DNA from: Pannonibacter phragmitetus DSM 14782
Lineage (GTDB): Bacteria; Pseudomonadota; Alphaproteobacteria; Rhizobiales; Stappiaceae
DNA: 64,000 bases
Assembly: GCF_000382365.1 (NCBI RefSeq)
Contig: NZ_KB908220.1
Location: 1-64,000 of the forward strand
Direction: 5' to 3'
Positions 1 through 64,000 of the stretch are shown here, piece after piece. Made by a program: the position numbers and the translations under genes. The notes below the pieces were generated by a model. That model searched no databases. It saw nothing but the letters and a program-made list of their open reading frames with translations, and had not been told where the DNA came from. The number at the start of each line of letters is the position of its first letter. The first letter of the stretch is position 1.

Positions 1-543
1 ATTCTGGCCACCGGCGGTGACTATGTTCTGGCCCTCAAGGACAACCAGCCCAGCCTCCTGAAGCAGGCCAAAGCCCTCATCGAGGATGGGGACCAGACCG
101 GCAGCATCCTGCTCGCCCCGGAAACCGCCCATGACCGGACCGAGACGCGCCGGGCCAGCGTCGTGGCCGCCACAGGCCTCGATTTCCCCGGGCTGCAGGC
201 CGTCGGCTCCGTCGAGACCGCCTGCCGTCATGCAGATGGCACCCAGACCAGTCATGTCCGCTTCTTCCTCCTGTCCAGGATCATGCCGCCAGACGCCCTC
301 ATCGAGACCGTCAGAACCCATTGGCACATCGAAAACAAACTGCACTGGGTCCTCGACGTCCACTTCTGCGAGGACGCCGCCAGAAACCGCAAGGACAACG
401 GCCCCCAGAACATCGCCCTCCTGCGAAAAATCGCCCTCAACGTCATCCGATCCCATCCTGACAAGGCCTCAATCAGGCGGAAAATCAAAAAGGCTGGATG
501 GGACGAGGACTTCCTCACATCGCTCATCAGCCATATGCGATAG
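1..543 (+). CDS. ISAs1-family transposase, C-terminal part (5' end outside window)
   Basis: The frame is open from base 1 to a TAG at 541-543, giving about 180 residues. It begins with a block containing ALKDNQPSLLKQ and continues to a segment containing HWHIENKLHWVLDVHF, which carries the late acidic (Glu) residue typical of the C-terminal DDE catalytic region of ISAs1-type transposases. The N-terminal half and earlier catalytic Asp residues lie to the left of the window, so intactness cannot be judged. The visible part has no frameshift. A shorter internal ATG at 163 exists but is not the real start. Family assignment is by recognition of these conserved motifs; the exact IS name is not assigned. 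Confidence 0.85.
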   Translation: MLATGGDYVLALKDNQPSLLKQAKALIEDGDQTGSILLAPETAHDRTETRRASVVAATGLDFPGLQAVGSVETACRHADGTQTSHVRFFLLSRIMPPDALIETVRTHWHIENKLHWVLDVHFCEDAARNRKDNGPQNIALLRKIALNVIRSHPDKASIRRKIKKAGWDEDFLTSLISHMR

Positions 544-548
544 CCCTG
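1..548 (+). mobile_element. Right end of an ISAs1-family insertion sequence (partial)
   Basis: The transposase frame ends at 543 and the next bases complete a string (catatgcgatagccctg, 532-548) whose reverse complement begins CAGGGC, which resembles the terminal inverted repeats I associate with this IS family. I place the element's right tip at about 548. The left end is outside the window, so the inverted repeat partner and the target-site duplication cannot be checked. Confidence 0.55.
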
Positions 549-590
549 CCCTTGAGGGGGGAGAGGAGTTGGAGCCTGACTGACTGTCCG
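549..590 (+). repeat. Dispersed intergenic repeat, copy adjoining the IS end
   Basis: The stretch of about 41 bases starting cccttgaggggggagagg and ending gcctgactgactgtcc is nearly the same as the reverse complement of 25190-25230, with about five or six mismatches by eye. It is G-rich and partly palindromic. It begins immediately after the proposed IS tip, so the IS appears to have landed in, or next to, a copy of this repeat. Confidence 0.7.
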
Positions 591-607
591 GGATAGACAC
601 CGCGCCC

Positions 608-2869
608 TCACGGCGCCCCGTGCCAGGGGCGGGTGCGGACGGGGCGGGCCCATTGCAGGTGCGTGATCACCACCCTGCCCTCCACCACTTCCAGCCAGAG
701 GGCGAGTGCGCCTTTCTCCGTGCGCTCCGGCCCGCCGATGGCCAGCGCCTTTGCGCAAGAACGCGGAAGGGTGAAGCTGCTGATGACCATATCCGCAAGG
801 CGGCAATCCTCCTCCAGCGCCTCCAGGCTGCGGCTGAGAGCCACGCGAAGTGGCGCCACCCCAGCCCCTTCTTCCGAAGGCAGCGGATAGGCCTCGACCA
901 CGCAGCCGGACGGATCACAGGCCATGTCGCGCGGCAGCAGGCGGCGGGCCTCGAAGGCCATCGGCGGCACCCCATCCCCCCTAAGCCAGGTTTCCGCAGC
1001 AAAGCCGACCTTCGAGGCAGTGACCCGCAAATCCCCTGAGACATCGCGCACCGCCACCAGCGCGCCCCTGTCCGCCACCATGATATCCGGCGGGCGGAAG
1101 AGCATCAGCGAGACAAGACCAATGCCGAGCGGCACCGCCGCAAGGGCCCGCCAGCGCCCGCTCGCCAGCAGCAGCATGAAGACAGAGGCCGTGAGAATCA
1201 CCGCCGCAAGGGCTGGCATCTGTCCGGTCACCCCGTCTGTATCGCTGAGCGAGGCGGTGAAACTGGCTGAGGCGAGCATCAGGTCAATGCCCCAGGCCAT
1301 CACCGCCAGAGGCAGATCCGCAAGGCCGAAAGGCAGCAGCAGGAAGGCCAGCACACCGGCCGGCATGACGATGAAGGAGACGGCAGGCATGGCCAGCAGA
1401 TTGCCGAGCAGCCCATAGGGCGACACCCGGTCGAAGTGATAGGCCCCGATCACCCCCGTCGCCACACCGGCCACAAGCGACGTCACCGCCAGTCCGCCAG
1501 CCCATAACACAACAGATGAAAGAATGCGGCGGAAGGGCGAGAGGCTCGCCCGCCGTGCCGCATTCATCTTGGTGGCCGGACGGCGTGACCAGTCGTCATA
1601 GACCGCAACCAGACAAAGAACGGCGGCAAAGGACATCTGAAAGCCGGGGTCATAAAGGTCTTCCGGCGCCACGATCAGCAGCGCCAGCGCCACCAGCGAC
1701 AGGCTGCGCAGGCTGAGGCCGCGCCGCCCGGTCAACAGCCCCAGAAACACCAGCGAAATCATCAGATAGGAGCGCTGCGTCGGCACACTGGCGCCTGACA
1801 GCAGCAGATAGGCGGTTGCCGTCACAAGGGCCACACAGGCGGCGATCTTGTGGATGGGCAGACGTAGCGCCAGCAACGGAAAGGCCGCCAGCAGCGCCAG
1901 CGCTGCCGCATAGACACCGCCCGCAAACAGCGCCATGTGCAGGCCGGAGATCGACAGCACATGCGCCAGCCCGGATTCTCTGAGATCCTCGACCGCTTCA
2001 TCTGAAATGAGACTTCTGTCCCCGACAAGCAACGCAGCCGCCAGCGCCGCCCGGTCGCCCTCGCCAAGGGCGGCGCGAATGCCTTCGACAAGGCCCGCCC
2101 GCACAGCCTCGATCTGCCGGAGCGCCTTCAGCCGGAGCCCCGGCGGCGGCAGTTCTATTGTCTCCGGCGCACCCAGCACGAAGCCGGTGGCACCGATCCG
2201 GTCATAATAGGCGCGGAAGGCAAAGTCATAGCCGCCCGGACGCACCGGGCCGGAGGGCGGCACCATCCGGGCCCTCACCTTGATGGCATCGCCAATGGCA
2301 AGCTTCTGCGCCTGCCGCAGCACCAGCCGCACCCGCGCCGGCGGCTCGCCCCGGCGCGACCAGTGCGCCACATCAACCGTCACCTGCCGGGATGCGCCCG
2401 CTCCGGCGATGCCTGAAACGTGGCCGGAAATCTCTGCTGAAACCGGACCCTTCAGCACGGGCGCAGCAATGCTGACCGTGCGCATGGCCCCTGCCGCTGC
2501 CCCAGCCAGCGCCAAGGCCAGAACCAGCGCCACAGCATGAAGCCGCCCGCGCCAATGCGCCCACAGAGCAAAGGCAAGCGCCGCAAAGGCCAGCGCCATC
2601 AGCACCCAGCCGTTGGGCTCACGCGGGGCGGAAAAATAAAGCGCAATGCCACCGCAGAAGGCAAAGGCCTGCAGCACGGGGGCAAGATCACGCGGGACCT
2701 TGCGGCTGACCGCTGCAGCCGGTTTCAGCAGTCCGGCATCGGGCGCATGCGGCCGCTTGCGCCACAGGCGCTCACCATGACGGTAAAACCAGTCAGGAAT
2801 GGAAAACGGGCGGCGCGGCGGCGGCGCCCTGTCATCTGTTGCAGAGCCTGTCAGCCCTGCATCGGCCAT
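608..2869 (-). CDS. comEC: ComEC/Rec2-family inner-membrane DNA channel protein
   Basis: This 753-residue polytopic membrane protein matches ComEC/Rec2, the inner-membrane channel that takes up single-stranded DNA in naturally transformable bacteria. Two or three N-terminal hydrophobic helices (about 65-130) precede a soluble DUF4131-like region (about 130-240). The hallmark SISGLHM lies at 306-312 within the competence domain, followed by many membrane helices to about 580. The C-terminal 170 residues are soluble but show no HxHxDH metallo-beta-lactamase motif, so this is the form without an active nuclease-like domain. The ATG at 2869 is used; gltX diverges from it about 200 bases away. Whether the host is competent cannot be told from one gene. 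Confidence 0.88.
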   Translation of the reverse strand: MADAGLTGSATDDRAPPPRRPFSIPDWFYRHGERLWRKRPHAPDAGLLKPAAAVSRKVPRDLAPVLQAFAFCGGIALYFSAPREPNGWVLMALAFAALAFALWAHWRGRLHAVALVLALALAGAAAGAMRTVSIAAPVLKGPVSAEISGHVSGIAGAGASRQVTVDVAHWSRRGEPPARVRLVLRQAQKLAIGDAIKVRARMVPPSGPVRPGGYDFAFRAYYDRIGATGFVLGAPETIELPPPGLRLKALRQIEAVRAGLVEGIRAALGEGDRAALAAALLVGDRSLISDEAVEDLRESGLAHVLSISGLHMALFAGGVYAAALALLAAFPLLALRLPIHKIAACVALVTATAYLLLSGASVPTQRSYLMISLVFLGLLTGRRGLSLRSLSLVALALLIVAPEDLYDPGFQMSFAAVLCLVAVYDDWSRRPATKMNAARRASLSPFRRILSSVVLWAGGLAVTSLVAGVATGVIGAYHFDRVSPYGLLGNLLAMPAVSFIVMPAGVLAFLLLPFGLADLPLAVMAWGIDLMLASASFTASLSDTDGVTGQMPALAAVILTASVFMLLLASGRWRALAAVPLGIGLVSLMLFRPPDIMVADRGALVAVRDVSGDLRVTASKVGFAAETWLRGDGVPPMAFEARRLLPRDMACDPSGCVVEAYPLPSEEGAGVAPLRVALSRSLEALEEDCRLADMVISSFTLPRSCAKALAIGGPERTEKGALALWLEVVEGRVVITHLQWARPVRTRPWHGAP

Positions 2870-3071
2870 GGCCCTGCGGCCCCTGCTTCATACGCCAAAC
2901 GCAAACCCGCCCCACACTGCCGGTGCGCCTCACCAGCCTTGCCCATACCCTTTGTCCATTCGCTGCACCCCGGACATTTGCCGGGCCGCGCGCCTGTGCT
3001 AAAGAGCCAGCAACCGGATTCCGGTTCTGACCGGCATCACCTCACTCTGACAGAGAAACAACATCCTGACC

Positions 3072-4496
3072 ATGGCTGACCAGATCGTCACGCGCTTTGC
3101 GCCTTCCCCGACCGGCTACCTTCATATTGGCGGCGCCCGCACGGCTCTCTTCAACTGGCTCTTTGCCAAGCGCCACGGCGGCAAGATGCTGCTGCGCATC
3201 GAGGACACCGACCGCGCCCGTTCCACCAAGGAAGCCGTGGATGCGCTGCTCGACGGCCTGACCTGGCTCGGCCTCGACTGGGACGGCGAGCCCGTGTCCC
3301 AGTTCGGCCGCGTCAAGCGCCATCAGGAAGTGGTGGAAGAGATGCTGGCGCGCGGCACCGCCTACCGCTGCTATTGCTCGCCGCAGGAACTGGAAGAGAT
3401 GCGCGAGAAGGCCCGCGCCGAAGGCCGCCCGCCGCGCTATGACGGCACCTGGCGCGACCGTGATGCTTCCGAAGCTCCTGCGGGTGTCGCCCCGGCCATC
3501 CGCCTGCGCGCGCCGCTCGAGGGCGAGACCATCGTTGATGATCAGGTGCAGGGCCGCATCACCTTCCCGAACAAGGATCTCGACGACCTCGTCCTGATGC
3601 GCTCGGACGGCGTGCCGACCTACATGCTGGCCGTGGTGGTGGACGACCATGACATGGGCGTGACCCACATCATCCGTGGCGACGACCATCTGACCAACGC
3701 CGCCCGCCAGACCCTGATCTATCAGGCCATGGGCTGGGACGTGCCCAGCATGTCGCACATCCCGCTGATTCATGGTCCGGATGGCGCCAAGCTTTCCAAG
3801 CGCCACGGCGCGCTGGGAGCGGAAGCCTACCGCGCCATGGGCTATCTGCCTGCCGCCATGCGCAACTATCTCGCCCGTCTCGGCTGGAGCCATGGCGACG
3901 ACGAGATCATGTCCACCGAAGACATGATTTCCTGGTTCGGCCTTGAGTCCATTGGCCGTTCGCCGGCCCGCTTCGACTTCAAGAAGCTGGAGAACCTGAA
4001 CGGCCACTACATGCGCGCCACCGCCGATGCGGACCTGCTGGTGCACTGGAAGGCCTGCATTGCCCATAACGAGGGCGGCGCCGCCATTCTCGACTGGATG
4101 GCCGCCCCCGGCAATGAAGCCAAGGTGCTGGCAGCCCTGCCTGGCCTCAAGGAGCGCGCCAAGACGCTGGTGGAACTCACCGAAAGCGCATCATACCTTT
4201 GGCGGGTGCGGCCAATTGACCTCGACGAGAAGGCCGGCACCATTCTTGACGCAGACGGCAAGTCGATCCTTGCCCGCCTCCTGCCGCTGCTGCAGGCTGA
4301 CGGCACGTGGTCACTGGAAAGCACGGAAGCTGCCGTCAAGGCCTTCGCGGAAGCCGAAAACCTCAAGCTTGGCAAGGTGGCGCAGCCTCTGCGCGCTGCA
4401 TTGACGGGCCGTGGCACCTCGCCCGGCATCTATGATGTGCTGGTGGTTCTGGGCAAGGACGAATCCCTTGGCCGCATTGCCGATCAGGCTGCTTGA
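3072..4496 (+). CDS. gltX: Glutamyl-tRNA synthetase
   Basis: Class I aminoacyl-tRNA synthetase of 474 residues that charges tRNA-Glu (and in many alphaproteobacteria tRNA-Gln, later amidated by GatCAB). The ATP-binding HIGH-type motif reads HIGG at 18-21, after PSPTGY, and the KMSKS-type loop reads KLSKR at 240-244. The C-terminal anticodon-binding helical domain fills roughly 330-474. Length is normal for the family. The ATG at 3072 follows a stretch containing cagagaaacaacatcctgacc, so the ribosome-binding site is weak. The gene is transcribed away from comEC and towards gltA, from which a 240-base gap with hairpins separates it. Alphaproteobacteria often have two GltX paralogues; which of them this is cannot be decided here. 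Confidence 0.96.
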
Positions 4497-4519
4497 CGCC
4501 TGATCGGACAGGTATTTTC

Positions 4520-4584
4520 AGAATAACGTTCAGCGTTATTTATTGGAACCAGGCCCATGGCGCAGACGTTTTCGCGCCATGGGC
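4520..4584 (+). terminator. Two hairpins in the gltX-gltA gap
   Basis: Just after gltX, aataacg-ttcag-cgttatt (about 4522-4540) forms an AT-rich hairpin followed by tatt. Next to it, gcccatggcgc (4553-4563) pairs perfectly with gcgccatgggc (4574-4584) around a 10-base loop. The first may be a weak terminator for gltX. The second could end the transcript or belong to the gltA leader. Neither has a long U run. Confidence 0.45.
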
Positions 4585-4736
4585 AGTGCAGCATGCAGCT
4601 TGCAGCCCCTGCTCAAATGGGATACGCAATCCGGGGCTATTTCAACCGCCGTGCAAGCATCAGGCAGATCAGTCAAGGTCTGCGGCGCTCCCAACGCCAG
4701 AATGCACCGGCAGTTCCAGACGAAGGGGTTACCTGA

Positions 4737-6029
<1,293 letters not shown>

Positions 6030-6052
6030 GATCTTCTGATCTGACAGACACG

Positions 6053-6079
6053 AAAAGGGCGCCAGACGGCGCCCTTTTT
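6053..6079 (+). terminator. Bidirectional intrinsic terminator between gltA and lpxB
   Basis: aaaagggcgcc (6053-6063) pairs with ggcgccctttt (6068-6078) around the loop agac. The plus strand ends in five T, and the minus strand also runs into T residues, so the hairpin can end both converging transcripts. Confidence 0.9.
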
Positions 6080-6157
6080 GCTATGTGCATGCAGAACAGG
6101 AAAAGGCGGGCTTGAGCATTTTCAAGGCGTGATGCGTCAGCATCGAAAGCCTTGGTA

Positions 6158-7360
6158 TTACGACTTGAGGAGATCCAGCACGATCCGGGCCGCGGCCTCG
6201 CTCTGGGAGCGGCCATCCGGCAGGCGCATCATGCCATCGAGCGCCGTGAAAGCGTCCACCTGCGTGCGCCGCTCGGGCGTATCGCTCAACAGCTTCGAGA
6301 TGACGGGCACAAGGCGCTCCGGATTGACCTCCTCATCGAGGAACTCCGGCACCACATTGCGCTCCAGAATGATGTTGGGCAGCACCATGGAGGAGACGCT
6401 GGCAATCGGCATGATCTTGTGCAGCTGCTTCAGGCGCCGGTAGAACCAGTCGAGCCGGTAGCAGATCGCCATGGGCACACCGGAGGCCGCCAGTTCCAGC
6501 GATACGGTGCCGGAGGCTGCCAGCGCAGCATGCGCACGGCGGAAGGCTGCAAACTTTTCCGCTTCGCCCCGGATGATCTGCGGCGGCAACGGCCAGCCGG
6601 CAACCCGCTCCGTAATACGGTCCGCCAGATGCGGCACCGCCGGCAGCAGCACTTCCAGCCCCGGATGAAGCGGGGCAAGCTGCAACAGGATCTGGCCGAA
6701 ATCATCCAGCAGTGCATCCACCTCGCTGCGGCGGCTGCCGGGCAGCAGCAGCAGCACGGGAGCGCCCTCGCCCACCGGCTTGCGCTCACCTGCAGCCGGA
6801 CGCAGCAAGGCCGCCTTCTCGATCAGCGGATGACCGACGTAGAAGGTGGGCGGGCCGCCGAGACGCTTGTGGGCCGCCGGTTCAAACGGCAGCAGCGCCA
6901 GAAGACGGTCCACATAGACGCTCATCTTCTTCGCCCGGCCCGGACGCCAGGCCCAGACGGAGGGCGACACATAATCGACAATGGGAATATGCGGCGCGCG
7001 CTTGCGCACCCGTTTGGCGACATTATGCGTGAAATCCGGGCTGTCGATGATGATCAGCACATCCGGATTGGCGGCAATTGCCGCATCGACAGCCTGATAG
7101 ACGCGCCGGACGATGGTGGGCAGGCGCTTCAAGACCGCCGTGAGCCCCATCACTGCAATGTCGGACAGCGGAAAGAGGCTCTCCAGCCCCTGATGCGCCA
7201 TCCGCTCGCCGCCGACGCCCTCAAAGACAATTGCGCCGCCGTGCAGCTGCTTCAGCGAGGCCATGAGATTGGCGCCAAGAGAATCGCCGGATTCCTCGCC
7301 AGCCACCAGAAACACCTTCAGCGGACGCGCCGGATTGCCGGCCATCACCTCAGTGTTCAT
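6158..7360 (-). CDS. lpxB: Lipid-A-disaccharide synthase
   Basis: GT19 glycosyltransferase of 400 residues that joins UDP-2,3-diacylglucosamine and lipid X to make the tetraacyl disaccharide of lipid A at the inner face of the cytoplasmic membrane. Family features include the N-terminal VAGEESGDSLGA block (about 20-31) and the SPDFTHNVAKRVR and YVSPSVWAW segments characteristic of LpxB. Its ATG overlaps the stop of lpxI by four bases (ATGA), so the two are translationally coupled. It is the last gene of the lpxD-fabZ-lpxA-lpxI-lpxB run and faces gltA across a shared terminator. Length is normal. Confidence 0.96.
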   Translation of the reverse strand: MNTEVMAGNPARPLKVFLVAGEESGDSLGANLMASLKQLHGGAIVFEGVGGERMAHQGLESLFPLSDIAVMGLTAVLKRLPTIVRRVYQAVDAAIAANPDVLIIIDSPDFTHNVAKRVRKRAPHIPIVDYVSPSVWAWRPGRAKKMSVYVDRLLALLPFEPAAHKRLGGPPTFYVGHPLIEKAALLRPAAGERKPVGEGAPVLLLLPGSRRSEVDALLDDFGQILLQLAPLHPGLEVLLPAVPHLADRITERVAGWPLPPQIIRGEAEKFAAFRRAHAALAASGTVSLELAASGVPMAICYRLDWFYRRLKQLHKIMPIASVSSMVLPNIILERNVVPEFLDEEVNPERLVPVISKLLSDTPERRTQVDAFTALDGMMRLPDGRSQSEAAARIVLDLLKS

Positions 7361-8256
7361 GCTGCATCGCTCCCGTTTCGCGTCAGGCCGAAGAGGAACA
7401 ATCCGCCCGCTTTGGCGGCCGCTGCTGTCTCAGCCTCATCGGCCACCAGCGCATGGCCTGCTTCCACCGCTATGCCGGCAAGCCCTGCCGCCTTGGCAAG
7501 CTCGACCGTGCGCGGGCCTATTGTCGGGAGATCCACGCGCAGATCCTGCCCGGGCTTGGCCGCCTTCACCAGAACGCCCGCTGCGCCCTTGGTCTTGACC
7601 CGGCCAATGCGCCGCAGCTCGGCGCAGCGCGCCAGCATCGCATCGGTGCCCTCGGCCCCTTCCAGCGCGATCACACGCCCGCCAATGGCGACAGCGGCCT
7701 GGCCAATATCCAGTTCACCCAGCCTTTGCACCGCCTTGTAGGCTAGTGCCATATCTGCGGCGGCATCCTCATCCGGTGTCTTTCCGGCGAGCAACCCGGC
7801 ACGAGCCAGCAGCGCAGGGGCAACATCGCGCACGCCAACAGCCTTGAGGCCTTCGGCTTCAAAGATGCCGATCACACGGGTCAGAAGACTGTCATCGCCG
7901 CCAATCATCGCCTTGAGGATGGCAGGCAGGCGGCGCATGGTGCCCAGATCCCCCATGACGGAGGTAAAATCCGGCCTCTTGGTAATGCCGCCGATCAGCA
8001 GCACCCGGTCGCAGTGCGCCTGTTTGAGGCTCTTGAACAGCTGTCCGATCTGGCCCCAGCCCAGTTCGACATCGGCCTGGGCAGCAAGCTCCGGCTCGGC
8101 CTCGCCCTTGATGGCGACAAGATGCACGGGCTCGCCCCGGGCCTGCAGGTCGGCCAGAATAAGCCCAGGCAGACGCCCCCCGCCCGCGATGATGCCGAGG
8201 CATCCTGTGGAAGCCCCGGTCTTTCCGGCATCGCTGGCGGCAGTCATCTCAGGCAT
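7357..8256 (-). CDS. lpxI: UDP-2,3-diacylglucosamine pyrophosphatase LpxI
   Basis: LpxI (DUF1009) hydrolyses UDP-2,3-diacylglucosamine to lipid X and UMP, the step done by LpxH in enterobacteria. The N-terminal GCLGIIAGGGRLPG block and the C-terminal region with LRVDLPTIGPRTVE are typical of the family. The open frame extends upstream to a GTG at 8295 that would overlap lpxA by 47 bases; I prefer the ATG at 8256 (299 residues, small overlap with the lpxA stop), with the ATG at 8247 equally possible. It sits between lpxA and lpxB exactly where the pathway needs it, which supports the assignment. Confidence 0.92.
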   Translation of the reverse strand: MPEMTAASDAGKTGASTGCLGIIAGGGRLPGLILADLQARGEPVHLVAIKGEAEPELAAQADVELGWGQIGQLFKSLKQAHCDRVLLIGGITKRPDFTSVMGDLGTMRRLPAILKAMIGGDDSLLTRVIGIFEAEGLKAVGVRDVAPALLARAGLLAGKTPDEDAAADMALAYKAVQRLGELDIGQAAVAIGGRVIALEGAEGTDAMLARCAELRRIGRVKTKGAAGVLVKAAKPGQDLRVDLPTIGPRTVELAKAAGLAGIAVEAGHALVADEAETAAAAKAGGLFLFGLTRNGSDAA

Positions 8257-9055
8257 CGCCCGCAGGGCCACGCGGTGTGCAGAAGCGGCGCTCACCCTCG
8301 ACGAGGATGAAATCCGTCACCTGCTTCACCAGCGGCTGGTCCGTCACGCTGTCTGCAATCTTCTGGGCGCGGTCACGCAGCGTGCCTTCCTCGCTCTCGA
8401 ACAGCTCGCGGTAGGCTGCGCGCAGGGCATGGATCTGCTCACGCGGGAAGTTGCGCCGCTTCAGGCCGACGAGATTGAGACCGCCAAGCCGCGCCCTGTT
8501 GCCCGTGACCATGCCATAGGGAATGAGATCATTCTCAAGACCCGCCAGGCCACCGACAAAGGCGTGGTCGCCAATGCGGGTAAACTGGATCACGGCCGAT
8601 CCGCCGCCGAAAATGACGTGGCTGCCCACTTCGACGTGGCCGGCAATCATCACATTGTTGGACAGCACGCAGCCGTCCCCCAGATGGCTGTCGTGGCCGA
8701 CGTGAGAATTCGCAAGGAAAGCGCAACGGTTGCCGATGGTGGTCGTGGAGCCGCCCCCTTCCGTTCCGGCGTTCATCGTCACGCCTTCCCGGATGATGCA
8801 GTCCTCGCCCACGCTCAGCGTTGCGTGCTCGCCCTTGAACTTGAGATCCTGGGCCTGATGGCCGATGGACGCAAAGGGGAAGATGACCGTGCGCGCACCG
8901 ATCCGGGTGGATCCGGCAACGGCCACATGCGACTTCAGCTCGACGCCATCGCCCAGCACCACATCCTTGCCCACGTGGCAGAAAGGCCCGATGCGAACCC
9001 CGTCACCGAGAGACGCACCGTCTTCAATGATTGCGGAGGGATGAATGTGGGACAT
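8249..9055 (-). CDS. lpxA: UDP-N-acetylglucosamine acyltransferase
   Basis: First enzyme of lipid A synthesis, moving a 3-hydroxyacyl chain from ACP to UDP-GlcNAc. The protein (268 residues from this start) is a left-handed beta-helix of hexapeptide repeats from about residue 3 to 190, with a helical C-terminal domain. The catalytic His is His121 in NSHVGHDSH by alignment with E. coli. The frame extends to a TTG at 9073, but the ATG at 9055 has a TGAGGA ribosome-binding site that uses the stop codon of fabZ, which decides the start. Tight spacing with fabZ and lpxI indicates one transcript. Confidence 0.96.
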   Translation of the reverse strand: MSHIHPSAIIEDGASLGDGVRIGPFCHVGKDVVLGDGVELKSHVAVAGSTRIGARTVIFPFASIGHQAQDLKFKGEHATLSVGEDCIIREGVTMNAGTEGGGSTTTIGNRCAFLANSHVGHDSHLGDGCVLSNNVMIAGHVEVGSHVIFGGGSAVIQFTRIGDHAFVGGLAGLENDLIPYGMVTGNRARLGGLNLVGLKRRNFPREQIHALRAAYRELFESEEGTLRDRAQKIADSVTDQPLVKQVTDFILVEGERRFCTPRGPAGDA

Positions 9056-9062
9056 GATTTCC

Positions 9063-9530
9063 TCAGGCGTCAACGATCATGGCGCTGATTTCAGCTTCAG
9101 CGACCTTAGCGCCATCCACCTTGGCAATCGCCTCAAATTTCCAGATGTTGAGACGGTTACGGATCTTCTTCACATGGAATTCGACCTGGTCACCCGGCAT
9201 CACCGGCTTGCGGAACTTGGCCTTGTCGACAGTCATGAGATAGACGAGCTGCGGCGTGTCGCCGGTGCTCAGGGAGTTGACGCAGAGCGCCCCGGCCGTC
9301 TGCGCCATCGCCTCGATCAGCAGAACGCCCGGCATCACCGGATGAGCCGGAAAATGCCCCTGGAAATGCGGCTCGTTGATCGTGACATTCTTGATGCCGA
9401 TGCAGGACTCGTCCCCGTTCATCTCGATGATCCTGTCGATCATGAGGAACGGGTAGCGGTGCGGCAGGAGCTCCATGACACGCATGATGTCAGCGGTGTT
9501 GAGCGTTGTCTTCTGTTCTTCCATATCCAT
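9063..9530 (-). CDS. fabZ: 3-hydroxyacyl-ACP dehydratase
   Basis: Hot-dog fold dehydratase of fatty-acid elongation, 155 residues. The active-site pair is visible as His59 in [13 protein letters not shown] and Glu73 in LLIEAMAQ. By competing for 3-hydroxyacyl-ACP with LpxA and LpxD, it sets the balance between phospholipid and lipid A, which explains its place between lpxD and lpxA. Two in-frame ATGs (9530 and 9524) are possible; the AGAGGG upstream does not settle the choice. Its stop codon forms part of the lpxA ribosome-binding site. Confidence 0.97.
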
Positions 9531-9587
9531 CGCCCTCTTGCAGGGAAACTGTCGTTTGCTGCTGTTTATCGCAGTGTAAAGCGCCTG

Positions 9588-10628
9588 TCAGGCATCAGAT
9601 CCGCGTTCTGCCAGTTTTTTCAGCGCCGTGATTTCACGGAACCACTGTTTCACCGGCTTGGCCGGCACGCCGCCGTAGCGCCCGCCTGCCGGAACCGCGT
9701 CATTGACGACGCTGACCGCAGCGATCTGTGCGCCCATGCCGATTTCCACGTGGCCGGCAACACCGGACTGTCCGCCAATGGCCACATAGTCGGCCAGGGT
9801 CGAGCTTCCGGAAAGTCCGACCTGCGAAACGATCACGCAGTGGCGGCCGACAACGACGTTGTGGCCAACCTGGACCTGATTGTCGATCTTGGTGCCTTCG
9901 CCAATCACGGTGTCACGGTTGGCGCCGCGGTCAATGGTCGTGTTTGCGCCAATTTCCACGTCATCCTGAATGATGACACGGCCAATCTGAGGCACCTTCA
10001 GATGCCCGCCAAGACCCATGGCATAACCGAAACCATCCTGTCCGACACAGACGCCCGGATGAAGAATGACCCGGTTGCCAAGCAGGGCGTGCTGCAGCAC
10101 GGCATTGGCGCCGATCCGGCACTCCCGGCCGACACGCACATTGCAACCGATGACGGCATTGGGGCCAATATGGGAGCCCGCACCAACTTCGGCGCCTTCT
10201 CCGATGACGGCACCCGGCTCGATGACGGCGCCCTCTTCAATGACGGCAGCCGGATGCACGGTTGCCCGCTCCGAAATCCGTGTCTCGCCGTAAAAGGGCT
10301 CCGGCTTCATGGCCGCAGGAAACAGGCCCGCCAGCACAAGCGCCCAAGCTCTGTACGGATCCTTGCAGACGATGACAGCCACTTCTTCCGGCACTTTGGC
10401 CACATGCTTCTGTGCAACGATGCAGGCACTTGCCCGGGTGCTGCCGAGCTGGGCGAGGTACTTCACATTATCGAAGAAAACCAGCGCACCTGGCTCCGCA
10501 TCCTCCAGCGGCGCCACCTTGCTGATCAGAAGAGCCGGGTCACCGCGCTGAAGCTCGCCGCCGGACAGGGCCACAATCCGCTCAAGCGGCAGCTCTGCCA
10601 TGGGCGGGAAGAAGATGGGATCGGACAT
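9588..10628 (-). CDS. lpxD: UDP-3-O-(3-hydroxyacyl)glucosamine N-acyltransferase
   Basis: Third step of lipid A synthesis: adds a second 3-hydroxyacyl chain at the 2-amino group. It has 346 residues, with an N-terminal uridine-binding domain (about 1-105) and a hexapeptide-repeat beta-helix (about 110-310), and a segment GHNVVVGRHCVI holding the expected catalytic His. The open frame reaches far upstream (10835), but this runs through the terminator and into bamA; the ATG at 10628 (MSDPIFFPP) with GGGAGA upstream is the sensible start. Lies 85 bases downstream of bamA, across a strong hairpin with a U tract. Confidence 0.95.
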   Translation of the reverse strand: MSDPIFFPPMAELPLERIVALSGGELQRGDPALLISKVAPLEDAEPGALVFFDNVKYLAQLGSTRASACIVAQKHVAKVPEEVAVIVCKDPYRAWALVLAGLFPAAMKPEPFYGETRISERATVHPAAVIEEGAVIEPGAVIGEGAEVGAGSHIGPNAVIGCNVRVGRECRIGANAVLQHALLGNRVILHPGVCVGQDGFGYAMGLGGHLKVPQIGRVIIQDDVEIGANTTIDRGANRDTVIGEGTKIDNQVQVGHNVVVGRHCVIVSQVGLSGSSTLADYVAIGGQSGVAGHVEIGMGAQIAAVSVVNDAVPAGGRYGGVPAKPVKQWFREITALKKLAERGSDA

Positions 10629-10655
10629 GAACTGTCTCCCGCAAGATGTTCTGAC

Positions 10656-10694
10656 TACAAAAGAAAACGGCCGCCGTTTGATGCGGCGGCCGTT
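10656..10694 (-). terminator. Intrinsic terminator/attenuator between bamA and lpxD
   Basis: Perfect 11-bp stem: 10666-10676 pairs with 10684-10694 around a 7-base loop. On the minus strand the hairpin is followed by TTTCTTTT. It lies inside what is normally one bamA-lpxD operon, so it should reduce read-through, or lpxD has its own start. Confidence 0.85.
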
Positions 10695-10713
10695 GAATTT
10701 CTGCTTCTCCGGC

Positions 10714-13086
10714 TTAGAACCGGGTGCCACCGCCGAGACGGAAGACCTGGGTCTTGTCGCCGGTTTCCTTGACCACAGGCACGGCGAAGTCCATGCGCAG
10801 CGGACCAAAGGGCGACTGCCAGCGGATACCTGCACCCACCGAAGCGCGGACCTTGAAGCTGTTGCTGTTCACACCGTTGGTGCCCACAGCCTTGATCAGC
10901 TTGTCGTCGGCATCCCAGAGGGAACCTGCATCCGCGAAGACCGCACCGCTCAGACCGAATTCTTCCGGAATGACCGGGAACGGGAAGGTCGCTTCCACGG
11001 TACCAGCCACGTAGAACCGGCCACCGAGAGCGTCACCCGTCCTGCTGTCACGCGGGCCAATACCCTGGCTCTGGAAACCGCGAACAAGTTCGCCACCCAT
11101 CATGAACTGATCGGAGATGCGCAGACGCTTGCTGCCAAAGCCCTGAATATGACCGGCACGCAGCGTGACGTTACCGACGATCCCGGCATCCGGGAAGATC
11201 TCGTGGTAAGCACGGCCTTCCACAGTCGAGCGCATGAACTGTGTGTCACCGCCGATACCTGCAAATTCCTGCTGGAACTTGCCGTAAAGACCGCTCGACG
11301 GGTTCACGTTGTTGTCGAGCGTGTTGTAAATCAGCGCGTAACCAGCCAGAGACGTCAGGTAAGTTCCCAGAGCGTCACAGACAGCCGGAGACAGATTGGC
11401 GTTCCGCGAACAGGTTGCCAAGTTGGTGGCAAGGTTCTTCGGATCCTTAATCTTCGTCTCATAGATGTTGTAGAACAGCTTCAGAGACAGCTCGTCTTCA
11501 CGAAGCGGCAGAGTGAAGCCGAAACCACCACCGGTGACTTCTTCATCATAGCTGCGGTAATCGTTGTTCTTCGAGACACGGCGATAGGCCTCGAGATCCA
11601 GCGCGATACGGCGGCCCAGGAAGAAAGGCTCCTGGAAAGCGAACTCGTAGGACTGGGTGCTCTCACCACCACCAACGCCGAGCTTCACATACTGACCGCG
11701 GCCAAGGAAGTTCTTTTCGCTGATGGAGACATCGCCGATGACGCCGTCGGTGGTCGAGTAACCGACGCCGAAGGACACTTCACCCGTGGCCTGTTCTTCC
11801 ACGTCCACGTTGATGACAACGCGATCGGGCGAGCTGCCGCGTTCAGTGGTGATGCGCACTTCCTTGAAGAACCCGAGGTTCTTCAGACGGCGCTCGGCCT
11901 TGTCCATGAGAACGCGGTTGAAGGCATCACCTTCCGCCAGATCGAACTCGCGGCGGATGACATATTCGCGCGTCCGGTCGTTGCCACGGATGTTGATCCG
12001 CTCGACATAGGCGCGCGGGCCTTCTTCGATGTTGTAGACGAGATCAATCGTCTTGGTCTCGTAATTACGCAGGGCGCGCGGACGCACCTCGGCAAAGGCG
12101 TAGCCTTCCTTGGAGACCTGCAGCGTCAGATCTTCGAGCGACTGCTCAACCCGCTTGGAGTTGTAGGTGTCGCCAGCGCTGGTCCGGACGTAGGACTTCA
12201 GGCTCTCCGGATCGATGGACGACAGGGAGCTCTGAACTTCAACGCTGCCGATCTCGTACTTCTCGCCCTCGTCCACCGTGAAGGTGACGTAGAAGACGTT
12301 CTGTTCGCGATCGAGGTCAGCACTGGCCGAGATGATGCGGAAGTCGGCATAGCCGTGCTGATAGTAATACTGACGCAGCAGCTCCTGATCGGCCGCCAGA
12401 CGGTCCGGATCATAGGTATCGGAGCTGCGCAGCCAGCTCAGCAGCCCGCTTTCACGGGTGCGGATGACATCGCGCAGGCGGCGGTCGCCGAAGTTCTTGT
12501 TACCGACGAAGCTGATGCGCTCGACACCGGTCTTCTCGCCTTCGTTGATCTCGAACACCAGATCGACGCGGCCATTGCCGCGGTCGATGGTCTTGGGATC
12601 AACCGAAGCGCGGTAACGGCCCGAGCGGCGGTAAGCTTCCAGAATGTTCTGGACGTCGCTCTGCACCTTGCTGCGGCTCAGCATCGAGCGCTCAGTGGTG
12701 CGAACCACACCCTTGAGGGTCTCGGGGCTCAGGCGCTTGTTGCCCTCGAAGGACACGCGGGAGATGACCGGATTTTCCACAACATTGACGACCAAGGCGC
12801 CGCCCTGCTGCGTGATGCGGACATCTTCAAACAGCCCCGTCGCAAAAAGCGCCTTGAGCGATTCGTCGATATCGGCCGCAGAATACTGCTGCCCCCGCTT
12901 GATGGTCATGTAGCTCGCGACGGTTTCAGCCTCGATGCGCGTGTTGCCACGCACGACGATGGAACCCGCAACGGCTGCCTCCGCAGTGGATACAAACGAC
13001 CCGAACGGGTCAGGCAGCACCCCGCCGGTGACAAGGAGCGGCGCCGACAAAATCACGGCGCGGGAGATTTTCCGCAGTCGCTGCAT
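10714..13086 (-). CDS. bamA: Outer-membrane protein assembly factor BamA
   Basis: Core of the BAM complex that folds beta-barrel proteins into the outer membrane. The protein is 790 residues: a signal peptide with hydrophobic core about 9-24 and a likely cleavage after TAEAAVA (about 40), then five POTRA domains to about 390, and a C-terminal Omp85 barrel ending in phenylalanine (GGGTRF), the usual outer-membrane signature. The conserved barrel segment with GGEFVRG-like reads MMGGELVRGFQSQG. Lies downstream of rseP with a 147-base gap, upstream of lpxD. No skp/ompH gene lies between bamA and lpxD, unlike in enterobacteria. Confidence 0.96.
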   Translation of the reverse strand: MQRLRKISRAVILSAPLLVTGGVLPDPFGSFVSTAEAAVAGSIVVRGNTRIEAETVASYMTIKRGQQYSAADIDESLKALFATGLFEDVRITQQGGALVVNVVENPVISRVSFEGNKRLSPETLKGVVRTTERSMLSRSKVQSDVQNILEAYRRSGRYRASVDPKTIDRGNGRVDLVFEINEGEKTGVERISFVGNKNFGDRRLRDVIRTRESGLLSWLRSSDTYDPDRLAADQELLRQYYYQHGYADFRIISASADLDREQNVFYVTFTVDEGEKYEIGSVEVQSSLSSIDPESLKSYVRTSAGDTYNSKRVEQSLEDLTLQVSKEGYAFAEVRPRALRNYETKTIDLVYNIEEGPRAYVERINIRGNDRTREYVIRREFDLAEGDAFNRVLMDKAERRLKNLGFFKEVRITTERGSSPDRVVINVDVEEQATGEVSFGVGYSTTDGVIGDVSISEKNFLGRGQYVKLGVGGGESTQSYEFAFQEPFFLGRRIALDLEAYRRVSKNNDYRSYDEEVTGGGFGFTLPLREDELSLKLFYNIYETKIKDPKNLATNLATCSRNANLSPAVCDALGTYLTSLAGYALIYNTLDNNVNPSSGLYGKFQQEFAGIGGDTQFMRSTVEGRAYHEIFPDAGIVGNVTLRAGHIQGFGSKRLRISDQFMMGGELVRGFQSQGIGPRDSRTGDALGGRFYVAGTVEATFPFPVIPEEFGLSGAVFADAGSLWDADDKLIKAVGTNGVNSNSFKVRASVGAGIRWQSPFGPLRMDFAVPVVKETGDKTQVFRLGGGTRF

Positions 13087-13233
13087 ATTCGAGCTATGCC
13101 TTTTTCACAAAACTGACCCCGAAGGATCATAGTCAGATTCTCAGCATCCGGCCTTGGTTTTACATCCTTTTGCCGAATACGCAACCGCACGATTCACACG
13201 AAACAGATTTCATTTGAATGCGTTGCGGGCATG

Positions 13234-14382
13234 TCACGCAGGCAGCCAGCGGCTGACAAGGCGTGACAGGTCATTCCAGGTCGCAAAAACCATGAGCATC
13301 AGCACCAGCGTGAGGCCGATACGGAAGCCGAATTCCTGCGCTTTCTCACTGAGCGGCCGCCCTCTGACAGCTTCCGCAGCATAATAAACCAGATGTCCTC
13401 CATCCAGCATCGGCACCGGCATCAGATTGAGCAGGCCAATGCTGACCGACAGGACTGCAGCAAGCTGCAGCAGCGGTATGAAGCCAAGCGTCGCCACCTG
13501 TCCGGCCACTTCCGCAATGCGGATCGGCCCCCCAAGCTGGTCGGCCGGCTCGCTTCCGCGCACCACCTTGCCGATGTACTCCACGGTCCGCACCATAACG
13601 AACCATGTTTCGTTAACACCCTCTTTCACTGCCTCGAAAGGACCATAGGTTTTCTGAATTCTGTCACCTTCCTGTACCGTTCGTGACACACCCAGAAGAC
13701 CGATGCGCTGCACATTGCCGAAATCGTCCTTCAGCTCGCGCAGCTGCGGCGTCACGGTCAGGTCCGTCAATTGCCCCTGGCGCTCGATCTCCAGCTGCAG
13801 CGGCACACCGGCGCTGACGCTGACGATGCGCTGCAACTCGGCAAAGGTCTCGATCGGAGTGCCGTTGACCGCAGTGATCAGATCGCCGGGCTGAAGCCCG
13901 GCCTCGGCAGCTGCACTCTCCGGCTGGACTTCACCGACCAGAGGCGTCGAGACGACGCGGCCAAAAGCGCCGAAAATGAAGGCAAAGATGACGATGGCGA
14001 GAATGAAATTGGCGACCGGGCCAGCGGCAACCACGGCTGCGCGCTGCCAGACGGGCTTGGCAACGAAGGCCCCCGCACGCTGCGCTGCACTCATGGCCGC
14101 CACCTTTTCATGGTCAGGCACACTGGCGGCATTCTCGTCGCCGGAAAACTTCACATAGCCGCCCAGCGGAATGAGGCAGAGCTTCCAGCGTGTGCCCTTG
14201 CGGTCATTGAAGCCAACCAGCTCACGGCCGAAACCGATGGAGAAGGCCTCAACGTCCACGCCACACCAGCGGGCCACAGCAAAATGGCCAAGCTCATGAA
14301 AGAAAACAACAACCGTCAGCACGAACAGGAAGGCTGGCAGGGTGAGCACCGGCTGTGACGACAGGGCTGCGAGAAGATCCAT
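13234..14382 (-). CDS. rseP: Site-2 metalloprotease RseP/YaeL
   Basis: Intramembrane zinc protease (M50B) that cleaves membrane-embedded anti-sigma factors and leftover signal peptides. Zinc motif HELGH at 29-33 in the first helix, a PDZ domain around 130-215 (LQPGDLITAVNGTPI), and the second catalytic motif LDGGH at 326-330; a last membrane helix lies near 355-372. At 382 residues with one clear PDZ domain it is the alphaproteobacterial form. The position between dxr and bamA is conserved in proteobacteria. ATG 14382 is used. Confidence 0.95.
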   Translation of the reverse strand: MDLLAALSSQPVLTLPAFLFVLTVVVFFHELGHFAVARWCGVDVEAFSIGFGRELVGFNDRKGTRWKLCLIPLGGYVKFSGDENAASVPDHEKVAAMSAAQRAGAFVAKPVWQRAAVVAAGPVANFILAIVIFAFIFGAFGRVVSTPLVGEVQPESAAAEAGLQPGDLITAVNGTPIETFAELQRIVSVSAGVPLQLEIERQGQLTDLTVTPQLRELKDDFGNVQRIGLLGVSRTVQEGDRIQKTYGPFEAVKEGVNETWFVMVRTVEYIGKVVRGSEPADQLGGPIRIAEVAGQVATLGFIPLLQLAAVLSVSIGLLNLMPVPMLDGGHLVYYAAEAVRGRPLSEKAQEFGFRIGLTLVLMLMVFATWNDLSRLVSRWLPA

Positions 14383-14544
14383 TCACCTATCCTGAACTTG
14401 CGCAACACGCGGGTAGCGGAGCGGTCATGTTTCGCCCCTTTCTCGCCCGGAACATAGCCATCCAGTCAAGGTGATGCCAGATGTATGGCGGAAATTAGTC
14501 GCAGGCGCCAAATGCGGCGGGGAAAACCTCCCTCCTGGCGGCGG

Positions 14545-15795
14545 TCAGGTCAATGCAAAGCGGTTCAGCAATTCGTGAGCCAAGGCCCGCGCCTGCATAT
14601 CAAGCGCCAGGATGGAATCGATGTCTGCAGCCGGAGCCAGATCATGCCCGGCAGCAAGCCTGTCGAGCACCGCCCCCACCAGACCGGCAATGCCCGTAAA
14701 GCCGATCTGCCCGGACAGGAATGCGGCAACCGCAACTTCATCGGCAGCATTCAGTGCAGCCGGTGCGCAGCCCCCTGCCCGCATGGCATCCAGCGCGAGG
14801 CCGAGCGCCGGAAACCGCTTGATATCCGGAGCTTCAAAGGTCAGAGAACCGAGCTTAGCAAGGTCGAGCCGTGCCCCCGGCACCGGCATCCGGGAGGGAT
14901 ACGCAAGGCAATGGGCGATGGGTGTGCGCATGTCGGCCGGTCCCAGCTGCGCCAGCAGCGAGCCATCCGTGTATTGCACCATGCCATGGATGGCCGATTG
15001 CGGATGCACCAGAACCTCGATCTGATCGTGGCGCAGCGGGAAGAGATGCGAGGCCTCGATCACCTCCAGCCCCTTGTTCATCAAGGTAGCACTGTCGATG
15101 GTGATGCGGCTGCCCATGCTCCAGTTGGGATGTTTCAATGCCTGTTGAGGCGAAACATGCGCCATTTCGGAAAGGGAGAGCGTGCGGAACGGGCCGCCCG
15201 AAGCGGTGAGGATGATCTTTTCCACTTCCGCCAGATTGCGGCTCTCCAGCACCTGGAAGATGGCATTGTGCTCCGAATCGACCGGCAGCACCGTTGCCCC
15301 TGCCCGCCCTGCGGCGGCCATGAACAGGTCCCCGGCGCAGACGAGGCATTCCTTGTTGGCCAGCGCGATGGTCCGGCCCGCTTCAAGCGCTGCAAAGGTG
15401 GGGCGCAAGCCGGCAGCGCCGACAATGGCCGCCATCACCATGTCTGCGGGCCAAAGCGCCGCCTCGATGACCGCAGCTTCACCTGCGCCGCAGGCAATAC
15501 CAGTTCCGGCAAGATACGCGGCCAGCTCTTCGCCTTTTGAAGGATTGGCCAGAGCGGCAAAACCGGCCCCGGTCTGACGGGCAAGTTCCGCAAGCCCGGC
15601 CGCATCCTGACCGGCCACAAGGGCCGCAATCTCGAAATGCTCCGGATAACGGGCAACCAGATCCAGCGTGCTGCGGCCGATGGAGCCCGTGGCCCCGAGA
15701 ATGACCAGCCGAAGCGGCGCAGTCCGCCCTGCCAGCATTGCCTCAAGCCCTGCCGAAGCGTCCCGGCCCTTCTCTGCCTCACTCACCACAGCCAA
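14545..15795 (-). CDS. dxr: 1-deoxy-D-xylulose 5-phosphate reductoisomerase
   Basis: Second enzyme of the MEP isoprenoid pathway, converting DXP to MEP with NADPH. It is 416 residues, with the NADPH-binding GATGSIGRST loop at 34-43, preceded by about 28 residues that are probably flexible or an over-extended start (internal Met20 is an alternative). The metal and substrate region reads LPVDSEHNAIFQ, followed by LTASGGPF, both hallmarks. The product pathway supplies undecaprenyl chains, matching uppS two genes upstream. Confidence 0.96.
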   Translation of the reverse strand: MAVVSEAEKGRDASAGLEAMLAGRTAPLRLVILGATGSIGRSTLDLVARYPEHFEIAALVAGQDAAGLAELARQTGAGFAALANPSKGEELAAYLAGTGIACGAGEAAVIEAALWPADMVMAAIVGAAGLRPTFAALEAGRTIALANKECLVCAGDLFMAAAGRAGATVLPVDSEHNAIFQVLESRNLAEVEKIILTASGGPFRTLSLSEMAHVSPQQALKHPNWSMGSRITIDSATLMNKGLEVIEASHLFPLRHDQIEVLVHPQSAIHGMVQYTDGSLLAQLGPADMRTPIAHCLAYPSRMPVPGARLDLAKLGSLTFEAPDIKRFPALGLALDAMRAGGCAPAALNAADEVAVAAFLSGQIGFTGIAGLVGAVLDRLAAGHDLAPAADIDSILALDMQARALAHELLNRFALT

Positions 15796-15813
15796 CCACC
15801 CAGGCTTTTGAAC

Positions 15814-16677
15814 TTACTGAAAACCGATGCCGGACATCGGATCGGCAAGACTGCCGCCGAAAAGCAGTCCGCACAGAACGGCGAAGATGGCAGCCGCCAC
15901 CAGTCCGTCGATCCGGTCCATGATACCGCCATGGCCGGGAATGAGACGCCCGGAATCCTTGACGCCAAAGCGCCGTTTGATCGCCGATTCCAGCAGGTCG
16001 CCCCCCTGCGATACAGCGGAAACCGCAAGACCGAAGGCAAACCAGGACAGCGTGCCGCCCTGCCCCAGAACCGCGACAACTCCCAGACCGCCAAGCGCGC
16101 CGAAGATCAGGCCACCGATGGCCCCGGACCAGGTCTTCTTCGGTGAAACGCGCGGCCAGAGCTTCGGACCACCCAGCTTGCGCCCGGTGAAATAGGCCGC
16201 GACATCGGTCACCCAGACCACAGCCAGCAAAAAGAAGATGTGCATCTCGCCTTCGCTGCCCCGGCGCACAAGCATCAGGGCCCCGAGAGCGAGACTGGAA
16301 TAGAGAATGCCCTCAGCCGTCCAGAAACCGGTCTTCCCGGCCCGGGCCGACAAGATGCTGAGGCCCGCACCGGCGGCAAGTGCGGCAAGGGCCCACAGCT
16401 CAAGCCCTGCGTAGATCAGCCCCGCGACAGCCAGAAGCGTTGCAAAGCCGGCCAGTGCAGGCAGGCCGGCAGGCCGCGCACCGACGATCGCCAGCCATTC
16501 CTTCAGGAACAGCGCGCAGCCAAGCAGCGCCAGCGCGAAGAATGCCTCGCCGCCCCGCCAGGCGATGAGAAGCACGAGCGGCCCCAGAATCAGCGCGGAA
16601 ATGAACCGCAGCTTCAGATCGGCCATCGGTCCGGCCGGACCACCGGTCCCGCTGCTGCCATTTGCCCCCCCGGACAT
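15814..16677 (-). CDS. cdsA: Phosphatidate cytidylyltransferase
   Basis: Makes CDP-diacylglycerol from phosphatidic acid and CTP, the branch point of phospholipid synthesis. The 287-residue protein has about eight membrane helices and the full C-terminal CDP-diglyceride synthetase signature: SAIKRRFGVKDSG followed by PGHGGIMDRID at about 240-265. It starts two bases after the uppS stop and is followed by dxr after 18 bases. The first 20 residues are Gly/Ser-rich and may not be conserved. Confidence 0.95.
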   Translation of the reverse strand: MSGGANGSSGTGGPAGPMADLKLRFISALILGPLVLLIAWRGGEAFFALALLGCALFLKEWLAIVGARPAGLPALAGFATLLAVAGLIYAGLELWALAALAAGAGLSILSARAGKTGFWTAEGILYSSLALGALMLVRRGSEGEMHIFFLLAVVWVTDVAAYFTGRKLGGPKLWPRVSPKKTWSGAIGGLIFGALGGLGVVAVLGQGGTLSWFAFGLAVSAVSQGGDLLESAIKRRFGVKDSGRLIPGHGGIMDRIDGLVAAAIFAVLCGLLFGGSLADPMSGIGFQ

Positions 16678-16679
16678 GA

Positions 16680-17447
16680 TCAGGAACCCGTGGCGGTTAC
16701 ACCGCCGAAGCGCCGCTCACGCTCACAGAAGGAGGCAAGCGCGGCATCAAACTCGTCCGGACCAAAATCAGGCCACAGAACCGGCGTGAAATAGAACTCG
16801 GCATAGGCCGCCTGCCACATCAGGAAGTTGGACAGGCGCAGTTCGCCGCTGGTGCGGATGATGAGGTCAGGGTCGGGGATGCCGGCCGTATCGAGCCTTG
16901 CAGAAATCTCGGCATCCGTAATGGCAGAAGGGTCGCGCCCCTCCGCCAGATATTGCTGTGTAAGCTTGCGCACCGCACGGGTGATCTCGTCACGCGCGCC
17001 GTAATTGAAGGCGATCACCACGGTCATGCCGGTGTTGGCAGCCGTCACCCGCTCGCTCTCTTCCAGCAGGCTGCGGATGCCTGGATCCAGCCCTTCCCGC
17101 TCGCCGATGATGCGCACCCGGCAATTGGCCTTGTGCAACTCCGTCAGATCGCGCTGCACGAAACGGCGCAGCAGCGACATCAGGAAGCTGACCTCGGTGG
17201 GCGGGCGGCGCCAGTTCTCGGAGGAAAAACTGTAGAGCGTGATGAAATCGACGCCACGGGACGAAGCATGGCGGATAATCTTGCGCAGCGCTTCCAGCCC
17301 GTGGCGGTGTCCTTCGGTACGGGGAAGCCCGCGCGCCTGCGCCCAGCGGCCGTTGCCATCCATGATGATCGCAACGTGGCGCGGCACAGACCCGCCGCCG
17401 GATGCGGGGCCTGTCACGCTTGAGCCAGTTTCAGGTCGGCTGCTCAT
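16680..17447 (-). CDS. uppS: Undecaprenyl (isoprenyl) diphosphate synthase
   Basis: Cis-prenyltransferase that makes the C55 lipid carrier for peptidoglycan and polysaccharides. From the ATG at 17447 it has 255 residues. The substrate-binding motif HVAIIMDGNGRWAQ (catalytic Asp in MDGNGRW) is near residue 24-37, and the RTSGELRLSNFLMWQ motif of the isopentenyl site is near the C-terminus. The frame is open further upstream to 17567, but that extension overlaps frr and is not plausible. Forms a compact group with cdsA (2-base gap). Confidence 0.96.
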   Translation of the reverse strand: MSSRPETGSSVTGPASGGGSVPRHVAIIMDGNGRWAQARGLPRTEGHRHGLEALRKIIRHASSRGVDFITLYSFSSENWRRPPTEVSFLMSLLRRFVQRDLTELHKANCRVRIIGEREGLDPGIRSLLEESERVTAANTGMTVVIAFNYGARDEITRAVRKLTQQYLAEGRDPSAITDAEISARLDTAGIPDPDLIIRTSGELRLSNFLMWQAAYAEFYFTPVLWPDFGPDEFDAALASFCERERRFGGVTATGS

Positions 17448-17511
17448 CAAGTCCCCCGGGGCGCGCTGCCAGATGGCGGGGGCGGGCTTCGCCCGCTCCC
17501 CTATCAGATCC
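17448..17511 (-). other. frr-uppS gap with GC hairpin
   Basis: Between frr and uppS, gggggcgggc-ttc-gcccgctcccc (about 17480-17504) can fold into a GC-rich hairpin without a U run. It may slow or stabilise the transcript rather than terminate it. Confidence 0.4.
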
Positions 17512-18075
17512 TCAGACCTGGGAGATTTCCTGCTGCTTCTTTTCCAGCATGGTGTCGGCCTCGGCAATGCGGGCGTCGGTCAGCTTCTGCACGTCATCGG
17601 AAGCAACGCGGGCGTCATCCTGGCTGATGTCGCCGTCCTTCTCCAGCTTCTTGATGATGTCCATGCCGTCGCGGCGCACGTGACGGATGGCAACCTTGGC
17701 CGCCTCGGCATATTTGTGCGCGACCTTGATCAGTTCCTGGCGGCGCTCGGCGTTCAGCTCCGGGATCGGCAGGCGCAGCAGCTGTCCATCGATCACCGGG
17801 TTGAGGCCAAGGCTGGATTCGCGAATCGCCTTTTCGACGGCGCTGACCATGCCCTTGTCCCAGACCTGGATCGCGACCATGCGCGGCTCCGGCACGGACA
17901 CGGTGCCAACCTGGTTGATCGGCATGGACTGGCCATAGGCGTTGACGACGATGGCATCCAGCATGCTGGAGGAGGCACGGCCGGTGCGAAGGCCCGCAAG
18001 TTCGGTCTTCAGAACACCAAGTGCGCCCTGCATACGACGCTCGAGATCTTTGAGATCGACACCTTCAACCGGCAT
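17512..18075 (-). CDS. frr: Ribosome recycling factor
   Basis: Splits post-termination ribosomes together with EF-G. The 187-residue length and the sequence are typical: [11 protein letters not shown] near 30-40 and a C-terminal three-helix bundle that includes [16 protein letters not shown] 18075 is preceded by GAAGT-like sequence. About 200 bases separate it from pyrH. The tsf-pyrH-frr-uppS-cdsA-dxr order is widespread in bacteria. Confidence 0.97.
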
Positions 18076-18273
18076 AACTTCCTCGCTTTGTTTTTCGTTG
18101 GCTCACGCTTTGCTGGCGCGGCGCAAACATGGCACAGTCTCGCCGAAAGACAAGACCAACTCAGGCAGAGCCCCTGAATAAGCAGGAGACAGGCGGATGC
18201 GCAAGCCGCATTCCGCCACTCTGCATGTCCTGATGCCGGGAAGGCCGGAAAAGCCCTCCCGCCCTTTGGAAAA

Positions 18274-18990
18274 TCAGCTGACGACCGTGTAGAGGCCGCG
18301 CTCTTCCAGAACGCTCACGAGAGCGCCGGGGGTGTGGATCGAGAACACGATCACGGGGATCTTGTTGTCACGGGCCAGCGCAATGGCCGTCGTGTCCATG
18401 ACCTTGAGATTGCGGGTGATCACGTCCTCATAGGTCAGCTCGGTGTAGCGCTCCGCATCCGGATTGATCTTCGGATCTTCCGAATAGATGCCGTTCACCT
18501 GCGTGCCCTTCAGGAAGGCATCGCACTTCATTTCGGCTGCGCGCAGGGCCGCGCCGGAATCGGTGGTGAAGAACGGGTTGCCCGTGCCGCCGGCAAAGAC
18601 GATCACGTCGCCGTCTTCCATGTAGCGCTCGGCACCGCGCTGGGTGAAGGTTTCGCAGATGGAGGGCACCGGCACGGCCGAAAGCACGCGGGCCGGGATG
18701 TTGTGGCGGCGCAGGGCGTCGGCCACGGTCAGGCTGTTCATGATCGTTGCCAGCATGCCCATATGGTCGCCGGTGACGCGGTTGCCGCCCTTGGCGGCCA
18801 CGGCGACGCCGCGGAAGATATTGCCGCCGCCGATCACCACACCCACTTGCGCACCCAGCTTCACGGCACTGGCAATCTCAAGCGCAATCCGCTCGACCAC
18901 TGCCGGATCGATGCCGAAGGACTGGCTGCCCATCAGGGCCTCGCCCGAGAGTTTCAGAAGCACACGGCGCCAGCGCAGCGGTTTGGACAT
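18274..18990 (-). CDS. pyrH: UMP kinase
   Basis: Amino-acid-kinase-fold enzyme phosphorylating UMP to UDP, 238 residues. N-terminal RVLLKLSGEALMG (about 9-21), the GGGNIFRG glycine loop and the TGNPFFTTDSGAALRA segment are characteristic. Three Met codons compete; the GGAAGG ribosome-binding site lies 7 bases before the ATG at 18990 (MSKPLRW) and is too close to the ATG at 18996, so 18990 is chosen; the open frame to 19035 would enter the terminator after tsf. Follows tsf across that terminator. Confidence 0.96.
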   Translation of the reverse strand: MSKPLRWRRVLLKLSGEALMGSQSFGIDPAVVERIALEIASAVKLGAQVGVVIGGGNIFRGVAVAAKGGNRVTGDHMGMLATIMNSLTVADALRRHNIPARVLSAVPVPSICETFTQRGAERYMEDGDVIVFAGGTGNPFFTTDSGAALRAAEMKCDAFLKGTQVNGIYSEDPKINPDAERYTELTYEDVITRNLKVMDTTAIALARDNKIPVIVFSIHTPGALVSVLEERGLYTVVS

Positions 18991-19033
18991 GGGCATACCT
19001 TCCGGTTCAATGATCGTGAAAAAAAGGGCTGTC

Positions 19034-19063
19034 AAAAAAAAGGCGCCGGTTTGATCCGGCGCC
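19034..19063 (-). terminator. Intrinsic terminator after tsf
   Basis: On the minus strand GGCGCCGG-ATCAAA-CCGGCGCC is followed by eight T. It lies 9 bases after the tsf stop codon and immediately before pyrH. Confidence 0.93.
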
Positions 19064-19071
19064 CTCTGGGC

Positions 19072-19995
19072 TTAGTGGCCGGCCGCCGCGGCGACCTCTG
19101 CCGCGAAGTCCGTCTCTTCCTTCTCGATCCCCTCGCCGAGAGCGAAGCGGACGAAGCCGGAAAGCGTGACTGCGGTGCCGAGTTCCTTGCCGAGAGCCTC
19201 AACGGCCTGCTCGACGGTCTTGTCCGGGTCGATGACGAAAGCCTGCTTCACGAGGGTGACTTCCTCGTAGAACTTGCGGATGCGGCCTTCGACCATCTTC
19301 TCAATGATGTTGTCCGGCTTGCCGGATTCGCGGGCCTGCTCGATGAACACGGCGCGCTCACGCTCCACAACGGCCGGGTCCAGCTGGTCGACGTTCAGCG
19401 ACAGCGGGCTGGTGGCAGCAATGTGCATGGCGATCTGGCGGCCCAGAGCGTTCAGCTTGTCCTTGTCACCGGCCGATTCGAGCGCGACGAGCACGCCGAT
19501 CTTGCCGAGGCCATCGGAGATGGCGCTGTGGACATAGGTCGACACAACGCCATCGTTGACGGACAGGACGGCTGCGCGGCGCAGGGTCATGTTCTCGCCG
19601 ATGGTGGCGATGGCATCCTTGATGGACGCGTCAACGGACTTGTCGGAGCCCGGGTAGCCGGCAGCGGAAATCGCCTCGACATCACCGCCAGCGGTCAGGG
19701 CAACGGCGGCGATATCGCGGACCAGAGCCTGGAAGCCGTCGTTACGGGCCACGAAGTCGGTTTCGGAGTTCAGCTCGATGACGGCAGCGGTCGTGCCCTT
19801 GGATGCAACGCCAACCAGGCCTTCAGCAGCCACGCGGCCGGCCTTCTTGGCAGCCTTGGCGAGACCCTTGGCACGCAGCCAGTCGATCGCTGCTTCCATG
19901 TCACCGTTGGTTTCGGTCAGAGCAGCCTTGCAGTCCATCATGCCTGCGCCGGTCTTCTCGCGCAGATCCTTCACCATTCCTGCGGTAATGCTCAT
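19072..19995 (-). CDS. tsf: Elongation factor Ts
   Basis: Nucleotide-exchange factor for EF-Tu, 307 residues. N-terminal UBA-like region with [16 protein letters not shown] (11-26) and the TDFVARND motif (79-86), which contacts EF-Tu, are both present. Follows rpsB after a 189-base gap with a perfect palindrome and ends in a strong terminator, so rpsB-tsf is probably the main transcript of this unit. Confidence 0.97.
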
Positions 19996-20149
19996 GGTAG
20001 CCTCGTGAATCGGAGTTAAAGCTTCGCACGGTTTAGCCCATGGCCAACCGCGCCTTTATGACGGTTCCCGCAAGAGGGGCCTCCATCAGCGGCATTGCCG
20101 CGCCTGACCTTGAAACGGCGCAGCCTTCAGGCCGCTGCCAGGGTCAGAA

Positions 20150-20176
20150 CAGGTGCGGCGCCGGGCGCCGCACCTG
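20150..20176 (-). terminator. Perfect GC palindrome between rpsB and tsf
   Basis: caggtgcggcgcc (20150-20162) is the exact reverse complement of ggcgccgcacctg (20164-20176). The stem starts 8 bases after the rpsB stop codon. It lacks a clear U tract on either strand, so it may be a partial terminator or a processing/stability element that adjusts the S2 to EF-Ts ratio. Confidence 0.6.
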
Positions 20177-20184
20177 CAACAGAA

Positions 20185-20961
20185 TCAGGCGTCAGCCGAT
20201 TCTTCTTCAGCGTCGAGAGCCGGCTCGACCGGAGCGGACTCGGAAGCACCGACGTCGATGCCCATGCCACCCTGGGCGCGGGAGATGCCGTCGAGAGCTG
20301 CACGGGCGATCAGGTCGCAGTACAGCGCAATCGCACGGCCGGCGTCGTCGTTGCCCGGGACCGGATAGGTGATGCCTTCCGGCGAGCAGTTCGAGTCGAG
20401 GATCGCGGCGACCGGGATGCCCAGACGGCGGGCTTCCTGGATGGCGATGGCTTCACGGTTGGTGTCGATCACGAAGATCAGATCCGGCAGGCCGCCCATG
20501 TCCTTGATGCCGCCCAGGTTCCGCTCGAGCTTCTCGCGCTCGCGGTCCATGAACAGCTTTTCCTTCTTGGTCAGGCCCGAGGTGTCCGTGGACAGGGTCT
20601 CTTCGAGCTTGCGCAGGCGCTGGATCGAACCGGAGATGGTCTTCCAGTTGGTCAGCATGCCGCCGAGCCAGCGGGCGTTGACGAAGTACTGCGCGCAGTT
20701 GCGTGCGGATTCGGCAACAGCTTCCTGAGCCTGACGCTTGGTGCCGACGATCAGAACACGGCCGCCCTTGGCAACGGTGTCGCTGACGGCCTTGAGAGCC
20801 TGGTGCAGCAGCGGAACGGTCTGGCCGAGATCCATGATGTGGATGTCGTTGCGAACGCCGAAGATGTACGGCGCCATGCGCGGGTTCCAGCGGTGCTTCT
20901 GGTGACCAAAGTGAACACCAGCTTCGAGCAGCTGACGCATGGTGAAATCGGGCAATGCCAT
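20185..20961 (-). CDS. rpsB: 30S ribosomal protein S2
   Basis: Small-subunit protein S2, 258 residues, with the invariant start [20 protein letters not shown] and the [12 protein letters not shown] segment. The C-terminus is acidic (DAEEESADA), as in many alphaproteobacteria. The frame opens earlier at 21048, but the ATG at 20961 matches the family start. It is preceded by a near-consensus promoter and a leader of roughly 120 bases, which could host S2 autoregulation; no known leader fold was recognised. Confidence 0.97.
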
Positions 20962-21089
20962 GGCCCTGAACTCCATATTTTTCCGGTTGAACCTCCACGG
21001 GGAGCGTGCAGCAGCAGCCTGAGGCTGAAGCAGACACCGGAACGGCAAATGGACAAGCCAAAGCCTTCCCCCGTGTGTGGAATGGGCGC

Positions 21090-21118
21090 CTTATATGCGC
21101 GCATCCGCGCCATGACAA
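21090..21118 (-). promoter_or_regulatory. Probable housekeeping-type promoter of rpsB-tsf
   Basis: On the minus strand TTGTCA (21113-21118) and TATAAG (21090-21095) are separated by 17 bases, close to the sigma-70 consensus. They lie about 130 bases before the rpsB start. Confidence 0.75.
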
Positions 21119-21168
21119 GCGCAAATGACAGGTTTTCACACCCTCGCCCGCCCTTCGGCGGCAGCAGA

Positions 21169-24100
21169 TCAGGCCAGTTGCACGTCCGTGACACCCGGCA
21201 CGGCCTTCAGCGCACCGGCGATTTCCGGCGACAGGCGGTAGCGGCCCGGAAGACGGACTTCCACCTCGCGCTTACCCTCGTCCAGCAGCACGACCACGTT
21301 CACCTCCCCCTCGCCCTTGACGCCAAGGTGGCGCGACAGGCTCTTGAGCGGGCGCGGATCGCGCAGGAAGACGCGCAGGCTCTTCTGCACGCGGGCCGCC
21401 ATCACCTCCACCGGATCCACCTGATCGATGCGGATGGACGGCTCATCGTCGCGCATGTCGGCGTTGACCAGCACCACCATCGACTTGCCGACTTCCAGCA
21501 CATCGCGGAACTGGGCGAGCTTTTCGGAGAAGAGCAGCGCCTCGAACTGGCCGGTGGGATCGGAGAAACGCACGATGCCCATGCGGTTGCCGGACTTGGT
21601 CTTGCGCTCCTGCTTGGAGATCACGGTTCCGGCAAGACGGCCCGCCGAGGCACCGCGCTTCACGGCCTCGGAGAACTGCGCCCACATCTGTACGCGCATA
21701 CGCTCCAGCAGCGGTGCATATTCATCGAGCGGGTGGGACGAGAGATAGAAGCCGATGGCCGCATGTTCGCGCTGCAGCCGCTCCGCCGGCAGCCAGCCGT
21801 TCACCTCCGGCAGCTGGAGCTCTTCCTCCACCCCTGCCCCGCCGAACATGTCGTTCTGGCCAAGGGTAGCATTGGATTCGGTGCGCTGCGCCAGTCCCAT
21901 GATACGGTCGAGGCCTTCGAAAACCCGCGCCCGGTTGGGCTCGATACAATCAAATGCCCCTGCGTTGACAAGGCTTTCCAGCGTTCTCTTGTTGAGGAAC
22001 TTCGGCGAGATGCGGCTGGCGAAGTCGCTGAGATTGCGGAATGGCCGGTCACCGCGCACATCGACGATATGCTGCACCGCCTGCTCGCCCACGCCCTTGA
22101 TGGCACCCATGGCATAGACGATGCGGCCCTCGTCCACGTCGAAATGCACCATGGAGCGGTTGATCGACGGCGGCATCACCTCGATCCGCATGCGCCGGGC
22201 TTCCTGCCGGAAGTCGCCCAGTTTGTCCGTGTTGCCCAGATCCAGCGTCATGGACGCGGCCATGAACTCCACCGGGTGGTTCGCCTTGAGCCAGGCCGTA
22301 TGATAGGAAACGAGCGCATAGGCGGCGGCGTGCGACTTGTTGAAGCCGTAGTTGGCGAACTTGGCCACAAGGTCGAAGATCGTGCCGGCCTGATCCTTGT
22401 CGACGCCGCGCTCCACCGCACCGTCAACGAAACGGGCGCGCTGCACCTCCATCTCGGCGGCGATCTTCTTGCCCATGGCGCGGCGCAGAAGGTCAGCTTC
22501 GCCGAGCGAGTAGCCGGAGAGCACCTGGGCGATCTGCATCACCTGTTCCTGATAGACGATGATGCCATTCGTCTCTTTCAGGATCGGTTCCAGCAGCGGA
22601 TGCAGATAGTCGGGCTCAAGCTCGCCGTGCTTGACCGAGTTATAGACCGGGATGTTCTCCATCGGGCCCGGACGGTAGAGGGCCACAAGCGCAATGATGT
22701 CCTCGAAACGGTCCGGTTTCATGCCTGCAATGGCGCGGCGCATGCCCTGGCTTTCCAGCTGGAACACGCCCACCGTTTCACCGGCAGCCAGAAGACGGTA
22801 GGTCTTCTCGTCATCCAGCGGCACTTCCTCGATCTTGATATGGACGCCCTTGCGCGCAATCAGCTTCAGCGCCGTATCGATGACGGTCAGCGTCTTGAGG
22901 CCGAGGAAGTCGAACTTCACCAGCCCGGCTTCTTCCACCATCTTCATGTTGAACTGCGCCACCGGCATGTCGGAGCGCGGATCGCGGTAGAGCGGGACAA
23001 GCTGTTCCAGCGGGCGGTCGCCGATCACCACACCGGCAGCGTGGGTGGAGGCGTGGCGGTACAGCCCTTCCAGCTTCTGCGCCATTTCCAGAAGGCGCTC
23101 GACCACCTCTTCCTCGCGGGCGGCCTCGCGCAGGCGGGGCTCGTCGGCAATGGCCTGCGCCAGCGTTACCGGGTTCGCCGGATTGGCAGGCACCAGCTTG
23201 CACAGCCGGTCCACCTGGCCATAGGGCATCTGCAGCACACGGCCGACGTCGCGCAGCACGGCGCGGGCCTGCAGCGATCCGAAGGTGATGATCTGCGCCA
23301 CCTGGCCGCGGCCGTACTTCTCCTGCACATAGCGGATCACTTCTTCGCGCCGGTTCTGGCAGAAGTCGATGTCGAAGTCCGGCATCGACACACGTTCCGG
23401 GTTGAGGAAGCGCTCGAACAGCAGCGAGAAGCGCATGGGGTCGAGGTCGGTGATGGTCAGCGCCCAGGCCACCAGCGAGCCTGCGCCCGAGCCACGGCCC
23501 GGCCCCACCGGAATGTCATGCGCCTTGGCCCATTTGATGAAGTCGGCCACGATGAGGAAGTAGCCGGGGAACTTCATCCGCTCGATGATCGACAGCTCGA
23601 ATTCGAGCCGGTCCCAGTAGTCCTTTTCCGTCAGCCCATCGGCAAGTCCATGGACGCGCAGGCGCTCGGCAAGGCCCTCGCGGGACTGGCGCTTCAGTTC
23701 GGACGACTCGGCAAGTTCCGCCTCCTCCGGGTCTGCATCAGCCCCGGCAAAGCGCGGCAGGATCGGGTTGCGCTTCAGCGGCCGGTAATGGCAGCGCAGC
23801 GCAATCTCGACGGTGTTCTCCACCGCCTCCGGCAGATCGGCAAACAGCTCGATCATCTCCTGCCGGGACTTGAAATAATGCTCCGGCGTCAGGCGGCGGC
23901 GTTCCTCGTCGGAAATCACCCGGCCTTCGGAAATGGCGATCAGCGCGTCATGGGCTTCGTAATCCTCGCGCTTGGGGAAGAAGGCCTCGTTGGTGGCCAC
24001 CAGCGGCAGGCCCATGTCATAGGCGAGATCAATGAAACCGGCTTCCGTGCGCCGTTCATCGGCCATGCCATGGCGCTGAAGCTCCACGTAGCAGCGCCCG

Positions 24101-24612
24101 TCGAAGGATTTCGCCAGCCGGGAAAGCCGCGCCTGCGCCAGCGTGCGGTTGCCGGTCAGCAGCGCCTTGCCAATGGGGCCTCTCGCGCCGCCGGTCAGGA
24201 GAATGATCCCTTCCGCATGCGATTCGAGATAGGCCTGCGGCACATGCGGCAGCTGACCCGTGGGCGTGTCGAGGAAGGCGCGGCTCGTCAGTTCCATCAG
24301 GTTGCCGTAGCCGCGTTCGCTCATGGCCAGCAGAACGACGTCAAACAGCGCCGGATCGCCCCGGCGGTCATCGCCGCCCTCCTCGTCAAAGGCGACGGAA
24401 ATCTGGCAGCCGATGATGGGCTGAATGCCGGAGCCCCAGGCCTTGCCGGCAAACTCCTGCGCACCGAACAGGTTGCCCGTGTCGGTGATCGCCAGCGCCG
24501 GCTGCGCGTCGGCCTTGGCCAGGTCGAGCAGCTTCTTGATCGGCAGCGCGCCTTCCAGCAGCGACAGGGCCGAATGGACGCGCAGGTGAACGAAACCGGG
24601 ATTTGCAGACAT
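21169..24612 (-). CDS. dnaE: DNA polymerase III alpha subunit
   Basis: Replicative polymerase catalytic subunit (C family), 1147 residues. Order of domains: N-terminal PHP domain (begins FVHLRVHSALSLLEGALP), polymerase palm with GPGRGSGAGSLVAWAL and the catalytic PDFDIDF aspartates near 385-410, fingers with YQEQVMQIAQ, helix-hairpin-helix region, and an OB fold near 980-1060 (AGTVISKQERKTKSGNRMG). It is the DnaE1-type replicase rather than the ImuC/DnaE2 lesion polymerase, judging by overall length and family-typical sequence; I could not compare both. It lies alone between rpsB and the lolD block. Confidence 0.96.
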   Translation of the reverse strand: MSANPGFVHLRVHSALSLLEGALPIKKLLDLAKADAQPALAITDTGNLFGAQEFAGKAWGSGIQPIIGCQISVAFDEEGGDDRRGDPALFDVVLLAMSERGYGNLMELTSRAFLDTPTGQLPHVPQAYLESHAEGIILLTGGARGPIGKALLTGNRTLAQARLSRLAKSFDGRCYVELQRHGMADERRTEAGFIDLAYDMGLPLVATNEAFFPKREDYEAHDALIAISEGRVISDEERRRLTPEHYFKSRQEMIELFADLPEAVENTVEIALRCHYRPLKRNPILPRFAGADADPEEAELAESSELKRQSREGLAERLRVHGLADGLTEKDYWDRLEFELSIIERMKFPGYFLIVADFIKWAKAHDIPVGPGRGSGAGSLVAWALTITDLDPMRFSLLFERFLNPERVSMPDFDIDFCQNRREEVIRYVQEKYGRGQVAQIITFGSLQARAVLRDVGRVLQMPYGQVDRLCKLVPANPANPVTLAQAIADEPRLREAAREEEVVERLLEMAQKLEGLYRHASTHAAGVVIGDRPLEQLVPLYRDPRSDMPVAQFNMKMVEEAGLVKFDFLGLKTLTVIDTALKLIARKGVHIKIEEVPLDDEKTYRLLAAGETVGVFQLESQGMRRAIAGMKPDRFEDIIALVALYRPGPMENIPVYNSVKHGELEPDYLHPLLEPILKETNGIIVYQEQVMQIAQVLSGYSLGEADLLRRAMGKKIAAEMEVQRARFVDGAVERGVDKDQAGTIFDLVAKFANYGFNKSHAAAYALVSYHTAWLKANHPVEFMAASMTLDLGNTDKLGDFRQEARRMRIEVMPPSINRSMVHFDVDEGRIVYAMGAIKGVGEQAVQHIVDVRGDRPFRNLSDFASRISPKFLNKRTLESLVNAGAFDCIEPNRARVFEGLDRIMGLAQRTESNATLGQNDMFGGAGVEEELQLPEVNGWLPAERLQREHAAIGFYLSSHPLDEYAPLLERMRVQMWAQFSEAVKRGASAGRLAGTVISKQERKTKSGNRMGIVRFSDPTGQFEALLFSEKLAQFRDVLEVGKSMVVLVNADMRDDEPSIRIDQVDPVEVMAARVQKSLRVFLRDPRPLKSLSRHLGVKGEGEVNVVVLLDEGKREVEVRLPGRYRLSPEIAGALKAVPGVTDVQLA

Positions 24613-24860
24613 GGGACTTCACTTTCAGGCGGCCGGAAACCGGCCTGCCGGCAGCCGGCACCCGCAAGCGCCAGCCCTTGAAACTGTGTCCCCTACCATG
24701 AACGCTATGCCCTTGCCCTGTCGAGCCCCGCACGCGGGAGGAAGCGGCAAATGCGCCATGGCGGCGCCTGTTTTCTTTGGATGACCGCAGAAGTCCGCGG
24801 CCAAGTCTTTCCCTCACTGCCGATGCCGGAGCAACGCTTTGCCAGCATCAGATGGCAGGA

Positions 24861-24959
24861 TCAGTGCACGGCGAACAGAACCTCGCCCCAGACGGCGATA
24901 GTGGCAACGAAAATGACCAGCGAACCGAAGGCTGCGACGTCTCTTGCGAAAAAGGTCAT
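24861..24959 (-). CDS. 32-residue single-span membrane peptide (too short for usual ORF calls)
   Basis: Reading back from 24959 gives ATG then 31 sense codons and TGA at 24861. The peptide starts MTFFARDVAAFG and continues with one hydrophobic helix ending in GEVLFAVH. A near-perfect AGGAGGT ribosome-binding site lies four to five bases before the ATG, which is the strongest evidence that it is translated. A terminator-like hairpin lies upstream at 25045-25072, insulating it from lolD. I do not recognise a named family; small FARD-type membrane peptides are seen in related bacteria but I cannot confirm homology. Function unknown. Confidence 0.6.
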   Translation of the reverse strand: MTFFARDVAAFGSLVIFVATIAVWGEVLFAVH

Positions 24960-25044
24960 GGATACCTCCTCTTGGATCAAGTCATCTGAGCGGGAAGCTC
25001 AATATGTATCTATTTTGTTCTCTTCCCGTTCACCTTTCAAGGCC

Positions 25045-25072
25045 AAAAAAGCCCGCTCCGGAGGGAGCGGGC
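25045..25072 (-). terminator. Intrinsic terminator downstream of the lolD repeat block
   Basis: gcccgctcc (25051-25059) pairs with ggagcgggc (25064-25072) around a 4-base loop; on the minus strand six T follow. It would end transcripts coming from lolC-lolD after they cross the repeat block. Confidence 0.85.
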
Positions 25073-25186
25073 GAAAAGCATCAGCCATAGTGAACAGACT
25101 GTGAACAGGGATCTCTTAGAGAGCCAAGTATGCAGATGCTGGTACAGGAGGGGCACTACACTCTGCAACGGGTGGTGTTTGAAACG

Positions 25187-25358
25187 GACAGCCAGTCAGG
25201 CTCCAGTTCCTCTCCCCCCTTGAGGGGGAGATGCCCCCGGCAGGGGGCAGAGGGGGGGTAACTGACTGTCTGCTGGTACGAGAGACGGTGCTGAGCCGAA
25301 GCGCTGCTACCCCCCTCTGTCAGCTTGCGCTGACATCTCCCCCTCAAGGGGGGAGAGG
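25187..25358. repeat. Pair of inverted intergenic palindromic repeats
   Basis: Left unit 25209-25260 runs ctctcccccct...gagatg, a stem cccccggcaggggg, then cagagggggggta. Right unit 25308-25358 runs taccccccctctg-like sequence, a different stem (tcagc-ttgc-gctga), then catctccccctcaagg...gagagg, so the arms are inverted copies with different hairpin tips. The flank 25187-25210 (ggacagccagtcaggctcc) matches the repeat next to the IS at 549-590. Such G/C-run mosaics are common between genes in Rhizobiales. No gene is supported in 24960-25487 apart from these elements. Confidence 0.8.
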
Positions 25359-25487
25359 GGCGCTGCGGCAAGAGGAGAGCGTCTTCCTCCTTCTTGCAGT
25401 CCGATGTAAACACTACCCCTTCCTGCAGAGGGGGCGGAAACGCCGTGCCGAAGTGATTAAGCTGCCGGCACTCCCCTTGAACGAACG

Positions 25488-26228
25488 TCAGAGATCCACC
25501 ACCTTGCCGTCGCGCAGGGTGATGACGCGGTCCATGCGCCCGGCCAGTTCCATGTTGTGGGTGGCAAAGAGGGCGGCAACGCCGGAGGCCCGCACCAGCG
25601 CATAGAGCGCATCGAACACATAGGCGGCCGTTTCCGGATCGAGGTTGCCGGTCGGCTCGTCCAGCAGCAGCAGGCGCGGCGCGTTGGCGACCGCACGGGC
25701 GATGGCGACGCGCTGCTGCTCACCGCCGGAAAGCTCGGACGGATGATGGCTGCCGCGCTCGCCAAGGCGCATGTAGTCGAGCAGCTGCGCCGCCCGCTCC
25801 GCCGCGACCTTCTTCGGCAGCGTGCGGATCATCTGCGGCATCATCACATTCTCCAGCGCCGTGAATTCGGGCAGGAGATGGTGGAACTGGTAGACGAAGC
25901 CGATGTCATTGCGCCGGATGGCCGTGCGCTCATCGTCGCTCATGGCGCTGCAAGCCTTGCCGCCCACATAGACCTCGCCCTCATCCGGGCGCTCCAGCAG
26001 GCCTGCCAGATGCAGCAGCGTGGACTTGCCGGTGCCGGAAGGCGCGACAAGCGCCACCATCTGCCCGCCATCCAGCGTCAGGTCCGCGCCTTTCAGGATT
26101 TCAAGCTTGCGGTCGGCTTCGTGGAAGACACGGGAAACACCGGAAAGGCGCAGCGCCGGAACGGACATGGGCGGGCTCTTGGCTGGTCTTGCGGAGGGTG
26201 CGGGGGCAGTGCCGGTTGTGCTGCTCAT
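25488..26228 (-). CDS. lolD: LolD, ATPase of the lipoprotein-releasing ABC transporter
   Basis: ABC ATPase of 246 residues that powers extraction of outer-membrane lipoproteins from the inner membrane with the LolC/E protein. Walker [10 protein letters not shown] at 62-70 (first Gly replaced by Ala, a form I associate with LolD proteins of this group), signature [14 protein letters not shown], Walker [13 protein letters not shown]. The ATG at 26228 overlaps the stop of the permease gene by four bases, supporting this start; an internal Met21 would remove a Pro/Ser-rich leader. Downstream is a 500-base repeat region. Confidence 0.92.
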
Positions 26229-27544
26229 TCGTAACGCAGCGCCTCCACCGGGTCGAGCCGCGCTGCCCGCCAGGCGGGATAGAGCGTTGCCAGCAGCGAC
26301 AGCACCAGCGCCATGATGAGGATCATGATGGTTTCGCCCGTATCCATTTCAGCCGGCATCTTGGACAGGAAATAGAGCGTCGGATCAAACAGCTGGGTCT
26401 GGGTCAGCCAGGAAATGCCCTGACGGATGCTCTCGATGTTGAGACAGACCAGCAGCCCGAGCAGGAAGCCGGAAACCGTGCCGACCACGCCGATGCTGGC
26501 GCCCGTGATGACAAAGATGCGCAGGATCGAGCCGCGCGTCGCCCCCATGGTGCGCAGGATGGCGATATCCTTGCCCTTGTCCTTCACCAGCATGGTGAGA
26601 CCGGAAATGATGTTGAGCGCGGCCACGACGACAATCAGCGTCAGGATCAGGAACATCACGTTCCGCTCCACCTCAAGCGCGGAGAAGAAGGTGATGTTGC
26701 GCTGGCGCCAGTCGGTGACGAAAGCCGGGCGCCCTGCCCCGTCCTCGACGGCAGCGCGCATGCGGCCGACGCTGTCCGGGTCCTTCACATAGACTTCCAC
26801 GCCCGTCGCCTTGTCATCCATGTTGAAGTAGCTCTGCGCTTCCTTCAGCGGCATGAAGACGATGGTGCTGTCATATTCCGACATGCCGATCTCGAAGATC
26901 GCCGTGATCGGATAGGACTTGCGGCGCGGCGTCACGCCCATGGGCGTCACCGTTCCGCGCGGCGAGATGATGGCAAGATTGTCGCCGATGGTCAGGCCGA
27001 GCTGCGCGGCGAGCCGTGTGCCGATGGCAACGCCATCGCCCGTGTCAAAGCCTTCCAGCGTACCCATGCGGATGTTGCCGGCCACCAGCGGCAGGCGCTT
27101 CAGATCCTGCTCGTAGAGGCCGCGCACCAGCGCGCCGAGGCTGTTGGCGGGCCCGGTGACCAGCGCCTGACCTTCGACGAAGGGCACGGCCGCAACCACG
27201 CCCTCCACACCCTGCAGACGTGAAGCGACGGCATCAAAATCCGTCAGCGGCTGATCGATAGGCTGCACCAGCATGTGGCCGTTGATGCCAAGGATCTTCG
27301 ACAGAAGCTCGGAACGGAAGCCGTTCATCACCGCCATGACGATCACCAGAGTGGCAACGCCAAGGGTGATTCCGGCAAAGGAAAAGCCGGCGATGACGGA
27401 GATGAAGGAATCACGCCGCCGCGAACGCAGATAGCGCCCGGCCAGCATCCACTCGAAAGGGGCAAAGGCCTTGCCCGGCGCGCGGGAATCCTGCGCTGCC
27501 TTGGTGTTCTTGCCCTTGCCGGAAACGTCCTTGGGTCCGCTCAT
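26225..27544 (-). CDS. lolC: LolC/LolE-family lipoprotein-releasing permease
   Basis: Inner-membrane permease of 439 residues. An N-terminal helix ([33 protein letters not shown] region, about 45-70) is followed by a periplasmic domain (about 75-290) and three helices of the FtsX-like domain at about 295-420, the layout of LolC/LolE. Only one permease gene is visible, so the transporter may be a homodimer of this protein (a LolF-type arrangement) with LolD. The frame opens to a GTG at 27604; the ATG at 27544 with AAGG upstream is preferred. Overlaps lolD by four bases. Confidence 0.93.
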
Positions 27545-27688
27545 GCTCTGCCTTGCGTCCGGAGCCGCTGGCCAAAAGGCCACAAGCGGCAGATCGGTGG
27601 TCACTGCGGATAGTACAAGACCGGGCGGAGGAAATCCTGTGCGCCCGGTCCCTTATCCCCCAGATGCGGGAGCCGGAAAGCGGCCGGC

Positions 27689-29017
27689 TCAGAGAGCCAG
27701 TGCTTCCCGGACCTTGTTGAAGGCCGCGTCGATGGTGAGTGTTTCGCGGGCTCCCGTGGCCCGCTCCTTCACTTCAATCACGCCATCCTTCAGGCCGCGC
27801 GGCCCGGCGATGAGCTGGAACGGCAGGCCAATGAGATCCATGGTGGCGAACTTGGCACCGGCGCGGGTGTCGACATCATCATACAGGACTTCGATCCCGG
27901 CATTTTCAAGACGCTGATACAGCGCCTCACAGGCCGCATCGGTGTCAGCGTCACCCGGCTTGAGGTTGACGAGGCCCACATGGAACGGCGCGACGGAGGC
28001 CGGCCAGATGATGCCTTCCTCGTCGTGGCTCGCCTCGATGAGCGCGCCCATCAGGCGCGACACGCCAACGCCGTAGGAGCCCATGTGCACCGGCACTTCC
28101 GTGCCTTCCTTGGTCATGACCTTCGCGCCCATGGCTTCGGAATACTTGGTGCCGAAATAGAAGATGTGCCCCACTTCGATGCCGCGGGCCGACACCTGCG
28201 CGTCGGCAGGCAGCGCGGCGAAGGCAGCTTCGTCGTGCATCTCTTCCGTCGCCGCATAAGGCGTCGTCCACTGGTCGACAAGCGGCGTCAGATCGGAAGC
28301 GAAATCCGTCTCGGCGGCAGGGGCCGGCATGTCCAGCAGGCTCTTGTCGCAGAACACGGCGCTTTCGCCGGTCGAGGCCAGGATGATGAACTCGTGGCTC
28401 ATGTCGCCACCGATCGGGCCGGTGTCGGCGCGCATCGGAATGGCCTTCAGCCCCATGCGGGCGAAAGTGCGCAGATAGGCGACGAACATGCGGTTATAGG
28501 CGTGGCGGGCGGCTTCCTTGTCGATGTCGAAGGAATAGGCATCCTTCATCAGGAACTCACGGCCGCGCATGATGCCGAAGCGCGGGCGCACTTCGTCACG
28601 GAACTTCCACTGGATGTGGTAGAGGTTCAGCGGCAGATCCTTGTAGGAGCGCACATAGCCGCGGAAGATGTCGGTGATCATCTCCTCGTTGGTCGGGCCG
28701 AACAGCATTTCACGCTCGTGCCGGTCTTCGATGCGCAGCATCTCCTTGCCATAGGCATCATAACGCCCGCTTTCGCGCCACAGGTCGGCAGACTGGATCG
28801 TCGGCATCAGCAGCTGGATGGCGCCGGCGCGATTCTGCTCCTCCTCAACGATCTTCTCGATCTTGCGCAGCACGCGGAAACCAAGCGGCAGCCAGGAATA
28901 GATGCCTGCGGACTGCTGACGGATCATGCCGGCACGCAGCATCAGGCGGTGCGAAACGATTTCCGCCTCCTTGGGGGTTTCCTTCAGGATCGGCAGAAAA
29001 AAGCGGGACAGGCGCAT
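27689..29017 (-). CDS. proS: Prolyl-tRNA synthetase (short, alphaproteobacterial type)
   Basis: Class II synthetase charging tRNA-Pro, 442 residues from the ATG at 29017 ([19 protein letters not shown]). Motif 2 region contains [18 protein letters not shown], and motif 3 contains [13 protein letters not shown]. The large editing insertion found in E. coli ProRS (about 570 residues) is missing, as is usual in alphaproteobacteria. The open frame to 29185 adds an unrelated Cys/Gly-rich leader and is rejected. Transcribed into lolC after a 144-base gap. Confidence 0.95.
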
Positions 29018-29212
29018 GGTCTCTCTCTGGTCTTGCTTGGCCCGCAAGCCGGGCCCATAGGCGGGACGGCCTGAGAGAAACCGCAGGTGCGGCAAAAACT
29101 CAAGCCCCTTGCCGCCAAATGCGCGGTTATCCGCCGTTTCCCGCACTCCGGCGCCGCACAGGCCGCCATTTTCCGAAGCCGGCAAACCGCATCAGAAAGC
29201 GGCATGCAAAAA

Positions 29213-29260
29213 GTTTGTGCTTATGCGCTCAAAATAGTGACAAGTTTGTGTCGATGCGCT
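29213..29260. promoter_or_regulatory. Two direct repeats (GTTTGTGnnnATGCGCT), candidate operator
   Basis: GTTTGTG-CTT-ATGCGCT at 29213-29229 and GTTTGTG-TCG-ATGCGCT at 29244-29260 are 14 of 14 identical outside the three-base spacer and start 31 bases apart, about three helical turns. They lie between the proS start and the candidate RNA. Binding sites for a regulator, or duplicated promoter elements, are plausible; no regulator is identified. Confidence 0.5.
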
Positions 29261-29284
29261 AGTTTCCACTTTCATAAGAACAGG

Positions 29285-29469
29285 ACGTTGATTTTCAACG
29301 TTCGGAGCCACTGAAAAGAGGCATCGCGGTCTGAGTCTTGGGAGGAAGATCCCCCAGGCGCACCTTCGGGTTCGCAGCCGGCACCAGAAGCTTAAAAGAG
29401 CACTGGTGTAAAACGGGGGAGTTTAGACGCGGAACTTAAAGAAGCAGGACGCAAGTCCTGCTTTTTTTT
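29285..29469 (+). ncRNA. Candidate structured small RNA upstream of proS (divergent)
   Basis: A non-coding stretch ending in a strong terminator contains several nested stems: acgttga/tcaacgt (29285-29301), an outer imperfect stem cgcggtctga (29325-29334) with tttagacgcg (29422-29431), ccccc (about 29351-29355) with ggggg (about 29415-29419), and caccag (29382-29387) with ctggtg (29403-29408). No reading frame with a ribosome-binding site fits. The fold, clear 3' end and upstream direct repeats suggest an independently transcribed RNA. It is not SRP RNA, tmRNA or RNase P RNA by recognisable motifs; a 6S-like hairpin is possible but unproven. The 5' end is a guess. Confidence 0.5.
29442..29469 (+). 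terminator. Strong intrinsic terminator
   Basis: aagcaggac (29442-29450), loop gcaa, gtcctgctt (29455-29463), then an unbroken T run to 29469. The plus strand has no other gene here, so it ends the candidate RNA. Confidence 0.93.
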
Positions 29470-29651
29470 CGTCCGGATTTTGGCGGGATTTCTGGATGTG
29501 AGCGTTTGCGGCTTTTTTCAGCCCCCGCACCCCAAAGAAAATTCAGGCGGCGTCACGCCTGGGCCTCGCAAGGCCTGACACCACAACAGAAGACGTCAAG
29601 TATCTGCAAATTTTCAGCTGAAACCGCGCACTCGGCCAATAAAAAACTCAC

Positions 29652-29683
29652 TCGTCATGCCATGACTTGATCATGGCATCCAT
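29652..29683 (+). repeat. REP-like hairpin, left copy of a 32-bp inverted pair
   Basis: The arm contains atgccatga-cttga-tcatggcat, itself a 9-bp stem with a 5-base loop. The outline gtcat...acttgat...atcca is like the common alphaproteobacterial gtcatcccggacttgatccgggatcc repeats, with an AT-richer stem here. It is the exact reverse complement of 29750-29781. Confidence 0.85.
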
Positions 29684-29749
29684 GCCCTTGCGTATAACGG
29701 AAAAAGAAGAAGAAAATACTACCTCTGAAAAACACCAAAAGATCACGGG

Positions 29750-29781
29750 ATGGATGCCATGATCAAGTCATGGCATGACGA
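29750..29781 (-). repeat. REP-like hairpin, right copy of the inverted pair
   Basis: Exact reverse complement of 29652-29683 over 32 bases, with a 66-base A-rich spacer between the copies. The pair could fold into a large cruciform or two adjacent hairpins. No transposase frame lies between them. Confidence 0.85.
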
Positions 29782-30046
29782 ATACGGGAGATTTTGTACA
29801 ATATATCTACCGCCATTTTGATCAATGAGGCAGGAATAGTGTTCTTGACCAGACAAGACAGAAGCAGGCAGCCAAGCCGGTTCCCTTCCCCAACCATCCC
29901 GCCACAACGCCGGTTACGCCGCATAACTGACTCTGCGGCAGCCACCTCAACCGGCATATCATCCTGCTTCACAAGAAGTTCAGGACTCCACCCCAAGGGA
30001 TTCCAGACGCTGCGTCAGATTGCGCCTCCCTGCAGGACAAGCGTCC
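29782..30046. other. Non-coding stretch, nothing recognised
   Basis: Between the REP-like pair and the DUF1467 gene I see no supported gene, RNA or clear terminator. Open frames here run through the repeat or lack a ribosome-binding site. A short aggac-aagc-gtcct hairpin (about 30031-30044) just after DUF1467 is too weak to call. Confidence 0.5.
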
Positions 30047-30307
30047 TCACCTCGGACCCGGCAGCGGAATATCGTCCAGCGTGAGGCCGGACTGGCGCAG
30101 CCAGAGGAAGCCGGCGAAGACGATGGTCGTCACCACCGTGTTCCACATGGCCACCCGCCACATGCGGTGGCGCGCCGGGGCGCTCTCCACCGTGCCGGGG
30201 ACGACCTTGCCCTCCTCCTCCTGCGTGCGCACGCCGAAGGGCAGCGCGGCGAAGAGGAGGATCCACCACATCATGAAATAGACAGCCAGGCCGTAGGCAA
30301 TCGACAT
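30047..30307 (-). CDS. DUF1467-family small membrane protein
   Basis: An 86-residue protein with two membrane helices (about 4-24 and 50-70) joined by a charged loop (RTQEEEGK...). It matches the DUF1467 family, of unknown function, found at this spot after methylmalonyl-CoA epimerase in many alphaproteobacteria. It starts 10 bases after the mce stop, so it shares the transcript. It is the last gene of the long nuo-birA-rnj-mce run. Confidence 0.85.
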   Translation of the reverse strand: MSIAYGLAVYFMMWWILLFAALPFGVRTQEEEGKVVPGTVESAPARHRMWRVAMWNTVVTTIVFAGFLWLRQSGLTLDDIPLPGPR

Positions 30308-30317
30308 TGCAGATCCT

Positions 30318-30722
30318 TCAGGCTTGTTCGAGTTCGGTCAGGGTGCCGAGAAAATCCTTCGGGTGGAGGAACAGCACCGGCTTGCCATGGGCGCCGATCT
30401 TCGGCTCGCCATCGCCCAGCACGCGCGCGCCCTTCGCCAGAAGCTGGTCACGGGCGGCCAGAATGTCATCCACCTCGTAGCAGACATGATGAATGCCGCC
30501 GGACGGGTTCTTCTCAAGGAACTTCAGGATGGGAGAGTTTTCGCCGAGCGGCTCCAGCAGCTCGATCTTGGTGTTGGGCAGGTTGATGAAAACCGTCGAC
30601 ACGCCATGGTCCGGCTGCGGAACCTTGGCCGAGACATCGGCCCCCAGCGTGTCGCGGTAGACGGCGGCGGCCGCGTCAATGTCGCTGACGGCAATGGCCA
30701 CGTGGTTCAGTCGTCCGATCAT
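30318..30722 (-). CDS. mce: Methylmalonyl-CoA epimerase
   Basis: VOC-superfamily metalloenzyme of 134 residues that interconverts the (R) and (S) forms of methylmalonyl-CoA in propionate breakdown. Begins MIGRLNHVAIAVSD with metal ligand His7; GGIHHVCYEV (about 75-84) and the C-terminal LTELEQ Glu provide the other ligands. The ATG at 30722 has a strong AAGGAGG ribosome-binding site seven to eight bases upstream, which overrides the longer frame to 30767. Genes for methylmalonyl-CoA mutase are not in the window. Confidence 0.94.
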   Translation of the reverse strand: MIGRLNHVAIAVSDIDAAAAVYRDTLGADVSAKVPQPDHGVSTVFINLPNTKIELLEPLGENSPILKFLEKNPSGGIHHVCYEVDDILAARDQLLAKGARVLGDGEPKIGAHGKPVLFLHPKDFLGTLTELEQA

Positions 30723-30816
30723 CTTTCCTCCTTCGCCCGGCGGGCCTGTTGTCACATGGCCCGCCACGCGCCAGCGCGTGCCTGCGGCCCCTCTCCCAAG
30801 GGGCCGTTCCGGGTCA

Positions 30817-32484
30817 TCATACCCGGGAGACGAGCACCTTGCAGAGCGTCTTCTTGCCCCAGACGTCGTTGACGCTGGAGCGCACGGAACGGCGCACCGC
30901 CTCGCTCACAAGATCAGGGTCCTTGCGGCGGGCCTTCGGAATGCTGCCGAAGGCACCGTGCACGGCCTTGATCACGATCTCCTCCATCTCGTCGCCTTCA
31001 TCATCCACTTCCGGGATGCCGAAAAGCGCGACGGCGGGATCATCCAGAAGATCGCCGGTCTTGTTGATCACCAGAGACACCACCAGAGCGCCGGCAAAGG
31101 CCAGCTTGCGCCGCTCCTTCACGCCGGTCTCCTCCGGATCCCCCATGATCCTGCCATCCACCACCGTGATGCCGAACGGCGCTTCATCGATGACTTCGGC
31201 ACGGCCCGGCGCAAGGCGGATGATGTCGCCGTTGCCAGCCACGACCACCGACTTGATCTTCTGCGAACGGGCAAACTCGCCATGAGCTGCAAGATGGAAC
31301 GGTTCGCCGTGGACGGGAACCACCACCTTTGGCTGAAGCAGTTTGTAGAGTTCGGCGAGTTCCCCCTGACGGGGATGGCCAGAAACATGCACCAGCCCGT
31401 CCCGGTCCGTCACGATCTCGACGCCGGACTTGGCCAGATTGTTGACGATGGCACCCACTTCCTTCTCGTTGCCCGGAATGGTACGGGCCGAGAAGATCAC
31501 CACATCGCCCTTCGACAGGGCAATGTTGCGGTGCTCCCCCGCCGCGATACGGGCAAGGGCGGCGCGGACTTCGCCTTGCGAGCCGGTGCAGAGCAGCACC
31601 GTCTTCTCGCGCGGCAGGAAGCCGTAACTGTCCTCGTCAAGGAACGGCGGCAGATCATCGAGATAACCAAGCTCCCCGGCCACCTCGATCACCCGGCGCA
31701 TGGAGCGGCCGACGACGACGAGGTTGCGGTCCGAAGCGGCTGCGGCTTCGGCAATGGCGCGGATGCGGGCGACGTTGGACGAGAAGGTGGTCACGGCGAC
31801 GCGATGCTTCGACCGCTTCATGATCTTCGTCAGTTCACCGGCCACATCGCCTTCGGAGGGGCTGAAGCCTTCCCGGTAAGCGTTGGTGCTGTCGCAGATG
31901 AGGGCCGTCACCCCTTCCCGGCCAAGCTCGGCCAGACGGTCAAGGTCGATCGGCTTGCCGACGCCGGGCGTGCGGTCGATCTTCCAGTCGCCCGTATGCA
32001 CCACCATGCCTTCCGGAAAGCGCAGCGCCAGGGCGCAGGGCTCGGGGATGGAGTGGGACATGGCGACGAATTCGACGTCGAAGGCGCCAATCTTCAGCCG
32101 GTCGCCCTGCTTCACAAGCGTGACCGGAACCTCTTCGGCACCCGGCTCGCTCTCGATCTTTGCTTCCAGCAGACCAGCGGTGAAGGCAGTGGCATAGACC
32201 GGCACCCGCAGATAGGGCCACAGGTGCATGATGCCGCCGTAGTGATCTTCATGCGCGTGGGTGATCACCATGCCGGCAATGCGGTTGCGTTCGCTTTCCA
32301 GAAAGCGGATGTCCGGCAGCACCAGATCGATGCCCGGCAGGTCGGGGCCTGCAAAAGTGACGCCGCAATCCACGATCAGCCACGTACGGTCGCCGTCCGG
32401 GCCATATCCATAGAGGCCCAGGTTCATTCCGATTTCGCCAACGCCGCCAAGCGGCAGGAAGACGATTTCGTTGGCATCCGCCAT
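30817..32484 (-). CDS. rnj: Ribonuclease J
   Basis: Metallo-beta-lactamase/beta-CASP nuclease of 555 residues acting in RNA maturation and decay. The zinc motif HxHxDH reads HAHEDH at 76-81, and the beta-CASP and C-terminal domains follow (HVSGHPRQGELAELYKLL, VPVHGEPFHL). Alphaproteobacteria often have RNase J besides RNase E. The start at 32484 has AAGGAG eight bases upstream; the frame to 32508 is not needed. Two tandem TGA codons end the gene. Follows birA after 48 bases. Confidence 0.94.
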   Translation of the reverse strand: MADANEIVFLPLGGVGEIGMNLGLYGYGPDGDRTWLIVDCGVTFAGPDLPGIDLVLPDIRFLESERNRIAGMVITHAHEDHYGGIMHLWPYLRVPVYATAFTAGLLEAKIESEPGAEEVPVTLVKQGDRLKIGAFDVEFVAMSHSIPEPCALALRFPEGMVVHTGDWKIDRTPGVGKPIDLDRLAELGREGVTALICDSTNAYREGFSPSEGDVAGELTKIMKRSKHRVAVTTFSSNVARIRAIAEAAAASDRNLVVVGRSMRRVIEVAGELGYLDDLPPFLDEDSYGFLPREKTVLLCTGSQGEVRAALARIAAGEHRNIALSKGDVVIFSARTIPGNEKEVGAIVNNLAKSGVEIVTDRDGLVHVSGHPRQGELAELYKLLQPKVVVPVHGEPFHLAAHGEFARSQKIKSVVVAGNGDIIRLAPGRAEVIDEAPFGITVVDGRIMGDPEETGVKERRKLAFAGALVVSLVINKTGDLLDDPAVALFGIPEVDDEGDEMEEIVIKAVHGAFGSIPKARRKDPDLVSEAVRRSVRSSVNDVWGKKTLCKVLVSRV

Positions 32485-32532
32485 ACGGTGTGCTCCTTGC
32501 ATGTTCATGTCCGCACAGTCTGTTGCGTGCGG

Positions 32533-33309
32533 TCAGCCTGTGGTTCCGAAGAAAACATCTCCGGCCGAAATTGTCTTTTTGCTGCCGTTTTCAAGCACCA
32601 GCACCATCTGCCCGCGCGTATCGATTTCGGCAAAGCGGCCTTCAATCAGCTCTTCGCCCATGCGCACGGCAATCTTCTCGCCCAGCCGCAGCGCCCGCTT
32701 CATCCAGGCGTCCCGCACGGGATCAAAACCATCGCGCTGCCAGTGGCCGAGCCAGAGGGCGAACTGTTCCGCCAGCCGCTCGAACATCACTTGCGCCGAA
32801 ACGCGGAAGCCAAGCGCGGTCAGATCCGTCGTGGCATAGGCCTCGATCTGCGGATGAGCCGCCACATTGACACCGAACCCGCAGACGACCCCGGTGCGGC
32901 CGCCGCTGAGCGGCTGAGCTTCCAGAAGGATGCCGGAAAGTTTGCCGCCATCCACCAGAAGGTCGTTCGGCCACTTCAGCCGTGCAAGGCCGATGGAGCC
33001 AACCGCCCGGTCCACGGCCTCGGCCAGCGCAACGGCGGCCACCATCGGCAGCTCGCCCAGCCGGTCACGCGGGCCCGGATCGATCAGCAGCACCGAGGCG
33101 AAGAGGTTGCCCTTTGGCGACACCCAGGCCCGGCCGCGCCGGCCGCGTCCGCCGGTCTGCACATCCGCCAGCACCCACAGGCCGCCTACCTCCCCTGCCC
33201 GGCCCAGCTCCATGGCACGGGTATTGGTCGACTCCAGCGCGGAGTGCCTTTCAAAACGGAAGCCCGGTGCGCAAGGCACCGGGCCAAATTCTTGCAAAGT
33301 CCCGCTCAT
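32533..33309 (-). CDS. birA: Biotin-[acetyl-CoA-carboxylase] ligase (no DNA-binding domain)
   Basis: Attaches biotin to carboxylases. The 258-residue protein has the biotin/ATP loop GGRGRRGRAW (53-62), the LKWPNDLLVDGGKLSGIL block and a small C-terminal SH3-like domain. It lacks the N-terminal helix-turn-helix of E. coli BirA, so it should be an enzyme only, not a repressor. Immediately follows nuoN (5-base gap), the usual alphaproteobacterial arrangement, but it has no known role in Complex I. Confidence 0.94.
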   Translation of the reverse strand: MSGTLQEFGPVPCAPGFRFERHSALESTNTRAMELGRAGEVGGLWVLADVQTGGRGRRGRAWVSPKGNLFASVLLIDPGPRDRLGELPMVAAVALAEAVDRAVGSIGLARLKWPNDLLVDGGKLSGILLEAQPLSGGRTGVVCGFGVNVAAHPQIEAYATTDLTALGFRVSAQVMFERLAEQFALWLGHWQRDGFDPVRDAWMKRALRLGEKIAVRMGEELIEGRFAEIDTRGQMVLVLENGSKKTISAGDVFFGTTG

Positions 33310-33314
33310 AAGGC

Positions 33315-34757
33315 TCAGAACAGGCTCTTGGCCGCCGCCGTGGCGATCGGAATGAAGCTGGACGCACCGGCGAAGAAGAACAGCACACCGATGCTGGAGA
33401 GGCCCAGCACGACCCGCAGTTCCACCGGCATCGGCTCGAACTTCTCGGCCGGCTCATCAAAGAACATCACCTTGATGACACGCAGGTAGTAGTAGGCACC
33501 CACCACCGAAGCGACGACACCGATGATTGCCAGCGGATAGAGCCCTGCCTCGACAGCTGCCGAGAACACGTACCACTTGGCGAAGAAGCCGATGAAGGGC
33601 GGCAGACCGGCCAGCGACCACATGATGCAGGCCAGCAGGATGGCCATCGGCAGGTTGGACTTCCACAGGCCGGACAGCTCGCTGATCTCTTCCACCATGC
33701 CCGACTTGCGGCGCATGGAGAGGATGCAGGCGAAGGCGCCGAGGGTCATGACCAGATAGGCGGTCATGTAGACGATGACGCCCATCACGCCCTGCTCCGT
33801 GCCAGAGGCAAGGCCGACGAGCGCATAGCCCATGTGGCCGATGGAAGAATAGGCCATCAGGCGCTTGATGTTGGTCTGGCCGATGGCGGCAAAGGCACCC
33901 AGCACCATGGAGGCGATGGAGACGAAGACCACGATCTGCTGCCAGTCATGGGCAACCGGCTGGAACACGTCGATGACGACGCGCACCAGAAGGCCCATGG
34001 CCGCAACCTTCGGGGCGGCCGCAAAGAAGGCGGTGACCGGCGTCGGCGCGCCTTCATAGACGTCCGGCGTCCACATGTGGAACGGCACGGCCGAAATCTT
34101 GAAGGCGAGGCCTGCAAGCATGAAGACGAGGCCGAAGACGAGACCGGTGGAAGCACCTTCCTTCGTCAGCACGGCTGCGATTTCCGGGAAGCCGACATGG
34201 CCGGAGAAGCCATAGACCAGCGAGATACCGTAGAGCAGCATGCCCGAAGACAGGGCACCCAGCACGAAGTACTTGAGGCCCGCTTCCGTGGAGCGCACGG
34301 AATCGCGGTTGATCGCAGCCACCACATAGAGCGACAGGCTCTGCAGTTCGAGGCCGAGGTAGAGCGCGATCATGTCATTGGCCGAGAGCATCAGCATCAT
34401 GCCGACGGTGGCCAGCAGGATCAGCACCGGATACTCGAACCGGTCGAAGGACTGGCTCTTGGCATAGGCCCAGGACATGGCGATGGCGAAGAACGAGCCG
34501 ATCAGCACCAGCTGCTTCATGTAGAAGGCGAAGCCGTCCAGAATGAAGGCGCCGTGGAAGGTTGTCCCGAGCTGGGCGCCGTAGGGCAGCACGAAGAGCG
34601 CTGCCGCAGCGACCAGGCCCATGGCCATGCCATTGACGAGGAAGCTGATCTTCTTGCCGCCAAAGGCGCCAATCATCAGCAGCACGAGGGCACCCGCAGA
34701 GAGGAAGATCTCCGGCAGTACGGGCAGAAGGTCGGGCAATTGAGTGGTTTCAGACAT
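33315..34757 (-). CDS. nuoN: NADH-quinone oxidoreductase subunit N
   Basis: Antiporter-like membrane subunit of respiratory Complex I, 480 residues with about 14 helices, one of three proton-channel subunits. Conserved helix-break and lysine region around [22 protein letters not shown] and the [14 protein letters not shown] segment are family marks. Follows nuoM by 26 bases and precedes birA. Length is normal. Confidence 0.97.
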
Positions 34758-34783
34758 TGCGCGCGTCTTTCGTCCAGTCGGGA

Positions 34784-36318
34784 TCAGTGGCTGGCATGGG
34801 CAGCAGCGGGAACATGTGCCTGCTGCGCCGGGCCAGCCGCCTCAATGGCTGCATTGTAATTGGTGATCAGGGCCTCGACCGAGGCCGCCGTCACATCCAG
34901 GATCGGCGACGGATAGAAGCCGAAGAAGATGGTCAGAACGACGAGCGGCACCAGAAGCACCTTCTCGCGGAGGTCGAGGTCGAGGATCGACTTCAGGCTC
35001 TCCTTGTCCAGCGCGCCGAAGACGACGCGGCGGTAGAGGTAGAGCGCATAGGTTGCCGAGAGGATCACGCCGGTGGTTGCGAAGAAGGCAACCCAGGTAT
35101 TGGCCTCGAAGGCGCCCATCAGCGTCAGGATTTCACCGACGAAGCCGCTGGTGCCCGGCAGGCCGACATTGGCCATGGTCAGGATCAGGAAGATCACCGC
35201 ATAGACCGGCATCCGGTTGACCAGGCCGCCATAGGCCGAAATCTCGCGGGTGTGCATCCTGTCATAGATCACGCCGACGCAGAGGAAGAGCGCGCCGGAG
35301 ACGATACCATGCGACAGCATCTGGAAGATCGCGCCCTGCAGGCCCTGCATGTTCATCGCGAAGATGCCCATGGTGACGTAACCCATGTGGGCGATGGACG
35401 AATAAGCGATGAGCTTCTTGATGTCCTCCTGCGCCAGCGCCACCAGCGAGGTGTAGATGATGGCAACAACAGACAGGGTGAACACGAGCGGGGCGAACAT
35501 TTCGCTCGCCAGCGGGAACATCGGCAGCGAGAAGCGCAAGAAGCCGTAGCCGCCCATCTTCAGCAGCACGCCGGCCAGGATCACGGAACCGGCGGTCGGC
35601 GCTTCCACGTGGGCGTCCGGCAGCCAGGTATGCACCGGCCACATAGGCATCTTCACCGCGAAGCTGGCGAAGAAGGCGAGCCATAGCCACGTCTGCGCAT
35701 TCTCCGCGAAGGGATGGCGCATCAGGGCTGCGATGTCTGTGGTGCCGGCCGTCCAGTACATGGACATGATGGCCACCAGCATCAGCACGGAGCCGAGCAG
35801 CGTGTAGAGGAAGAACTTGTAGCTGGCATAGACGCGGCGCTTGCCGCCCCACACGCCGATGATGAGGAACATCGGCAGCAGGCTCGCCTCGAAGAAGACG
35901 TAGAAGAGCACCAGATCCAGCGCGCAGAACACGCCGATCATCATCGTTTCCAGAATGAGGAACGCGATCATGTACTCCTTCACGCGCTTCTGCACGCTCT
36001 CCCAGGAGGCGAGGATGCAGAAGGGCATGAGGAACGTCGTCAGGATGACGAAGAGCATCGAGATGCCATCGACGCCCATGCGGTAGCCGATGTTACCGCC
36101 CAGCCATTCCTTGCTTTCGACAAGCTGGAAGCCCGGGTTGGCGTAGTCGAAGGCGCCCCAGATGAACAGCGACAGGATGAAGGTGAAGATGGTGGTGACC
36201 AGCGCAACCATGCGGATGTTGCGCTTTGCCCCGTCATCGTCTCCCGGCACCAGGAGAATGGCCAGCACACCTGCCAGCGGCAGGAATGTGGTCAGTGTCA
36301 GGATCGGCCAATCGATCA

Positions 36319-36319
<1 letters not shown>
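34784..36319 (-). CDS. nuoM: NADH-quinone oxidoreductase subunit M
   Basis: Second antiporter-like proton-channel subunit, 511 residues. [23 protein letters not shown] and [15 protein letters not shown] are diagnostic. The ATG shares one base with the TGA of nuoL (TGATG), indicating coupled translation. The C-terminal tail is His/Ala-rich and outside the conserved core. Confidence 0.97.
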
Positions 36320-38349
<2,030 letters not shown>

Positions 38350-38356
38350 CCGTCCG

Positions 38357-38665
38357 TTACCCCTTCATCGCATTGATGTCTTCCACGGCAATGGAGCCGC
38401 GGTTGCGGTGGAACACGACCAGAATGGCGAGGCCGATGGCAGCCTCGGCGGCCGCCACGGTCAGAACCAGCATGGTGAAAATCTGGCCCATGAGATCGCC
38501 CAGGTGTGTGGAGAAGGCGACAAAGTTGATGTTGACGGCGAGGAGCAGCAGCTCCACCGACATCAGGATGACAATCACGTTTTTCCTGTTCAGAAAGATC
38601 CCGAAGATCCCGATCGTGAACAGGATGGCCGCGACCGACAGATAGTGCGACAGACCGATTTCCAT
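38357..38665 (-). CDS. nuoK: NADH-quinone oxidoreductase subunit K
   Basis: Three-helix membrane subunit of 102 residues homologous to MrpC. Helices at about 5-24, 30-50 and 60-82 carry the conserved membrane glutamates ([12 protein letters not shown] and [10 protein letters not shown]). Separated from nuoJ by 90 bases that contain a hairpin. Confidence 0.97.
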
Positions 38666-38699
38666 GGGCGCCTCGCAGTGCTCCCTCGTTTACCCCGAT

Positions 38700-38732
38700 C
38701 CGGGCAGAAGAGCATCAGATGCCCCTGCCCGG
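38700..38732 (-). other. Intercistronic hairpin in the nuoJ-nuoK gap
   Basis: ccgggcag (38700-38707) pairs with ctgcccgg (38725-38732), 8 bp with a 17-base loop that has a further small stem (agcatcagatgc). There is no U tract. Possibly an mRNA processing or stability element in the nuo transcript. Confidence 0.5.
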
Positions 38733-38755
38733 GTTTAAAACCGCGGTTTCCCGCG

Positions 38756-39370
38756 TCAAATGCCCTTGCCCGGCTCGACCTTGCGGATCTCGATAGCCGT
38801 TTCCTTGTTGCGCGCAACCTGAGCCGGAACGCTCTGGCGCTTGATGCCTTCGCGGTGGCGCAGCGTCAGGACGATGGCCCCGATCATCGCCACCAGCAGC
38901 ACAAGCCCGGCAACCTGGAAGAAGAAGATGTACTTGGTGTAAAGCACCTGGCCGATGGCCTCGATGTTCGAGACCTGCTCCAGCGGCGGGATCGGCTGTG
39001 AGCCATGGCCCAGCAGGTCAGGCGCAATCACCCAGGCGCCAACACCCATCAACAGCTCGACCAGCAGGATCAGCCCGACCAGCACGCCGACCGGCATGTA
39101 CTGCAGGAAGCCCTGCCGCAGCTCGACGAAGTCGACGTCCAGCATCATCACCACGAAGAGGAAGAGCACCGCCACCGCGCCGACATAGACGACGATCAGC
39201 AGCATGGCGAGATACTCGGCCCCCAGAAGGATGAACAGACCAGCCGAATTGACGAAGGCCAGAATGAGGAACAGCACCGAGTGCACCGGATTGCGCGACG
39301 AGATGACCATGAAGGCAGATGCCACGGTCACTCCGGCAAACAGATAGAAGAAGAGGGCTTTCAGGATCAT
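38756..39370 (-). CDS. nuoJ: NADH-quinone oxidoreductase subunit J
   Basis: Membrane subunit of 204 residues with five helices; the third contains the pi-bulge region (YVGAVAVLFLFVVMML) important for coupling. The C-terminal 40 residues after the last helix are charged and poorly conserved. Follows nuoI across 129 bases. Confidence 0.97.
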   Translation of the reverse strand: MILKALFFYLFAGVTVASAFMVISSRNPVHSVLFLILAFVNSAGLFILLGAEYLAMLLIVVYVGAVAVLFLFVVMMLDVDFVELRQGFLQYMPVGVLVGLILLVELLMGVGAWVIAPDLLGHGSQPIPPLEQVSNIEAIGQVLYTKYIFFFQVAGLVLLVAMIGAIVLTLRHREGIKRQSVPAQVARNKETAIEIRKVEPGKGI

Positions 39371-39499
39371 GTCAGGACCTGCCTGTCTCGGGCTCTTGCC
39401 TTTGGCTCATTCTTGCGTCCCCCGCCGGCCGGCCGGTTCCGCGCATCCCCTACCCGTCTCATGCGGCGGCCAGGGGTCTTGTTTCTTGTGCCTGCCGCC

Positions 39500-39988
39500 T
39501 CAGCGGTAGGGCGCATCCATTGCGATGTTGCGGGCGATTTCCCGCTCCCACCGGTCGCCGTTCGCGAGCAGCTTTTCCTTGGAGTAGTAAAGCTCTTCGC
39601 GCGTCTCGGTGGCGAACTCGAAGTTCGGGCCCTCGACGATGGCATCCACCGGGCAGGCTTCCTGGCAGAAGCCGCAATAGATGCACTTGACCATGTCAAT
39701 GTCATAACGGGTGGTGCGGCGGGTGCCATCGTTGCGGCGCGGGCCGGCTTCGATGGTGATTGCCTGCGCCGGGCAGATGGCTTCGCACAGCTTGCAGGCG
39801 ATGCAGCGCTCTTCCCCGTTGGGATAGCGCCGCAGGGCATGCTCGCCGCGGAAACGCGGGCTCACCGGCCCCTTCTCGAAGGGGTAGTTCACAGTCGGCT
39901 TCGGCTTGAAGAAATAGCGCATGGCGAGAAAGAACGCCGATACGAACTCCTTCAAGAACAGCGACTTTATGGCCTGATCAAGTCCCAT
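39500..39988 (-). CDS. nuoI: NADH-quinone oxidoreductase subunit I
   Basis: Ferredoxin-like subunit of 162 residues carrying clusters N6a and N6b. Two 4Fe-4S motifs are visible: Cys62-65-68 with Cys72 ([12 protein letters not shown]) and Cys102-105-108 with Cys112 ([12 protein letters not shown]). Lies after the small two-helix gene rather than directly after nuoH. Confidence 0.97.
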
Positions 39989-40016
39989 CGCCAGAGCCTC
40001 TTTGCCTTCCTGCCGC

Positions 40017-40247
40017 TCAGCCTACAAGCTGAAACGCGGCCAGATACCCGATCACCGGAAACAGGGTGACCGGAAGGATGAAAACCAGTTTGCGCAGGAC
40101 TGGCTCGAACCGTACGGCCCATCCGCCGCCCTTGCGCTTGTTCTTTTCGACCATCGCCGACAGCAGCCCGTTCAGGATGCCGTAGTCGAGCCAGCCGATG
40201 TACAACCCGATGGCTGCGCCAATCAACCCGGCGACGGAAATATCCAT
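40017..40247 (-). CDS. Small two-helix membrane protein inserted between nuoH and nuoI
   Basis: A 76-residue protein with a first hydrophobic helix (about 5-25, [17 protein letters not shown]), a basic middle ([16 protein letters not shown]) and a second helix (about 53-74, [19 protein letters not shown]). The ATG lies four bases after the nuoH stop codon, with TAAGG overlapping that stop as ribosome-binding site, and nuoI follows after 28 bases, so it is part of the operon. I do not recognise the family. A Complex I assembly or supernumerary membrane role is an inference from position only. Confidence 0.8.
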
Positions 40248-40251
40248 GGCC

Positions 40252-41301
40252 TTACGGGGCCCAGCCCATCACCTGCAGAACGCCGGCGACAACCACGACC
40301 ATGATCAGCGACAGCGGCAGGAAGATCTTCCAGCCCAGACGCATCAGCTGGTCGTAGCGGTAACGCGGGACCATTGCCTTCACCATGGCGAACATGAAGA
40401 AGACAAGCAGCGCCTTCAGCAGGAACCAGACGAAGCCCGGCACCCAGGTGAAAGGAGCTGCATCCACCGGCGGCAGCCAGCCGCCCATGAACAGAATGGT
40501 CATCATCGCGCACATCAGCGCAATCGACACATACTCGCCGAGCATGAACATCATGTACGGGGTGGAGCCATATTCCACCATGAAGCCGGCCACGAGTTCC
40601 GACTCTGCTTCCGCCAGATCGAAGGGCGGGCGGTTCGTCTCGGCCAGGGCCGAAATGAAGAACACCACGAACATCGGCAGCAGCGGCAGCCAGTACCAGT
40701 TCAGGATCGACAGCCAGGGCAGGCCCACCGCCGTCGCCAGACCCGTCTTCTGGGAATTGACGATCTCGGTCAGGTTCAGCGATCCGGCGCAGAGCAGGAC
40801 GGTGACGATGACGAGGCCGATGGAGACTTCATAGGACACCATCTGCGCGGCAGAGCGCAGGGCCGACAGGAAGGGATACTTCGAGTTGGACGCCCAGCCG
40901 CCGATGATGATGCCGTACACGCCGAGCGAGGAGATGGCGAAGATATAGAGAATGCCCACATTGATGTCGGCAATCACCCAGCCATCGGCCACCGGCACCA
41001 CGGCCCAGGCGCTGAGCGCCAGAAGCACGGTGAGGAGCGGTGCCAGCAGGAACAGGCCCTTGTTGGAGCCCGACGGAATGACCGGCTCCTTCAGCACGAA
41101 CTTCAGAAGGTCGGCAAAGGACTGGAAAAGCCCCCAGGGGCCAACCACGTTCGGGCCACGGCGGATCTGCACGGCAGCCCAGATCTTGCGGTCGGCATAG
41201 AGGATGTAGGCGATGATCACGAGGAGCACCACCATCAGCAGCACGCTCTGGAACGCCATCCAGAGGAACGGCCAGCCGTAGGTCGTCATAAACTCCGACA
41301 T
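40252..41301 (-). CDS. nuoH: NADH-quinone oxidoreductase subunit H
   Basis: Membrane subunit of 349 residues that forms the quinone chamber with NuoB and NuoD. Eight or nine helices; conserved segments [23 protein letters not shown] and [22 protein letters not shown] are all intact. Follows nuoG by 16 bases. Confidence 0.97.
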
Positions 41302-41317
41302 CGTTGTCCCCTGCCCC

Positions 41318-43390
41318 TTATTCCGCAGCCGCCGCCAGGCGCGACTTGGCCAGCGCGGAACATTCCGCCATGACCTTCGACGCGCGGGCGATCGGGTTCG
41401 TCAGATAGAAGTCGCTGATCACGTTGGTGAAGGCGACGGAGTTGGTCTTGCCGCCAAGGCCGGCCAGAGCCTCCACGTCAGCCGGGTTGCCGGCTGCGAT
41501 GGTGTCGATGGCCGCCATATGCGGGAATTCCTCGAAGAGCTTGGCGCGCAGCTGCGCCAGGCTGTCGAACGGCAGAGCCTTGCCGAGAACAGCCGACAGG
41601 GCACGCAGGATGGCCCAGTCTTCACGCGCTTCACCCGGGGGGAAGCCGGCACGGTCGCCCAGCTGGACGCGGCCTTCAAGGTTCACGTAAAGGCCGGACT
41701 TCTCGGTATAGGCAGCGCCCGGCAGGATGACGTCGGCACGGTGCGCGCCCTTGTCACCATGGGTGCCCTGATAGACCACGAAAGCCCCGGCCGGGATCTC
41801 GATCTCGTCAACACCCAGCAGGAACAGCACGTCGAGGCTGTTCTCGGCCAGGATCTGGCCGGTTGACAGACCGCCCTCGCCCGGCACGAAGCCGATGTCG
41901 AGCGCGCCAACCTGAGCTGCTTCCGTGTGCAGGACGCTGAAGCCGTTCCAGTCTTCACGGACCGCGCCGCGCGACTGGGCCAGCTTGGCCGCCAGCGACA
42001 GAACCGCAGCCCCGTCCGGACGGTTGATCGCGCCCTGACCGGCGATGATGAGCGGCTTCTTCGCACCGGCGAGGAAGGAGGCATCGTCGATGAGCGAAGC
42101 CAGCGTGTCGGGGCCCGCACCCTTGTAGGTGGCCGGATAGGTGAGATCGGCGTTCTGGCCGATCACGGAAATCTCGACATTGCCCTTGACCCAGCGCTTG
42201 CGCAGACGGGCGTTGAGCACCGGAGCTTCGAGGCGCGGGTTGGTGCCAATCAGAACGATGGCATCGGCCTCGTCGATCCCGGCAACCGTGGCGTTGAACA
42301 GATAGCTGGCGCGGCCATGCTTGGGATGCAGCGGCGAGCCGGGGAAGCGGCTGTCGATGTTCTTCACACCGAGGCTGTCCATCAGGCTCTTCAGCGCAAA
42401 CAGCTCTTCCACGCTGGACAGCTGGCCGGCGAGCGCACCAATCTTGTCAGCGGTGGCGGCCTTCACCTTGTCCGCGATGATCTGGAAGGCTTCGCTCCAG
42501 CTCACCGGAACCAGCTTGCCGTCCTTGCGGGCGTAGGGCCGGTCGAGGCGCTGGGTCTTCAGGCCGTCCCAGATGTAGCGGGACTTGTCCGAGATCCACT
42601 CCTCGTTCACCTCGTCGTTGAGGCGCGGCATGATGCGCATCACTTCGCGGCCACGGGTGTCGACGCGGATGGCAGAGCCGAGCGCGTCCATGACGTCGAC
42701 GCTTTCCGTCTTCACCAGTTCCCAGGGACGGGCATTGAACTCATAGGGCTTGTGCGTCAGCGCACCCACCGGGCACAGGTCGGCCACGTTGCCCTGCATT
42801 TCGGAGGACAGCGCGGCTTCCAGATAGGTGGTGATCTCCGCATCCTCGCCGCGGCCGATCAGGCCCATGTCGGCAACGCCGCAGACTTCCGTGGTGAAAC
42901 GGACGCAGCGCGTGCAGTGGATGCAGCGGGTCATGATGGTCTTGACCAGCGGGCCGAGGTGCTTGTTCTCGACAGCGCGCTTGTTTTCGGCAAAGCGCGA
43001 GCTGTCCACACCATAGGCCATGGCCTGGTCCTGAAGATCGCACTCACCGCCCTGGTCACAGATCGGGCAGTCCAGCGGGTGGTTGATGAGCAGGAACTCC
43101 ATCACCCCCTCGCGGGCCTTCTTGACCATCGGGCTCTTGGTCAGCACCACCGGCGGCTCGCCGTTCGGGCCGGGCCGCAGGTCACGCACACCCATGGCGC
43201 AGGAGGCGGTCGGCTTCGGGGGCCCGCCCTTCACTTCCACAAGGCACATGCGGCAGTTGCCGGCAATCGAAAGCCGGTCGTGGTAGCAGAAACGCGGCAC
43301 TTCCGCGCCTGCTTCCTCGCAGGCCTGCAGCAGCGTGTAATCCGCCGGGACGTCAACTTCCTTGCCGTCGATGATCAGCTTTGTCATCAC
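41318..43390 (-). CDS. nuoG: NADH-quinone oxidoreductase subunit G
   Basis: Large iron-sulfur subunit of the peripheral arm, 690 residues. The N-terminal 2Fe-2S ferredoxin domain ([18 protein letters not shown]), the His/Cys cluster and 4Fe-4S region ([25 protein letters not shown]) and a molybdopterin-oxidoreductase-like C-terminal domain follow in the normal order. Its ATG overlaps the stop of the pentapeptide-repeat gene by four bases (ATGA), so its translation is coupled to that gene rather than directly to nuoF. Confidence 0.97.
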
Positions 43391-43722
43391 TTCGCCTCTT
43401 GTGCTGCGGTGTAGGCAGCCAGCAGTTCTGTGACCTCGATGCCGTTGATGGTCATCCCATCAAGCCGGCAATCGTTGATAGAGGCCCCCGCCAGATTGGC
43501 GTTGGTCATACGAAACCCGGCCATATTCACGTCGTCATACCGTCCGCCGGACAGGTTTGCGTCGCTGTATGTACAGCCAGACAGATTGATGTTGCGGTAA
43601 GATCCACCAGACAGGTTCACGTTCACGAACGTGCTCCCGGAGAGATTGACGTCATCAAAGGACGATCCGGAAAGATCGCTGCCTTTGACATCCATGCAAT
43701 GCTTTTCGTGGTGGATCTTCAT
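43387..43722 (-). CDS. Pentapeptide-repeat protein inserted between nuoF and nuoG
   Basis: A 111-residue protein made almost entirely of pentapeptide repeats from about 15 to 95 (DLSGS, NLSGS, NLSGG, NLSGC, NLSGG, NMAGF, NLAGA), which should fold as a right-handed quadrilateral beta-helix, and a short C-terminal tail with [14 protein letters not shown]. The ATG at 43722 follows GGAG by 7 bases and lies 4 bases after nuoF; the frame to 43782 would overlap nuoF and is rejected. Its TGA overlaps the nuoG ATG. The DNA looks less GC-rich than the flanking nuo genes, hinting at transfer. Role unknown. Confidence 0.85.
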
Positions 43723-43726
43723 CGCA

Positions 43727-45028
43727 TCACTCCGCTGCCGCCAGGGCCTTGGGAGCCTTGGTCTTGGCCACGTAGTCGTCAATGCGGGCCTCGATCACAG
43801 GCCGGAAGTTCTTGATCAGGCCCTGGATCGGCCATGCAGCCGCATCGCCAAGGGCGCAGATCGTGTGACCTTCCACCTGCTTGGTGACGTTGAACAGCAT
43901 GTCGATTTCCTCACGCGAGGACTGGCCCTTGACCATGCGCTCCATGACGCGCCACATCCAGCCGGTGCCTTCACGGCACGGCGTGCACTGGCCGCAGCTC
44001 TCGTGCTTGTAGAAGTAGCTCAGGCGCGCAATCGCCTTGATGATGTCGGTGGACTTGTCCATGACGATCACCGCCGCCGTGCCGAGGCCGGAGCCGAGGC
44101 CGCGCAGGGTGTCGAAGTCCATGGCCGTGTCCTTGATCTGCTCGCCGGTGAGACAGGGAACGGACGAGCCGCCCGGGATCACCGCCAGCAGATTGTCCCA
44201 GCCGCCGCGAATGCCGCCGCAGTGCTTCTCGATGAGTTCGCTGAACGGAATGCCCAACTCCTCCTCGACCGTGCAGGGACGGTTGACGTGGCCGGAGACG
44301 CAGAACAGCTTCGTGCCTGCATTGTTCGGCTTGCCGAGACCGGAGAACCAGGAAGCGCCCCGGCGCAGGATCGTCGGCGAAACAGCGATCGATTCCACGT
44401 TGTTCACGGTGGTCGGGCAGCCATAAAGGCCGACGTTCGCCGGGAACGGCGGCTTCAGGCGCGGCTGGCCCTTCTTGCCTTCAAGGCTTTCGAGCAGCGC
44501 GGTCTCTTCACCGCAAATATAGGCACCTGCACCGTGATGGACGTAGATGTCGAAGTCGTAGCCGTTCTTGTTGTTCTTGCCGATCAGCCCGGCATCATAG
44601 GCCTGATCGATGGCAGCCTGCAGGCGCTCGCGCTCACGGATGAACTCGCCGCGCACATAGATGTAGGCGGCGATCGCACCCATGGCGAAGCCGGCGATGA
44701 GGCAGCCTTCGACCAGCGTGTGCGGGTCGTGGCGCAGGATCTCCCGGTCCTTGCAGGTGCCCGGCTCGGACTCGTCCGCATTGACCACCAGATAGGACGG
44801 GCGGCCGTCGCTGGCCTTGGGCATGAAGGACCACTTGAGACCGGTCGGGAAGCCGGCGCCACCGCGCCCGCGCAGACCCGAACTCTTCATCTCCTCGATG
44901 ATCCAGTCGCGGCCCTTCTCGATCAGCCCTTTGGTGTTGTCCCAATGGCCACGCTTGCGGGCGCCTTCAAGGCCCCAGTCGTGCAAGCCGTAGATATTGG
45001 TGAAGATCCGATCCTGATCCTTCAGCAT
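43727..45028 (-). CDS. nuoF: NADH-quinone oxidoreductase subunit F
   Basis: NADH- and FMN-binding subunit of 433 residues. The glycine-rich [13 protein letters not shown] (54-66), the [13 protein letters not shown] stretch and the cluster N3 motif [11 protein letters not shown] near 355 are complete, with the last cysteine further on. Starts 10 bases after nuoE. ATG 45028. Confidence 0.97.
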
Positions 45029-45038
45029 CTTGTCTCTC

Positions 45039-45845
45039 TCACCCCTCGTTCTTGGCTGCGGCCTCAGCTGCCTTGCGGGCAGCCACTTCGGCCTTCACAC
45101 GTGCAACTGATACTTCAGCCGAATCCGGTACACCATTGAAATCCTTGCCACCGCCGTTGATCGACGGACCAGCAAAGGCATGCGAAGCCTTTTCCGAACC
45201 ATCCACCACATGGGCAGCAGGCAGAACGCCCTGGGTATCATCGGCAATTTCGGTCAGCGAGGTCGGGCCGCCTTCCGGAGCGCCGAAACGGCGATTGATC
45301 TGCGGCCCGGGGGTCACTTCACGGCCTGCGGAAATGTCGTCAATGAGCTTTTCAAGGCTCTCCGGCGTCAGGTCCTCGTAGGTGTCCTTGAAAATCTGCA
45401 CCATGGGCGCGTTGACGCAGGCACCAAGGCACTCGACCTCTTCCCAGGAGAAATTGCCGTCAGCCGACAGATCATGCGCATGCGCCGCGATCTTCGACTT
45501 GCACACCCGGATCAGGTCTTCTGCACCGCGCAGCTGGCAGGGCGTGGTGCCGCACACCTGGATATGCGCCTTCTTGCCCACCGGCTGCAGCTGGAACATG
45601 GTGTAGAACGTCGCCACTTCCAGCACGCGGATGTGCGGCATGCCCAGCATTTCCGCGATGTAGCGGATCGCCGGCTCGCTCACCCAGCCTTCGTTCTGTT
45701 CCTGTGCGCGCCACAAAAGCGGGATCACGGCCGAAGCCTGACGGCCAGCCGGGTAACGGTCGATCACCTTCTTCGCCCAAGCGAGATTTTCCGCTGTGAA
45801 AGCAAAGCTTTCAGGTTGTTCAGCGGCAAGTCTGCGAACCGCCAT
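45039..45845 (-). CDS. nuoE: NADH-quinone oxidoreductase subunit E
   Basis: 24-kDa-type subunit carrying the N1a 2Fe-2S cluster: Cys98 and Cys103 (VCGTTPC), Cys139 and Cys143 (CLGAC). The core ends near residue 185; the remaining 80 residues are a low-complexity, Ala/Lys-rich extension (ending [11 protein letters not shown]), which is usual in alphaproteobacteria. Total length 268. A 60-base gap separates it from the methyltransferase gene upstream. Confidence 0.96.
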
Positions 45846-45905
45846 GGTCCTTTTCCCCGTTCCGTGCCCTGTGGGCCGCTGCCCCTCCGGTCCTGCCCGG
45901 CGCCC

Positions 45906-46859
45906 CTACCCTCTTGCGAGGGATTCGAGACGGTCGAGCCAGAAGCGGCTGCGTGTGGCGAAGAAGTCGTAACCTCTGCGCCGGTTGGTCTTGATACGGT
46001 CCAGCTCACCGAGCGGGCCGAGTTCAAAAAAGTCGCGTCCGGCATGGCCGAACAACCGCATTCCGCAGTCCTCGCGCAAGTAGCGCGAAACGGCATGGCT
46101 GCGGTCGCTGCCATGCTCCTCGTAGATTACAAGCACATCGCGCATCAGAAGCGCCACGCCACCGCGCAGCGCCTCGATCTCGACGCCCTCCACATCCAGC
46201 TTCAGGACCAGCGGCCCTTCCTGCGGAATGTGTCCATCGTCCACGAGGCGGTCGAGCGTAACCGAAAGAACCTCGCCCTTCGGCTCCACACCGGCCTGAG
46301 GCACAACGGACCGTGCCTCATGCTTGGCCCCGTAGAAACGGAGCACATCGTCATCCCGTCCGGCCACTGCCCGGTTGAGGCAGGCGACCTTGCCGCCGTT
46401 CACCGCCACATTCGCCTCAAGCAGGGCGAAACTGGCGGGATCCAGCTCGATTGCGGCCGCCTTGTGCCGGCCAAACCGCTCACTGGCCACTTTCAGTGAC
46501 CAGTACCCGTAATTGGCACCACAATCGATGAAGGTGTAATCACAATCCTTCACCGCCAGCAGCACCGCCTCTACCTCTTCCTCGTAGGTATCGCGAGGAT
46601 CCAGCAGAAGCCCCCAATAGCCGTCGCCATAGGGAAAGCAGAACGTCATGTCCTGCGTGAACCTGACAGCCACCTTGCGGCGGCTTGGCAGCAGGCAGCG
46701 GATCAGCCGCGCCGCATGCGAGAACCCCAGATCGTCCAGCGGCCGCAGCGCCTTGGCTGCCATCCGCGTCAGCACCAGACCCGCGTGCTCCACCAGCGTC
46801 GCATCCGAGATGGCGCCGCTGGCCTTGTCCACGCGGATCGGGGCTCCGGTCAGGTCCAT
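45906..46859 (-). CDS. FkbM-family SAM-dependent methyltransferase inserted between nuoD and nuoE
   Basis: A 317-residue Rossmann-fold methyltransferase. The SAM motif FIDCGANYG is at 110-118, an acidic AIELDP at 136-141 should bind the ribose, and the LKLDVEG motif typical of FkbM proteins is at 219-225. It starts three bases after the nuoD stop codon, inside the Complex I operon. FkbM members usually methylate sugars or small molecules; a substrate linked to Complex I (for example an arginine of NuoD, as NDUFAF7 methylates NDUFS2 in mitochondria) is only a speculation, since NDUFAF7 belongs to a different methyltransferase family. Confidence 0.88.
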   Translation of the reverse strand: MDLTGAPIRVDKASGAISDATLVEHAGLVLTRMAAKALRPLDDLGFSHAARLIRCLLPSRRKVAVRFTQDMTFCFPYGDGYWGLLLDPRDTYEEEVEAVLLAVKDCDYTFIDCGANYGYWSLKVASERFGRHKAAAIELDPASFALLEANVAVNGGKVACLNRAVAGRDDDVLRFYGAKHEARSVVPQAGVEPKGEVLSVTLDRLVDDGHIPQEGPLVLKLDVEGVEIEALRGGVALLMRDVLVIYEEHGSDRSHAVSRYLREDCGMRLFGHAGRDFFELGPLGELDRIKTNRRRGYDFFATRSRFWLDRLESLARG

Positions 46860-46862
46860 GCC

Positions 46863-48047
46863 CTAGCGGTCGACCTCCCCGAACACGATATCGAGCGAGC
46901 CGAGCACTGCGGAAATGTCGGCCAGCTGATGCCCGCGGCAGAGGAAGTCCATCGCCTGGAGATGGCTGTAACCCGGCGCCTTGATCTTGCAGCGGTACGG
47001 CTTGTTGGTGCCATCCGCCACGAGATAGACGCCGAACTCACCCTTCGGCGCTTCCACGGCAGCGTAAACTTCGCCAGCCGGCACGTGGTAGCCTTCCGTG
47101 TAGAGCTTGAAGTGGTGGATGAGCGCTTCCATCGACCGCTTCATCTCGCCCCGCTTCGGCGGCACGATCTTGCCATCGGTGGACGAGACCGGACCGGTCT
47201 CCTTGGTCAGGCGCTCAAGGCACTGCTTCATGATGCGGATCGACTGGCGCATCTCTTCCATGCGGATGAGATAACGGTCGTAGCAATCACCGTTCTTGCC
47301 GATCGGGATGTCGAAGTCGAGGTCGCCGTAGCACTCATAGGGCTGCGATTTGCGCAGATCCCAGGCAGCACCAGAACCGCGCACCATGACGCCCGAAAAG
47401 CCCCAGGCCCAGGCCTCTTCCAGCGTCACAACGCCAATATCGACGTTACGCTGCTTGAAGATTCGGTTGCCGGTGAGAAGCCCGTCGATATCGTCCAGCG
47501 TCTGCAGGAACGGATCGCAGAAGTCCCAGATGTCATCAAGCAGCTGGCGCGGCAGATCCTGATGGATGCCGCCCGGCCGGACGAAGGCAGCGTGCATGCG
47601 CGCGCCGCAGGCACGCTCATAGAACACCATCAGCTCTTCACGCGGCTCGAAACCCCAGAGCGGCGGCGTCAGCGCGCCAACGTCCATGGCCTGCGTCGTC
47701 ACGTTGAGCAGATGCGACAGGATGCGGCCGATTTCCGAGTAGAGCACACGGATCAGCTGCCCGCGCATCGGCACGGTAATGCCGAGCATGCGTTCCACCG
47801 CCAGGGCAAAGGCATGCTCCTGGTTCATCGGCGCCACGTAGTCGAGGCGGTCGAAATAAGGAACTGCCTGCAGATAGGTCTTCTGCTCGATCAGCTTCTC
47901 GGTGCCGCGATGCAGCAGGCCGATATGCGGATCAACGCGCGTCACCACTTCGCCGTCCAGTTCCAGCACAAGGCGCAGCACGCCGTGCGCAGCCGGATGC
48001 TGCGGACCGAAGTTGATGTTGAAATTGCGAACCTGAGCCTCAGCCAT
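46863..48047 (-). CDS. nuoD: NADH-quinone oxidoreductase subunit D
   Basis: 49-kDa-type subunit that forms the quinone site, 394 residues, separate from nuoC as in alphaproteobacteria and mitochondria. The start [14 protein letters not shown] and [14 protein letters not shown] segments contain the quinone-binding His/Tyr region, and the protein ends with the conserved IVFGEVDR. Lies 11 bases after nuoC. Confidence 0.97.
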
Positions 48048-48058
48048 GCCGCCCGCCC

Positions 48059-48664
48059 TTAATTCGTCGTTGCCTTCTCATCGCCGGGAAGCACGTATTC
48101 CGTGCCTTCCCAGGGCGAGAGAAAGTCGAAGTTGCGGAATTCCTGTGTCAGCCGGACCGGCTCATAGACAACGCGCTTCTTGTCGTCGTCATAGCGCACT
48201 TCCACGTAACCGGTTACGGGGAAGTCCTTGCGCAGCGGATGGCCGTCAAAGCCGTAGTCCGTCAGGATGCGGCGCAGATCCGGGTGGCCGGAGAAGAGAA
48301 TGCCGTACATGTCGTAGGCTTCGCGCTCGAACCACTCGGCACCGGGGAAAACGGGCGTCAGCGACGGAACCGGCGTGTCCTCGTCGGTCGCCACCTTCAC
48401 GCGGATGCGCTGGTTCTGCACCGGGGACAGGAAGTGGTAGACAACGTCGAAGCGCTTGTCGCGGAAGGGATAATCCACACCGCAAATGTCCGTCAGATTG
48501 ACGAACTTGCAGCTCGCGTCATCGCGCAGGAAACGAACCACATCGATGATGTCCTGGGCCGGAACGGTCAGCGTCAGCTCGCCATAGGCAACCTGCCACG
48601 ACAACAACCGGTCCTTCAGCGCCAGCCCGATATGCTCGCCGAGTTCCTTCAGCGTCTCGTCCAT
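48059..48664 (-). CDS. nuoC: NADH-quinone oxidoreductase subunit C
   Basis: 30-kDa-type peripheral-arm subunit, 201 residues. The signature region with [20 protein letters not shown] precedes the conserved GHPLRKDFP. Separated from nuoB by about 100 bases without other features. Confidence 0.97.
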
Positions 48665-48763
48665 CGTTTTGTTCCCGACCCTTCCGGACCTGACGGCGCG
48701 GATCCCTCAACCCGCACCCTTGCATTCTACACGGTGCTGCCCGGGCCTTGCGCCCGGACGGCC

Positions 48764-49345
48764 TTAGCGTTCGATCGTGCCTGTGCGGCGGATTTTCTTC
48801 TGCAGCATCAGCACGCCGTACAGCAGCGCCTCTGCCGTCGGCGGGCAGCCCGGGACATAAATGTCAACCGGAACGATGCGGTCGCAACCGCGCACCACCG
48901 AATAGGAATAGTGATAATACCCGCCACCATTGGCGCAGGAGCCCATGGAGATGACGTAGCGCGGCTCCGGCATCTGGTCGTAGACCTTGCGAAGCGCGGG
49001 CGCCATCTTGTTGGTCAGCGTGCCGGCGACGATCATCACGTCGGACTGGCGCGGGCTGGCGCGCGGTGCAAAGCCAAACCGTTCCGCGTCATAACGCGGC
49101 ATCGACATCTGCATCATTTCCACGGCGCAGCAGGCCAGACCGAAGGTCATCCACATCAGCGAGCCGGTACGGGCCCACTGGATCAGGCTCTCGGTCGAGG
49201 TGACCAGAAAGCCCTTGTCGGCCAGCTCGTCATTGACCTGCATGAAGAAGGCATCGGAAGCCCCGGCGGGCTTGCCGGTGGCCGGATCGATCACACCCTT
49301 CGGAGCGGGTGCGACCAGCGTGTCCGAAGACGTGGTCAGTCCCAT
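48764..49345 (-). CDS. nuoB: NADH-quinone oxidoreductase subunit B
   Basis: Subunit that holds cluster N2 next to the quinone site, 193 residues from the ATG at 49345. Ligands are the tandem Cys72-Cys73 (ACCAVEMM), Cys137 (GSCANGG) and Cys167 ([10 protein letters not shown]). The first 30 residues are a flexible extension. The longer frame from 49366 is not needed; the chosen start overlaps nuoA by ten bases and follows a G-rich Shine-Dalgarno sequence. Confidence 0.97.
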
Positions 49346-49701
49346 TCCAGAGCCCCCTTCTTCCATTCATAGATAAAGCCGATGGTCAGCACACCGAGGA
49401 AGGTCATCATCGACCAGAAGCCGAGCCAGCCCAGATCCCCGAACACAACTGCCCAGGGGAAGAGGAACGCCACTTCCAGATCAAAAATGATGAACAGGAT
49501 CGACACCAGATAGAAGCGCACATCAAACTTCATGCGCGCATCGTCAAAGGCGTTGAATCCGCACTCGTAGGCCGACAGTTTTTCAGGATCCGGCTTGGAA
49601 TAGGCCAGCAAAAACGGCGACACCAGCAGCGCCAGGCCAATGACCAGCGCAATACCGATGAAGACGGCAATCGGGAGATAATCCCGCAACAGATCTTCCA
49701 T
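49336..49701 (-). CDS. nuoA: NADH-quinone oxidoreductase subunit A
   Basis: Three-helix membrane subunit, 121 residues from [10 protein letters not shown]. The loop [20 protein letters not shown] and the following membrane stretch [11 protein letters not shown] are the family hallmarks. The frame opens to 49770, but that start would lie inside the promoter at 49770-49798. It is the first gene of the operon. Confidence 0.97.
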
Positions 49702-49769
49702 GTCTTTCGCGTCCTTGCACTTGGCGGGCCGGATCGGGAGGAGATCCGGTGCTTCCGGCACGTGCCCCA

Positions 49770-49798
49770 CTCATAGGAGTACGACTCGAGCCTGTCAA
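49770..49798 (-). promoter_or_regulatory. Probable promoter of the nuo operon
   Basis: On the minus strand TTGACA (49793-49798) and TATGAG (49770-49775) are 17 bases apart, a near-perfect sigma-70 spacing. The start point would be about 60 bases before nuoA. Confidence 0.8.
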
Positions 49799-50100
49799 AC
49801 GCCCCGATTTTACCAACATGCGAGCGCACGCTTAGCTCACGCGCATGACCAACGCAAGAGCCGAAAGCAGAGGGCGCAATGGCTTGCTCAGGCCAGCAAG
49901 CATAAACAGCTCCGGAAAGGCACGTCACCCCTGCGGCAGCGCCGCTGCCCGCATATCCTGTTGACGGGCACCTAGTGCGGAAACCCCACAGGAAAAGGCC
50001 GCCACAAGACCATGAACCGCGGCCAACCGCCGCAGCAGCCGCCAGCCCCTGCCCCGCCGGGCAAGCATTTCATGAACGTGGAAAGTTTTTAGCGGACATG
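49799..50100. other. Intergenic stretch between tRNA-Asp terminator and nuo promoter
   Basis: About 300 bases with no supported gene. It may hold upstream regulatory sites for the nuo promoter; I see no clear palindrome or regulator box. Confidence 0.5.
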
Positions 50101-50123
50101 AAAAAAGCCCCACGAGGGGGCTT
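50101..50123 (-). terminator. Intrinsic terminator after the tRNA-Asp pair
   Basis: aagcccc (50105-50111) pairs with ggggctt (50117-50123); on the minus strand the stem is followed by six T. It lies just downstream of the second tRNA-Asp. Confidence 0.9.
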
Positions 50124-50139
50124 CATCAAGTTTCGTAAG

Positions 50140-50216
50140 TGGCGCGAGTGACGGGGCTCGAACCCGCGACCTCCGGCGTGACAGGCCGGCACTCTAACCA
50201 ACTGAGCTACACCCGC
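50140..50216 (-). tRNA. tRNA-Asp (anticodon GTC), copy 2
   Basis: Minus-strand sequence folds into a full cloverleaf: acceptor GCGGGTG with CACTCGC, anticodon loop CTGTCAC, T loop GGTTCGAACCC, discriminator G and an encoded CCA. Identical in sequence to the copy 39 bases upstream. Confidence 0.97.
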
Positions 50217-50254
50217 ACACTTTACGAAACGGTGCCAAACCCTTCAGAAGGGAA

Positions 50255-50331
50255 TGGCGCGAGTGACGGGGCTCGAACCCGCGACCTCCGGCGTGACAGG
50301 CCGGCACTCTAACCAACTGAGCTACACCCGC
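50255..50331 (-). tRNA. tRNA-Asp (anticodon GTC), copy 1
   Basis: Same 77-base cloverleaf with encoded CCA as the neighbouring copy. It is the promoter-proximal gene of the pair. Confidence 0.97.
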
Positions 50332-50375
50332 TTCGTTTCCCCCGCAGCAACCTTCCGGCGCCGCGAAGTGGTGCC

Positions 50376-50404
50376 GATGTACGGCGCGCCCGGACGGAAG
50401 TCAA
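50376..50404 (-). promoter_or_regulatory. Probable promoter of the tRNA-Asp pair
   Basis: On the minus strand TTGACT (50399-50404) and TACATC (50376-50381) are separated by 17 GC-rich bases. Transcription would begin about 40 bases before the first tRNA. Confidence 0.65.
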
Positions 50405-50657
50405 GCACCCCTGAACCGGCGAATGACCTGTTTTTCAAAAAAGGCAGAAAACCGCGTCTTTTGACCCGGCGCCATTGTGGATAAAACCAAGACAGCGATG
50501 CACGCGACAATCTGCACAAACTTACGCAGAAAAATGCAACCAAAAGAAAACATTTTCACTTGCCGCTATAAGTCTAAACACTCCACGTGAATGGGATATT
50601 TGTTAACGACCTTGCGGCATCTTAGCAGCACGCTCTCTATTTTTACCGGAGTTCATA
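50405..50657. other. AT-richer upstream region of the chemoreceptor gene
   Basis: About 250 bases without a gene, with A-rich stretches (for example around 50520-50560) unlike the GC-rich surroundings. It should contain the promoter of the chemoreceptor gene, but no clear -35/-10 pair stands out. A GGAG ribosome-binding site lies before the ATG at 50658. Confidence 0.5.
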
Positions 50658-52340
50658 ATGAAGATCCTGCCATCCTCGGTCTCGGGGAAGCTATATGGAC
50701 TGGTCGCGTTCTTTGCGGCTTGTTTCATTCTTGTCATTTCGTACCAGCTTTGGAACTTGCGGACGAATTTGATGCAGTTCAAGAGCTCCGAAGTTCGCAG
50801 TCTTGTAGATGCTGCAATTGGTATTGCAGACACATACAACCAGCTCGCCAAAAAAGGTGAGATGTCCATAGAGGAAGCGCAGGCTGAAGCTAAAACAGCC
50901 ATTCGCGGCATCAAGTTTGACGGCGACAATTATATCTTTGGCTACGATGAGAAAGGTATCCGCCTGATACATGCTCAGAAGCCGGATACGGAAGGCACGA
51001 ACCGTTGGGAAACTAAAGACTCTCAAGGTAAATATCACATTCGCGAGTTTATCGACGTAGCCACGAGAAGCGGTGGCGGCTATGTTGATTATTACTACGA
51101 AGCACCCACAGGCGGTCACTTCCCCAAAACTAGCTATGTTGGATACTACAAAGATTGGGGCTGGGTTCTTGGATCCGGCATTCTTTTTGATAACGTCAAT
51201 GCACTTTATTGGGACCAGGTCATCAAAAGTGTCAGTTTGACATTCATTCTTCTTGCCGCCGCACTCACGCTTAGCCTTTTCCTTGCAAAGTCAATAGCGA
51301 ACCCGCTGAGGCGCCTGAGTGCGCAGATGCTTCGTATCGCAGACAATCAACTGGACGAACCGGTTGAAGGAACGGATCGATCTGACGAAGTCGGAAGCAT
51401 GAGCCGCGCCGTTGAGGTCTTCCGCGAAAACGGTCTTACCCGCCAGAAGCTTGAGAGTCAGAGCGAAGCTGACCGTCTGCGCGAGCATCAGCGCCAGGAG
51501 GCGATTGCCCGCCTGATCGAGAGCTTCCAGATCGAATCGCAGCAGGCGCTTGGTGTCGTTGCCGAGAACACCGGCCGCCTGAACGAAGCCGCCATTGCCC
51601 TGAAACAGATCGCCACCCGCACCGAGGAGAGTTCCGGCAGCGCAGCGGCCGCCTCCGAACAGGCAACCGCCAACGTGCAGACCGTCGCCTCGGCGGCAGA
51701 GGAGCTCTCCGCCTCCATCGGCGAGATCAACCGCCAGGTCAGCCAGAGCAGCATTATCGTCGGCAAAGCCACCACCAGTGCCGCCCAGTCGAATCAGAAG
51801 GTCGCCAGCCTTGACGCTGCCGCACAGAAGATCGGCGAAGTCGTCAGCCTGATCCAGGCGATTGCCGAACAGACCAACCTGCTCGCGCTCAACGCAACGA
51901 TCGAGGCCGCCCGCGCCGGTGAGGCCGGCAAGGGCTTTGCTGTCGTCGCCGCCGAAGTGAAGGAACTGGCCAACCAGACCTCCAAGGCAACGGAAGAAAT
52001 CTCCTCGCAGATCTCTGCCATCCAGGCCTCGACCCGCGAGACCGTTGCCGTGATCGAAGAGATCACCGACATCATGGAAGAGGTGAATGGCTACACCGGC
52101 GCCATTGCCGGGGCCGTCGACGAGCAGGGCAAGGCAACGCGGGAAATCTCCGCCAACGTTCAGGAAGCTGCTCAGGGCACCCGTATGGCCACGGAAAACA
52201 TGCACCACGTCGCCGACGGGGCAACCCGCACCGCCCAGACGGCTGAAGGCGTGCTGCAGAACTCCACCCAGACCGCCCGCAGCACGGAAGACCTGCGCAA
52301 CCGCATCGAGACCTTCCTCAGGGCTGTGGCGGCTGCTTGA
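50658..52340 (+). CDS. Methyl-accepting chemotaxis protein with Cache sensor
   Basis: Transmembrane chemoreceptor of 560 residues. Helix 1 at 11-30, a periplasmic single Cache domain (about 35-185, with [14 protein letters not shown] and WGWVLGSGI), helix 2 at 191-212, HAMP at 212-264 and a methyl-accepting domain to the end, with the CheA/CheW-contacting tip in the [23 protein letters not shown] region. No C-terminal NWETF-type CheR tether is present. The ligand is unknown; single Cache domains often bind small organic acids. The DNA of the sensor half is visibly less GC-rich than that of the signalling half, with the change near codon 250-265. Followed by its own terminator. Confidence 0.95.
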
Positions 52341-52380
52341 CATCAGACCCGGCGGGCAGTCACCTGCCCTCCACAGACAG

Positions 52381-52409
52381 AAACCGGCGGATCGTTCCGC
52401 CGGTTTTTT
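52381..52409 (+). terminator. Intrinsic terminator of the chemoreceptor gene
   Basis: aaaccggcgga (52381-52391), loop tcgt, tccgccggttt (52396-52406), continuing as six T. Convergent with the GGDEF gene; the reverse strand has only a broken T run. Confidence 0.95.
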
Positions 52410-52445
52410 GCTGGGCAGATGCCCGCAGCAGCCCCTGACGGCCCC

Positions 52446-53753
52446 TCAGATGCCAGCAGCCGCCCCTGGCTGGAACACCGCAAACTGATTCTTGCCGTTC
52501 TTCTTGGCCGCATACATGGCGCAATCCGCTGCATGCAGAAGCAGATCGCTTTCGCAGCCGTCGGACGGGTAATGCGAAATCCCGATGGATGCGCTGACGC
52601 AGACAGCCTCCTTGCCGGTATCGATCGGACGGGCGATGTCCGTCAGCAGATGCTGGGCCAGCGCTCTCACCGCATCGACTCCGGACTGGGCGTCAACAAT
52701 CAGCGCGAATTCATCGCCGCCAAGACGAAAGCTGCCTGCGCTGGCACACAGGCTGATGCGGCGGCTCACTTCCTTGAGAACATCATCCCCGGCGCGGTGG
52801 CCATAGGTGTCATTGACGGCCTTGAAGCCATCAAGATCGATGATCAGCAGAAAGAACTCAGCCGCCTTCCCCTTGGGCTCCGTCCGGCCCGACAGCTCTG
52901 CATTGAAATGATAGCGGTTGCCCAGGCTGGTGATCTGGTCGAAATGGGCTGCGCGCCACAGGTCGAGCTGACTGTTATAGGCGTCCGTGATGTCCTGCAG
53001 AACGCCCTGAATCACCGGCTCCCCGAGATGGTTGACGCTGCCATGGCCCGCAATCTTGAAACGGCGGACCAGGCCTGACGGATGGCTGAACTCCACCTCA
53101 TGGGACACGGGCGCCAGGCTCGGCAGATCCGGCTGCGCCAGCATATCCTCGATCGTTCGGCGGACAGCGGGTGCAAAGGGCCGCAAAGCCGTTTCAAGAT
53201 CGATATCCGTGCCGCTGCTGATTCCGTAAAGTTCATAGGTCCGGCCGGACCAGAGCATCCGTCCCGTCCGGATCTCGTAGGTCCATGCTCCGATGCCTGA
53301 AAGAGCCTCAAGCTGGGCAAGCCAGGCGGCGCGCCGCTCGGCATCGCTCTTGAGGCTGAGCAGCTGATCTTCAAAGGAGCGCCGCTCCGGCGCCGGAAAG
53401 ACGGCCACATCGTAAAGCCGAGGCGAGATCCCGGTCCGGACCGTCATGTTGAGCAGAACGGGTGTGGACGAAGACGCTGCCTGCAGGCTGAGCGCGACTT
53501 CAGAACAGGCGCCTTCGATGTGCAGCAGCGGGGCCAGAATACTTTCGAAATAGATCTGGCCCGGCCTGCTCAGGAAGCTGCTGAGGCGCTTGCCCTCTGC
53601 TGCAGTTTCGTCAATTCCGGCAAGGCGGCAGAACAGCCTGTTGGCACGGGTCAACCGGAATGAGGCATCCGTGACCGCCAGCGCGCAAGGAGCATCATAC
53701 CATGCGTCAAGGAGCCCGGAGACGTCAGCTGAGGGGGATGGGAAGCCCGGCAT
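52446..53753 (-). CDS. PAS-PAS-GGDEF protein, probable diguanylate cyclase
   Basis: Soluble 435-residue protein predicted to make c-di-GMP. PAS 1 spans about 13-122 and contains PGQIYFESILAPLLHIEGA, a form I associate with PAS domains of stress phosphatases; a short coiled coil (123-148) leads to PAS 2 (149-258); the GGDEF domain (270-430) has NDTYGHRAGDDVL at 314-326 and an intact LGGDEF (344-349). The allosteric RxxD I-site that usually precedes GGDEF reads CASA (337-340), so product inhibition at that site should be absent. No EAL domain and no membrane helix. The ATG at 53753 has AGG upstream; the frame also opens at a TTG (53771). The start lies inside the upstream hydrolase gene, indicating coupling. 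Confidence 0.9.
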   Translation of the reverse strand: MPGFPSPSADVSGLLDAWYDAPCALAVTDASFRLTRANRLFCRLAGIDETAAEGKRLSSFLSRPGQIYFESILAPLLHIEGACSEVALSLQAASSSTPVLLNMTVRTGISPRLYDVAVFPAPERRSFEDQLLSLKSDAERRAAWLAQLEALSGIGAWTYEIRTGRMLWSGRTYELYGISSGTDIDLETALRPFAPAVRRTIEDMLAQPDLPSLAPVSHEVEFSHPSGLVRRFKIAGHGSVNHLGEPVIQGVLQDITDAYNSQLDLWRAAHFDQITSLGNRYHFNAELSGRTEPKGKAAEFFLLIIDLDGFKAVNDTYGHRAGDDVLKEVSRRISLCASAGSFRLGGDEFALIVDAQSGVDAVRALAQHLLTDIARPIDTGKEAVCVSASIGISHYPSDGCESDLLLHAADCAMYAAKKNGKNQFAVFQPGAAAGI

Positions 53754-54543
53754 AGCACCTGATCTCTTCAATGACTTCGGCAGGATGGCTCACATGCGGA
53801 CAATGGCCCGTAACCTTGAGTTCGACGAACTGCGCGTTGGGCATCTGTGCGGCAACATAGCGCCCGGCACTCTGCGGCGCGATAACATCTTCGGAGCACT
53901 GGATGACCAGAGCCGGTGTGGTGACGGACGCCAGATCGCTGCGGTTGTCACTCCAGAACGTCAGGGCTGCAAAATGCTGTGCGACATCGGGATCCGTCCG
54001 GCAGAAGCTTTCCTCCAGAACCGCCGTCAGTTCCGGGCGATCCGGATTGCCCATGATCAGCGGCGCAATCCCTTTCGTCCAGCCGAGATAGTTCGACCGC
54101 ATCGCCTCGATCAGGCCTTCAATGTCGGCAGCATTGAAGCCTCCCTGATACGCGCCATCATTCACATAGCACGGAGACGGACCGATCAGCACCAGCTGCC
54201 TGAACAGATCCGGCCGCTTCCCGGCCGCCAGAACGCCAATCATGGCGCTGACGGAATGGCCAACGAATATGACCGGCTCGGAACAGACATTCTCAATGAG
54301 CTCGATACAGTCATCCGCATAATCGGCAAGCGACTGATACCGCTCGTAGCTGAAGCAGCTGTGATCCGAATTGCCGAATCCGATCAGGTCAAACAGAATC
54401 ACCTGGCCGGACGCTTCAAAGGCGGGCGCCACATCCTTCCACATGGTCTGGTCACAGCCGAGGCCATGGGCAAAGACGATCGGCACACGCCCCCTGCCAC
54501 GCAGCGTCACCGCATATTTTCTTGAAACGTCCTGCACGCTCAT
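53725..54543 (-). CDS. RsbQ-like alpha/beta hydrolase
   Basis: A 272-residue cytoplasmic alpha/beta hydrolase strongly resembling Bacillus subtilis RsbQ as I remember that sequence: FAHGLGCDQTMWKDVAPAF near the N-terminus, LVLIGPSPCYVND in the middle and VTGHCPHVSHP near the end. The triad is Ser97 (GHSVS), Asp219 (CSEDVIAP) and His247 (GHCPH), the last two at the same numbers as in RsbQ. RsbQ is related to the plant receptors KAI2 and D14 and is required for RsbP, a PAS phosphatase, to sense energy stress. Here the gene overlaps a PAS-PAS-GGDEF gene by 29 bases. Start at 54543 is supported by GAGG 8 bases upstream; the frame to 54564 is less likely. Name withheld because function here is inferred. 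Confidence 0.9.
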   Translation of the reverse strand: MSVQDVSRKYAVTLRGRGRVPIVFAHGLGCDQTMWKDVAPAFEASGQVILFDLIGFGNSDHSCFSYERYQSLADYADDCIELIENVCSEPVIFVGHSVSAMIGVLAAGKRPDLFRQLVLIGPSPCYVNDGAYQGGFNAADIEGLIEAMRSNYLGWTKGIAPLIMGNPDRPELTAVLEESFCRTDPDVAQHFAALTFWSDNRSDLASVTTPALVIQCSEDVIAPQSAGRYVAAQMPNAQFVELKVTGHCPHVSHPAEVIEEIRCYAGLPIPLS

Positions 54544-54768
54544 ACAGCAATCCTCACAGCCCACACCCTGCAGTTTAAGGACTTGCGATTAGGCAGGAGT
54601 AAAAATTTATCCGCGAACTGCGCAATAACGATGATTACTTATAAAAAACAGAGACTTAAACTCTTGAAGCGAAGCCAAACCCGCTTCAAAGAAGCACGAA
54701 TCCGGGCAAATTCAGCCATGGCGTCAAAGTGAATTGACGCAAGATTCGTGGATATCGAGGAGATAAGA
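54544..54768. other. AT-rich gap between tRNA-Val and the hydrolase gene
   Basis: About 225 bases containing two weak hairpins: ttgaagcg/cgcttcaa (54664-54689) and gcgtcaa/ttgacgc (54721-54740). These may end the tRNA-Val transcript. The hydrolase promoter should lie here, but no good -35/-10 pair was recognised. Confidence 0.45.
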
Positions 54769-54844
54769 TGGTGGGCGGTGAGAGACTCGAACTCCCGACA
54801 TCCTCGGTGTAAACGAGGCGCTCTACCAACTGAGCTAACCGCCC
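54769..54844 (-). tRNA. tRNA-Val (anticodon TAC)
   Basis: Minus-strand cloverleaf: acceptor GGGCGGT with ACCGCCC, D arm AGCTCAGTTGGTAGAGC, anticodon stem CCTCG/CGAGG around TTTACAC, T loop GTTCGAG, discriminator A and encoded CCA; 76 bases. Confidence 0.97.
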
Positions 54845-55198
54845 GGCACTGATGGCCAGCCGGATCGAGGCGATCCGGAAGCCCGTCTTTTAGGGGCAAT
54901 GATCCGGCTTGGCAAGGGCCAAGGGACCTTCACGCGTTTTTCCTCAGGGCTCTGGATAACCTGTTGATGGCGGAACGGCAGACGCGCTTCGGATGGCGGA
55001 AAACCGTGGCTTCATGCCGTCCCGCAGCGAGCTTTTCTGATTGCGGCATGCTCAAGCCCTTGTGGCGCTGGAGCATTCTCAGGGCGGGATACGCCGGCAT
55101 CGCAAGACAGGCCGTTCATCTCAGGTGACAGCCGCAGATGCCCGCTTCCCCCTTGGCCGCCTCTCCCCTGCCCGCCTCACTCTTGCCCGCCGGAACGG
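54845..55198. other. Intergenic region between hupB terminator and tRNA-Val
   Basis: About 350 bases with no supported gene. It must contain the tRNA-Val promoter on the minus strand. I see no repeat, no att-like copy of the tRNA end and no convincing small ORF. Confidence 0.45.
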
Positions 55199-55232
55199 AA
55201 AAACCCGCGCATGGAGACCACACGCGGGTTTT
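55199..55232 (-). terminator. Intrinsic terminator of hupB (bidirectional form)
   Basis: aaaaacccgcg (55199-55209) pairs with cgcgggtttt (55223-55232). Both strands end in A/T runs. It lies 117 bases after the hupB stop, beyond a second hairpin. Confidence 0.85.
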
Positions 55233-55300
55233 CGGGCGGGCTGAGCACCAGGCTCCGGATGCAGATGCTGCCGGGACGCGGCGGCTCAGCGCCGCACGGG

Positions 55301-55334
55301 CTTTACCGTGCCGCCCGAAGGCGGCCCGGTAAAG
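55301..55334 (-). other. Stable hairpin just after hupB
   Basis: ctttaccg (55301-55308) pairs with cggtaaag (55327-55334), enclosing ccgcc-cgaa-ggcgg. It begins 15 bases after the hupB stop codon, without a U tract. Likely a 3' UTR stability or processing element. Confidence 0.6.
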
Positions 55335-55348
55335 GCTCCGGAACTGCC

Positions 55349-55624
55349 TCAGGCGTTCACGGCGTCCTTGAGGCCCTTGCCGGCCTTGAACTTCGGCGTC
55401 TTGGAAGCCGGGATCTGGATCGTTTCGCCAGTGCGCGGGTTACGGCCTTCGGTGGCTGCACGCTCGGAAACCGAGAAGTTGCCAAAGCCGATGATGCGGA
55501 CTTCGTCACCGCCCTTGAGCGCCTGGGTCACGGCGTCGAACGTGGCGTCGACGGCTTCACCGGCCTGAGCCTTGGTCAGGCCAGTCTTCTCAGCCACGGC
55601 CGCGATCAGATCGTTCTTGTTCAT
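55349..55624 (-). CDS. hupB: DNA-binding protein HU
   Basis: Nucleoid protein of 91 residues. Start [21 protein letters not shown] forms the dimerisation helices; [18 protein letters not shown] carries the flexible DNA-binding arm with the conserved Arg-Asn-Pro, and [15 protein letters not shown] closes the fold. Lies downstream of lon, across a terminator, as in many proteobacteria. AAAGGGA precedes the ATG. Confidence 0.97.
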
Positions 55625-55755
55625 AGCAGTCCCTTTCTACAAAACGGCGGAAAGCAGGCGATTCTCGCCAAAGCCGCTGGCCGGAAATTCGTGCGAAACA
55701 GACGGCAAAGCAAGCCATTTTTTCGCAGAAAACCGCCATTTTCACCCGATTCTCC

Positions 55756-55785
55756 AAGAAAAAAGCCCCGGCGCAAGCCGGGGCT
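55756..55785 (-). terminator. Intrinsic terminator of lon
   Basis: agccccggc (55764-55772), loop gcaa, gccggggct (55777-55785); on the minus strand TTTTTCTT follows. It lies 24 bases after the lon stop codon. Confidence 0.93.
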
Positions 55786-55809
55786 CCAATTATTTCAGGC
55801 GTTCACGCT

Positions 55810-58242
<2,433 letters not shown>

Positions 58243-58410
58243 GTCCATTCCTTTCTTGCCGCACGCCTGTGTCCCGGGAGGGGGGACCGCATGCAGCGCT
58301 CTTGGGATGGCCCTCCGGTCCCGGGGTGGTCCGGATGAGGGCCGGCTGATCCCGCCTCACATGAGCACGAATGTCAGCCGCCAAACCATCGTCATGGTCT
58401 ATTAGGTGGA

Positions 58411-58441
58411 CACCCGCGCCATGGGTGTCAAGGCAAGGCAG
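58411..58441 (-). promoter_or_regulatory. Candidate lon promoter overlapped by an inverted repeat
   Basis: On the minus strand TTGACA (58436-58441) is followed 19 bases later by CCTAAT (58411-58416). The spacer holds the inverted repeat gacaccc (58419-58425) / gggtgtc (58433-58439), which covers part of the TTGACA box, a typical place for a repressor site. The spacing is long for sigma-70, so a heat-shock-type promoter is also possible. The rest of 58243-58594 shows only GC-rich hairpins. Confidence 0.45.
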
Positions 58442-58539
58442 CAATATCCCTTCAGCTTGCCTGTTGACGACCGGGCCGCAATCCGCGCTCCCCCGCCAGA
58501 CGCAGGGAAAAACCGTCATTCCGGGCCCCGGATGAAACA

Positions 58540-58565
58540 GAAATGCCGCCCGGAGGCGGCATTTC
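58540..58565 (-). terminator. Hairpin terminator of clpX
   Basis: gaaatgccgcc (58540-58550), loop cgga, ggcggcatttc (58555-58565). The minus strand then reads TTTCTGTTTC, a modest U tract. It begins about 30 bases after the clpX stop codon. Confidence 0.8.
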
Positions 58566-58594
58566 AGAACTGCGTGAACGCAAGGCCGGAAGGC

Positions 58595-59860
58595 TCAGGC
58601 GCTCGTTGCCGTGGTCTCGGCACGGTCCTCGTAGATGTAGAGCGGACGGGCCTTGCCATCCACCACTTCCGGCGAGATGACAACTTCCTTGACGCCCTTG
58701 AGGCCAGGCAGCTCGTACATGGTGTCGAGAAGGATGGCCTCCAGAATGGAGCGCAGGCCGCGGGCACCCGTCTTGCGCTCGATGGCGCGGCGGGAAATCG
58801 CCTTGAGAGCCTCGTCGTGGAAGGTCAGTTCCACGTTCTCCATCTCGAACAGGCGCTGGTACTGCTTGACCAGAGCGTTCTTCGGCTCGGTCAGGATCGT
58901 CACCAGAGCTTCCTCATCGAGGTCTTCCAGCGTGGCGATGACAGGCAGACGGCCGACGAATTCCGGGATCAGGCCGAACTTCAGCAGATCCTCAGGCTCC
59001 AGCTCGGAGAACAGCTCGCCGATGCGGCGGTCTTCCGGGCCCACCACATTGGCCTTGAAGCCGATGGTGGACTTGCGGCCGCGGTCGGAGATGATCTTGT
59101 CGAGACCGGCAAAGGCGCCGCCGCAGATGAACAGGATGTTGGTCGTGTCCACCTGCAGGAATTCCTGCTGGGGATGCTTGCGCCCGCCCTGCGGCGGAAC
59201 GGAAGCCACGGTGCCTTCCATGATCTTCAGCAGGGCCTGCTGCACGCCTTCGCCCGACACGTCGCGGGTGATGGACGGGTTGTCGGCCTTGCGGCTGATC
59301 TTGTCCACCTCGTCGATGTAGACGATGCCGCGCTGCGCCCGCTCGACATTGTAGTCGGCAGCCTGAAGCAGCTTGAGGATGATGTTCTCCACGTCCTCGC
59401 CCACGTAGCCGGCTTCCGTCAGCGTGGTGGCATCGGCCATGGTGAAGGGCACATCCAGGATGCGCGCGAGCGTCTGGGCCAGCAGCGTCTTGCCGCAGCC
59501 GGTGGGGCCGCAAAGCAGGATGTTGGACTTGGCCAGTTCGACGTCGTTGTTCTTGCTGGCGTGATTCAGGCGCTTGTAGTGGTTGTGAACCGCCACGGAC
59601 AGCACCTTCTTGGCGCTGTTCTGCCCGATCACGTAGTCATCGAGGACACGGCGAATCTCTTGCGGCGTCGGAATCCCGTCGCGCGATTTCACCAGCGAGG
59701 ACTTGTTCTCCTCGCGTATGATGTCCATGCACAGCTCGACACATTCATCGCAGATGAAAACAGTCGGACCGGCGATCAGCTTGCGAACTTCATGCTGGCT
59801 CTTGCCGCAGAACGAGCAGTAGAGCGTATTCTTGGAGTCGCTGCCGCTGGCCTTCGTCAT
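58595..59860 (-). CDS. clpX: ClpX, unfoldase subunit of ClpXP
   Basis: AAA+ unfoldase of 421 residues that feeds substrates to ClpP. The N-terminal zinc finger has Cys15, Cys18, Cys37 and Cys40. Walker A GPTGCGKT, Walker [10 protein letters not shown], the pore-loop GYVGEDVE and the IGF-type loop for ClpP docking region (STIGFKANV near 270) are present. Lies 226 bases after clpP, so it may have its own promoter. Central in alphaproteobacterial cell-cycle and stress regulation. Confidence 0.97.
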
Positions 59861-60086
59861 CTATTCAACCCCGCAGGTTCCGGAAGGGGCACGCCCCTTC
59901 CTTTCTGTCTCCCGAAGCTGGCCCGTCCAGCCGCTCCGGTTCCGGTCCGAGACCGCATTTCCGGCCTTTACGAACAAGCATGCTCCATGCTTCGCCCGTA
60001 AAGATCAACATTCGTTTAAGCCGGTCATCCAAACAATGACCTGTTGAAGGAAGAGGAGCCGGCAAAGCTCCCTTCCCTCATACCCC

Positions 60087-60722
60087 TCAGGCGCTTTCGC
60101 CGCCAGAGAGGCTGTTGCGGTCGGCAATCACATTGTCGATGATGCCGAATTCCTTTGCCGTATCCGCCGTCATGAAGTTGTCGCGCTCAAGAGCCTCTTC
60201 CACCTGGTCGAGGGTCTGGCCCGTGTGCTTCACGTAGATTTCATTCAGGCGGCGCTTCAGGCTCAGGATTTCCTTCGCATGCAGCATGATGTCGGACGCC
60301 TGGCCACGGAACCCGCCGGACGGCTGGTGCACCATGACGCGCGCGTTCGGCAGCGCAAAGCGGGAACCCTTGTGGCCGGCTGCCAGCAGCAGCGAGCCCA
60401 TGGAGGCGGCCTGACCGATGCAGAGCGTCGACACTTCCGGCCGGATGAACTGCATGGTGTCGTAGATCGCAAGGCCAGCCGTCACGAGGCCGCCGGGCGA
60501 ATTGATGTAGATCGAGATTTCCTTCGTCGGGTTCTCCGACTCAAGGAACAGCAGCTGCGCGCAGATCAGCGTCGCCATATGATCCTCGACCGGGCCGGTG
60601 AGGAAAATGATGCGTTCCTTCAGGAGGCGCGAGTAGATGTCGAAGGCCCGTTCGCCGCGGCTGGTCTGCTCGACGACCATCGGCACGAGCGTGTTCGTGT
60701 AGAATTCGACAGGATCCTGCAT
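60087..60722 (-). CDS. clpP: ClpP, proteolytic subunit
   Basis: Serine peptidase of 211 residues forming the two-ring ClpP barrel. Catalytic triad is Ser107 (GQAASMGS), His132 (VMVHQPSGG) and Asp181 (ERDNF), each aligned to the E. coli residues. The N-terminal propeptide is short. Lies between tig and clpX, the common order. ATG 60722. Confidence 0.97.
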
Positions 60723-60889
60723 ACCTCATCCATCTTCTGGCTTTGCCGCCCGCAGGCCACCGGGGCGCGGGCAGACAGCGTTGAAACGCATCTTCGTCAG
60801 TCAGGCACCGCACCGTTGCGCGGCCCTTTGAGTCGAAAAAAGCGACACCCATACATAGGGGATGCCGCCAGCAACTCAAGACTGTTGCA

Positions 60890-60930
60890 GATGCGGCGTG
60901 AAGGCAAGGTTAAAGCCCCCACGCCGCATC
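60890..60930 (-). other. Hairpin after tig
   Basis: gatgcggcgtg (60890-60900) pairs exactly with cacgccgcatc (60920-60930) around a 19-base loop. It begins 17 bases after the tig stop and has no U tract, so it may be a weak terminator or a 3' end element. Confidence 0.6.
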
Positions 60931-60947
60931 GCCAAGTCCCTATGGGA

Positions 60948-62312
60948 TCAGTTCGAGGCAGCCTCGTCCTCGTCCTCGGCGACGAGCTTCTCCAGCTCTT
61001 CCTTGGTGACAGTCTTGTCGGTCACCTTGGCGAGGGAGAGGATGAAGTCGACGACCTTTTCCTCATAGATCGGAGCGCGCAGCGAGGCGAGAGCCTGCGG
61101 GTTGCTCTTGTAGAACTCGAACACCTGACGCTCCTGGCCGGGGAACTGGCGCACGCGGTCATAGAGCGCGCGCTGGACTTCCTCGTCCGTCACTTCGATC
61201 TTGTTCTTCTCGCCGATTTCGGAGAGCACCAGACCCAGGCGCACGCGGCGCTCGGCAATCTTGCGGTAGTCGGCCTTGGCGGCCTCTTCCGTGGTGCCTT
61301 CCTCTTCGAAGGTCTTGCCGTTGCGCTTCATGTCGGCCTCAACCTGATTCCAGATGTTCTGGAATTCGGTCTCGAGCAGCTTGGACGGCAGTTCGAACGA
61401 GTAGGACTCGTCCATCTTGTCCAGCAGCTGGCGCTTGACGCGCTGGCGGGTCATGGCGCCGAACTGGCTCTCGATCTGGCCGCGGATGATGCCCTTCAGG
61501 CTGTCCAGCGACTCAAGGCCGAGGCTCTTGGCGAAGTCTTCGTCGATCTTCGCTTCACCGGGAGCGGCAACGTCCTTGAGGACGATGTCGAAGGTGACTT
61601 CCTTGCCGGCGAGCTGCGCAGCCGGGTAGTCTTCCGGGAAGGTCACGGAGATGACCTTTTCCTCACCCTGCTTCATGCCGAGGACGCCTTCCTCGAAGCC
61701 GGGGATGAACTGGCCGGAGCCAAGCACCAGCTGGCCGTTCTCGTCAGCGCCGCCGTCGAAGGGAACGCCGTCGAGCTTGCCGAGGTAGGACATGGTGACG
61801 CGGTCGCCGTTTTCGGCAACGGCGCCTTCGCCCTTGCTCTCGAACGGACGGTTGCTCTCGGCGATCGAGGAGACCTGCTCCATCACGCCTTCTTCGGAGA
61901 TCTCGACGACCGGACGCTCGATCTCGATGCCGGAGAAGTCGATGATGTCGAACTGCGGCAGCAGGTCGTAGCTCATCTTGAAGGCGAGGTCGGCATTGCC
62001 TTCCAGGATCGCCTCTGCCTCGTTGTCCGGCAGATCGATCTCGGGCTGCAGGGCCGGGCGCTCGTTGCGCTCTTCAATGGCCTTCTGGCTGGTTTCCTGA
62101 ATCGTGTTGCTCAGGATCTCTGCCATGGCCTGACGGCCGTACATGCGCTTCAGATGCGCGGCCGGGACCTTGCCCGGACGGAAGCCATTGATGCGCACCT
62201 TGGACTTCAGTTCGTCGAGGTACGTGTCAAGCTTGGCCGCCAGTTCGGTCGCCGGAATAACGACTTTCAGTTCGCGCTTGAGGCCCTCGGAAAGGGTTTC
62301 GGTCACCTGCAT
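60948..62312 (-). CDS. tig: Trigger factor
   Basis: Ribosome-bound chaperone and prolyl isomerase, 454 residues. The N-terminal ribosome-binding domain (with GFRPGKVPAAHLKRMYG near 43-59) is followed by an FKBP-type isomerase domain (about 160-245, DRVTMSYLGKLDGVPFDGG) and a long helical C-terminal chaperone domain. The tail is acidic (EDEDEAASN). The ATG at 62312 lies 170 bases from the tRNA-Leu gene. Confidence 0.97.
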   Translation of the reverse strand: MQVTETLSEGLKRELKVVIPATELAAKLDTYLDELKSKVRINGFRPGKVPAAHLKRMYGRQAMAEILSNTIQETSQKAIEERNERPALQPEIDLPDNEAEAILEGNADLAFKMSYDLLPQFDIIDFSGIEIERPVVEISEEGVMEQVSSIAESNRPFESKGEGAVAENGDRVTMSYLGKLDGVPFDGGADENGQLVLGSGQFIPGFEEGVLGMKQGEEKVISVTFPEDYPAAQLAGKEVTFDIVLKDVAAPGEAKIDEDFAKSLGLESLDSLKGIIRGQIESQFGAMTRQRVKRQLLDKMDESYSFELPSKLLETEFQNIWNQVEADMKRNGKTFEEEGTTEEAAKADYRKIAERRVRLGLVLSEIGEKNKIEVTDEEVQRALYDRVRQFPGQERQVFEFYKSNPQALASLRAPIYEEKVVDFILSLAKVTDKTVTKEELEKLVAEDEDEAASN

Positions 62313-62481
62313 GGTAGTATGCTTCGTCCTCGGTATGGAACCAGCGTTCCATCTTCGTGTTTTCGATCAGCCCATGACGGGCCTCTTTGAAAGGGGGGCC
62401 GCTACGCTCTGGACCAGTTCATCTCTGGACCGGTTGCCCAGATCGGCTGCCTGCGGCCGGCACTCCTCAAGACCCATGACT

Positions 62482-62566
62482 TGGTGCGGGCGGAGGGACT
62501 TGAACCCCCACGGCTTACGCCACCAGAACCTAAATCTGGCGTGTCTACCAGTTCCACCACGCCCGC
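62482..62566 (-). tRNA. tRNA-Leu (anticodon TAG)
   Basis: Minus-strand class II tRNA of 85 bases with a long variable arm: acceptor GCGGGCG with CGCCCGC, anticodon stem CCAGA/TCTGG around TTTAGGT, variable arm GGCGTAAGCC-like, T loop GTTCAAG, discriminator A and encoded CCA. Confidence 0.97.
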
Positions 62567-62766
62567 GACGGCCCTGAACATGATGCAGTCAGGCCTTGCG
62601 AGCCGGAACGGCAGGATCATGCCCGGGGCATTGAGTCTGGAACGCTTTCCGGACGGCAGGTCACTTCCCGCCGCAAAAAACGCTCAACAGCGCCCGTAGC
62701 CAAGGCGGGGCCTCTATAGCACCCGTCCCTGCCGCATCAAAGCAAAAATGGCGGCAGCAGCCATTT

Positions 62767-64000
62767 CTACGCGGAAAGCTCCTGCACCACATCCTTCAGA
62801 GCCGGCAAAAGGTCATCCGCGATCAGCCCGGCCCCGGCAATCTCCGCCGCGCGGCCGTGCATCCACACCCCCATGGCAGCCGCCTCGAAGGCAGGCAGGC
62901 CTTGCGCCAGAAGCCCGGTCACGATCCCCGCCAGCACATCGCCAGAGCCTGCCGTCGCCAGCCAGGGCGTGCCATTGGCATTGATGGCCGCCCGCCCGTC
63001 CGGCGCGGCAATCACCGTATCGGCACCCTTGTATATAATGACAGAGCGGCTGCGCTGCGCTGCGGCACGGGCCGCATCCAGCTTGCCGAGGCCGGACACG
63101 GGCGGCGGCAGATCCGGGAAAAGACGGCCGAATTCACCCGCATGCGGCGTCAGAACCGGAGGCTGCGCACCGCCCCGCACCCTCTTTTCAATGGTAACGA
63201 AAAGAGGTGTCTCCGTTCCTGCAAAACTCGAAAGCGCATCGGCATCCAGCACCAGCCCCTTGCCGGAGGCCACAAGATCCAGCACCAGCGCCTGCGTCTC
63301 CGCCCCCAATCCGGCACCCGGCCCATAGACAAGCGCCGTGATACGGCTGTCCGGCAAAAGTCCGGCCAGCGCCTCTTCCCCGCGCAAGGGGTGCAGCATG
63401 ACGGTGGTCAGATGGCTCGCCAGAACCATCGTGGCGGAGGGCTCGCAGGCAACCGTCACCAGCCCCGCCCCGCTGCGCAGCGCCGCCATGGCCGACAGGC
63501 GTATGGCACCTGTGGCATGAGCCGGACCGGAGATGGCCACCGCATGACCGCGGGAGAACTTGTGCCCGTCCACCCGCGGCCTTGGCACAAAAGCATCCCA
63601 GACCTGCGGCCCGTTGCGCCAGCACCCCGGCCCGCCTGCCGCCTGAACCGTTTCATTGGCAATGCCGATATCGCAAACCTCGACCTTACCACACAGAACA
63701 CGGCCCGGCAGCAGCAGATGCCCCGGCTTCATCCGGCAGAAGGTGACAGTGCGCGCGGCCTTGACGGCAACGCCCCTCACCTCCCCCGTCGCACCATCAA
63801 GTCCGCTCGGCACATCAACGCTCAGCACCGCCAGGCCCGAAGCGTTGAGGCCGTTGACCAGTTCCAGTTCATATCCACTGACAGGACGGGAAAGCCCTGC
63901 GCCAAAAAGCGCATCAATCACCAGCGGAGCGCCTGTTCCCGTACTCTCCTGAAACGGATTGGCGCCTGCCTCCAGAAACCGGATGCCATCGGCCGCTTCT
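62767..64000 (-). CDS. nnr: Bifunctional NAD(P)HX epimerase/dehydratase (5' end outside window)
   Basis: Repairs hydrated NADH and NADPH. The visible 411 or so codons run into the right edge without a start. The first part (VIDALFGAGL..., GLDGATGEV) is the end of the YjeF N-terminal epimerase domain; from about the middle a ribokinase-like ADP-dependent dehydratase domain follows, with the diagnostic ATAGSGDVLAGIVTGL near the C-terminus. The codon at 63921 sometimes read as start is a GTG inside the domain, and the frame stays open upstream of it. Divergence or operon with the next gene cannot be seen. Confidence 0.93.
   Translation of the reverse strand, partial: EAADGIRFLEAGANPFQESTGTGAPLVIDALFGAGLSRPVSGYELELVNGLNASGLAVLSVDVPSGLDGATGEVRGVAVKAARTVTFCRMKPGHLLLPGRVLCGKVEVCDIGIANETVQAAGGPGCWRNGPQVWDAFVPRPRVDGHKFSRGHAVAISGPAHATGAIRLSAMAALRSGAGLVTVACEPSATMVLASHLTTVMLHPLRGEEALAGLLPDSRITALVYGPGAGLGAETQALVLDLVASGKGLVLDADALSSFAGTETPLFVTIEKRVRGGAQPPVLTPHAGEFGRLFPDLPPPVSGLGKLDAARAAAQRSRSVIIYKGADTVIAAPDGRAAINANGTPWLATAGSGDVLAGIVTGLLAQGLPAFEAAAMGVWMHGRAAEIAGAGLIADDLLPALKDVVQELSA

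Follow-up and report, generated by a model that had tools for sequence, protein, structure and literature searches.

Two overlapping genes of Pannonibacter phragmitetus DSM 14782, encoding an RsbQ-class alpha/beta hydrolase and a PAS1-PAS2-GGDEF protein, likely constitute a signalling module of the Q-PAS kind whose output is c-di-GMP. They lie in a 64,000-nt stretch of DNA that we call the window. The pairing, the catalytic triad, the class of PAS1, the intact cyclase motifs, the conservation of the pair and the repeated exchange of outputs are read from sequence; direct contact, the direction of the effect and the ligand are the parts of the mechanism that we infer. A preliminary description of the window had proposed that an RsbQ-type hydrolase would act through PAS1 on the cyclase, a reading for which the pairing, the phylogeny and the arrangement of domains give good support. 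The pair is real, conserved and probably functional, and represents one more case of a published module. The general hydrolase-PAS module with swapped outputs, presented in that description as novel, is not a new idea, since Nadezhdin, Brody and Price (2011; PMC3183031, accessible text) had already listed 45 RsbP-PAS proteins that adjoin RsbQ homologues and end in PPM, histidine kinase or diguanylate cyclase (GGDEF) outputs. A detail added here is the subclade-specific replacement of a near-invariant Thr-His in PAS1, which the earlier account had not detected.

Gene organization and genomic setting

Both genes are encoded on the minus strand (52446-54543), and their coordinates confirm the overlap claimed earlier. 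The hydrolase gene (53725..54543; 272 aa) starts with ATG at 54543, its stop codon ending at 53725, and is followed by the gene for the PAS1-PAS2-GGDEF protein, a predicted diguanylate cyclase of 435 aa (52446..53753), whose stop ends at 52446. The cyclase gene could start at ATG 53753 or at TTG 53771; the ATG is favoured because the resulting 29 nt shared by the two genes, in different reading frames, recur as the same overlap in the annotated Rhizobium rosettiformans pair and in the sequence of the congener G008. A perfect 11-bp inverted repeat with a T run (52381..52406), missing from the output of a pattern scan, lies between the cyclase gene and a convergent chemoreceptor gene (50658-52340, plus strand) and is likely to act as a terminator; the two-gene unit ends at this hairpin, which it shares with the chemoreceptor gene. 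A promoter scan returned 0 matches against 0.7 expected in shuffles.

The pair and the chemoreceptor gene occupy a stretch of about 4.4 kb from tRNA-Asp to tRNA-Val (50400..54768), the intergenic ends of which have 44-45% G+C versus 62% for the window. In the congeners G007, G009 and G010 the second tRNA-Asp and tRNA-Val lie only about 425-480 bp apart, and searches of that interval for the chemoreceptor gene or the pair gave no match beyond tiny chance pieces. A conjugative plasmid (p2) of R. rosettiformans carries a hydrolase of 71% identity together with the same type of cyclase partner, which makes gain of the stretch by transfer the simplest reading; loss in the other congeners is also possible. 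Annotation sets the plasmid pair (L111:1-10801) among further signalling genes, which encode a PAS protein, an HD-domain phosphohydrolase and a bifunctional cyclase/phosphodiesterase.

The fourth congener, G008, has a hydrolase gene split over two contig ends (L002:1-996 and L005:94-257): nucleotides 1-647 lie beside a transposase gene (PF01527) and nucleotides 656-819 on the other contig end. A single element presumably joins both ends, and the split may be recent. Its cyclase gene is an open reading frame, 93% identical to that of the window. The window chemoreceptor is mosaic when compared with L005:1643-3025 of the same congener: identity is 0.40-0.50 over residues 81-240 and 0.90-1.00 from residue 281, a pattern suggestive of a swapped sensor half.

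An RsbQ-class hydrolase

The top PDB sequence match of the window hydrolase is Bacillus subtilis RsbQ (1wom; E 3e-83, 46% identity), which is also its nearest solved relative by fold (AlphaFold2 pLDDT 95, TM 0.95). Ser97, Asp219 and His247, noted earlier together with the likeness to RsbQ, are present as a catalytic triad in register with RsbQ in the alignment with 1wom. On the tree the protein is placed in the RsbQ class, outside the KAI2-like group. Identity as a KAI2/D14 protein was considered and ruled out, with KAI2 matching at E 2e-54 versus E 3e-83 for RsbQ.

Domain architecture of the cyclase

PAS1 (residues about 11-121; 53391..53723, minus strand) is the most N-terminal domain of the cyclase and is RsbP-PAS-like by profile matches and the AlphaFold2 model, in which pLDDT is 92-98 in ten-residue blocks from residue 21 to 120. 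As in the RsbP-PAS of the published module, its end lacks a DIT motif; it runs into FPAPERRSFEDQLL, the DIT being confined to PAS2. The linker that follows (residues 121-155; 53289..53393, minus strand) is predicted from AlphaFold2 secondary structure as a 35-residue helix, along which pLDDT drops from 76-85 to 53-71. PAS2 (residues about 156-258; 52980..53288, minus strand) is a tentative assignment that ends in a PAS-type motif (QDIT at 253, DIT at 254); a Pfam scan of the window cyclase gave no PAS match at this place, where AlphaFold2 confidence is low, and the corresponding place carries PAS_3 in the homologue L092 (E 1e-5) and, marginally, in L111 (0.088). The PAS-PAS-GGDEF architecture described earlier thus stands, with high confidence for PAS1 and less for PAS2, which rests on homologues and the DIT motif. 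Because the whole-chain model has a pTM of 0.42 and PAS2 is of low confidence, fold matches were used for the GGDEF part and set aside elsewhere.

The GGDEF domain (residues 269-423; 52485..52949, minus strand; Pfam E 5e-37) retains an intact GGDEF motif at residue 345, as had been stated, and its DLDGFK metal/substrate motif at 306 is intact as well. The protein thereby carries the motifs of an active diguanylate cyclase, and cyclase activity is predicted. A sequence check found no RxxD inhibitory site in the window cyclase, G008, L111, L091, L092 or L017; at the same place L003 reads RTGD, by eye. There are 28 GGDEF matches in the window's genome.

Conservation of the pairing and distribution of outputs

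Species genomes were scanned with an alignment that includes the window hydrolase, RsbQ and L003, giving at least 588 relatives, of which the best 80 were kept, a set biased toward query-like loci. An RsbP-PAS-like domain lies directly downstream of the hydrolase in 76 of these 80 RsbQ-class loci (best 80 of at least 588). As a control, the same PAS profile was run against the 3780 six-frame ORFs of the 80 loci (stop to stop, 90 codons or more), which yielded 76 strong RsbP-PAS matches, one in each of 76 loci, plus five weaker ones. The profile had been built from such matches, window and L003 included; a phmmer search that used only the PAS1 domains of the window and L003 as queries recovered 75 downstream ORFs in the fetched loci. 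The association of RsbQ homologues with neighbouring PAS genes is thus conserved outside this strain. In one locus, L049, the PAS domain is split across two frames. No RsbP-PAS match was obtained in L010, L037, L041 and L050 (4/80). The gene after the hydrolase in the two Pontibacter loci (L037:5905-7299, L041:5896-7293) encodes a protein of 464-465 aa with no Pfam match, and the hydrolase at L050:6058-6777, in a locus with no PAS match, has a LuxR-type response regulator encoded 263 bp after it.

The reverse test, in which plasmids were searched with PAS1-PAS2, placed an RsbQ-type gene just upstream in seven of seven records. The absence of the stretch from three of four congeners shows that the genes form no core operon, and to that extent would fit hydrolase and cyclase being chance neighbours with no functional link. 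Chance pairing is nevertheless all but disproved, because the pair is conserved in 76/80 loci, with one strong match per locus, and in the 7/7 reverse matches, so that we regard it as extremely improbable.

By similarity, the 76 partners (L010-L089) comprise 53 kinase-like and 21 phosphatase-like proteins, a single GGDEF protein (L017) and one cut by a contig end; Pfam assigned HATPase_c to 54, SpoIIE to 19 and GGDEF to 3 of 78 partners, window and L003 included. GGDEF is accordingly a minority output, and histidine kinases or PPM phosphatases predominate. Hydrolase matches occurred in 21 of 297 genomes of the window's order (E 1e-50) and 8 of 385 of its class (E 1e-60), two draws that share genomes, and in 3 of 87 genomes of its family, the window's own included (E 1e-30).

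Phylogeny and output exchange

In a tree of 117 hydrolases, built by a quick method with SH-aLRT support only, the window hydrolase groups with those of R. rosettiformans p2 and genome G362 (support 100), and these three join L092, L017 and L093 (support 94); all six have GGDEF partners, L017 and L093 being identical. A PAS-GGDEF partner is also present in L003, which comes from a different genus in the window's family, but its hydrolase sits with a kinase-type one (99), apart from the window group, and GGDEF output therefore arose at least twice in the class. For all four labels together the tree requires 10 changes versus 31.9 in shuffles. In 68 kinase-type pairs, hydrolase distance tracks PAS1 (r 0.79) more closely than it tracks the output part (r 0.57); for 21 phosphatase-type pairs the values, 0.74 and 0.67, do not clearly differ, the subsample range of the difference being -0.05 to 0.27. 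Because the output parts differ in architecture, this distance test is supportive rather than decisive. The G362 homologue (L091:2255-3799) has an EAL domain after GGDEF, cut by the locus end, and the window subclade thus includes a likely cyclase/phosphodiesterase hybrid.

A changed contact position in the window subclade

The accessible text of PMC3183031 gives nine characteristic RsbP-PAS residues as a 75% consensus and reports that B. subtilis RsbP F55A and Y59A are null, with weaker RsbQ contact in two-hybrid tests; the Y59A protein level was 50-60% of wild type, and this lower level possibly contributed to the null phenotype. RsbP numbering was carried over from that text by motif spacing, and not by alignment with RsbP, because the search for a solved RsbP-PAS reference matched the PAS1 profile only to 3bwl, and in part. 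On this numbering, most characteristic positions are kept or conservatively replaced in window PAS1 (C10, L48, Q53 (as in B. subtilis), F55->Tyr, C56->Phe, P62, E72, P86), and two deviate (L13->Ala, Y59->Ile).

The Tyr59 position corresponds, by motif spacing, to Ile72 of the window cyclase (codon 53538..53540, minus strand). Among 91 other PAS1 domains, all from kinase- or phosphatase-type modules save one with its output cut off, it is His in 88 and the preceding residue is Thr in 90; L049, L108 and, as a copy of L017, L093 were left out of this count. Other GGDEF members have His (L092, L017) or Tyr (L003). All four members of the window subclade (window, G008, R. rosettiformans and G362) instead have Ser followed by Ile or Val at this place in F-alpha. 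Their hydrolases also differ at near-constant sites, including F28->L/M and E175->V/T, in three related sequences in which co-adaptation and descent are inseparable. Since the Tyr59 position is needed for B. subtilis signalling, the F-alpha contact may have been rebuilt or lost in the subclade; as the PAS1 contact face differs there from the norm, the binding mode has probably been adjusted.

Loss would mean that PAS1 has drifted out of contact, the cyclase using PAS1 and/or PAS2 to sense a ligand of its own while the co-transcribed hydrolase does a separate job. The replacement of Thr-His by Ser-Ile/Val in 4/4 subclade members and the persistence of the G008 cyclase without an intact hydrolase speak for such drift, which we nonetheless judge unlikely: the window, R. 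rosettiformans and G362, with hydrolases 67-72% identical, all retain both the pair and its overlap, the remaining PAS1 class positions are kept, and the G008 split could be of recent date. A missing contact residue beside an intact triad would also suit a hydrolase that makes or removes a small molecule sensed by PAS1 via diffusion, without protein contact, but RsbQ touches RsbP-PAS in B. subtilis two-hybrid and pull-down experiments (PMC3183031, accessible text), and we give this reading little credence. The points that count against the favoured module, in which the hydrolase signals through contact with PAS1, are Ile/Val at position 59, where Y59A is null, together with Ala at L13; the lack of a clear distance difference in the phosphatase-type pairs; a G008 cyclase that is open despite the split hydrolase; and PAS2, which could dominate the input.

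Proposed mechanism

The hydrolase would bind, and probably slowly hydrolyse, some small molecule in its Ser-His-Asp pocket. It would contact PAS1 and then either hand over a product or alter the contact when occupied, and the change would be relayed to the GGDEF dimer by way of the linker helix and then PAS2, altering c-di-GMP synthesis. The earlier wording, that the hydrolase delivers or makes a ligand for PAS1, corresponds to Model 1 only of PMC3183031, product delivered by the hydrolase; Model 2 of that text, in which hydrolase occupancy is the signal and the hydrolase the sensor, stands on an equal footing here. According to the same text, contact of RsbQ with RsbP-PAS in B. subtilis was seen by two-hybrid and pull-down, triad and PAS contact are both required for signalling, further PAS domains occur in 5/45 module proteins, a coiled-coil linker of at least 21 residues is found in 36/45, the exceptions including extra-PAS proteins, and the cue of the module was called mysterious in 2011. 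A 2025 eLife article (PMC12143880), in the part available, refers to the module and its GGDEF outputs and presents a 2RsbP/2RsbQ model made with AlphaFold2.

A module wired to c-di-GMP offers a direct biochemical read-out, cyclase activity with versus without the hydrolase, and the sister genome with a split hydrolase gene is a natural comparison. If the changed contact is a rebuilt interface, the window subclade shows how such modules are re-tuned; otherwise it is an ordinary case. For a specialist, the points of interest are the altered position in the contact helix, the cyclase as a convenient read-out and a KAI2-like side family.

A KAI2-like side family

Four more distant alphaproteobacterial hydrolases (L108, L109, L132, L133) lie directly upstream of proteins with another N-terminal domain; L132 and L138 are the same place, as are L133 and L137, and the L108 pair lies at L108:1483-3662. 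A similar hydrolase occurs on a Novosphingobium plasmid (L147:3992-5421), its partner being cut by the record end and likened by eye. For the L108-type domain, Pfam gave no family at E up to 1 when the domain was searched by itself in L108, L109 and L132, and the first 165 residues of L133 had no Pfam match; the resemblance of the domain to GAF is by eye only. It is followed by PAS-GGDEF in L108, L109 and L133 and by PAS-kinase in L132. Six genomes were searched for this domain, which was found once each, beside the hydrolase, in G130, G635 and G135, and not in G605, G034 and G362.

The L108 hydrolase matches plant KAI2 (6atx) at E 1e-81 versus 3e-53 for RsbQ. The hydrolases of L108, L109, L133 and L147 form one group (99) outside the RsbQ class. 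The grouping of these four with plant KAI2 and L148 is tentative (83), and the L132 hydrolase sits on a long branch at another place in the wider group. Some hydrolases of that wider group stand without an obvious partner, judged from annotation for L149 and L150 and from ORF lists alone for L139-L141, and in L148 an annotated sensor-domain cyclase lies 290 bp downstream of the hydrolase.

Bacteria might pair hydrolases with sensors as a general design that draws on several partner domains, the RsbQ class using RsbP-PAS (the window contact rebuilt, perhaps for another ligand) and KAI2-like proteins the other N-terminal domain, with c-di-GMP reached independently by both; we advance this tentatively and with more doubt than confidence. 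If true, the KAI2-like alphaproteobacterial clade would represent the bacterial equivalent of KAI2/D14 signalling in plants. A search for papers treating KAI2 and diguanylate together, with preprints and most subscription papers outside its range, found none.

Comparison with known systems

The window pair shares with B. subtilis RsbQ-RsbP the hydrolase fold, the triad, the PAS1 class, the adjacency of the genes and their order, and differs in output: B. subtilis uses a PPM phosphatase for sigma-B, whereas PAS1 of the window is followed by PAS2 and GGDEF. Plant KAI2 and D14 are hydrolases that work as receptors via a partner protein, and the window hydrolase resembles them in hydrolase fold and triad. 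The published RsbQ-PAS module, as far as the accessible text of PMC3183031 describes it, agrees with the window in having an RsbQ homologue directly upstream, RsbP-PAS as the most N-terminal domain and GGDEF among its three outputs; it differs from the window subclade at position 59 of F-alpha, His/Tyr versus Ile/Val. In the RsbT-type control of Moorella thermoacetica (PMC12143880, part available), a sigma-B-type partner is likewise reused on a GGDEF protein, although the partner protein and the input domain are different from those of the window.
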